Shown here: piece by piece, positions 1 through 37,836 of the stretch
Position numbering within the stretch: position 1 is the stretch's first letter
How the letters are laid out: each line of letters starts with the position of its first letter
Source: Planctomycetota bacterium
Lineage (GTDB): Bacteria; Planctomycetota; Phycisphaerae; Sedimentisphaerales; Anaerohalosphaeraceae
Assembly (NCBI GenBank): GCA_016873215.1
Contig: VGXU01000022.1
Span: 1 to 37,836 of the forward strand
Direction: 5' to 3'
Length of the DNA stretch: 37,836 nucleotides
Program-made: the position numbers and the translations under genes
Notes under the pieces: generated by a model
Database searches by the model: none
The model's input: the letters and a program-made list of their open reading frames with translations, nothing else
What the model was told of the DNA's origin: nothing

Positions 1-197
1 CATTTGAGGCGGACACCTTCGTCATCTTCGGGGGCGATACATAGAATGATTTGCGACACTTCTTTTCGCGTGGAGAAGATTTCGACGCTGCGCAGAAACG
101 CCGCGCGTTTGCCAAGCTCCACAAACGGTTTTTTCCTGTCTCCGCCGAAGCGCAATCCCGCCCCGGCGGCACAAATAATTACAGCAACTTTTTTCAC
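1..197 (-). CDS. ispD: 2-C-methyl-D-erythritol 4-phosphate cytidylyltransferase, N-terminal part
   Basis: The gene runs off the left edge; 65 residues from a GTG start at 197 are visible. The N-terminus has the nucleotidyltransferase signature AAGAGLRFGGDRKKPF (residues 10-25), with the glycine-rich loop and the basic pair that bind CTP in IspD. A beta strand (VAVII) precedes it, and a second strand (QIILCI) follows at about residue 50. IspD couples CTP to MEP in the cytoplasmic non-mevalonate isoprenoid pathway. The nearby ATG at 202 meets a stop after one codon, so GTG is the likely start; an AAGGAG lies 7 bases upstream of it. It sits 18 bases after the response regulator gene and may be co-transcribed. 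Other CTP:sugar transferases share this fold, but the loop sequence fits IspD best. Confidence 0.82.
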   Translation of the reverse strand, partial: MKKVAVIICAAGAGLRFGGDRKKPFVELGKRAAFLRSVEIFSTRKEVSQIILCIAPEDDEGVRLK

Positions 198-215
198 TCC
201 ATTTCTCCTTATCGG

Positions 216-1601
216 TCACAGTCCCATTTGGGCGGCTTCTTCTTCGAGGCCGTAGCGTTTCATTTTTTTGTATAAGGTAGTACGATTGATCTTGAGTGCT
301 TTTGCGGTTTCCTGCCGGTTCCAGTGGTTGGCTTCCAGCGCGTTTCGCAGGACGGTCCGTTCGGGGCCTTCGAGGGATTTTTTGAGGCTGGCGGCGGGAT
401 AACTTTTGGCCTGCTGCTGGGAGCAATTCTGCACGACCGTCGGGGGGAGGTCGTCGATGTCAATATAAGCGTTTTTACTGAGCAGCACCGCACGTTCGAT
501 GACATTTTCCAGTTCGCGGACGTTGCCGGGCCAGATGTACCGCTGGAGACATTCCATCGCTTTTTCGGTGATGCCCAGCCGGGTCTTGTTATGCGTTCGG
601 CTGAAATAGCCCAGAAAATGATTGCACAACAGCGGGATGTCCACCGGCCGTTCCGCCAGCGGGGGGATGTTCACTGTGACGACGTTGACGCGATAATACA
701 AATCCTCGCGGAATCGTCCGGCTTTGACTTCGGCGGCAAGGTCGGTATTGGTTGCCAGAATCACCCGCGTATCGACGCTTTGCGTGCGGTTGCTGCCGAC
801 GGGTTCGAACTGGCGTTCCTGCAGAACGCGGAGCAGTTTGACCTGCATGGCGGGTGATGCGCTGGAAATTTCATCGAGAAAAATCGTTCCGCCGTCGGCG
901 GAGGAAAACTTGCCTTCTTTGTCGCGGATGGCGCCGGTGAAGGATCCTTTGGTATGGCCGAACAATTCGCTTTCGAGCAATGTTTCGGGAAGCGCTCCGC
1001 AACTGACTTCGACGAACGGTTTTTCGCGTCGGCCGGAGCGGTAGTGGATTGCGCGGGCCAGAAGACTTTTTCCCGTGCCGCTGGGGCCGGTCATTAAAAT
1101 GGTGGTCCGGCTGTCGGCCACAGCTTCAATGAGCTCGAAGATGCGTGACATTTTATAATCCTGGCTGATGACGTTTTCGAGTCGATAGCGATTCTGCAAC
1201 TGGTCGCGGAGCTGCTGATTTTCGTTCATCAGGCTTTGCTGTCGAACGGCGCGCTCGACGGTCAGCCGGAGGTCGTCATCGACAATCGGCTTGGTCAGGT
1301 AGTCGTAGGCTCCGTTTTTGATTGCTTCGACGGCGCTTTCGATAGTGCCGTAGCCGGTGATTAAGACGACCACTGTGCCGGGGTGGTTTTGCCTGGCAAA
1401 CGATAAAAGCTCGAAACCGTCTCCGTCGGGCAGGTTCACATCGGAGATAACCAGGGCAAAGCTTTGTTCCTGGAGTTTTTGTTTTGCCTGAGCCAGTGTT
1501 CGGCTTGGCGAGGCGAAATAGCCTTCAACCCGGAGAAATTCGCATAACGAATCAAGGATAATGCTGTCATCGTCAACGACCAGAATAGTGCCTTTGTGCA
1601 T
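216..1601 (-). CDS. NtrC-family sigma-54-dependent response regulator
   Basis: The 461-residue protein has the full three-domain layout. The receiver is at residues 1-120, with the acidic pocket D10-D12, the phospho-acceptor D54 (in DVNLPDG) and K104. The AAA+ sigma-54 interaction domain is at about 150-380: Walker A GPSGTGKS at 172-179, the sigma-54 contact loop GSFTGA at 219-224 (the usual form is GAFTGA) and Walker B GGTIFLDE. A Fis-type helix-turn-helix at the C-terminus contains NRQETAKALKINRTTLYKKM. It should activate RpoN promoters after phosphorylation. It starts 12 bases after the histidine kinase stop, with AAGGT upstream, so the two form a cognate pair. I saw no convincing sigma-54 promoter in the window, so its targets are unknown. 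Confidence 0.95.
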   Translation of the reverse strand: MHKGTILVVDDDSIILDSLCEFLRVEGYFASPSRTLAQAKQKLQEQSFALVISDVNLPDGDGFELLSFARQNHPGTVVVLITGYGTIESAVEAIKNGAYDYLTKPIVDDDLRLTVERAVRQQSLMNENQQLRDQLQNRYRLENVISQDYKMSRIFELIEAVADSRTTILMTGPSGTGKSLLARAIHYRSGRREKPFVEVSCGALPETLLESELFGHTKGSFTGAIRDKEGKFSSADGGTIFLDEISSASPAMQVKLLRVLQERQFEPVGSNRTQSVDTRVILATNTDLAAEVKAGRFREDLYYRVNVVTVNIPPLAERPVDIPLLCNHFLGYFSRTHNKTRLGITEKAMECLQRYIWPGNVRELENVIERAVLLSKNAYIDIDDLPPTVVQNCSQQQAKSYPAASLKKSLEGPERTVLRNALEANHWNRQETAKALKINRTTLYKKMKRYGLEEEAAQMGL

Positions 1602-1613
1602 AGCGATTTTACC

Positions 1614-2759
1614 TTATTTTGAATTTATCGTAATGCCTGCGGAAGCGGGAAGCCGGACAATAAACAGACTTCCGCCCTCGTCGGGGCATTGCACGGAGAT
1701 GGTTCCCTTGTGTTTTTCGAGGAGGTCTTTGCAGATGGCCAGTCCAAGTCCGACGCCTTTACTGCCGGTTTTTGTGGTAAAGAACGGCTGGAAAATCAGA
1801 CTCCTTGATTCAAGCGGGATTCCCGGCCCTGTATCCAGGAAAGAGATTTGCCAGTCAGTATCTATTCGTTCAATGGTGACGGTGAGTTTGCCCTGACCCT
1901 GCATGGCATCGCAGGCGTTTTTAATCAGGTTGCAAAAGACCTGGAACAGGCTGTCGTTACGCATCTGAATTGTCTGTCCTTCATATTTTCTCAGGATTTG
2001 TACCTCAATCCCGCTCAGAGCCGAGGTTGATGCCGCCAGTGCATCCTGAACGATTTTGTCCAGCGGCGCCGGCTCCATCGCCTGACTGGAACTGCGTGAA
2101 AATTCCAGCAGCTCGCTTAGAATATGCACCATTCGCATCAGGCCCGTCCGGCTTTGCCGCAGGTATTCCTGGGCCTTGTCGATGTCACCGTGTTCAAGAA
2201 TTCGCATGGCCAGATTCAGATATCGCAAGATGCCGTCCATCGGATTATTCAGCTCGTGGGCGACTTTACCGGCGACCTTGCCCATCGTGACGAGCCGTTC
2301 CGAGTGCGACAGTTCATTTTCTCTGCCGATTTTTTCGGTGATGTCTTCCAGGATAATCATACCGCAGGAAACCGCCCCTTCGGGGGTGCGAATCGGGATA
2401 CAGGTCAGATTAAGAAGTCGATTTTTTCCTTTGTTCACGGCTCGAACGGCTTCAAATCTTGAGATTTCTCCGTTTTCCATTGCTCTTTCGAGGAGCATTT
2501 TCCAGTCCGTCTTTGAATCGACGGCGCAGGCCAGACTCTGGTCGATTCGCGTATTCAGTTCAAGTAAAAGTCCGGCCAAGGCGGTGGAGTGCCGGATTTC
2601 GAGGTTGCGGTCAAAGATAATCAGGCCGACGCCAAGGGATTCGGAGATAGAATGAAATAAAAGATACAGGTCAATCGTTTCACTATCAGAGTCACGCGTC
2701 TGCGATTCTGTTGTTTTTTTTATCGCAGAGTCTTCTTTTGTGAGAGCTTTATCTACCAT
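1614..2759 (-). CDS. PAS-domain sensor histidine kinase (NtrB-like, soluble)
   Basis: A 381-residue kinase with no membrane segment, so probably a cytoplasmic sensor. A PAS-like domain covers about residues 30-145 (LGVGLIIFDRNLEIRHST onward). The HisKA box has KVAHELNNPMDG with phospho-acceptor H168. The ATPase domain shows the N box (NLIKNACDAM), G1 (DTGPGIP), F box (FQPFFTTK) and G2 (GVGLGLAI). The open frame reaches back to a TTG at 2777, but that codon lies next to the predicted -10 element, so the ATG at 2759 was chosen. No Shine-Dalgarno precedes it and the predicted transcription start is almost at the ATG. It partners the NtrC-like regulator downstream. The PAS ligand cannot be inferred. 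Confidence 0.93.
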   Translation of the reverse strand: MVDKALTKEDSAIKKTTESQTRDSDSETIDLYLLFHSISESLGVGLIIFDRNLEIRHSTALAGLLLELNTRIDQSLACAVDSKTDWKMLLERAMENGEISRFEAVRAVNKGKNRLLNLTCIPIRTPEGAVSCGMIILEDITEKIGRENELSHSERLVTMGKVAGKVAHELNNPMDGILRYLNLAMRILEHGDIDKAQEYLRQSRTGLMRMVHILSELLEFSRSSSQAMEPAPLDKIVQDALAASTSALSGIEVQILRKYEGQTIQMRNDSLFQVFCNLIKNACDAMQGQGKLTVTIERIDTDWQISFLDTGPGIPLESRSLIFQPFFTTKTGSKGVGLGLAICKDLLEKHKGTISVQCPDEGGSLFIVRLPASAGITINSK

Positions 2760-2766
2760 AATAGAA

Positions 2767-2796
2767 AATATAACCAATTTTAGCGTAAAAAGTCAA
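2767..2796 (-). promoter_or_regulatory. sigma-70 promoter of the histidine kinase operon
   Basis: On the minus strand TTGACT (2796-2791), an 18-base spacer, then TATATT (2772-2767). Each hexamer is 5/6 to consensus. A start about 7 bases beyond the -10 element would fall at about 2760, beside the ATG at 2759, which implies a leaderless or nearly leaderless message. Confidence 0.6.
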
Positions 2797-3157
2797 CATT
2801 GATGATGAAAAAAAACAACGATTTGTCAATCGGAACAAAATCTACAGTTTCGGATTTCATATAAGTCCTGTAAAAATATAGTAATATAGTTATTTTTATG
2901 GGTGATTTTGTGTATGATTATGAGAGAAATCGTCGATAATAAAGATAATAACATGTTTATGGCCGTCATCGTATTTAGTAAAATGGCGGCGGGAGATTTT
3001 TAAGCGGCGATTTATTTATTTTATAAGTTAATATATATCAAGTAGTTATATATGTCTCCGGAAATCGATTATTTTCTGTATGCGATGGAATAAGTTTTGC
3101 TCCCATATTTCCGGTGTAGAATATCAAGTATAGCTTCGTTGCATGGAGGCAACCATT
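2797..3157. other. AT-rich divergent intergenic region
   Basis: About 360 bases between the minus-strand kinase operon and the plus-strand PilZ gene, markedly richer in A and T than the flanking genes, especially 2860-3060. It must hold the PilZ promoter, but no -35/-10 pair stands out. The only clear element on the plus strand is the GGAGG at 3145-3149, 8 bases before the PilZ ATG. No reading frame or structured RNA was recognised. Confidence 0.5.
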
Positions 3158-3508
3158 ATGGAATCAGAATCAGACAGAAGAAGGCACAAAAGGCTGCCGG
3201 TGAAATTTTCGGTGCTTTGCCAGAAAGTGGGGCTTAGCGATGGCCGATTTTACTCCGGCAATACTGTCAATGTCAGTCCGGGCGGAATGCTCGTTGAGGT
3301 TGCCAGTCCGCAGCTCAAAGACGGCGAACTGGTGAGTGTGGAGGTGACGGTTCCGCCGACGGAGGGTCTGCTGGAGTACGGAGGCAGTTTTTCCGGCTAT
3401 GCCCGTGTGTTGCGCATTCATCAATCCGAAGCGGCGCTGCAGTCCGCCGGTTCCTCCGCCAATGCCATTGCCGTGGAATTTTGCGAGTCCCCCCATCTGC
3501 GCGTATAA
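3158..3508 (+). CDS. PilZ domain protein (probable c-di-GMP receptor)
   Basis: A 116-residue single-domain protein. It has the two PilZ signatures: the arginine-rich RRRHKR at about residues 7-12 and, some 25 residues later, NVSPGG, a form of the (D/N)xSxxG motif. Both contact cyclic di-GMP in known PilZ domains, so ligand binding is likely. There is no membrane segment or output domain. An upstream in-frame ATG at 3143 exists, but GGAGG at 3145-3149 lies 8 bases before the ATG at 3158, which decides the start. The downstream lipoprotein gene has its own promoter, so the two are probably not strictly co-transcribed. Confidence 0.85.
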   Translation: MESESDRRRHKRLPVKFSVLCQKVGLSDGRFYSGNTVNVSPGGMLVEVASPQLKDGELVSVEVTVPPTEGLLEYGGSFSGYARVLRIHQSEAALQSAGSSANAIAVEFCESPHLRV

Positions 3509-3541
3509 ATTGTCGAGGGGTTTCAATCCGCTATTGCCGCG

Positions 3542-3569
3542 TTGACATATTTCTCGCGGCGGCTACAAT
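3542..3569 (+). promoter_or_regulatory. strong sigma-70 promoter ahead of the lipoprotein gene
   Basis: A perfect TTGACA (3542-3547), a 16-base spacer and TACAAT (3564-3569, 5/6). Transcription should start near 3576, one or two bases before the ATG at 3578, so the message would be leaderless. Confidence 0.65.
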
Positions 3570-3577
3570 GTTTTTCC

Positions 3578-4366
3578 ATGCGAAAAATTATATTATGGCT
3601 GTGTCTGAGTTTGTCTTTTTGCGTCGGCTGCGGAAAGCGGTCTGCGCGAAGTACAATTGTGCCGCCGCCGCAGAAGAGATTAACCGTGCAGGACCTCAAG
3701 CCGAGCAATTCTTATCAATTCCAGACGCGGATTATTTTTGAGATTGTCACGTTTGAGGTGCCCGCCGGGAGGGTCAAGGATATCGCCCCGGCGTTGGCAT
3801 CTTTTGGACAGGCGGAGGTGAGGTTCCGGGACAAGACGTATTTTTCAACAAACGGCCTGAGTCTTTTTCGCGGCAGCAGCGAAGCGGGGGACAAACTGAC
3901 ATCGCAACTGCGGTTTCTGGAGGCCCAGCGTACGATGCGGAGCGATTTGATGACAATAGACAAGGCCGACGAATTGTTTTCAACGGCCGCATTTTCCGTT
4001 GAGCGACATATCTTTTCCACGAATTACGAGGATCATACGGTCGGCAAGATGTTTTTGCCGGGGCAAATCGGGTGGCTGATTACACCGACACTGACCATAC
4101 GCAGGGATGTTATCGGAGCAGCCATGATGCCGGTATATATGTCTCTGGGAGGGAGTAATATCCGGCTGGCGGCGGGACAGAAGGAATATGACACAATTTT
4201 TGAGCGGGGGCGGGTTGAACTGCTGATGCGGGAGGGGGATTTTGTGGTTTTGGCGCCGACGCGTCTGACGACACAGACGACGCTCGACAAGATGCTGTTT
4301 GGGGCGGACGGCAAAAAGGACACCATGCGATTGTATGTCATTATTTTTTTCGGGACGCAGCAGTAA
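3578..4366 (+). CDS. predicted lipoprotein of unknown function
   Basis: A 262-residue protein. A basic start (MRK), a hydrophobic core (IILWLCLSLSF) and a Cys in CVGC at residue 18 suggest a lipoprotein signal; the Cys at -3 makes the lipobox imperfect. A proline-rich linker (STIVPPPQKR) follows. The mature part is soluble, with alternating strands and a hydrophobic C-terminus (RLYVIIFFGTQQ). I do not recognise the domain; some features (IFEIVTFEVP early, TLTIRRDV in the middle) recall secretin-associated or assembly proteins, but this is weak. The ATG at 3578 fits the signal peptide; the longer frame begins with a TTG that is part of the -35 element. The stop overlaps the next start as TAATG, indicating translational coupling with the DUF362 gene. 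Confidence 0.75.
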   Translation: MRKIILWLCLSLSFCVGCGKRSARSTIVPPPQKRLTVQDLKPSNSYQFQTRIIFEIVTFEVPAGRVKDIAPALASFGQAEVRFRDKTYFSTNGLSLFRGSSEAGDKLTSQLRFLEAQRTMRSDLMTIDKADELFSTAAFSVERHIFSTNYEDHTVGKMFLPGQIGWLITPTLTIRRDVIGAAMMPVYMSLGGSNIRLAAGQKEYDTIFERGRVELLMREGDFVVLAPTRLTTQTTLDKMLFGADGKKDTMRLYVIIFFGTQQ

Positions 4367-5361
4367 TGACCTCGGCCGGTGCGGGAAAGTCGGTGGTGGC
4401 GGTGTGCCGGTGTCCGGATTATGAGCCGGGGCGGGTTCGGTGCCAGGTCGAACGGTGTCTGGAACTGCTGGGCGGGGCGGAAAAATTCATTGGGCCCGGC
4501 CAAAAAATCCTAATCAAGCCAAATCTTATCGTGCCTGCGCCGACGGAGCAGCCCGCTCAGACGCATCGAGAGGTTATTATTGCGATGGCGCAGGCGGTCA
4601 AAGACCGTGGTGCGAAACCGATGGTTGGGGATTCGCCGGCGTGGGGGAATATTCGGGGATGTCTTGCGGCGATGGGGGCGATTGAGCCGCTGGAAAAAAT
4701 GGGGGTCGAAATTGTGCAGTTGAACCGGCCGGTCGTGTGCAATATTGACGGCGCGAGGGTTCGCCTGAGTCGGTACGCGCTGGAAGCCGATGCGATTATC
4801 AACCTGCCCAAATTCAAGGCTCATCAGCAGCTTGTAGCGACGTTTGCGGTGAAAAATATGTTTGGCTGCGTGGTGGGCAAGGAGAAGCCGTATTGGCATT
4901 TCGCCCGCGGCAAAAGCGAACGGCGATTTTGCCGGCTGCTGATTGAGATTTATAAAAAGCTGTCGCCGTCGCTGAATTTGATTGACGGGATTGTGGCGAT
5001 GCAGGGGCAGGGGCCGATACGCGGGCAGCCGTATCCGTTGGGGTTTTTGATTGCGGGGACGGAGCCGATAGCGTGCGAGGTGGTATGCGGCAGGCTGATT
5101 GGGATAGAGGCGGGGGAATTGCCGATGGTGCGGACGGCCGAAAAGATGGGGTTTGGGCAAAGTCGGTGGGATGAAATTGAGATTAGGGGTGATGATTTTG
5201 GGCCGGTTGTTCGGAAGGATTTTCAGCGGGCGCAGTTGACGCCGCTGCGATTTTCTCTGCCGCGGATTTTCAAGAGCATCGCCAAACAAATGCTGCTGCT
5301 GGCCGGGAATGCGGTGAAGAAGGTGTCGGTAAATAGGTTGACAAGAAGATATGTTTGGTAG
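4366..5361 (+). CDS. DUF362 domain-containing protein
   Basis: A 331-residue protein matching the DUF362 family: GQKILIKPNL near the N-terminus, an alternating strand-helix region with GAKPMVGDSP, then ADAIINLPKFKAHQQLVATF, NMFGCVVG, LIDGIVAMQGQGP and PLGFLIAGTEP. Family members often carry a C-terminal ferredoxin domain; none is visible here, as no clustered cysteines occur after residue 240. The biochemical role of DUF362 is not established. The start overlaps the lipoprotein stop by one base, so the two gene products are probably made together. There is no signal peptide. Confidence 0.85.
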   Translation: MTSAGAGKSVVAVCRCPDYEPGRVRCQVERCLELLGGAEKFIGPGQKILIKPNLIVPAPTEQPAQTHREVIIAMAQAVKDRGAKPMVGDSPAWGNIRGCLAAMGAIEPLEKMGVEIVQLNRPVVCNIDGARVRLSRYALEADAIINLPKFKAHQQLVATFAVKNMFGCVVGKEKPYWHFARGKSERRFCRLLIEIYKKLSPSLNLIDGIVAMQGQGPIRGQPYPLGFLIAGTEPIACEVVCGRLIGIEAGELPMVRTAEKMGFGQSRWDEIEIRGDDFGPVVRKDFQRAQLTPLRFSLPRIFKSIAKQMLLLAGNAVKKVSVNRLTRRYVW

Positions 5362-5421
5362 AAAATAGACACTGATTAACATGGGCTGACGCTGATTTTA
5401 AAATCTGAGGGAAAAAGTTAA
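5362..5421 (+). other. short spacer with phrase-like repeat
   Basis: The text cactgattaacatgggctg followed by acgctgatttt reads as two degenerate copies of a cactgatt unit. It resembles the repetitive text in the longer spacer after the restriction gene. GAGGG at 5408-5412 may serve as a distant ribosome site. Confidence 0.35.
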
Positions 5422-8253
5422 ATGTCCAATACGCCCCAACTAATTTTGCAGCTTGTCGAGACATTCGACAGGAATATCGACAATTTCAAAAAACAAAACT
5501 ACAACGAAGCACAAGTCCGGCAGCAATTCATCAACCCATTCTTCGAAGCGCTCGGCTGGGATATGCAAAACAAGGCGGGAATCGCTTTGGCGTACAGTGA
5601 TGTGATTCACGAAGACGCGATCAAAGTCGGCGGGTCAACAAAAGCACCCGATTACTGCTTTCGCGTCGGGGGAACGAAAAAGTTTTTCGTTGAGGCAAAA
5701 AAACCGTCTGTTGACATAAAATCAGACGTCAGCCCCGCCTATCAGCTCCGCAGATACGCATGGTCGGCAAAGCTGCCGCTGTCGATATTGACAGACTTTG
5801 AAGAATTTGCGGTGTATGACTGCCAGGTCAGGCCGAATGTCAGCGACAAGCCCTCAACGGCAAGGATTTTCTTTTGTACGTATAAAGAGTATGCCGACAA
5901 GTGGGAGCAAATCGCGAATATATTCGGCAAAGATGCGGTGCTTAAAGGATTGTTCGATACCTACGCATCTGAAAAGACAACAAAAAGAGGCACAACCACG
6001 GTCGATAAAGAGTTTCTGGCCGAGATCGAAGGATGGCGAAACGAACTGGCAAAAAATATTGCGATTCGCAACGGCAGACTGTCCGTTTATGACCTTAATT
6101 TCGCGGTGCAAAAAACCATCGACCGGATTTTATTTTTGAGGATATGCGAAGACAGAGGCATAGAGCGAAGCGACCAACTCCTCGGGCTGATTAACGGCTC
6201 AAGAGTATATCCGCGGCTTTTTGAACTCTTTGAGAAATCCGATGAACGATATAATTCTGGCATTTTCCATTTTCATAAGGAAAAAGATCGGCCGGAATCG
6301 CCGGACGAACTGTCGGCAAATCTGAAAGTCGATGATGATGTCCTCAAGAAAATCATCAAAGATTTGTACTATCCGTGCCCTTATGAATTTTCCATTATGC
6401 CGGCCGAAATCCTCGGCAATGTCTATGAGCAGTTTTTGGGCAAGGTCATCCGCCTGACCGCGTCGCATCAGGCAAAGGTCGAGGAAAAGCCAGAGGTTAA
6501 AAAGGCGGGCGGGGTTTATTATACGCCCTCGTATATTGTCGATTACATTGTGAAAAATACGGTCGGCAAACTTTGCGAAGGCAAAACACCTAGACAAATC
6601 GAAAAATTAAAGATTTTAGACCCGGCCTGCGGTTCCGGTTCGTTTTTAATCGGGGCGTATCAGTATCTTTTGGATTTTCACCGTGATTATTACGCCAAAG
6701 AACCCGCCAAACATAAAAAGGCGATATATCAGGGTAAGGGCAAACAGTGGTTTTTGACAATTGAGGAAAAGAAAAGGATTCTCTTAAATAATATCTACGG
6801 CGTCGATATTGATTCGCAGGCGGTGGAGGTAACGAAACTTTCCCTTTTGTTAAAGGTGCTTGAAAATGAGACGCAGGAGAGCTTGAGACTGTTTCACGAG
6901 CGGGCTTTGCCGGACTTGGGCAATAATATCAAGTGCGGCAATTCACTGATTGGGCCGGATTTTTATCAAAATCAGCAGCTAACCCTTTTTGACGATGAAC
7001 AGCAAAGAAAAATAAACGCCTTCGACTGGCAAAAAGAATTTGCGGAAATTTTTGCAGGCAAAACCGGCGGCTTCGATTGTGTTATCGGCAATCCGCCGTG
7101 GATATCTTTAACTGGAAAATTTGGCACGGACACTTCCAGCAAGAGTGAAATTAACTACCTCATACGAAAATATTCAGGAAATACATATATGCCTAATATG
7201 TATGAGTACTTTGTTGCTCATGGTTTGAATATTGTGGCATATAAAGGTTTGTTTTCATTCATCGTTCCGGATCGACTAGGATTCAATGCGCAATTTGTCT
7301 CTTTGCGGCAAAGAATGCTTACAGAATCACAAATTTATTCTATTGTTAATCGAGTCCCATTTCCAGGTATAACTGCAGATACAATGATTTTTGTTTTAGA
7401 AAAGACAAATAATCCTGTTAAACACCGACAGGTAAGAATTGGAGAATATGGTCTTGAACAAATGATGACACCTCAATCGTATTTTGAACAATCCGAGGAT
7501 TTTTCTTTTAAATACTATGATAATTCCGAGGCAATGCATCTTATCGAAAAAATAGAAAAAAATAACAAAATAAGTCGACTGTTTGAGATTTGTGAGTCAA
7601 CTTCTGGATTTGGAGGTAAATCCAAAGAAATTACATCCTCAAAAATTTCAAAAAATCAAGTAGAGATCATAAAGGGGAGCTCTATATTAAGATATGTAAC
7701 AAGAGAGTCTCTTTGGTTTGATTTTAAGAAGGAAAATATTACGGGACGAACTACAGATAGAAATAAGCTTGGAGCTGTGCCAAAGCTCTTATTACGTAAA
7801 ACAGGAGATTCATTTATTGCAACATATGATACAACGGGCATCTACCCCGAACAATCATTGTACTTTCTTTATGACAATCATACAAATATAAGCTTCAAAT
7901 ACTTGCTGGGGCTTATAAATTCAAATCTCTTCTCTTTTTATTATCGAAATCGGTTAATTACTAACAGGAGAAGCATTGCTCAGATTAAAAAAATGCATTT
8001 AGATACTCTTCCCATTCGTACAATTGATTTTTCCAACAAAACTGACAAATCCCTTCACGACAAGATGGTATCTTTAGTCGAGCAGATGTTGGAGTTGAAT
8101 AAGAAGCTTTCGGGGATAAAGAATCCTGATGAAAAAACGCGGCTGCAGCGACAGATTGACGCCACCGACACCCAAATCGATAAACTTGTTTATGACCTCT
8201 ACGGCCTGACCCCCGAAGAAATAAAAATCGTCGAGGGAAGCTATGTAAAATAA
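5422..8253 (+). CDS. type IIG-like restriction-modification enzyme (nuclease-methyltransferase fusion)
   Basis: A 943-residue fusion. Residues 20-110 form a PD-(D/E)XK nuclease: P76-D77 and, after a hairpin, E91-A92-K93 in FFVEAKKP. A helical linker spans about 130-330. The N6-adenine methyltransferase core has motif I DPACGSG at 400-406 and motif IV NPPW at 557-560, typical of the gamma class (Eco57I/TaqI-like). The C-terminal third is the target-recognition region, ending in a coiled-coil stretch (LVEQMLELNKKLSG). It should methylate and cleave in one polypeptide. No separate specificity, methylase or helicase gene is nearby. Roughly 7125-8090 is far richer in A+T than the rest of the gene, suggesting a swapped recognition domain. 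No frameshift is visible. Confidence 0.9.
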   Translation: MSNTPQLILQLVETFDRNIDNFKKQNYNEAQVRQQFINPFFEALGWDMQNKAGIALAYSDVIHEDAIKVGGSTKAPDYCFRVGGTKKFFVEAKKPSVDIKSDVSPAYQLRRYAWSAKLPLSILTDFEEFAVYDCQVRPNVSDKPSTARIFFCTYKEYADKWEQIANIFGKDAVLKGLFDTYASEKTTKRGTTTVDKEFLAEIEGWRNELAKNIAIRNGRLSVYDLNFAVQKTIDRILFLRICEDRGIERSDQLLGLINGSRVYPRLFELFEKSDERYNSGIFHFHKEKDRPESPDELSANLKVDDDVLKKIIKDLYYPCPYEFSIMPAEILGNVYEQFLGKVIRLTASHQAKVEEKPEVKKAGGVYYTPSYIVDYIVKNTVGKLCEGKTPRQIEKLKILDPACGSGSFLIGAYQYLLDFHRDYYAKEPAKHKKAIYQGKGKQWFLTIEEKKRILLNNIYGVDIDSQAVEVTKLSLLLKVLENETQESLRLFHERALPDLGNNIKCGNSLIGPDFYQNQQLTLFDDEQQRKINAFDWQKEFAEIFAGKTGGFDCVIGNPPWISLTGKFGTDTSSKSEINYLIRKYSGNTYMPNMYEYFVAHGLNIVAYKGLFSFIVPDRLGFNAQFVSLRQRMLTESQIYSIVNRVPFPGITADTMIFVLEKTNNPVKHRQVRIGEYGLEQMMTPQSYFEQSEDFSFKYYDNSEAMHLIEKIEKNNKISRLFEICESTSGFGGKSKEITSSKISKNQVEIIKGSSILRYVTRESLWFDFKKENITGRTTDRNKLGAVPKLLLRKTGDSFIATYDTTGIYPEQSLYFLYDNHTNISFKYLLGLINSNLFSFYYRNRLITNRRSIAQIKKMHLDTLPIRTIDFSNKTDKSLHDKMVSLVEQMLELNKKLSGIKNPDEKTRLQRQIDATDTQIDKLVYDLYGLTPEEIKIVEGSYVK

Positions 8254-8500
8254 AAGGTCAGACACTTATCCCGTAAACCTTCATAAAACCATTGCTTATA
8301 TTTTTGAATCTTTCCTCCAACACTTTGCCCTGCGTCTTGTCCTGCGTAGCTTCAGCGAAGCGGGAAGCCGATTTCTTCGTAGCTCAAGAGTGAAATAAAA
8401 TGGCGAAGTAGGGTTAACGCCCACTTGCCGCGTCGAAGTTTTCGTGCGTTTCGTGGTTTATATCTTTGATTTCTCAATTCTAAATTCTGCATTCCTAATT

Positions 8501-8534
8501 CGCAACACGTTTTATCCATATAAAACGTGTTGCG
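8501..8534. repeat. perfect 15-bp inverted repeat (hairpin)
   Basis: The arms cgcaacacgttttat (8501-8515) and ataaaacgtgttgcg (8520-8534) are exact reverse complements around the loop ccat. No T-run follows on either side, so an intrinsic terminator is less likely than a REP-like or mobile palindrome. Confidence 0.8.
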
Positions 8535-8765
8535 ATTGCACTATCCTGCTATCTTTAAAAATTCCATAATTCTTTAACTCTATTTTCCGTAAAGACTTAC
8601 AGTTTTCACGCCCCGCAAAAATCACGAATTTTCGACACAAATATGCAAGTAGCGGGGTAATTATGGTGGGCTGTTTTTCCGCCCTTGTGGTTCTTTGAAA
8701 TATAGGCTCTGTAGGGTAGGTCATTGACCCACCGATTCCTTCTATGAACTCTTAACTATGGACTC

Positions 8766-8785
8766 TTGGCTTTAAAAAAAGCCAA
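8766..8785. repeat. short hairpin ttggcttt/aaagccaa
   Basis: An 8-bp stem (8766-8773 with 8778-8785) around an A4 loop, followed by a partial third copy (taaagcca) at about 8788. Function unknown. Confidence 0.5.
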
Positions 8786-8863
8786 TCTAAAGCCAAAAAG
8801 TGAGCAAAAATGAATGTCAAATATGCCTCAAAACCCAATTTCAACCCAAACGAACCCATTAAG

Positions 8864-8882
8864 CCAATTGTGGATAACTTTC
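8864..8882 (+). repeat. direct repeat copy 1
   Basis: The 19-base unit ccaattgtggataactttc occurs here and again at 9082-9100. Both copies follow an aaacgaaccca motif and are followed by a similar ggtggc/aggcggc tail, so the true unit is longer than the exact match. Confidence 0.75.
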
Positions 8883-9081
8883 GGGTGGCACATCTTCCCC
8901 GTAAGTGTCAAGACGCAGCGAGAAGGTGTTGTTTTGTTGCTTTTCTTTTCAATCGAAAATCGACAATCATCAATCGTCAATTGCCAGAACGAACCCAATT
9001 TTTTTACGACAAAATATGCGTTATCAGTATCAAAAACGTAGAAATGGAGGCTAAAAACTTACCCAAAAAAACGAAACGAAC

Positions 9082-9100
9082 CCAATTGTGGATAACTTTC
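9082..9100 (+). repeat. direct repeat copy 2
   Basis: Exact second copy of ccaattgtggataactttc, 218 bases after the first. It lies just before the 3' end of the convergent nucleotide-sugar dehydrogenase gene. Confidence 0.75.
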
Positions 9101-9142
9101 AGGCGGCTTGCGCCGCCGCGCTTTTAGAGATTACCGAATTTT

Positions 9143-10783
9143 TTACTTTGTGGTTTTTCGGACCTCTTCTTTAATCCGCTGGATATGGCCTCTGCCGAGG
9201 GCTTTGACTTCACAGCCGAGTTCAAAATACCGGCGTATCCTGTTATCATCAAGTATGCCGAAACAGTCAATGACGGCCAGAGGACGACCCGCCCATTTAA
9301 CAATCTTGTCGGGGTCAAGCTGCAGGTAGGGGCTATGCGGAACGGCCAATATCACCGCATCTGCTCCCTTAATCGCCGTTTGAAGGTCTTTGAGAACCTT
9401 TGTATTCATCAGTTCGTCCTGATTTCGGAAGAATCTCGACCATGAATGGCCGGGGGCGGGATAGGTATCCTGATTTTCCAGTTCGAACCAGTGGTCCAGA
9501 TAGGGGTCGTGTATTCGCATTTCCGCGTTCATCTCGGTCAGCTTTCGTACGACAATCTCGGAACCGCTGTAGCGGGTATCGGCGACGTCCTGACGGTAGC
9601 TTGCCCCGCAGAGCAATACGGAAGCGCCGGCGACCTGTTTTCCCATATTGCGAAGGGCGTCGCGTGTCAAGTCGGCGACGTGCAGGCCCCGCGTATCGTT
9701 GATGTCGATGGCCATCGTTGACATTTTAAATATATCATCACTGAAGCCGAGGATATGTTTATACGCCCAGAAGCCCAGCCCGCCGTCTTTCGGGAGGCAG
9801 TATCCGCCGATGCCGGGGCCGGGGAATATCATATTGCTGTGAGTGGGGCGCATCCGGATGGCATTGATGACTTTTATCAGGTCAACGCCGTTGCGTTCGG
9901 CGAACATGCTCCACTCGTCAAGGAACGCCAGCGTTGTCGCTCGATAGGAGTTTTCCACGATCTTGGTGGTTTCCGATTCGATGGGGCGGTCCATGACGGT
10001 CAGCGGGAATTGTTCGGTATTGAGAACTTCGCGCAGGAATTTTTCCACGCGGGCTCTTGCTTCGGCGTTGCAGCCGGAACAGACGCGCCAGAAATCGCGA
10101 ATGGAGGATACATAGTTTTTGCCCGGCATGACCCGTTCAAAACTGTGGGAAAGCAGCGGTTCGGATTTTATGCCGCGGGCGGAGAAGGCTTTTTTCATTA
10201 TCGGCCAGGCCACAAACTCCGTTGTTCCGGGCGCTACGGTTGTCTCGATGAGCGTCAGGCAGTCCGGCTGGACTTTTTCGCCGATTACCTTCATCGTCGC
10301 TTCCAGCGCCTTCATCTCGGTTGTGCCGGTGCGCATATTGCCGAGTTCACTTTTCGTGTAGTCGCACTGGACATCGATAACGACGCAATCCGCAAGTGCC
10401 AGACAATCGCTGTTGTATGTTGCAGCCAGTGTTTTCTTCTCAAGGACGCAGCGGGATATCATCGGGTCAACTTCCGGGTCTTCGGCCTTGACCGGCGACT
10501 GGCCCCTGTTTATAAGCGGTATCTTCCAATAGCTTCTTGGACTTGGACGCTGGCAGCCGATGACGAATTTGCTGGGCTTGCCGGTCTTTTTATCCACGGT
10601 ATCGGCGATAATGGCGGCCATCACGGCGCCGACAAAACCTACGCCCATGACCACGACGATTTCTTTGCCTTCCGTCCTCGCCTTTTCGACAAGCTCCTGA
10701 ATACGATTGAATTCATCGCGGTATTGGCTCTGTGCAGGAATTTCGAATTTTTCACCCGTCGGACTTATTGAATACTCAACCAT
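9143..10783 (-). CDS. UDP-glucose/GDP-mannose dehydrogenase family protein (long form)
   Basis: A 546-residue NAD-dependent nucleotide-sugar dehydrogenase. The Rossmann motif GVGFVG is at 47-52, an unusual 40 residues from the start. Next come ETTVAPGTTEF (about 180-190), SFERVMPG and the central-domain helix ENSYRATTLAFLDEW (278-291). The catalytic cysteine C329 lies in GGYCLPKD, and the C-terminal UDP-binding domain has GASYRQDVADTRYSGS. Such enzymes oxidise the sugar C6 alcohol to the acid for capsule, O-antigen or exopolysaccharide precursors. Usual length is about 430-450 residues; the excess lies in the N-terminal extension, an insert at about 75-115 and one at about 440-475. AGGGG precedes the ATG. 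The sugar specificity cannot be told, and no polysaccharide cluster flanks it. Confidence 0.9.
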   Translation of the reverse strand: MVEYSISPTGEKFEIPAQSQYRDEFNRIQELVEKARTEGKEIVVVMGVGFVGAVMAAIIADTVDKKTGKPSKFVIGCQRPSPRSYWKIPLINRGQSPVKAEDPEVDPMISRCVLEKKTLAATYNSDCLALADCVVIDVQCDYTKSELGNMRTGTTEMKALEATMKVIGEKVQPDCLTLIETTVAPGTTEFVAWPIMKKAFSARGIKSEPLLSHSFERVMPGKNYVSSIRDFWRVCSGCNAEARARVEKFLREVLNTEQFPLTVMDRPIESETTKIVENSYRATTLAFLDEWSMFAERNGVDLIKVINAIRMRPTHSNMIFPGPGIGGYCLPKDGGLGFWAYKHILGFSDDIFKMSTMAIDINDTRGLHVADLTRDALRNMGKQVAGASVLLCGASYRQDVADTRYSGSEIVVRKLTEMNAEMRIHDPYLDHWFELENQDTYPAPGHSWSRFFRNQDELMNTKVLKDLQTAIKGADAVILAVPHSPYLQLDPDKIVKWAGRPLAVIDCFGILDDNRIRRYFELGCEVKALGRGHIQRIKEEVRKTTK

Positions 10784-10820
10784 TTCATTCCCCTTATAAA
10801 AAATTCTTCCGCGTTATCTT

Positions 10821-10919
10821 CTAAGGCCATCGGCCATTCATCCGGGATTTTGCATATTCAACGATTCGCTGCGCAACTCTGTCCGCCAGTTCGATGATAA
10901 TATCAAAATCTTTCTCGAA
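10821..10919 (-). pseudogene. possible C-terminal gene remnant
   Basis: On the minus strand a 32-codon frame without a start is closed by a TAG at 10823-10821. It reads like the charged, amphipathic C-terminal helix of a real protein (ELADRVAQRIVEYAKSR). An in-frame TAA lies directly upstream. It could be the tail of a lost gene, or chance. The parent family is not recognised. Confidence 0.25.
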
Positions 10920-10938
10920 TTACAACCCACTTTATAAG

Positions 10939-11436
10939 TTATGGTTTCGAGAGGGGGTCGGAGAGGAAATAAGCGCCGAAGCGGAGAGTTGTCTGAGTGT
11001 TCAATATCATCTGAACTTCGGCATAGTGGAGCGGATAGGTAAATTCATCTCCGTATCCATTCTCACAATCGTACTCATTCCACGGGCGATAACACAATGG
11101 GGCGGCAAAAGGTCTGTCGCGGCCATAACTATAATATGGCCATGGATGGACTTCGGTGCGGAAGGATACCTTTTTCTGTCCGACGAGGGGGGTTGGAGGC
11201 GTTTTTCCCTGATATAACCAATTCAATGCCAATGTGCCGGTAATGGCATTGGTTTTGGTGACGGCAGCGGTGTTCGGGTCGGTGACGGAAGGGAGTAATT
11301 TGACAAGTGACATATTCGGGTCACAGATGGTCTGATTCGGGTCTGTGGATATGGTCGCGTGCGCATTGTATGCCGCGGCGAAACCGAGCAAAACATATCC
11401 CGCAATCGTCCATCGGATTATACCGATGTTTATCAT
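10939..11436 (-). CDS. small exported hypothetical protein
   Basis: A 165-residue protein with a signal peptide: hydrophobic IAGYVLLGFAAAYNAHA, with likely cleavage after the final Ala (residue 27). The mature part is rich in Pro, Tyr, Trp and Asn (WPYYSYG, CYRPWNEYDCENGYG) and lacks a recognised domain. Three cysteines occur in the mature chain. The frame extends to a GTG at 11457, but GAAGG lies 6 bases before the ATG at 11436, which was preferred. The gene is isolated, with the dehydrogenase downstream on the same strand. It may be a surface or periplasmic protein of restricted distribution. Confidence 0.6.
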   Translation of the reverse strand: MINIGIIRWTIAGYVLLGFAAAYNAHATISTDPNQTICDPNMSLVKLLPSVTDPNTAAVTKTNAITGTLALNWLYQGKTPPTPLVGQKKVSFRTEVHPWPYYSYGRDRPFAAPLCYRPWNEYDCENGYGDEFTYPLHYAEVQMILNTQTTLRFGAYFLSDPLSKP

Positions 11437-11613
11437 TGCCATCCTTCGATTATACACTTGAAACGGTTTTTATGAGACTGATTATGAACTTATTCGGAAA
11501 CAAATGACCCCTGTTAAAGAAGGACAGTAGTATAATGAAAACGCAGGGATAAGCAAGCAGATTTTCTGAAATCGCGGGGTCAAAACAGGGGGTAAAAAGC
11601 AGGATGAAAAAAG

Positions 11614-11643
11614 GTGTCAAGATGTATAGGATTCTGGTATAAT
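11614..11643 (+). promoter_or_regulatory. sigma-70 promoter of the phasin-ABC1 operon
   Basis: GTGTCA (11614-11619, 4/6), an 18-base spacer and a perfect TATAAT (11638-11643). This gives a leader of about 65 bases before the ATG at 11717. Confidence 0.5.
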
Positions 11644-11716
11644 AAGTTTGGAAGGTCGCGGCGGACAGTCCGCTGCGGCTGAAGCGTCATATCTTACAAC
11701 AACAGGAGAGCCGATT

Positions 11717-12013
11717 ATGTTTGAAACACTGGATAAGTTATTTCTGGCGGGGCTTGGGGCGATGTCGATGACGAAGGAAAAGGCGGAGCAGATTTTTGAC
11801 GAATATGTCAAAAAAGGCGAGGCTCAGCGTGAACACAAGAACGGCTTTGTCAAGGAATTGCTCGATTCGGCCAACAAGACCCGCGCGGATATGGAAAAGC
11901 TGATTTCCGAGCAGGTGAAAAAAGCCATCGCCGCCAATCCCATCGCCACCAAAGAAGACATCAAACGCATTGAGCAGAAGCTGGATCAAATTCTGGCTGC
12001 GAAGGGGAAATAA
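11717..12013 (+). CDS. phasin-like small helical protein
   Basis: A 98-residue protein that is almost entirely helical. It begins with the hydrophobic FETLDKLFLAGLGAMSMT and continues as a charged amphipathic helix with a C-terminal coiled coil (TKEDIKRIEQKLDQILAAKG). This matches the small phasin / polyhydroxyalkanoate-granule-associated family. AGGAG at 11704-11708 lies 8 bases before the ATG; the longer frame from 11648 has no ribosome site. The ABC1 kinase gene starts 3 bases after the stop, so the two are co-translated. No PHA synthase is in the window, so a membrane- or lipid-associated role is as likely as granule binding. Confidence 0.75.
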   Translation: MFETLDKLFLAGLGAMSMTKEKAEQIFDEYVKKGEAQREHKNGFVKELLDSANKTRADMEKLISEQVKKAIAANPIATKEDIKRIEQKLDQILAAKGK

Positions 12014-12016
12014 ACC

Positions 12017-13717
12017 TTGCTGGAACTGTTTGGCGGAATTCGGCGGACGTTTGTCCGGCTGGCCCGGTACCGTCATATTATGACGGTGCTGATGAAGTAC
12101 GGCTTTGAGGAACTGGCGGGTCAGGTGGGCCGGCATTTGAATGTGGGGTTCGGCTCCAAGGGAATTCCTTTAGCGACGCGGCAGGAAATTGCCAAGGCCA
12201 GTCTCGCCCGGCGGGCGCGTCTGGCGATGGAGGAGCTTGGGCCGACGTTTATCAAGCTGGGTCAGTTATTAAGTACCCGGCCGGACTTGCTGCCGGCGGA
12301 GTTTATTGCGGAACTGGAACTCCTGCAGGACCAAGTCAGCCCGGAAAAGTATTCACGCATCCGTGAAGAAATCAAACGTCAACTGGGGGCATATCCGGAA
12401 AATATTTTTGAGCGATTTGACACGGAACCGATTGCCGCGGCCAGTATTGCGCAAGTGCATCGGGCTCGCACGAAAGACGGGCAGGAAGTGGTCGTCAAGG
12501 TGCGCCGGCCTGAGATTGTCAAGACGATTACGGCGGAACTGGAGATTCTGCGTGACCTGGCGAAATTGGCGCGGGGGCGACTGTCCCTCGGGACGGATAC
12601 GACGTTTGACCCGCAGCGAATGGTACGGGAATTTTCGCAGGCGGTGCATAAGGAAGTGGATTTAGCCAATGAACGGCGAAATCAGCAGCGATTCGGGCGG
12701 AATTTTGCCGATGATACGACGGTACACGTTCCGCAGGTGCTGGAGCAATACTGTTCCGAAGGCGTGCTGACGATGGAATATATCGACGGCATCAAGCCTT
12801 CGCAAATTGATAAGCTCACGGCGGCGGGAATGGATTTGAAACTCCTGGCGCGGCGCGGAGCGGATTTTGTGCTCAAGCAGGTATTTGATTACGGTTTTTT
12901 CCATACCGACCCGCACCCGGGAAACTTTTTGGTGATGGCGGATAATGTTTTAGCGCCGCTGGATTTCGGACAGGTGGGCCGGCTGACCAACGAAGATACG
13001 CTTTTATTGCAATATATTGTACTTGCGGTTGTCGATGGTGACGCATGGCGAATCGTGCATGGGCTGGAACGGGCGGAAATGCTTGGCGAGCAGGCCAGCC
13101 TGACAGAACTTGCGCGGGATATTGAGGATATTTTCAATACCTACGCGGGGCTGCCGTTGAAAGATATTCCGTTTCGCGAGGCGCTGGCGCGGGGTTTTGA
13201 CATCATTCGGCGGTATCAACTTGGGGCGCCGCGTGATTTTACGCTGATGCTCAAGAGTCTGATGACGATAGAATCTTTCGCTCGATCGCTGGATTCGGAA
13301 TTTCAGATTATTGAGTGCCTTAAGCCGTACGCTCGTAAATTTGCGATGGAGCAGGTCAGTCCGAAAACGATGCTCGACCAGATTAAGCGGGCAGCAATGG
13401 GGGCGGGCGAACTGGCGGGTCGGCTGCCGGAAGATGCGGCGGCGATTATCAGTAAATTCCGGCGGGGACAATTTAAGGTGCATATTCACCATGAGCATCT
13501 TGAAGAACTGGCACAGACGCTCGATAACAGCTCCAACCGCATCAGCTTTGCGGTGATTATCGCGGCGCTGCTGATCGGGTCGAGCCTTCTGGTGGCACAG
13601 GATGGGACAGTGCTGGGACTCATCAGTCTTCAGGCGCTGGGGGTTCTGGGCTATCTTGTCGCCGCCGTGATAGGAGGGTGGATTTTGGTGTCGATACTGC
13701 GCAGTCGAAAATATTAG
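12017..13717 (+). CDS. ABC1/UbiB/AarF family atypical kinase
   Basis: A 566-residue protein. The family's KxGQ motif is at 80-83 ([13 protein letters not shown]), the Ala-rich loop that replaces the normal glycine loop is at 138-148 ([11 protein letters not shown]) and the ATP-site Lys is K161. The catalytic HTDPHPGNF and metal-binding LDFGQVG follow at about 300-325. Two hydrophobic helices at the C-terminus (about 510-530 and 538-562) anchor it in the membrane, as in UbiB. Family members bind or hydrolyse ATP and support isoprenoid quinone synthesis or lipid homeostasis. The start is a TTG preceded by AAGGGGA. No ubiquinone genes are nearby, so the symbol ubiB is not assigned. Confidence 0.93.
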
Positions 13718-13896
13718 AGCATCTAACAAAATGCCTTTGCATTCAAGCGGCTTATTTTGCGTCCGGCGGCGTTGGCCGGGCCAAAATCGTCCTCGACGTA
13801 GTATTCCGCTACGCCTGCGGCAATTTTGCCCCGTCCGCCTTGCCGGCCACAAAATCGCTCGCTTTCGGTGCGACAATTCATTTTGTTAGAGGCTCT
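13716..13896. repeat. 181-bp element with terminal inverted repeats
   Basis: The ends agagcatctaacaaaatg (13716-13733) and cattttgttagaggctct (13879-13896) are inverted copies with one mismatch. Inside, attttg... and ...caaaat blocks also pair imperfectly, and cgtag/ctacg arms lie at about 13796-13813. The first two bases overlap the TAG stop of the ABC1 gene. It has no coding frame. It may be a MITE-like or REP-type repeat, or a structured transcript end. Confidence 0.7.
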
Positions 13897-13944
13897 TAAA
13901 ATAGTAAAAACCTAAGATAAAAGAAATCAGATAAATACAGCAAT

Positions 13945-13971
13945 AAAAAAGGCGGCTTTTGGGCCGCCTTT
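13945..13971 (-). terminator. intrinsic terminator of rpmA
   Basis: Read on the minus strand, aaaggcggc and gccgccttt form a 9-bp GC-rich stem around a 6-base loop, followed by a T-run (ttttttatt). It starts 24 bases after the rpmA stop codon. Confidence 0.85.
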
Positions 13972-13994
13972 GGAGTTTTGGGTGTAAATAGTTC

Positions 13995-14234
13995 TTAGGG
14001 TTTGACGACATTGACACGTCGGCCGGTCATCTGGACGACGCCGTCGGCGGTTGCGAAAATGGTGTGGTCTCTGCCCATTCCGACATTATAGCCGGGGAAG
14101 AACTTTGTGCCTCGCTGGCGCACAATGATATTGCCGGCGATAACGGACTGGCCGCCCGCCATTTTAAAGCCCAGATACTTCGGCTGACTGTCGCGTCCGT
14201 TTCGTGTTGAACCTTGTCCCTTTTTATGTGCCAT
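13995..14234 (-). CDS. rpmA: 50S ribosomal protein bL27
   Basis: A 79-residue protein starting [16 protein letters not shown], the conserved N-terminus that reaches the peptidyl-transferase centre, followed by [23 protein letters not shown] and [15 protein letters not shown]. There is no Firmicutes-type cleavable N-terminal extension. The length is slightly below the usual 85. GAGGT lies 6 bases before the ATG, and a strong terminator closes the gene. Its usual partner rplU is not next to it, so rpmA appears as a single-gene unit here. Confidence 0.97.
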
Positions 14235-14598
14235 ATTGAAACCTCGTACTTTTGTTTCGTTTCTTTCGTTATTTACAAATCAAGAGCTACATAAACTAAC
14301 GATTTCCCCTGGCTTTGTCCAGAAAAAATTTCGGTCTTTGTGGAAATTGTGTAAGTCGTTATATTAAAGAAGGTTAAGATTGAGTATAATGTCACCCCTT
14401 CGGGCTGGAGAGAGAGGAGGATTTATCCATTATTTCGAGGGCCTTTCACCTCCGGCTATTTTATTTGCCCCCTTCGGTGTCTGAAAAAAACAGTTTCTGA
14501 ATTACTTTTGGGTTGTATTTTTTGGGTTTTCTGTTTACCTTTTCGTTTTAAAAGTAAACTGTTTAAGCATTCAAAAGATATACACACAGGAGGCGACA
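14235..14598. other. divergent intergenic region between rpmA and the rhamnulokinase gene
   Basis: 364 bases with no gene. Notable text includes a TATAAT at about 14385, a ccttcggg hairpin near 14397, a GGAGG at about 14416 not followed by a frame, and related aacagtttctg / aaactgttta strings at about 14489 and 14556 that could form an operator. No promoter pair was clear. AGGAGG at 14588-14593 is the ribosome site of the downstream gene. Confidence 0.4.
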
Positions 14599-16071
14599 AT
14601 GAGTAAAGGCGGTTATGCGGCGGTGGATTTGGGTGCCGAGAGCGGGCGCGTCATGCTGGCAGAGATGGACAAGGGTAAACTGACCTTGCGGGAAATGCAC
14701 CGTTTTGCCAATGGGCCGGTCGAGCAGGGGGGCGCTCTTCACTGGGACTTCGACAAGCTGATGAAGGAAATCACGGCGGGGATTCAAAAGACCGCGGCGG
14801 CATGTAAAAATATTCGGAGCATCGGTGTAGATACGTGGGGTGTGGACTTCGGGCTGCTGGACAAGAGCGGGAAGCTATTGGAAAATCCGTATCACTACCG
14901 CGACAGCCGGAACGACGGAATGATGGATAAGGTTTTTTCGATTGTTCCCAGGAATAAAGTATATCAGTACACCGGCATTCAGTTTATGCAGTTCAATTCG
15001 CTGTATCAGTTGTTTGCATACAAGACGCAGAAGCCGGAGGTGGTGGCCAAGGCGGACAAGCTGCTGTTTATGCCGGACTTGATTACCTACGCGCTGACGG
15101 GTTTTGTCGGGGCTGAGTACACAATTGCCAGCACGTCGCAGATGATGGATATGAAGACCGGCAAATGGTCGGATGGATTGCTAAGGGCGCTGGATTTGCC
15201 GCGGGCGATTTTGCCGCAGGTGGTGATGCCGGGGGCCAAAGCGGGTGTGTTGAAAAAAGAGTTGGCTGACAAGCTCGGCTGTGCGCCGATTCCGGTTGTT
15301 GAGGTCGGTTCGCACGATACGGCGTCGGCGGTGGCGGGCGTGCCGGCGGGCGGCGACAAAAACTGGGCGTACCTGTCGAGCGGGACGTGGAGTTTGATGG
15401 GTATTGAAACGCCGGGCGCGATTATCAATGAAAAGAGCCTTTCGCTGGATATGACCAACGAAGGCGGTGTGCTGAATACAATTCGGCTGCTCAAAAATAT
15501 TATGGGATTGTGGCTGGTGCAGGAATGCCGGCGGCATTGGGCGAAAGAGGGCAATGAACTGGATTACGGTCAACTGGCGGAAATGGCCGGGAAGGCCAAG
15601 CCGTTCCAGGGGATTATTAATATTGAACAGCCGGAGTTTATGGCTATCGGGGATATGCCGGTCAAGATTAACGCATACCTTGCCAAAACGGGGCAAAAGC
15701 AGATTCAGGACAAGGGACAGATGATTCGCGTGATTCTGGAAAATCTTGCGGCGCGGTATGCCGAGGTGATGCGAATGCTGGAGACGCTGTCGGGTAAGAA
15801 GATCGAAATGCTGCATATCGTCGGCGGCGGGACCAAAAATGAACTGCTGAATCAATTCACGGCCGATGCGACGGGCAAGACCGTTATCACGGGTCCGGTT
15901 GAGGCGACGGTACTGGGCAATGTTTTGATGCAGGCGGTCGCGGCGGGCGACATCGCCAATCTTTCGGCCGGTCGGAAAATTATCGCCGATTCGTTTGAGA
16001 TGAAGACATATAAACCGTCCGGTTCGGGCGAATGGAAAACGTTTGTGGAGAAATATTGTACGCGAAAGTAA
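14599..16071 (+). CDS. rhaB: rhamnulokinase
   Basis: A 490-residue FGGY-family sugar kinase. The phosphate-binding DLGAESGR is at 10-17, followed by LHWDFDKL, the substrate-site block SIGVDTWGVDFGLLD (about 74-88) and YRDSRN. The C-terminal ATPase lobe has SSGTWSLMGIE, QECRRHW and HIVGGGTKNELLNQF. These are typical of RhaB, which phosphorylates L-rhamnulose for cleavage by RhaD. AGGAGG is well placed before the ATG. No rhamnose isomerase, aldolase or transporter gene is adjacent, so the pathway must be completed elsewhere. Another FGGY deoxysugar kinase (e.g. for fuculose) is possible but less likely. Confidence 0.9.
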   Translation: MSKGGYAAVDLGAESGRVMLAEMDKGKLTLREMHRFANGPVEQGGALHWDFDKLMKEITAGIQKTAAACKNIRSIGVDTWGVDFGLLDKSGKLLENPYHYRDSRNDGMMDKVFSIVPRNKVYQYTGIQFMQFNSLYQLFAYKTQKPEVVAKADKLLFMPDLITYALTGFVGAEYTIASTSQMMDMKTGKWSDGLLRALDLPRAILPQVVMPGAKAGVLKKELADKLGCAPIPVVEVGSHDTASAVAGVPAGGDKNWAYLSSGTWSLMGIETPGAIINEKSLSLDMTNEGGVLNTIRLLKNIMGLWLVQECRRHWAKEGNELDYGQLAEMAGKAKPFQGIINIEQPEFMAIGDMPVKINAYLAKTGQKQIQDKGQMIRVILENLAARYAEVMRMLETLSGKKIEMLHIVGGGTKNELLNQFTADATGKTVITGPVEATVLGNVLMQAVAAGDIANLSAGRKIIADSFEMKTYKPSGSGEWKTFVEKYCTRK

Positions 16072-16098
16072 TACTCGCGTATTCGTGAAGGAGCGAAT

Positions 16099-17265
16099 AT
16101 GAAGAGCGTATGGCGCAACGGCCATTCGGAGGGCATTGAGTACTGGCTTCGGCTTACCCATGCGGAAGGGGTGGGGCCGGTGCTGTTTGCACGTTTAGTC
16201 AAGCAATTCGGTTCCGTGGAAAATGCGCTGGGCGCGTCGGTCAGTGCGATGATGAAAGTGGAAGGCGTTGGCGATGTGACAGCCGGGAAAATCGCCCGCA
16301 GCCGGGACCGGTTTGACGCGGCTAAAGAACTCGACCTGGCCAACAAGTACAAGGTTGTGTTGATTCACTGGGAAGACGAACGATACCCGCCTGCGCTGAA
16401 AAGTATCTATGATCCGCCGCCGGTGTTGTATGTGCGCGGGACGCTGGAACGTTCGGATGCTTTGTCGGTGGCGATTGTGGGTTCACGGCGGTGCAGCACG
16501 TATGGTTCGGAGCAGGCGTCGCGGTTCGGCTACCTGCTGGCGTCATCGGGTTTTACGATTGTCAGCGGTCTGGCGCGGGGGATTGATACGGCGGCTCATC
16601 GCGGTGCATTGAGTGCAAAAGGGCGAACGATAGCCGTGCAGGGGTGCGGACTGGCGAATGTATTTCCGCCTGAAAATGAAAAACTGGCGGTACTGATAGC
16701 CGAATCCGGGGCGGTGATCGGGGAGTTGCCGATGGACTATGAGCCGCTGGCGGAAAATTTTCCCGCACGCAACCGCATCATCGCGGGATTGTCGCTGGGG
16801 ACGCTGGTGGCGGAGGCGCCGTACAACAGCGGGGCATTGTTGACGGCCAAGGCGGCGCTGGACTATGACCGCGATGTGATGGCGGTGCCGGGCAAGATTG
16901 ATTCCCCGTTAAGCGGCGGGTGCCATCGTCTGATTAAAGACGGCGCCCGGCTTGTGGATTCGGTAGAGGATATTCTTGATACGCTGGGCTGTGTGGGGCA
17001 GGGACTTAAGAGTCATGTTGCGGATTCGGCACAGCAAGCAGAGGCAGAGGCGCAGGCGATGCTGTTTGACTCGGCTCGGCTGAATTTATCCACAGCGGAA
17101 GAGGCGGTTTGGGGCGGTTTTGACAGCGAGCCGATACACATCGAGGAAATCATCGCCAAATCGGGCCTTGCGGCGGGGCGGGTACATTCGGCCATCATTA
17201 GCCTGCAATTGAAAGGTCTTGTTAAACAATTGCCCGGCGGAATGTATGCAAGGAAGAGCGTGTAA
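16099..17265 (+). CDS. dprA: DNA-processing protein DprA (Smf)
   Basis: A 388-residue protein. N-terminal helix-hairpin-helix region at 15-68 (GVGPVLFARL, VEGVGDVTAGK). The extended Rossmann fold that binds single-stranded DNA and RecA shows IVGSRRCSTYG at 126-136, SGLARGID at 156-163, FPARNRIIAG at 221-230 and the GALLTAKAALD helix. A C-terminal winged helix (about 325-385) is present, as in longer DprA proteins. DprA loads RecA on incoming DNA during transformation. It starts 27 bases after the rhamnulokinase stop with GGAG upstream, so the two may share a transcript with no functional link. No competence genes are adjacent. Confidence 0.95.
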   Translation: MKSVWRNGHSEGIEYWLRLTHAEGVGPVLFARLVKQFGSVENALGASVSAMMKVEGVGDVTAGKIARSRDRFDAAKELDLANKYKVVLIHWEDERYPPALKSIYDPPPVLYVRGTLERSDALSVAIVGSRRCSTYGSEQASRFGYLLASSGFTIVSGLARGIDTAAHRGALSAKGRTIAVQGCGLANVFPPENEKLAVLIAESGAVIGELPMDYEPLAENFPARNRIIAGLSLGTLVAEAPYNSGALLTAKAALDYDRDVMAVPGKIDSPLSGGCHRLIKDGARLVDSVEDILDTLGCVGQGLKSHVADSAQQAEAEAQAMLFDSARLNLSTAEEAVWGGFDSEPIHIEEIIAKSGLAAGRVHSAIISLQLKGLVKQLPGGMYARKSV

Positions 17266-17299
17266 AAGCGGAGTATAGTGAAAAACACGGCAGGAGGTT

Positions 17300-17863
17300 T
17301 TACAATAATTGTCTGAAACGACGACGGCCGGATTTAATGCGGTGGTTCGTGACTATCCAATACGTGGCGAAATAGCCCATGATTGCAAACAGCGTCCCCA
17401 GTACAAAACCGCCGATGGTTACTTCCAGTCCAATTTTTCCGAATACGACGGCGACTTCTTTCCAAAATGCTGTGGTATGCAGCCGGGTTACCATATTGCT
17501 GAGGGAAAAAATATGGCTAAGCAGGTCTCCCACCTGGCCGGGCTGTGCGTGAGAGGGATGAAATCGCCCCACCGGAAACCGTCCCGCCAAATAGGCCGAG
17601 CCGTAAATCGGCAATAACGTGAATGGATTACTGATCCACACCCCTAATACCGCCAGTATCTTGTTGGCCCGAAACAAAGCCGCTATTGCTAAAGCCAGAA
17701 TCATGTGCAATCCCAGAAGCGGTGTGAAACCAATCCACAGTCCCACCGCAATACCGCGGGCAATCCGCTGCGGCGTGTCATAGACGTGCAGAATACGGAA
17801 CTTGACGAATCCGACCGCCGGGCGGAATAATTTTCTGAAAAATTTTTTATTTTGCAGTTTCAT
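17300..17863 (-). CDS. DUF2062 membrane protein (copy B)
   Basis: A 187-residue protein of the DUF2062 family. A basic N-terminus is followed by FRILHVYDTPQRIARGIAVGLWIGFTPL and hydrophobic helices at about 48-70 and 75-100, with the family motif SNPFTL. A third helix lies near the C-terminus (about 145-172), which ends in basic residues. It is closely similar to the preceding gene, including at the DNA level. It starts 83 bases after copy A. No Shine-Dalgarno is evident. The role is unknown; DUF2062 genes often sit beside glycosyltransferases, as here. Confidence 0.85.
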   Translation of the reverse strand: MKLQNKKFFRKLFRPAVGFVKFRILHVYDTPQRIARGIAVGLWIGFTPLLGLHMILALAIAALFRANKILAVLGVWISNPFTLLPIYGSAYLAGRFPVGRFHPSHAQPGQVGDLLSHIFSLSNMVTRLHTTAFWKEVAVVFGKIGLEVTIGGFVLGTLFAIMGYFATYWIVTNHRIKSGRRRFRQLL

Positions 17864-17946
17864 TGTTGGCAGTCGTATTTTTTATCCCGTTGCTTCCGTC
17901 TTCACTTCAGTGCGATGCAACAAATACGTTCTGATATTTTTGAAAA

Positions 17947-18525
17947 TTATTCCTTGACCATGGGGTTGTTTTGCAGGCGGAATCGTCGTCTGCCGGATTT
18001 GGCGCGGTGGTTCGTGACTATCCAATACGTGGCGAAATACCCCACGATTGCAAAGAGCGTCCCCAATACAACTCCGCCGATGGTTACTTCCAGTCCGATT
18101 TTGCCGAACACCACCGCCACCTCTTTCCAGAACGACGCGGAGTGGAAAGAAGTCAACAGGGTGCTGAAGGAAAAAATGCGGCTGAGCTGTTCTCCCACCT
18201 GAGAGGGCTGGACGTCAGGATGAATTTTTCCTAACAGAAACCGACCTATCAGATAGCACGGCCCATAGACCGGCACCAACGTAAAGGGATTGCTCAGCCA
18301 GACACACATCACCGCCAGCGCCTTGTTGGCTCGGAACAAAATCGCACCGGTCAGGGCTATAGCCATCTGTATTCCCATAAGCGGCGTAAACGCTACCCAT
18401 AACCCCACTGCTATCCCGCGAGCAATCCGCTGCGGCGTGTCATCGACGTGCAGGATACGGAATTTGACAAACCCTACGGCGGGGCGAATCAGTTTTTGGA
18501 AAAAAGTTCTGCTTCGCAGTTTCAT
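17947..18525 (-). CDS. DUF2062 membrane protein (copy A)
   Basis: A 192-residue paralogue of the next gene. The same layout is seen: basic N-terminus, FRILHVDDTPQRIARGIAVGLWVAFTPL, helices around SNPFTLVPVYG and a C-terminal helix (VTIGGVVLGTLFAIVGYF). Its start overlaps the GT9 stop by 4 bases (ATGA), so translation is coupled to that enzyme. This ties the family to envelope sugar transfer, though no activity is known. Confidence 0.87.
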   Translation of the reverse strand: MKLRSRTFFQKLIRPAVGFVKFRILHVDDTPQRIARGIAVGLWVAFTPLMGIQMAIALTGAILFRANKALAVMCVWLSNPFTLVPVYGPCYLIGRFLLGKIHPDVQPSQVGEQLSRIFSFSTLLTSFHSASFWKEVAVVFGKIGLEVTIGGVVLGTLFAIVGYFATYWIVTNHRAKSGRRRFRLQNNPMVKE

Positions 18526-19586
18526 TTTGCCGTCACCGTGTTTTGCTGTAAGACATTTTGGATTTTTTCCCAGACCAATTGCTCGCTGACATTGGCGATC
18601 GCATAAGCGGGATTTTTACTTTCCACCGCCAAGCCTCGCTGAAGAGGTTCAATCGCGGCGGTGTTTTCCGGTTTTCTGTATGGCCCGACGCGCAGCGGAT
18701 TGGTATGCCCGAAAATCAGCACTGTGGGTGTTTTTATTGCTTCGGCGATGTGCCCCGGGCCGGTGTCATTGGATACGACCAGACTTGCGTGCCTGAGCAA
18801 AGCAAGAAGCTCGGAGATATTGGTTTGTCCGGCCAGATTGACCACCGGGACCGAAGCGTTTCGTCGGACCTGCTCAACGAGTTCGTATTCCGTATTTGTT
18901 CCCGCACCAAGGATTGTCATATTTAATTCCCGCGCGATTTTTTCCGCGATTTTCGCAAACCGCTGCGCAGGCCAGCATTTTTCCATTTGGGCCGAACCGG
19001 GGATCAAAACCGCACAGGATTTATCCGATACTCCCGCCTCGGCCAGTTTTTTCCGCATCGAGACCATTGCAGAAGCCTGCGGTAAAATAGTATAAGAAGT
19101 GCAAAGCGTTTTTCCGCCCGCCTCGGTGACCATTCGATTATAGTAGTCAATTAAGTGAATGGAATCCAAAGTGGGAGTTATTTTCTGTGTATAGAATATC
19201 CCGGCGCATTCGCGGGCAACGCTCATTCCAAATCGACGGGGGCAATGAGTCAGATATGCAAAAAATGCTGAGCGGAAAAGACCTTGCAGATCCAGTACGA
19301 GATCGAAGTGGGTGTGACGCAGGTTTTGTAAAAAATGCCACAATGCGGTAAATGCCTTTGGCGAGTACCACCAGTCTCCCATCAATTTACGGTCAAACAA
19401 AATCAACTCGTCGATTCCCGGTACACATTCCAGCAGCGGAGCAAATTGCCTGCGTACCAGCCAATTGATCTTCGCCCTGGGAAAGGACGCCCGCAGTGAC
19501 GCCATCGCCGGCAGCGCGTGGACAATATCTCCCAGCGAAGAAGGTTTAATAATCAGGATATTCTGATAATTCGCAGACCGTTCCAT
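18522..19586 (-). CDS. glycosyltransferase family 9 (heptosyltransferase-like)
   Basis: A 354-residue GT-B fold enzyme. The N-terminal ILIIKPSSLGDIVHALPAM is the GT9 acceptor-side signature, with FDLVLDLQGLFRS at about 95. The nucleotide-sugar half has LIPGSAQMEKCWP (about 195-206) and SNDTGPGHIAEAIKTPTVLIFG (about 278-299). GT9 enzymes add ADP-heptose or related sugars to the lipid A inner core at the inner membrane face, implying an LPS-like outer membrane. It leads the three-gene minus-strand unit with the two DUF2062 genes. The exact sugar and acceptor (WaaC, WaaF or WaaQ type) cannot be decided. Confidence 0.9.
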   Translation of the reverse strand: MERSANYQNILIIKPSSLGDIVHALPAMASLRASFPRAKINWLVRRQFAPLLECVPGIDELILFDRKLMGDWWYSPKAFTALWHFLQNLRHTHFDLVLDLQGLFRSAFFAYLTHCPRRFGMSVARECAGIFYTQKITPTLDSIHLIDYYNRMVTEAGGKTLCTSYTILPQASAMVSMRKKLAEAGVSDKSCAVLIPGSAQMEKCWPAQRFAKIAEKIARELNMTILGAGTNTEYELVEQVRRNASVPVVNLAGQTNISELLALLRHASLVVSNDTGPGHIAEAIKTPTVLIFGHTNPLRVGPYRKPENTAAIEPLQRGLAVESKNPAYAIANVSEQLVWEKIQNVLQQNTVTAK

Positions 19587-19626
19587 ATTTCACATTCAAT
19601 ATCCAAGTTTTTGTTTTGCTGGGGGT

Positions 19627-19655
19627 ATTCTACGACAAAGGTATCCAAAAAGCAA
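19627..19655 (-). promoter_or_regulatory. possible promoter of the GT9-DUF2062 operon
   Basis: On the minus strand TTGCTT (19655-19650, 3/6), a 17-base spacer and TAGAAT (19632-19627, 5/6). The leader would be about 35 bases. Confidence 0.4.
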
Positions 19656-19692
19656 ATTTATGGCGTTTTTTCTTTTGGGATTCCGGTTTTTA

Positions 19693-19721
19693 TTGACAAG
19701 GAACGGTTTGGCCGATAGAGT
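19693..19721 (+). promoter_or_regulatory. possible promoter of the cytidylate-kinase-like gene
   Basis: A perfect TTGACA (19693-19698), a 17-base spacer and TAGAGT (19716-19721, 4/6), giving a leader of about 60 bases. Confidence 0.5.
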
Positions 19722-19787
19722 TATTTTGAGTCGTACAAAGAGAATAATTTCGAGAGAAAAAAACCTGTTTTTTCAGGAAGGACCGTT

Positions 19788-20483
19788 ATGGACAAACCAG
19801 CACTTTCCTCTTACTTTCGCCAACGCATCGGCGAGATCGTCCAGAAAAAGCAGCCGGGACCCTATCTTACCGTGTCGCGGCAATACGGCTGCGACGGGCT
19901 TGAATTGGCCGGTCCGCTGGTGGAAAAACTGAATCAGCGGGATGAACAGCGGCGATGGAAGCTGTATCATAAAGAACTGTTGAAACAACTGGCGGAAGAT
20001 ACGGGGCTGACGGAAGAAATCATCGAGAAAGAACGTCTTTCCAAACCCAGTCTGCTGAAAGATTTTTTGCGAGGACTGCTTAAAAGCAATGTTCCCGACG
20101 GCTATGAAATCCGCAAAAGTATTACGATGATGGTTCGCACGGTTGCCTTTGAGGGCTACGCGGTTATTATCGGCCAGGGTGGAAACGCCGCCACGACCGA
20201 TCTCGATAACGGCCTGAACGTCCGTATCGAAGCCCCCAAAGAATGGCGTGTCGCCCGCATCAGCGTGCGCGAACAGCTTTCCAAAGAAGCCGCCGCGGCT
20301 CGAATGGAAGAAATTGACGCCCAGCGACACTATCTGCAGGAAATATATGAGAAACAAAATCCCCGTCAGCCGGCCTTCCATCTTTTACTTGACAATTCGA
20401 TGTTCAGCAAGGAACAAATCGCGGAATTGATTTTACTGGCCATGGAGAAAAAGGGATTAATTCCCCAAGACGCTTTGAAATAA
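19788..20483 (+). CDS. cytidylate kinase-like family protein
   Basis: A 231-residue P-loop protein. LTVSRQYGCDG at 27-37 matches the ISREYGSGG-type nucleotide loop of the cytidylate-kinase-like family. YHKELLKQLAEDTGL follows, then VIIGQGGNAAT, the GLNVRIEAP strand and an EQLSKEAAAARMEEIDAQRHYL lid-like helix. The NMP-binding region differs from housekeeping Cmk, so the substrate is unknown. AGGAAGG precedes the ATG. It stands alone upstream of the V-ATPase operon, which has its own promoter. Confidence 0.8.
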   Translation: MDKPALSSYFRQRIGEIVQKKQPGPYLTVSRQYGCDGLELAGPLVEKLNQRDEQRRWKLYHKELLKQLAEDTGLTEEIIEKERLSKPSLLKDFLRGLLKSNVPDGYEIRKSITMMVRTVAFEGYAVIIGQGGNAATTDLDNGLNVRIEAPKEWRVARISVREQLSKEAAAARMEEIDAQRHYLQEIYEKQNPRQPAFHLLLDNSMFSKEQIAELILLAMEKKGLIPQDALK

Positions 20484-20538
20484 CCTGAATGAATGTGAAT
20501 TCGCTGGAAAATGGAGGATGGGAATTTGCGGTTTTCTC

Positions 20539-20566
20539 TGGACTTGTGAGGGGCTGTTTTTATAAT
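20539..20566 (+). promoter_or_regulatory. promoter of the V/A-ATPase operon
   Basis: TGGACT (20539-20544, 4/6), a 16-base spacer and a perfect TATAAT (20561-20566). A start near 20573 leaves a leader of about 54 bases before the first ATP synthase gene. Confidence 0.55.
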
Positions 20567-20626
20567 ATCTTTGCTGGTCAGTACCGGTTTTTCAGATATA
20601 AAAGAGAAAAGCAGTAATCGGATGGT

Positions 20627-20935
20627 ATGATGGAACTAATCAAACAGGTCAAAGAGGCTGAACAACAGGCCAGAGAAATTGTTGAAAAGTCCAAACGGGG
20701 CGCCGCTGAAATTCTGGACAAAGCGAAACAGCGGCGTCAGGAACTTCTGCGACAGGGTCAGGAAGAGCGCAGAAAAAGCATCGAGCAGGCCGTTGCGGAT
20801 GCCGAACGGCAGGGGCACAAAGAAGCGGAAAAGCTGACTGCACAAGGCAAGGCCCGATGTGATGCTCTGCTGAGAGCATCCCGGGGGCAGCTGGACGAGC
20901 TGGTCAATAAAGTATTGACAAAACTGTGGGAATAA
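20627..20935 (+). CDS. ahaH: V/A-type ATPase subunit H (peripheral stalk)
   Basis: A 102-residue coiled-coil protein rich in E, K, Q, R and A (for example VKEAEQQAREIVEKSKRGA), like archaeal AhaH and V-ATPase subunit G. It should pair with subunit E to form the peripheral stalk. It opens the operon. The frame has two adjacent ATGs (20627, 20630); GGATGG just upstream is a weak ribosome site. A 216-base spacer, the longest in the operon, separates it from subunit I. Confidence 0.85.
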   Translation: MMELIKQVKEAEQQAREIVEKSKRGAAEILDKAKQRRQELLRQGQEERRKSIEQAVADAERQGHKEAEKLTAQGKARCDALLRASRGQLDELVNKVLTKLWE

Positions 20936-21151
20936 AATATTTCCTGGAAATCATATCTAAAATACGAACATGGATGTTCACAACGGTTGCGTTGAGAAAG
21001 TGCGAGATTTCGGGAATCGCGCCCCAAGGGTATGGTTTTGCCGCAAGCGAAAAATCAGAAGCCGCAATTGAAGGTGATGAACTGCGCGGCGATAATGCAG
21101 GTGGAGAAATGTTCTGTTTAGAGAGTTGAAAAGGCAAGCTGAGAACAAACA
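20936..21151 (+). other. long intra-operon spacer between subunits H and I
   Basis: 216 bases, against 3-58 bases for the other junctions of this operon. It holds a GAACAT-gg-ATGTTC palindrome (20966-20979) and a small ATTTCC-t-GGAAAT palindrome (20939-20951). Two short frames (20926-21129, and one from 20970) lack ribosome sites and family resemblance. No gene is called. It may be an mRNA processing or regulatory segment. Confidence 0.45.
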
Positions 21152-23155
21152 ATGTCGATAGCTTCGATGCAAAAAGTGATGATAGCCGCTCACCGCAGCC
21201 AGGCGGGCCAGCTCATTTCGGCCCTGCAGGACGCGGGGATCGTGCAAATTCTTGACGCCGAACGGGCAATGGTCAGCAAGGAATGGCCGGAACTGGAGAT
21301 GGAAATCAAGCGTCCCAGGGAGATGGAAGAACTGGTCGGGCGGCTGGATAAAGCCGTTGTTTTTTTGAAACAGTATATCAAAGACAAAAACGGGCGGTCG
21401 GTTTTTCAGCCGCTGATTGAAATTGATAAAAAGACCTATACCGACATCGTTCTCGGCTCGTCGGCCCTGATTTTGCTGGAAAACACGGAGCAGACGCAAT
21501 CGGCTATTGAGAAATTAAACAGCCGGGCCGAGGCGATTCATTCGGAGGTTCAAAAGTTATCGGTTTGGAAGGATTTACAGACGCCGGTGGAGCAGCTTGG
21601 GCAGTTGAATAGTACGGTTTGCTTAGCGGGGATTTTGCCGAAGCAGCATTTTAATGCGGCGGTTGAGGCCGTGTCACAAATCGGTGCGGCGGTGCAGGTG
21701 GTTGGCGGTACAGTGACCATCCAACCGTGCCTTGTGTTTGGGATGAAAGAATCTGCCCAGGAAATACAGAAAATCCTGCGGTCATTTGAGTTTGAAGCGG
21801 TTGGATTTGAGTGGCTTAAGGGAACGGCGGCGGAAAATCTGTCTCAACGGCAAAATGACCTGGCGCAAATTGATACAAAGCTCAAAGAGGCTTTTAAGGC
21901 GGCGGGGCAGCTGGCCGGTGAAAAATTAAAGCTGGAGATTCTGGCCGACCATTATCAAAACGTTCTCGTTCGCAAGCAGACGCAGGCGACGGCCCCGGCG
22001 ACGGAAACGACACTGTTTTTGGAAAGCTGGGTCAGAAGAAAAGATTATCCGAAGTTGGTTAAAATTCTTGAATCCTTTGACGGAGCGGATGTGGTATTGA
22101 TTGGGCCGGCGGAAGGCGAAGAGGTGCCTGTCGAAATCGAAAACGCTTCGATGATACGTCCGTTTGAGTCCGTGACGCGATTATATGGTATGCCGATACC
22201 GTCTTCCATTGACCCGACGGTATTTTTGGCTCCCTTTTTCGCGTTGTTTTTCGGATTATGCATGACAGATGCCGGGTACGGCGTGGTCATGATTATTATA
22301 TTAACCTGGATTCTTAAAAAACTCCAGGGTGACAAAAAGGCACTCTGGATGCTGATTATATGTTCGTTCACGACCATTGCTTCGGGCGTGATTATGGGCA
22401 GTTGGTTTGCCGATACGATTCAAAGACTCCTGCCGCAGACCGAAGGGAGTATCGGGGCGACACTGAATCAGTGGCGGGTCCGGTTGATGCTCTTTGACCC
22501 GATGGAAAAGCCGTTGATATTCGTGGGTATCTCACTGGCACTGGGGTACATTCAGATTATCTTCGGGTTGTTTATTTCGTTTATTAATTTGCTCATGCGA
22601 AAAGAATACGCGACTGCGGTATTCGACAAATTGACATGGCTGATTTACCTGAACTGTATTTTAGTCTTTGCTCTGGCTAAAGGCGGCCTGCTGCCGCCGG
22701 CGGCAGCGACATTTGCGGGGGTTCTGGCATTAATCCAGGCCGGGTTGATTTTCTGGTTCACCGATCGCAGCGGCAGTATGGCCGGACGTATCGGTAACGG
22801 CGTATTTGCCGTGTTTAGTACGGTCTTTTATCTGGGCGACATCCTAAGCTATGTGCGACTGATGGCATTAGGGTTGGTTGGAGCGGGATTGGGAATGGCA
22901 ATCAATATATTAACACGGCTGCTAATGGATATTCCGTATGTCGGGTTTGTGATAGGGATGCTGTTCTTTGTGGTCGGCCATCTGGTTAATATCGGATTGT
23001 CCATGCTCAGCGCATTTGTTCATAGTTTGCGTCTGCAGTTTGTGGAGTTTTTCCCCAAATTCTTTGTTGCCGGCGGTGCTGAATTTAAGCCATTGCGAAA
23101 TGACTATCGGCACATTATGGTTGTGGATCATAATCAAAGCTCCAAGGAACAGTAA
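21152..23155 (+). CDS. ahaI: V/A-type ATPase subunit I (a-subunit equivalent)
   Basis: A 667-residue protein. The N-terminal half (about 1-340) is soluble with coiled-coil segments. The membrane half begins with the family block IDPTVFLAPFFALFFGLCMTDAGYG (about 356-380) and has about seven helices. The essential ion-path arginines are visible: R569 in SYVRLMALGL and R627 in HSLRLQFVEFFPKFF. It links the peripheral stalks to the rotor ring and forms the ion half-channels. Length and order agree with the prokaryotic V-type family (NtpI/AhaI). Confidence 0.96.
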   Translation: MSIASMQKVMIAAHRSQAGQLISALQDAGIVQILDAERAMVSKEWPELEMEIKRPREMEELVGRLDKAVVFLKQYIKDKNGRSVFQPLIEIDKKTYTDIVLGSSALILLENTEQTQSAIEKLNSRAEAIHSEVQKLSVWKDLQTPVEQLGQLNSTVCLAGILPKQHFNAAVEAVSQIGAAVQVVGGTVTIQPCLVFGMKESAQEIQKILRSFEFEAVGFEWLKGTAAENLSQRQNDLAQIDTKLKEAFKAAGQLAGEKLKLEILADHYQNVLVRKQTQATAPATETTLFLESWVRRKDYPKLVKILESFDGADVVLIGPAEGEEVPVEIENASMIRPFESVTRLYGMPIPSSIDPTVFLAPFFALFFGLCMTDAGYGVVMIIILTWILKKLQGDKKALWMLIICSFTTIASGVIMGSWFADTIQRLLPQTEGSIGATLNQWRVRLMLFDPMEKPLIFVGISLALGYIQIIFGLFISFINLLMRKEYATAVFDKLTWLIYLNCILVFALAKGGLLPPAAATFAGVLALIQAGLIFWFTDRSGSMAGRIGNGVFAVFSTVFYLGDILSYVRLMALGLVGAGLGMAINILTRLLMDIPYVGFVIGMLFFVVGHLVNIGLSMLSAFVHSLRLQFVEFFPKFFVAGGAEFKPLRNDYRHIMVVDHNQSSKEQ

Positions 23156-23213
23156 ATAAGGCATTATGAATAAGAAATCAAGAATGGTTTTTTAATAGGA
23201 AAGGTAAAAGCGT

Positions 23214-23690
23214 ATGGAATACGGATTAGCTCTTGCTTTTGCAGGCGCAGCATTTGCAACTTTTTTGGCGGGTATCGGCTCATCGATTGGATTAGGAATT
23301 GCAGGCCGCAGTGCCACTGGTATTCTCAGTGAAAAGCCCGAACAGTACGGGTTGATGACGCTGTTGGTGGTCCTGCCCAGTACGCAGGGCATTTACGGGC
23401 TTGTCATTTCGCTGTTTATCATGCTGAAAATCAATCTTTTCGGAGGCGAAATGAATGAAGTCTCTCTGCTGCAGGGTCTTCAGATTTTCGGCGCTTCTCT
23501 GCCGGTCGGGGTTGCGGGCCTTTTCAGCGGTATCCATCAGGGCAAAATTTGCGCATCCGGTATTCAGATGGCCGCACGCCGTCCTGAAATGGGCGTCAAA
23601 GCCGGTGTTGTGTATGCCGCGCTGATTGAATTCTATGCGATTTTGGGCTTTCTTGTTTCATTCCTGCTCATCTTCATCGGCATCAAATAA
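23214..23690 (+). CDS. ahaK: V/A-type ATPase rotor subunit K, double-hairpin, sodium-type
   Basis: A 158-residue proteolipid with four membrane helices: a duplicated two-helix hairpin with GSSIGLGIAGRSATG in the first half and KICASGIQMAARRPE in the second. Only the second hairpin keeps the ion-binding carboxylate, E139; the first has Q58 in its place. The residues L54, T57, Q58, Y61, Q109 and E139 match the sodium ligand set of E. hirae NtpK (L61, T64, Q65, Y68, Q110, E139), so Na+ translocation is predicted. AAGG lies ahead of the ATG. One carboxylate per four helices is typical of V-type pumps. Confidence 0.95.
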   Translation: MEYGLALAFAGAAFATFLAGIGSSIGLGIAGRSATGILSEKPEQYGLMTLLVVLPSTQGIYGLVISLFIMLKINLFGGEMNEVSLLQGLQIFGASLPVGVAGLFSGIHQGKICASGIQMAARRPEMGVKAGVVYAALIEFYAILGFLVSFLLIFIGIK

Positions 23691-23745
23691 TAAAAAAAGC
23701 CGGTAAAAAAAACAGACAAGGAATTAAGAGCGGGATGTAAACGCA

Positions 23746-24336
23746 ATGAATGGAAATCAAATTATAGACAATATCCTTTCGGATGTCCGAAGGCAGGCGG
23801 ATGAAATTGTTCGTCAGGCCAATGAGCAGCGTGATCTTCAAACCGCTACTCTGGACAGAGAAATGGCTGCCTTCGGCCAGGAAACCGAAAGGCTCGCCCG
23901 TGAGGCCGCCGAAAGCCGGAAGTCTCAATTGCTTGCTGCGGTACGAATGCAGAACGGTCGTCAGATTCTGGCGGCCCGCGGTCAGATTCTGGATGAACTG
24001 TTTGGCCGTGTGAAACAACGTATCGAGCAGATGCCTGATAATGAGTATCTCGACCTGATGAAAAAACTGCTAGTCAAATGTGTTCAAATCGGCCAGGAAG
24101 AAGTTGTCATCGGGAAAAATGAAAACCGGATTAACCAGGCTTTCATTAACAAACTCAATGTCGAACTGCTCTGGCAGGCCAAGGGCGGCCTGCGTTTGAG
24201 CGCGACCCGCGAGGATATCGGCGGCGGATTTATTCTGTCGGCCGGCAAAGTGCGGATCAATTCCAGTACGGATGTGATGGTCAGTCAGCTCCGGGATAAA
24301 ATGGAAATGGAACTGGCTGCTGAATTATTTCGATAA
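23746..24336 (+). CDS. ahaE: V/A-type ATPase subunit E (peripheral stalk)
   Basis: A 196-residue protein. The N-terminal half is a long coiled coil (VRRQADEIVRQANEQRD and onward to about residue 95) that pairs with subunit H. The C-terminal half is globular, with VQIGQEEVVIGKNE, the glycine turn REDIGGGFIL and INSSTDVMVSQLRDKMEMELA, typical of subunit E. It fastens the stalk to the A/B head. It lies between K and C, the conserved position. Confidence 0.92.
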   Translation: MNGNQIIDNILSDVRRQADEIVRQANEQRDLQTATLDREMAAFGQETERLAREAAESRKSQLLAAVRMQNGRQILAARGQILDELFGRVKQRIEQMPDNEYLDLMKKLLVKCVQIGQEEVVIGKNENRINQAFINKLNVELLWQAKGGLRLSATREDIGGGFILSAGKVRINSSTDVMVSQLRDKMEMELAAELFR

Positions 24337-24354
24337 GTCGAACTGATAGACACA

Positions 24355-25398
24355 ATGGACCTGATACAAGATATTACATTGAGTGATTTTTACCGGTACC
24401 CGCCAATCGGCGAGGATGACTGGCGGTATATGTATGAGACGGCCCGGGTGCGGACTCTGGAAAGCACAATGCTGAGTCGTGTGTTGCTGGCCGATATGGT
24501 TAATACGCCGGATTTCGCCGGCGCGGCAGAATTGCTCAGTTCCACGGAATATGCAATCGGGTCCAGCAGTACGGACGCACAGATTGAACAGATGCTGCTG
24601 GAGCGGCGGACGGCGATACGGGTACAGTTTGCCGAATTAATGCTCGACGAAGATCTTGTGCAGTTGATGCGGGCGCGAGAGGATTTTTCCAATATGCGTC
24701 TGGCGATTCGCCGGCTGGTGACCGAAAAACCGCTGGGGCTCGATTACAGTAATGAAGGCGCCGTACCGGCGGCGGAATTCGAAGATATCCTGCAGCAGGA
24801 GAATTATGAACGGCTTCCCGATTATCTTCAGGATACGGTAGAGGCCGCGGTGCTTGGATATTATGAGAATAAAGATATCCGTCGAATTGATTATAATATC
24901 GACAGGATGCACTATCAGTGGAGGATACAGCGGGCCGAAGAATTAGGCTGTATTTTTTGTGTCTCCTTCGGACGTGTTCATGTGGATTTATACAATATCA
25001 AAACAATGCTGCGGCTCAAAATGGCCGAACGGGACGAGAAGGATTTCTTCTTTAGCGGCGGTTTTGTTGATATCGATAAATTTGTACAGGGCCTGGCGAT
25101 GCCGTATGAATCCATCAGCGGCTTATTTTTCGCGACCCCGTATTATGAAATTATTGAAGAGGGGGTTCGTTACCTGAAACAAGAGCAGTCTTTTTTGAAA
25201 ATCGAACAGCTATGCGACGATTACATGATGGGATTTCTGAAAACCACTAAAGAAATTGCCGCCGGCCCGCAGCCGGTGGTCGCATACTTCCTCATGAAAG
25301 AGGCTGAGATTCGTGCCGTACGCATGGTGCTGACCGGCAAGAAAAACGGACTGACGTCCAAACTGATTCTGGATCGGCTGGGCAACTGGCACAGTTAA
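24355..25398 (+). CDS. ahaC: V/A-type ATPase subunit C (central-shaft funnel, d-subunit equivalent)
   Basis: A 347-residue, largely helical soluble protein. Typical features include YETARVRTLESTML near the N-terminus, repeated three-helix units, NIKTMLRLKMAERDEKDF in the centre and PVVAYFLMKEAEIRAVRMVLTGKKNG at the C-terminus. It couples the central shaft (D and F) to the K ring. It starts 18 bases after subunit E. The length agrees with NtpC/AhaC proteins. Confidence 0.92.
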   Translation: MDLIQDITLSDFYRYPPIGEDDWRYMYETARVRTLESTMLSRVLLADMVNTPDFAGAAELLSSTEYAIGSSSTDAQIEQMLLERRTAIRVQFAELMLDEDLVQLMRAREDFSNMRLAIRRLVTEKPLGLDYSNEGAVPAAEFEDILQQENYERLPDYLQDTVEAAVLGYYENKDIRRIDYNIDRMHYQWRIQRAEELGCIFCVSFGRVHVDLYNIKTMLRLKMAERDEKDFFFSGGFVDIDKFVQGLAMPYESISGLFFATPYYEIIEEGVRYLKQEQSFLKIEQLCDDYMMGFLKTTKEIAAGPQPVVAYFLMKEAEIRAVRMVLTGKKNGLTSKLILDRLGNWHS

Positions 25399-25434
25399 AA
25401 TGATTAATGAATAATGTTTAATGGTTAGTGCAAT

Positions 25435-25752
25435 ATGGAAGGTAAAGTAGCAGTCCTGGGCAGTGCGGATTTTGTGATGCCGTTTGCGGCGATGGGTTTG
25501 GATACGTTCGCCGTGGAGCCGGAATCGCAAAAAGTGATAGAGACTGCGCAGGGAATTCTCAAGCAGAAGTATACGCTGGTGGTTGTGGCGGAAAATGTTG
25601 CGGCCTATGCTCAGCCGGTATTTGATACGGTGCAGAAAAAGACAACGCCCTGTGTGGTGGTTGCGCCCTTTACGGCAGAACCATCCGGGGTGGCGACTCA
25701 ATCGCTGAGCAAACTGCTGAAGATGGCGACGGGAATTGATATCTTAAAATAA
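25435..25752 (+). CDS. ahaF: V/A-type ATPase subunit F
   Basis: A 105-residue Rossmann-like protein. It shows the family start GKVAVLGSADFVMPFAAMGL, the YTLVVVAENVAAY strand-helix and TPCVVVAPFTAEPSG, followed by a C-terminal helix. Subunit F binds subunit D in the central shaft. Placement between C and A is the canonical order. Confidence 0.92.
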   Translation: MEGKVAVLGSADFVMPFAAMGLDTFAVEPESQKVIETAQGILKQKYTLVVVAENVAAYAQPVFDTVQKKTTPCVVVAPFTAEPSGVATQSLSKLLKMATGIDILK

Positions 25753-25784
25753 TCAATTAGAAATTGACTTGTAAGGTAAAAGCA

Positions 25785-27572
25785 ATGGCTGAATTACAAA
25801 ACGGGAAAATCGTTAAAGTGGCCGGACCGGTCGTGGTTGCCGAGGGAATGCTCGGGGCGCGAATGTATGATGTCGTGCGTGTGGGTAACGACAATCTGAT
25901 TGGTGAAATTGTGGAACTGCATGGAGACCGGGCCAGTATCCAGGTCTATGAAGATACCGTCGGCATTGGGCCGGGTGAAAAGGTTGTCAATACCGGGGCG
26001 CCGCTGAGCGTGGAACTCGGGCCGGGGCTGATTTCCAGTATTTATGACGGCATTCAGCGTCCGCTGGACCAATTGGTCAAGGCCCAGGGAAGTTTTATTC
26101 TTCGCGGCAGTGCGCTTCCGGGTCTGCGGCGGGACGTCAAGTGGCATTTCAAGCCCGTTATTGGAAACGGCACAGAAGTCGGCAGCGGCGATATCATCGG
26201 TGAGGTTCAGGAGACTACGCTGGTCCTGCATAAAATTATGATTCCGGCGGGGGTGTCTGGCAAAATCGACGGCCTGCGTGAAGGCGATTTCACAGTGGAA
26301 GAAACCATCGGCGTTGTCCACGGCAAAGATGGGCAGACGGAACTGAAACTGATGCAGAAATGGCCGGTGCGTCAGCCGCGGCGTGTAACGCAGCGTTTGA
26401 ATCCCAACCAGATTTTGCTGACGGGGCAGCGCGTCATTGACGCGTTCTTTCCCATCGCGCGGGGCGGAACGGCCTGTGTACCGGGGCCATTTGGTACGGG
26501 CAAGACCGTCGTCCAGCATCAGTTGGCCAAGTGGGTCGATGCGGATATTGTGGTTTATGTCGGCTGCGGTGAACGCGGCAATGAAATGACCGACGTGCTG
26601 AAAGAGTTTCCCGAATTGAAAGACCCGCACAGCGGTGAGCCGCTGATGAAGCGGGTTATCCTTCTGGCCAATACCTCGGATATGCCCGTGGCGGCGCGCG
26701 AGGCTTCGGTTTATACGGGGATTACACTGGCTGAATACTTCCGCGATATGGGCTATTCAGTGGCATTGATGGCTGACAGCACCAGTCGATGGGCGGAGGC
26801 GATGCGTGAAATCTCCACACGGCTGGAAGAAATGCCTGCCGAGGAAGGCTACCCGGCATACCTGGGCGCGCGAATCGCGTCGTTCTATGAACGTTCCGGC
26901 CGTGTGATATGCGGGGGCGCTCCGCAGCGTGAAGGCGACTTGTCCATTATCGGCGCGGTCAGTCCGCCCGGCGGCGATTTGTCCGATTCGGTCGTGCAGG
27001 CGACACTGCACGTGGTCAAGGTGTTCTGGTCGCTGATGGCCCGGCTGGCTCAGCAGCGGCACTTCCCGGCGATTGACTGGCTGACGAGTTATTCATTTTA
27101 CAGGCAGTATTTGCCGGGCTGTTTCGAGGACGCAGCCAAGGGGCAGGAATTTGCGGCGATGATGCAGCAGGCGATGAACCTGCTTGAGCAGGAATCGCAA
27201 CTGGTGGAAATCGTGCGTCTGGTCGGCGCCGAAGCGATTGGTCCGAATGAACGGATGGCGCTGGAAACGGCCAAGAGTATCCGTGAAGACTTCCTCCACC
27301 AGAATGCTTTTCATAAGGTGGATACGTACACCCCGATTGAAAAACAGTATGATATGATTTCGCTGATTCTGCATTTCCATCAGCAGGGATTGGCGGCGAT
27401 AGAGAATGGCGTTGAGCCGGCGGATATTTTCAAGCTGTCGGTGCGTGAAGAAATTGCCCGTTGCAAGTATATTGACTATGCCGAGAAAGAGAAAATACAC
27501 GCCATCAGAGATACCGTTGACCGGCAGATCAAAGCGCTTTACGGCGGGTCGGCGGTCGAAACCGCGGCGTGA
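25785..27572 (+). CDS. ahaA: V/A-type ATPase catalytic subunit A
   Basis: A 595-residue catalytic subunit. Beta barrel at 1-70 ([16 protein letters not shown]). The A-specific non-homologous insert is at about 110-190. Walker A is GPFGTGKT at 234-241, and the catalytic glutamate E263 lies in [25 protein letters not shown] and the C-terminal helical bundle follow. The start is the ATG at 25785 with AAGGT 7 bases before it; the frame opens 7 codons earlier without a ribosome site. The insert separates it clearly from F-type beta subunits. It hydrolyses or makes ATP with subunit B. Confidence 0.98.
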
Positions 27573-27602
27573 ACACAGGAAAGGCAGTTGCCGGAGTAAA
27601 TT

Positions 27603-29015
27603 ATGCTGAAAGAATACAAAACAGTTTCTGAAATTTACGGTCCGTTGATGCTGGTCGAAGGCATTGAGCAGGCCAAGTACGGGCATATTGTGGATATTGA
27701 GCTGGGCGACGGGGCAATCCGCCACGGTCAGATTCTGCAGGTCGAAAACGACAAGGTACTGGTGCAGGTCTTCGAAGGCACTGAAGGCGTTAACGTCAAA
27801 GACAGTACGGTGCGGTTTCTGGGCAAGCCGATGGAGTTGTCGGTCTCTAAGGATATGCTCGGAAGAGTTTTTAGCGGCACCGGCATCCCCAAAGACGGCG
27901 GGCCTGCCATTCTGCCCAAAAAGAAACTCAACATCAATGGCAATCCGATTAACCCGTATGCCCGCGATTATCCGAATGAATTTATTCAGACCGGCATCAG
28001 CACGATTGACGGGCTGAATCCGCTGGTGCGAGGCCAGAAGCTGCCGCTTTTTTCGGGTTCGGGTCTGCCCCACGATGAAATCACCGCTCAACTGTGCCGG
28101 CAGGCGACCGTTCGCGGCAAAGGCGAACAATTCGCGGTCGTTTTCGCCGCGATGGGAATTACCTTTGAAGCGGCACAGTTTTTCATCAACGACCTGACGA
28201 ATACTGGCGCGATAGAACGTGCGGCTTTGTTCATCAATTTAGCCAATGACCCGGCGATTGAGCGTATTGCGACGCCGCGTGTGGCGCTGACGTGTGCGGA
28301 ATATCTGGCGTTTGAAGAAGATATGCACGTGCTGGTGGTGCTTAACGATATGACCAATTACTGCGAGGCGCTGCGTGAAATCAGCGCGGCCCGCAAGGAA
28401 GTGCCGGGCCGGCGCGGTTATCCGGGTTATCTTTATACCGACCTTGCAACGATTTACGAACGCGCCGGTCGTGTCAAGGGCAAGAAAGGTTCCATTACGA
28501 TGGTGCCGGTGCTGACGATGCCGGAAGACGACAAAACACACCCAGTGCCGGATTTGACAGGGTATATTACCGAAGGGCAGATTATTCTGGGCCGGTCGCT
28601 TCACCGCAAAGCGGTGGCGCCTCCGGTGGACGTGCTGCCGAGCCTGTCGCGTCTGAAAGATAAAGGCATTGGTGTTGGCAAAACGCGTGAAGACCACGCC
28701 GATTTGTACAACCAGCTTTATGCGGCGTATGCCCGCGGCAAGGAGGCCCAGGAACTGGCGACGATTCTGGGCGAAGCGGCATTATCGGCAGAAGACCGGA
28801 AATTTATGACCTTCGCCAATCAATTCGAACGGCGATATATCTCGCAGGGGTATTACGAAAACCGCACCGTCGAGCAGACGCTGGATTTGGGATGGGAACT
28901 GCTGAGCATGTTTGAAAATGTGGAACTGAAACGCATCGACGTCAAGCTGATTGAGAAGTATATGCCGCGGTTTCGTAAAAGCGCGGCCGGGCAAACCGCC
29001 TCGGTGGAGTCGTAG
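27603..29015 (+). CDS. ahaB: V/A-type ATPase regulatory subunit B
   Basis: A 470-residue non-catalytic partner of A. It has the beta-barrel start [16 protein letters not shown] and [18 protein letters not shown]. In place of a Walker A motif it has [13 protein letters not shown], as in other B subunits. [45 protein letters not shown] and an intact C-terminal domain follow. Length and motifs agree with NtpB/AhaB. Confidence 0.98.
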
Positions 29016-29018
29016 ACA

Positions 29019-29642
29019 ATGCCCGCTCAACAAACCGCCAATGCGACACGAATGGAACTGCTGGGCCTGCGGCGCCGACAGGTGCTGGCGGTCCGGGGTC
29101 ATAAACTGCTGAGTCAGAAACGGGATGAAATCTGCCGGCAACTGGTATCTATCTCGCGAACATTGCAGGAACTTCGTCGGAAAGTTGAGCAGGAATTACT
29201 TGAAACCAGCCGGCGTTTTATGATGGCCCGGGCGACAATTGAGCCGGAACATATCCGGGCGGCGATGGAAATTCCGACAGCCCGGTTCAGCCTGACGGTT
29301 TCCTTTGCCAGTATTATGAGTGTTCGTGTTCCGCAGCTTGCAAAAGAACTGGAAGGGGATATAATATCTTATGGTTTCGGCACTACCAGCGGAGAACTGG
29401 ATGTGGCGCTACGGGCGCTGGAGCGATCATTTGACAGCCTGATGGAACTGGCTGAAAAGGAGAAACAGGCACAACTGCTGGCGACGGAACTCATCAGCAC
29501 CCGCCGCCGGGTGAATGTGCTGGAACATGTCGTCATTCCGGAACTGGGTGAGCAGATTAAATATATCTATCGCAAACTCAGCGAAGCCGAGCGCGACAAC
29601 ATCAGCCGATTGATGAAAATTACCGATATGATCCGCGGATAG
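29019..29642 (+). CDS. ahaD: V/A-type ATPase subunit D (central shaft)
   Basis: A 207-residue antiparallel coiled coil. The N-terminal helix has ATRMELLGLRRRQVLAVRGHKLLSQKRDE, and the C-terminal helix has STRRRVNVLEHVVIPELGEQIKYI, both diagnostic of subunit D. It rotates inside the A3B3 head with F. It starts 3 bases after the B stop and ends the operon. Confidence 0.95.
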   Translation: MPAQQTANATRMELLGLRRRQVLAVRGHKLLSQKRDEICRQLVSISRTLQELRRKVEQELLETSRRFMMARATIEPEHIRAAMEIPTARFSLTVSFASIMSVRVPQLAKELEGDIISYGFGTTSGELDVALRALERSFDSLMELAEKEKQAQLLATELISTRRRVNVLEHVVIPELGEQIKYIYRKLSEAERDNISRLMKITDMIRG

Positions 29643-29663
29643 GAGAACTTGAAATTAAAATTT

Positions 29664-29698
29664 GGCGTCCGGGATTCTTGATTTCGCAGTCGGACGCC
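29664..29698 (+). terminator. possible transcript-end hairpin after the ATPase operon
   Basis: Arms ggcgtccg (29664-29671) and cggacgcc (29691-29698) pair perfectly around a 19-base loop. No T-run follows, so it may be a stabilising hairpin rather than an intrinsic terminator. Confidence 0.4.
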
Positions 29699-29699
29699 T

Positions 29700-29764
29700 G
29701 TCATTCCGGCCTTGAGACGGAATCCAGAGCGATTTAGCCGGATTCCCGCCTTCGCGGGAATGAC
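29700..29764. repeat. REP-like palindromic repeat
   Basis: The 65-base unit is bounded by gtcattcc (29700-29707) and ggaatgac (29757-29764). It contains two smaller hairpins: attccg/cggaat (29703-29723) and attcccgc/gcgggaat (29742-29761). This text belongs to the widespread class of gtcattcccgcg-type dispersed intergenic palindromes. Confidence 0.75.
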
Positions 29765-29838
29765 AAATTATGCTTCACTGTTTTTTTAATCGTCAATAAG
29801 AATTTTGATTCCGGTTCGGATTTCTGAAATTTTCAATT

Positions 29839-31731
29839 ATGGCAGATAACGGCACCAGCAAACCCCAGACGGTTTTATCCAAGTCGTTTATGACGGCGGG
29901 GCCTACGCTGCACTACAGTCACACGAATGTCCATCTGTGCTGGGGACTTTCCATCGCGGTGTATCTGGCGGCCTGTTTTTTCTGGAGCCGGCTGCTGATC
30001 GGCGAAAACCCGTCAGTGAGTCTGCTGGGTCTTTTCAAGCCGGAATTCTGGAACCTTGGACGATTTGTCGTCAAGCTGCTGAGCATTTATGAATACCCCT
30101 GGCAGATCGTCGTGCTGGGTATTTTAATGGGCATCCTGGCTTCAATGCCGGTGCTGACCAGCCAATTGATGAGCTTTCGGTACAGCATTCCGATGATTAT
30201 TACGGTGATTCTGGTGGCGCGCCTGGGGCTGTTTGGTGCGGCGCTGCTGGTCAGTTGTGCGGCGGTGGCGTGTCGTCCGCTGCGTTTTCGGTCACGTTTT
30301 ATTTCCATTGCGCTGTGTATGGCTCCACAGGTGGTTTATTGGGGCATTTTTGGAGGCTACGAAAGCAGCGACCCGCTGCGATGGGGTTTTTCCTACGCGC
30401 CGTGGATTTACGCATGGCTGACGTCGCTGTTTGTAGCCGGCGCAGCGCTGGCTATCGGACATTTCAACCGCTACAAACCCGGCCTGACGTGGTTCATCGG
30501 CGCGGCGCTGTTAGTTCTGGCCGGCGGTTTATTCTATTTCCAAATCGGCATGGCGGAACTGGATTACCAATTGTATGTCGCCGGCAACAACCCGGACGAA
30601 GCCGAAGAATTTCATGACCATTCACTGACTGAAATCCTCAACGAAATTATCGAGGATGAACATACCCGAAGCTTCCTGGTCGGCCGATTCTATCCCACCG
30701 ACCTGCTGGAACTGCGGAAAAAACTCAAAACCGATATTCAAAATCAGTTGGTCTATGGACGCTGGCCGCTGTGGATCGAGAAAATACTGCCCGCATCGTG
30801 TGAGTATCAGAAAAAACGAATTGCTTTGCTGGGCCAGTATGATTTGTTTCTGGAAAAATGGTCTCGCAGCAAACGTGTGCCTGTTGCGCTGTATTATAAA
30901 GCGATGCTGAATGAAACCCACCCGGATATTCAACTGTTCGGTCAAATGGAAATGCTGCATTTTTATAATGATTATCCCTATTATGAAAACATTCTCATCT
31001 GGCAGGAATTATATGATCGATTTCCCGCCAGTTCCGAGTCGCTGGAGGCCCGGTGGCGAATTGCCATGCAGGAGGCTGGATCGGCTGGAGAGGGGGGGCC
31101 TGAAAAATTTGAAAAAGCTGAAGAGCTTTGTGATGTGGCGATTTCGCTGATCGCGGAAGAACTGAAAAAAGCGGATACCCATCCGCCATCGTCCAATGCC
31201 GGCTTATTCAGCGCATTTAGCCGACCAGCGGAAACCGCAATGACGACGATAAAATTGCGGAATCTTTCTTTTCGTCTTAAAAAACTCCGTGAATTGATTT
31301 GCCGCGATAATCAGGGCACCACGCCGCAGTCCCGACAAAGACTGGCTGAGTTTGTTATGCTTAATCCATATCGGCTGGATTATGACGCCAAACTGATTAC
31401 GCTGCTGGCGGCGATGGACGTTCAGGATACGTTGCGGGATAATGTACTTCTGGCTCAGGCGATGATTACTTCCGATCCTGTCGTCCGAATGCAAAAACTT
31501 ATCGAAATCACAACCCGTTTTCCCGGCAGTGACGGCGCCATTCAGGCGCTGTATGAAATCGCCGTGTTAAAAATCGGCGTATGGAAAAGTCCGCAAAGTA
31601 CGCCGGAGGCAAAAAAAGCGGTTTTGATTGAAGCCCGTGCGGTACTTAATAAGCTGGCGGTGGATTATCCAGCGGCACTCTGGGCTGAACAGGCGAAAAA
31701 CCTATCAGCAACCCTGCCTGCCTCTGAATAA
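29839..31731 (+). CDS. multi-pass membrane protein with long TPR-like soluble tail, function unknown
   Basis: A 630-residue protein. The first 240 residues hold about six to seven hydrophobic helices (for example 36-55, 88-108, 113-145, 155-172, 190-208 and 216-236). The remaining 390 residues are soluble and helical with repeat-like units (YENILIWQELYDRFPASSESLEARW and a run near 560-620 ending in ALWAEQAKNLSA). This resembles tetratricopeptide proteins that track substrates outside the membrane. No catalytic motif is seen. It lies 196 bases downstream of the ATPase operon on the same strand, with a repeat between them, so it is probably separate. I do not recognise the family. Confidence 0.75.
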   Translation: MADNGTSKPQTVLSKSFMTAGPTLHYSHTNVHLCWGLSIAVYLAACFFWSRLLIGENPSVSLLGLFKPEFWNLGRFVVKLLSIYEYPWQIVVLGILMGILASMPVLTSQLMSFRYSIPMIITVILVARLGLFGAALLVSCAAVACRPLRFRSRFISIALCMAPQVVYWGIFGGYESSDPLRWGFSYAPWIYAWLTSLFVAGAALAIGHFNRYKPGLTWFIGAALLVLAGGLFYFQIGMAELDYQLYVAGNNPDEAEEFHDHSLTEILNEIIEDEHTRSFLVGRFYPTDLLELRKKLKTDIQNQLVYGRWPLWIEKILPASCEYQKKRIALLGQYDLFLEKWSRSKRVPVALYYKAMLNETHPDIQLFGQMEMLHFYNDYPYYENILIWQELYDRFPASSESLEARWRIAMQEAGSAGEGGPEKFEKAEELCDVAISLIAEELKKADTHPPSSNAGLFSAFSRPAETAMTTIKLRNLSFRLKKLRELICRDNQGTTPQSRQRLAEFVMLNPYRLDYDAKLITLLAAMDVQDTLRDNVLLAQAMITSDPVVRMQKLIEITTRFPGSDGAIQALYEIAVLKIGVWKSPQSTPEAKKAVLIEARAVLNKLAVDYPAALWAEQAKNLSATLPASE

Positions 31732-31741
31732 TCGGGCTTTT

Positions 31742-31793
31742 AGTCCGATAATGGCGACATGTCGCCAAAATACCTAAAACTATTTATCGGACT
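31742..31793. promoter_or_regulatory. nested palindromes downstream of the membrane-protein gene
   Basis: Outer arms agtccgata (31742-31750) and tatcggact (31785-31793) enclose a perfect 16-bp palindrome tggcgacatgtcgcca (31752-31767). This could be an operator for the downstream envelope genes or an mRNA structure. There is no T-run. Confidence 0.45.
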
Positions 31794-31958
31794 TTGTGCA
31801 GAATGCCCGGTTCGCTTCATCCTCAAAATCAACAAATATCAATTTCGGGCGTTAAAATTCTCTTGTGTCCCCAAAACCCTCCAGATAGATTAAACCCTCT
31901 ATTGTGTTTTGAGCCGACGTATAATGTTGTGTCCCTGATTTTACTGGCTCTGGCGAAA

Positions 31959-32810
31959 ATGATCAGAAAAGTTATAATCAATGCAGATGATTTCGGTCTG
32001 TGCGAAGGTGTGAACAAAGGTATTGTCAAGGCCCATACCGAAGGTCTTTTGACCAGCGCCGGAATGATGGCTAATATGCCTTGCGCCGACGAAGCCGCGG
32101 CGATGGCCAGGGCGCTGTCCGGTCTGGGAATCGGCGTGCATTTGAACCTCACGGACGGCAGGCCTTTGTGTCAGGATGGGCGGAATGACTGTCTTTTGGA
32201 TTCAACGGGCAAATTCATATTTCGCCCCGGCCAACTCAGTTGGCGGTCTTTAATCAGCGCCGAGGTCAGAAACGCCATCAGGGCGGAACTGCAGGCCCAG
32301 ATTCAATGGGTTTTCGACCACGGCATCAAGCCAACACATTTTGATTCCCACAAGCACATTCACTGTTTCCCCGTCATCTTTCGTATCGTCTGTGCACTGG
32401 CCAAACAATACGGCGTTTCCGCGATACGCTGGCCGCTGGAACGACAAAGTTTTCAAGGTGGTTTATGGCCTACGCCGGGGAAAAAAGAACTGGCCTACTC
32501 CCGAATAATTCGTATAATGGCCCGAATTAACCGGTATCAGAACGCCGCATATTTTAAAACCAGCGACTTTATAGGAATCGCGCATACCGGACGAATCAGC
32601 GTTGCTTTTCTTGAAGCATTCTCGCGGTATCATTCATCGTCGGCGACTGAGATTATGACACATCCGGGATTTCGAGAAGGCCTTGAGCGGGTACAAACGC
32701 GATTGGTGGAACAACGTGAATACGAACTAAATGCTTTATGCAGCGAACAGTCAAAATCGTCTTTCAGACAGGCAGGAATACAATTGGTGCATTATGGACA
32801 ACTTTCATAA
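31959..32810 (+). CDS. YdjC/ChbG-family carbohydrate deacetylase
   Basis: A 283-residue protein starting IRKVIINADDFGLCEGVN, with the catalytic/metal pair D10-D11. GIGVHLNLTDG supplies H61, and HFDSHKHIH supplies H127, D129 and H131 of the HxDxH set. The late HPGF motif (MTHPGFR) is present. Members remove acetyl groups from N-acetylated sugars; a related form (HpnK) sits in hopanoid clusters. The longer frame from 31794 has a poorly conserved N-terminus and no ribosome site, so the ATG at 31959 was chosen. It overlaps the GT2 gene by 17 bases, implying a shared envelope-glycan or lipid-sugar role. Confidence 0.88.
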   Translation: MIRKVIINADDFGLCEGVNKGIVKAHTEGLLTSAGMMANMPCADEAAAMARALSGLGIGVHLNLTDGRPLCQDGRNDCLLDSTGKFIFRPGQLSWRSLISAEVRNAIRAELQAQIQWVFDHGIKPTHFDSHKHIHCFPVIFRIVCALAKQYGVSAIRWPLERQSFQGGLWPTPGKKELAYSRIIRIMARINRYQNAAYFKTSDFIGIAHTGRISVAFLEAFSRYHSSSATEIMTHPGFREGLERVQTRLVEQREYELNALCSEQSKSSFRQAGIQLVHYGQLS

Positions 32811-33789
32811 AATACCGGATTGTTCGATCGTTGTGCCTCTTTATAACGAATCGGACGTGGTAGAAAAGCTTCATTCGCGTCTGACGGCCGTGATGGGCAA
32901 AATGGGTTTGGATTACGAACTGGTTTTTGTGGATGACGGCAGCAAAGATGACACGCTGAACAAACTTAAGGCACTGGCGGCGGTGGATGAGCGGGTTGTG
33001 GCGGTCGAACTGCGTCGGAATTTCGGTCAGACACCGGCGCTGGCGGCGGGTTTCGATAACGCCGGGGGCGAAATAATCATTTCCATGGACGGCGACCTGC
33101 AGCATCTGCCGGAGGAAGTTCCCGCATTTCTGGACAAAATCAATGAAGGGTACGATGTCGTCAGCGGCTGGCGAAAAAACAGAGTCGATAACTTTATAAT
33201 GCGGCGGATTCCGTCCCATATTGCCAACTGGATCGCTTCCAAAGTCAGCGGCGTTGATATTCATGATTTCGGGACGACGTTCAAGGCCTATCGAAGGGAT
33301 GTCGTCGAAAGTCTGAAGTTATACGGCGAGACACATCGCTTTATTCCCGCACTTGTCTCCGGGCAGGGCGCCAAAATTGTTGAAATTCCAATTACCAATA
33401 TTCCGCGTCCCAAAGGCAAAAGCAACTATGGGATTTCCCGAACGTTCAGGGTGATGTTTGATTTGATCACCCTGCGTTTTATCCTTGCGTATGCGTCCAA
33501 GCCGCTTCATTTCTTCGGCAAAGGGGCGCTATTTTATTGTTTTATTCCTGCATTGGCCATAGGGGCATATATTCTCTATGATAAAATTGTTTACCATGTG
33601 CCGATTTCTGTGGCTCATGTTCCCCTGGCGGGGCTGATGATGCTTCTTTTTGTGGTGGGCTTTGTTTTGATAGCGACCGGTCTGATAGGCGAAATGGTCT
33701 GCCGGGTTTATTATGAAGCCACCAATGCAAAAATTTATTCCGTCCGAAAAATATACCGAAAGGATTCTTTCGCACAGGCAAAGCTATGA
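32794..33789 (+). CDS. ArnC/GtrB-like polyprenyl-phosphate glycosyltransferase (GT2)
   Basis: A 331-residue GT-A enzyme. DCSIVVPLYNE opens the domain; FVDDGSKDDT and SMDGDLQHLPEE carry the nucleotide-sugar aspartates, and HDFGTTFKAYRRD follows. Two C-terminal membrane helices (about 253-275 and 285-310) are typical of ArnC, GtrB and DPM1-like enzymes that load a sugar onto a polyprenyl phosphate. The ATG at 32794 lies inside the end of the deacetylase gene, and the frame opens 21 codons earlier without support. The loaded lipid could feed the GT39 enzyme encoded nearby on the other strand. Confidence 0.92.
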   Translation: MDNFHKIPDCSIVVPLYNESDVVEKLHSRLTAVMGKMGLDYELVFVDDGSKDDTLNKLKALAAVDERVVAVELRRNFGQTPALAAGFDNAGGEIIISMDGDLQHLPEEVPAFLDKINEGYDVVSGWRKNRVDNFIMRRIPSHIANWIASKVSGVDIHDFGTTFKAYRRDVVESLKLYGETHRFIPALVSGQGAKIVEIPITNIPRPKGKSNYGISRTFRVMFDLITLRFILAYASKPLHFFGKGALFYCFIPALAIGAYILYDKIVYHVPISVAHVPLAGLMMLLFVVGFVLIATGLIGEMVCRVYYEATNAKIYSVRKIYRKDSFAQAKL

Positions 33790-34319
33790 AAAAGAAACCA
33801 TTTCAACATATCATCACGGTTGTTTTTATTATTGTTGCCGCCGTTCTTCTGGTCAGGCATTTTCATATCCGGGATTTCCGTATCATTGCGCCGGAAGTCC
33901 TTTATGTGAGCGGACAGCCTCGCGGAATGGATTACACACGGCTATTGTATCGGTATCATCTGGCAACTATTATTAATATCCGCCCGACTTCGGAGCATCA
34001 GGAGATAAACTGGCACAGTGAAGAACTGATATGGAGCAGAGAACACGCGGTTACGTACATAGAAATGCCCATCGAAAAACAGAATTACTTTCCGGACCAG
34101 AAAATTCAGGACCAATTTTTTGAAATTATGGGCGAGCAAAAAAACCTGCCCGTGCTGCTGCACGGCGGCGGCGATGATAAACGCGTGGCCATGCTGGTTG
34201 CCGCGTGGCTGAGGAAGAAACAGAGTTTTTCCGCTGCCGATACTATCACTCAGGTAGAAAAAATCATCGATGACCGCCCATTGACGCCGGAGGAAATCAG
34301 CTTTATCAACGCCCTCTGA
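33786..34319 (+). CDS. membrane-anchored dual-specificity phosphatase-like protein lacking the catalytic Cys
   Basis: A 177-residue protein. An N-terminal membrane anchor (about 9-25) precedes a DSP-like fold: LYVSGQPRG at 39-47, ATIINIRPTSEHQ at 60-72 and, at the expected P-loop, LLHGGGDDKR (124-133). The usual HCx5R has G127 in the cysteine position, while H126 and R133 remain. It overlaps the GT2 stop by 4 bases, so the products are coupled. Related DSP-like genes occur with lipid A or glycan genes. Without Cys it is probably a pseudophosphatase or binding protein, or uses another mechanism. Confidence 0.8.
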   Translation: MKKKPFQHIITVVFIIVAAVLLVRHFHIRDFRIIAPEVLYVSGQPRGMDYTRLLYRYHLATIINIRPTSEHQEINWHSEELIWSREHAVTYIEMPIEKQNYFPDQKIQDQFFEIMGEQKNLPVLLHGGGDDKRVAMLVAAWLRKKQSFSAADTITQVEKIIDDRPLTPEEISFINAL

Positions 34320-34347
34320 TTTTCATAGACACCACTGTCCAATGAAT

Positions 34348-34371
34348 GCCGGTATTTTGACCCGGCTGTTT
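34348..34371 (+). terminator. weak intrinsic terminator after the phosphatase-like gene
   Basis: gccgg (34348-34352) and ccggc (34362-34366) form a 5-bp stem followed by tgttttt. It lies between the convergent genes ending at 34319 and 34386. The stem is short. Confidence 0.4.
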
Positions 34372-34385
34372 TTCAAAGAGCGTCT

Positions 34386-35993
34386 TTACTTATGGAATAA
34401 CAGGCCGGTCGCGTCTGAACTGTGCTTTCCGGTCGTCGGTTTGTTTGATTCGCTCGAATAAACGACGTGAAGCGGCAAGTCTTTCAGGCTGGAAGTCTGG
34501 TCCGACGAGCACACAATCCAGTTTCCTTTGTCATAGCAGGCCTGCAATTCGGACAATTCATTTATGGCTGGAACAGCTTTGCCGTAGTACTGGACAAATC
34601 GACTGGATACCATGCCGTAGGCCACCAGTGTATCGGAGGGCGGCACCAGTCGGGCAACGGTTTGAGCGAAATTGCGCGAATAGCTGTTTATGTCCATCGC
34701 ATCGGAAAACGTGTAAAAACAGGTCGTAACGTAAATCAAAATTCCCGCGAATATCGTAATGACGGATCCGTGCTGGATTTGCCGCCGCAAAAACAGGGTT
34801 GTCAGTATTGTTGCGGCGAGCATCACGGCACTGAGAAACAGGACGGGCATCAGAAACGGCCGGGCTTTGAAGAAAATAACAATCGGCCCGGCAATAGCTA
34901 TGACAATAAGCATCGCAATATGAGCCTTCAGGATACCAACGGCGAATGTCGGCGTACAGACCCGCCGAATAAAAAGCATATCGTCCAGCAGCAGCCCGAT
35001 TAGAATCGCTAGTGCGGGCATAAATGGTAAAATGTAATGCTGGCGTTTTCCTCCATCAATGGTCAGGAAGATTATTCCCGCGACAAACCAGACCCAGAGA
35101 AACATCATCGCCGGACGTTTTTCCGCCCAGAACTTATTCAACGGTGCCCCCAGCGCAATCGGCAAAAATATAACCCACGGTGCGGCATACTTAAACATAA
35201 TTCCAAAGTAATAGTAAATCGGATAATGGCCCGGCACATACTCGCCGAAAAATCGGTCGATAAACTCATGTTTCCACAGAATCAAATTCCAGTTGAGCTT
35301 GTGTGCGATAAACAGCGGCCAGGGAAGCAGAATAGCCAGAAAAAGCAATATGCTGGTTATGGAAAACAATTTGCCGATGACGCGCCAGTCCCGGGTCAGA
35401 ATGATGTACCCAAGAATCGGCATGGCCACATACGCCACCGGCGCCGGTCCTTTGGCCAGATTAGCTAACGCGAAAGCAATCCAGAAAAACCATCGCTGTC
35501 TTTTACGGTCTTTCGGATTTTCAGATGTGGCGATAGCGTAAAAACTCAGCGTGCATAAAATGGTAAAAAAAGCCATTATCATATCCGGCCTGGCGGAATG
35601 GGCGCAGCGGAAACAGGCCAGCGAGGTCGTCCAGACCGCTGCCGATATTGCGGCTGTCCGCGGCGAAAACCACCGGCGAAGATAATAAAGCAGGAGAAGG
35701 GTCGAGCCGACCGCCGCGACGGCGCTGGGCAATCGGGCGGAAAATTCATCGACAGTCCCGGTTAATGTTCCAACGCCTGCCACAATCCAATAGCTCAAAG
35801 GTGTTTTCTGCAGGCGGGGAAGGTTGTTCAGCGTCGGCCATGCGTACTCATGTTTGGTCAGCATCTCCCGGGCCGTAACCGAGACAAAGCATTCATGGCT
35901 GTCCAGTGATTGAAATCGCAGCATCCAGAAAGAGATTATTCCCGAAAGCAATAACACTGCAAGAACTGCGGTTTTTTTGTTAATCCAATCCAT
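34386..35993 (-). CDS. ArnT-like glycosyltransferase family 39/83 membrane protein
   Basis: A 535-residue protein with about 12 membrane helices. After the first helix comes the acidic loop LDSHECF (D31, E34), in the position of the DE motif of ArnT/PMT enzymes. The periplasmic block NNLPRLQKTPLSYWIVA and the helix PSAVAAVGSTLLLLYYLRRW are typical, as is ANLAKGPAPVAYVAMPI. Such enzymes move a sugar from a polyprenyl phosphate to lipid A or protein in the periplasm. The C-terminal 130 residues are partly soluble. GGAG lies 9 bases before the ATG. The LpxB-N gene lies upstream in the same unit. Confidence 0.9.
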   Translation of the reverse strand: MDWINKKTAVLAVLLLSGIISFWMLRFQSLDSHECFVSVTAREMLTKHEYAWPTLNNLPRLQKTPLSYWIVAGVGTLTGTVDEFSARLPSAVAAVGSTLLLLYYLRRWFSPRTAAISAAVWTTSLACFRCAHSARPDMIMAFFTILCTLSFYAIATSENPKDRKRQRWFFWIAFALANLAKGPAPVAYVAMPILGYIILTRDWRVIGKLFSITSILLFLAILLPWPLFIAHKLNWNLILWKHEFIDRFFGEYVPGHYPIYYYFGIMFKYAAPWVIFLPIALGAPLNKFWAEKRPAMMFLWVWFVAGIIFLTIDGGKRQHYILPFMPALAILIGLLLDDMLFIRRVCTPTFAVGILKAHIAMLIVIAIAGPIVIFFKARPFLMPVLFLSAVMLAATILTTLFLRRQIQHGSVITIFAGILIYVTTCFYTFSDAMDINSYSRNFAQTVARLVPPSDTLVAYGMVSSRFVQYYGKAVPAINELSELQACYDKGNWIVCSSDQTSSLKDLPLHVVYSSESNKPTTGKHSSDATGLLFHK

Positions 35994-36011
35994 CGGAACA
36001 TACTCCGTAAA

Positions 36012-36338
36012 TTATAGTTGCGTTATTCTTCTGGATTCCAGATATAAAAGATGGAGATTACGTACGTAAATCAGCGTATTGAGCGAGAATGACAACATAA
36101 AAATCGGATTTTTGATATGAACTGAATAGGCCAGCAAAATCAGGCTGCCGAGAATCGAAAGATACCAGAATGCTATGGGAACATGTGATTTTTTCCTGTA
36201 TTCGCTGACTAACCATTGAAGTACAAACCGGCCGCCGAAAATAAACTGACCGACTAACGCCACCGTCGCCCAGATGGGGTCGCCGACAATCTGTTCGGAA
36301 ATCGCTGTTCTGAAAAATTCAATAACCGAATGAAACAT
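36012..36338 (-). CDS. LpxB N-terminal domain (LAB_N) membrane protein
   Basis: A 108-residue protein with three membrane helices. It matches the stand-alone LAB_N domain: VGQFIFGGRFVLQWLVSE (about 30-47), KKSHVPIAFWYLSILGSLILLAYS, IKNPIFMLSFSLNTLIYVRNL. The domain is the N-terminal membrane part of some lipid-A-disaccharide synthases and is often found alone beside polyprenyl-sugar transferases. GGGAG lies before the ATG. The GT39 gene starts 18 bases downstream, so they form an operon. A role in moving or presenting lipid-linked sugars is an inference. Confidence 0.85.
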   Translation of the reverse strand: MFHSVIEFFRTAISEQIVGDPIWATVALVGQFIFGGRFVLQWLVSEYRKKSHVPIAFWYLSILGSLILLAYSVHIKNPIFMLSFSLNTLIYVRNLHLLYLESRRITQL

Positions 36339-36479
36339 AAAAATGCTCCCTGAAAATCATTTATTTTTGCCGGCTGCGGGCGAAGGAAACAGACATTTCC
36401 GCCGCAAGGCCCTGTCCGAATCGATTGGATTTTTGCGGATTATAATACTCAGAGGGGATTCCTGCCAGAATTTTATATT

Positions 36480-37679
36480 TCATTCCTTTGGTGTTTCGGA
36501 ATCGCGATGTTTTCGGGTTCCGGCATACAGTTCATACTTCAGCAGGCGGCATTCAATCTGGGCGTTAAAAAATATCATCTTTCGGCTGGTGCGAAGGCCG
36601 ATTTGTTTTGCCAGATCGGGGTTGCCCGTAAAGACGTAGCCGGTGTACCCGGTGCATTTCTGTTTGAAAAAATCGCCGATGCGATGGTAAGTTAGTTTTA
36701 ATTTTTCGATTTCTCCCATCCGCTGGCCGTATTCGGGGTTCATTACAATAATCCCTGGCCCAGGCCCAAGGGGTGTGTCGGCAAAATCGCAGACCTCAAA
36801 GCTGATCAGATGGTCCACGCCGGCGGTCATCGCGTTCCGGCGGGCCGCCTGCACGGCGTCCGTGTCAATATCCGTAGCGATAATCGGGGCAGGTTTGGCG
36901 TCCGATTTACCGCCGCGTTTTTTACCCTGTTTTGCCGCCGTTGACCTCATTTCCTGCCATGCGGCCGAGTCAAAATACAGCGTGTGCATAAAACCATAAT
37001 TGCTTCGCAGCAGCCCCGGCACACGCTGGGTCGCCATCAGGGCGGCTTCGATAGCCAGTGTGCCGCTGCCGCACATCGGGCAAATCAGAGGCATTGTGCC
37101 GTCGTAACCTGTGGCCATAATAATCACCGCGGCCAGCGATTCCCGGAGGGGGGCTTTGTGCGGTATTCTGCGATAGCCCCGGTCGGACAATTTCAGGCCG
37201 GAGGTATTGAGGAACAGCCGGCAAAATTCATCTTTCCAGAAGACCTGAAGGACAACGCCGGTTTTGTCGCCGCCGGAATTGGGGCGTGAGCCGCATTTTT
37301 CATTGATACGGTCCACCACGGCGTCTTTGACTTTCAGGCTGGCGTACATCGAATTGTCAATCGTTTCGGTTTCCGTCCTGCCGACAACGCTCAGGTATTC
37401 CCGAGGCGAAATGATGTCCTCCCAGGGGAAATCCTTGACTTCGCGGTATAGCTCTTCGGGTGAGCGGCATTTGAATTGTTTCAGCAGAAACAGCACATTA
37501 TATGCCGTGCGCAGATGGAGATTGAGCCGCATGGTGTCGTACTGGTCGCCTTGTAATTTTACACCGGCGGGCAAAACGGTCTCCACGGAATACCCCAGCG
37601 TCTCTACTTCCTGACGCAGGTATTCCCCCAGCCCCGGCGAGCAGGTAATCATTATCGTGCTTTTATCCTTTGGATTCAT
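36480..37679 (-). CDS. THUMP-domain class I RNA methyltransferase (RlmL/TrmN-like)
   Basis: A 399-residue protein. Residues 1-170 form an N-terminal ferredoxin-like and THUMP region (STIMITCSPGLGEYLRQEV; LFLNTSGLKLSDRGYR). The linker HKAPLRESLAAVIIM is typical of the RlmL/YcbY group. The methyltransferase domain has motif I at 200-206 as CPMCGSG, where D is usual in the first position, and motif IV as N314-PEY, where NPPY is usual. It should methylate an exocyclic amine of guanine in rRNA or tRNA. Both substitutions could be lineage traits. A low-complexity basic loop (KQGKKRGGKSDAKP) lies at 250-263. Confidence 0.88.
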   Translation of the reverse strand: MNPKDKSTIMITCSPGLGEYLRQEVETLGYSVETVLPAGVKLQGDQYDTMRLNLHLRTAYNVLFLLKQFKCRSPEELYREVKDFPWEDIISPREYLSVVGRTETETIDNSMYASLKVKDAVVDRINEKCGSRPNSGGDKTGVVLQVFWKDEFCRLFLNTSGLKLSDRGYRRIPHKAPLRESLAAVIIMATGYDGTMPLICPMCGSGTLAIEAALMATQRVPGLLRSNYGFMHTLYFDSAAWQEMRSTAAKQGKKRGGKSDAKPAPIIATDIDTDAVQAARRNAMTAGVDHLISFEVCDFADTPLGPGPGIIVMNPEYGQRMGEIEKLKLTYHRIGDFFKQKCTGYTGYVFTGNPDLAKQIGLRTSRKMIFFNAQIECRLLKYELYAGTRKHRDSETPKE

Positions 37680-37836
37680 TGAGGGTATGATATAACGAAA
37701 ACATCTCTAAGGCAAAAGAAATACGATAGTCAACCATTTTGCGAGTAGCTTGACGTGTTTGAAATATTTTGGATTCGATTAAAGGAGCAGTTGCTAATAC
37801 TATGCAGGGCATCCTGTATAGCTCGGAGCATGCCCC

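Follow-up and report, generated by a model that had tools for sequence, protein, structure and literature searches.

A putative membrane-anchored pseudophosphatase family encoded beside an ArnC-like glycosyltransferase in Sedimentisphaerales

Gene content of the locus and predicted protein fold

The window (the whole 37,836-nucleotide stretch of planctomycete DNA analysed here) contains a predicted lipid-sugar operon in which the genes for a YdjC-like deacetylase and an ArnC-like GT2 glycosyltransferase precede a small gene for a phosphatase-like protein (Table 1). An ArnT-like glycosyltransferase is encoded convergently with the operon, next to a membrane protein with a lipid A biosynthesis N-terminal (LAB_N) domain. 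The GT2, YdjC-like, and ArnT-like proteins were compared with the NCBIfam equivalog models ArnC, HpnK, and ArnT, respectively, and all of them scored below the cut-offs. For the GT2 and YdjC-like genes, the first possible start codon is listed; in our judgement, the true starts are likely to be the ATG codons at positions 32794 and 31959, respectively.

Table 1. Predicted features of the locus, with positions counted from the first nucleotide of the window
Feature	Position	Strand	Basis
YdjC-like deacetylase	31794..32810 (first start TTG)	+	Pfam YdjC 203.8 bits; NCBIfam HpnK 177.7 bits, cut-off 232.6
ArnC-like GT2 glycosyltransferase	32731..33789 (first start)	+	Pfam Glycos_transf_2; NCBIfam PRK10714/ArnC 191.9 bits, cut-off 529
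Pseudophosphatase gene, 177 aa	33786..34319	+	ORF; fold prediction; family comparison
GT2 stop overlapping the pseudophosphatase start (ATGA, 4 bases)	33786..33789	+	
N-terminal membrane helix, residues 5-26	33798..33863	+	AlphaFold2 helix; hydropathy
Family motif GQPRGMDY, residues 43-50	33912..33935	+	Family alignment
Degenerate P-loop HGGGDDKR-V, residues 126-134	34161..34187	+	Gly127 for Cys, Arg133 kept, Val134 for Ser/Thr
ArnT-like PMT_2 glycosyltransferase, convergent with the operon	34386..35993	-	Pfam PMT_2 56.5 bits; NCBIfam PRK13279/ArnT 112.4 bits, cut-off 567
LAB_N (lipid A biosynthesis N-terminal domain) membrane protein, 108 aa	36012..36338	-	Pfam LAB_N 88.3 bits

The phosphatase-like ORF starts with an ATG codon at position 33786, and its frame is intact up to the stop codon that ends at 34319. 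The N-terminal helix has a hydropathy of 2.46 over 19 residues. At the position of the HCx5R(S/T) signature of active enzymes, the protein reads VLLHGGGDDKRVAM, with His126 encoded by CAC (34161-34163), Gly127 by GGC (34164-34166), and Arg133 by CGC (34182-34184), and the whole protein contains no cysteine. The initial annotation of this DNA had described an intact, membrane-anchored frame overlapping the GT2 gene by 4 bases, as well as a loop HGGGDDKR in which Gly127 replaces the catalytic Cys while His126 and Arg133 are kept. The codons confirm the frame, the overlap, and the loop, and the AlphaFold2 helix agrees with the membrane anchor.

The AlphaFold2 model of the window protein, built with a 30-row alignment of relatives, had a pLDDT of 89.1 and a pTM of 0.80, and in this model helix 5-26 is followed by strands and helices in a PTP-like order. 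A Foldseek search against the PDB gave 152 matches at an E value of ≤0.001, with the atypical dual-specificity phosphatases AtPFA-DSP1 and Siw14 on top. VIA-align superimposed the model on AtPFA-DSP1 (7mof_B) with a Z score of 16.6 and 2.3 Å over 143 residues (17% identity), on Siw14 with a Z score of 16.5, and on the PRL-1 C104D variant (6wus) with a Z score of 14.1. AtPFA-DSP1 and Siw14, the nearest structural matches, are active Cys enzymes acting on inositol pyrophosphates. The model thus supports a PTP/dual-specificity-phosphatase fold for the window protein, which bears out the phosphatase fold assigned in the initial annotation by the structure prediction proposed there. The window protein scored 24.8, 24.0, and 22.2 bits with the Pfam models PTP-NADK, Y_phosphatase2, and PTP-SAK, all below the gathering threshold of 27; the PTP-NADK model matched 30 of 30 family members at an E value of ≤0.001.

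Variation and selection in the catalytic loop

Homologues of the window protein were found in 39 genomes, including its own (see below), and the loop could be compared in 38 of them, as the contig of one member (L156) is cut before the loop. His126 and Arg133 are present in all 38. Position 127 is occupied by Gly in 21 members (GGC in 14, GGA in 7), by Asp in 15 (GAC in 10, GAT in 5), and by Cys in 2 (both TGC). Residue 134 is Val in 35 members, Glu in 2, and Ala in 1, and it is never Ser or Thr, not even in the two Cys members. In active enzymes, the Ser/Thr that follows the loop Arg helps the turnover of the phospho-enzyme. The comparison set consisted of 27 rows: 19 distant PTPs, 7 other PTPs encoded at the loci, and 1 PTP of the window's genome. 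The loop falls outside one of these rows, and another (L084) carries Asp and Glu at the two positions; the remaining 25 have Cys followed by x5-Arg-Ser/Thr, so that Ser/Thr follows the loop Arg in all 25 Cys-type rows.

The loop varies in some other respects as well. Asp127 is paired with Gly130 in 15 of 15 cases, and Asp130 (7 members) occurs solely alongside Gly127. Residue 128 is Ser in 27 of the 38 members, whereas in the window protein both 127 and 128 are Gly. The loop of one member (L149) is shorter by one residue. The two Cys members read HCSDGRKR-V (L126, also listed as L023) and HCSNGTSR-A (L151, also L041) and might be active. Candidates for the general-acid Asp are residue 97 (Glu in 19 and Asp in 10 of the 39 members) and D104 (32 of 39), in a loop of variable length where the alignment is unsure.

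Isolated loss or an assembly error at position 127 was rejected, since 36 of the 38 covered members lack the Cys. The initial annotation had asked whether the Gly-for-Cys change is conserved in homologues next to ArnC-like GT2 genes and had named Cys in all close homologues as the finding that would speak against it. No such finding was made: loss of Cys proved to be nearly general, these 36 members carrying Gly or Asp; the replacing residue is Asp rather than Gly in 15 of the 38, and Cys is present in 2. The Cys-to-Gly change in the window protein holds, while the Asp alternative, the loss of Ser/Thr134, and the one-to-one tie to the GT2 orthologue and YdjC described below had not been part of that annotation.

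Beyond the loop, residues D49, Y50, R52, Y55, and Y91 are identical in 39 of 39 members, whereas the Cys-type comparison rows do not conserve them. The first three lie in or close to the GQPRGMDY motif, in which R46 is present in 33 of 39 members and is likewise not conserved in the comparison rows. R66, E70, W76, and E80 are also found in all 39 members and are partly common to the comparison rows. No correlation of Gly/Asp127 with other columns proved robust on independent row pairs among the matches listed (385 Fisher tests; smallest P value, 0.0008).

With the loop columns excluded from tree building, position 127 changed at least 10 times among Gly, Asp, and Cys, with these three residues only. 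Ser and Ala were never seen there in the 38 members, though either could arise from a Cys or Gly codon by a single-base change. Among the 84 columns with at least 10 changes, 3 showed three states or fewer, namely, 65 (V/L/I), 77 (Y/H/F), and 127 (G/D/C); the low count at 127 is therefore rare and not unique, with milder exchanges in the other two columns. In a neutral simulation, none of the 886 runs with 9 to 11 changes had three states or fewer, compared with 4 of 27 real columns with 9 to 11 changes. The matrix behind the simulation was derived from BLOSUM62 and took no account of site preferences; the simulation is too strict, so weight was put on the real columns. The long-branch outgroup leaves the root of the family tree unsure. 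Within this tree, the Cys form of L126 falls within a clade of Gly/Asp members (branches 98/87 and 98/88, or 94/84 and 94/87 in a second analysis), which suggests that its Cys (TGC) may have been regained by a change of one base, although it comes from one metagenome assembly alone and may be an error.

Of the 25 closest pairs, 23 were computable and gave dN/dS ratios of 0.11 to 0.34; the window gene, the dS of which is saturated, is in none of these pairs. The proposal that the gene is under selection was thus upheld as purifying selection in close pairs of its relatives. Loss of catalysis in the family is well supported by the loop sequences, and the family combines a PTP fold, absence of the nucleophile, and retention by selection, as does a STYX-like PTP-type pseudophosphatase.

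Distribution of the family and its gene neighborhood

A profile search through 161 genomes of the window's order, its own included, matched 44 genomes, 39 of them strongly (E ≤4e-58) and 5 only via distant PTPs. A search of the 40 nearest relatives had yielded 10 strong matches besides the window and 2 more that were weak PTP paralogues. A pattern scan of the genome contigs gave 26 loci; one of its six patterns (GDDKRVAM) is biased toward window-like loops, and family counts were taken from the order-wide profile search instead. Sampling of the class (397 genomes) gave 25 strong matches, all within the window's order, in addition to distant PTPs in 21 genomes, and among 392 genomes sampled from the phylum, the window's own match was the sole strong one, the other 16 having E values of 5e-23 or weaker. 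Because both samples gave strong matches in this order alone, the family looks confined to the Sedimentisphaerales.

The gene order at the loci is YdjC deacetylase, GT2, pseudophosphatase. GT2 lies directly upstream of the pseudophosphatase gene in 38 of the 39 loci; at the 39th, the contig starts inside the pseudophosphatase gene, and the GT2 orthologue of that genome is near the end of another contig. YdjC was detected upstream in 36 of 39 loci, the remaining 3 contigs being too short, and one locus (L152) has an extra ORF between YdjC and GT2. In L148, YdjC is reduced to a C-terminal piece of 84 residues (positions 1981-2232 of that locus) while GT2 and the pseudophosphatase are intact, indicating that YdjC is not indispensable to the GT2-pseudophosphatase pair. 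Of the 39 loci, 28 have the ArnT-like PMT_2 gene downstream in convergent orientation and 7 have LAB_N, and the acceptor step is thus less tightly linked than GT2.

GT2 matches in the order fall into orthologues with 64% to 69% identity and paralogues with no more than 48%. The GT2 orthologue and the pseudophosphatase occur in precisely the same 39 genomes, and the other 122 of the 161 genomes lack both. One GT2 paralogue (42% identity; L187, on contig C59 of the window's genome, G000) has no YdjC, PTP, ArnT, or LAB_N match nearby. Outside the order, GT2 relatives with 51% to 57% identity occur in 45 other genomes of the class. Twenty of these loci were read, and YdjC was nearby in 13 and a PTP profile match in only 1 (L181), which is of the Cys type and lies about 5 kb upstream. 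In situ replacement of an older Cys enzyme was rejected on the basis of this single PTP match in 20 loci. It seems instead that the pseudophosphatase was added to a pre-existing YdjC-GT2 system in this order.

Other genes point to lipopolysaccharide or lipid A chemistry. LptF/LptG-like permease genes upstream of the operon fall into two clusters, present at 8 and 7 loci and confirmed through one representative apiece, a WaaP/Kdo-kinase-like gene is near the pseudophosphatase gene in 3 loci (L127, L142, and L149; one representative checked with Pfam), and the window's genome has LpxC and LpxK genes above the cut-off. Judged by gene content, the setting resembles the routes of undecaprenyl-phosphate-sugar and lipid A modification.

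Possible roles of the pseudophosphatase

Our preferred reading, held tentatively and at slightly less than an even chance, is that the protein is a conserved membrane-anchored pseudophosphatase acting as a noncatalytic, phosphate-binding accessory of a lipid-sugar pathway. Having neither the nucleophile nor the Ser/Thr and retaining His and Arg, the loop should bind phosphate, or a look-alike carboxylate, and not cleave it; a dead phosphatase retained beside sugar-to-lipid genes would likewise probably bind a phosphate group without cutting. By analogy, either Gly or Asp at 127 would leave a usable anion pocket. In the pathway as envisaged, GT2 would load a sugar on undecaprenyl phosphate, the NaxD-like YdjC protein would deacetylate the lipid-linked sugar, the ArnT-like PMT_2 protein would transfer it to lipid A or another acceptor, and the pseudophosphatase would be an accessory subunit of this pathway. 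The N terminus carries a mean of 4.6 Lys/Arg in about the first 12 residues, against a net charge of +1.8 after the helix (30 members); this Lys-rich end points, weakly as charges flank the helix on both sides, to the periplasm as the most likely location of the phosphatase-like domain. There, the domain could keep a phosphate in place for the ArnT-like enzyme, either that of the lipid A acceptor or that of undecaprenyl phosphate. We infer in this way the ligand (a lipid-linked phosphate, in line with the lipid or polyprenyl phosphate suggested in the initial annotation), the topology, and the partner of the protein.

It is possible, if rather unlikely, that the protein is instead a scaffold or allosteric partner of GT2, YdjC, or both that needs no phosphate ligand and keeps its P-loop for structure or for contact with a protein, as PRL binds an Asp of CNNM. 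The strict tie of the family is to the GT2 orthologue (39 and 39 genomes) and is weaker to ArnT (28 of 39), and the five residues that are invariant in the family and not conserved in Cys-type rows lie off the P-loop, as would suit such a partner. However, the loop His and Arg in 38 of 38 members and the restriction of position 127 to Gly, Asp, and Cys suggest an anion site, and the domain, if periplasmic, would be unable to reach the cytoplasmic GT2 domain.

A guard that shields a phosphate group from the active phosphatases of the cell, in the way that STYX competes for ERK against an active DUSP, was also considered; we regard this as improbable. Potential competitors do exist: a second, Cys-bearing membrane-anchored PTP of about 220 aa (HC[TA]AGxQRT) is encoded in the cluster of 6 of the 39 loci, either between ArnT and LAB_N (L128, L131, and L155) or just downstream (L145, L152, and L153), and the window's genome encodes another membrane-anchored PTP elsewhere (L184, G000 contig C53) with an intact HCQHGADRTG loop. 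The other 33 loci have no second PTP within the stretch seen, some stretches being short, and a second active PTP as a fixed partner was rejected as a rule.

An enzyme working by another mechanism, for example, with Asp127 as the nucleophile or by a Cys-independent reaction, is less probable still. The frequency of Asp at 127 and of Ser at 128 could accommodate it, but Ser/Thr134 is lost in 38 of 38 members. With Gly at both positions in the window form, neither Asp nor Ser is common to the family, and either as a shared new nucleophile was rejected for this form. Finally, the missing catalytic residues and the limitation to one order could befit a decaying, functionless remnant, which is highly improbable given the frame open in 39 species-level genomes, the dN/dS of 0.11 to 0.34 in close pairs, the new invariant residues, and the perfect co-occurrence with a single GT2 orthologue.

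The preferred reading, a noncatalytic phosphate-binding accessory, can be set beside several known systems. Most known pseudophosphatases of the PTP type come from eukaryotic signalling. Our literature search found no bacterial PTP-type pseudophosphatase, which is weak evidence of absence; to our knowledge, a bacterial membrane-anchored pseudophosphatase family that alternates between Gly and Asp and is tied to one glycosyltransferase is new. Human and mouse STYX, as described in passages of two reports (PMC10211241, PMC8622459), share with it the PTP/DUSP fold, the Gly that replaces the catalytic Cys, and the retained loop Arg. STYX differs in being a eukaryotic, soluble, single ERK-binding protein, whereas the present family is bacterial and membrane anchored, has Gly or Asp, and belongs to a lipid-sugar operon. 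In the Caenorhabditis elegans proteins EGG-4 and EGG-5, the catalytic Cys is replaced by Asp, according to a passage of one of these reports (PMC8622459), as in 15 of the 38 members here; these proteins, however, regulate a kinase. For PRL, another report (PMC12192612) describes a C-to-D form that is inactive yet binds its pseudo-substrate, and a C-to-S change that weakens the binding more than 100-fold. PRL-1 C104D, also matched in fold, differs in being an engineered mutant of an active, prenylated enzyme.

The gene set of GT2, YdjC-type deacetylase, and ArnT-like protein is shared with the lipid A routes of Francisella (FlmF2/NaxD) and Escherichia coli (Arn), while the window proteins score under the cut-offs of the models named for them. 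NaxD is the YdjC-like deacetylase of the Francisella route, and we know of no phosphatase-like partner in either route. A broader and doubtful proposal is that bacteria have PTP-fold carriers of phosphate lipids, in which a dead phosphatase would grip the phosphate on lipid A or on undecaprenyl phosphate at the surface of the membrane and present it to a sugar transferase; residue 127 would then have flipped repeatedly among Gly, Asp, and rarely Cys because Gly and Asp each leave an anion pocket that does not cleave, with activity turned off, and perhaps once on, by single-base steps.

The family represents a dead phosphatase linked one to one with a glycosyltransferase of envelope lipid chemistry, and it raises the question of which additional subunits the enzymes of lipid A or undecaprenyl-phosphate-sugar chemistry may require. 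Its natural Gly, Asp, and Cys forms are a ready series for studying how nucleophile loss is tuned for binding. Of the comparison rows, L084 is a distant planctomycete PTP encoded by a minus-strand ORF of 235 aa, with neither YdjC nor GT2 within the 3.5 kb seen; its loop, HDNQGVVRE, apparently reflects a separate Cys-to-Asp change.
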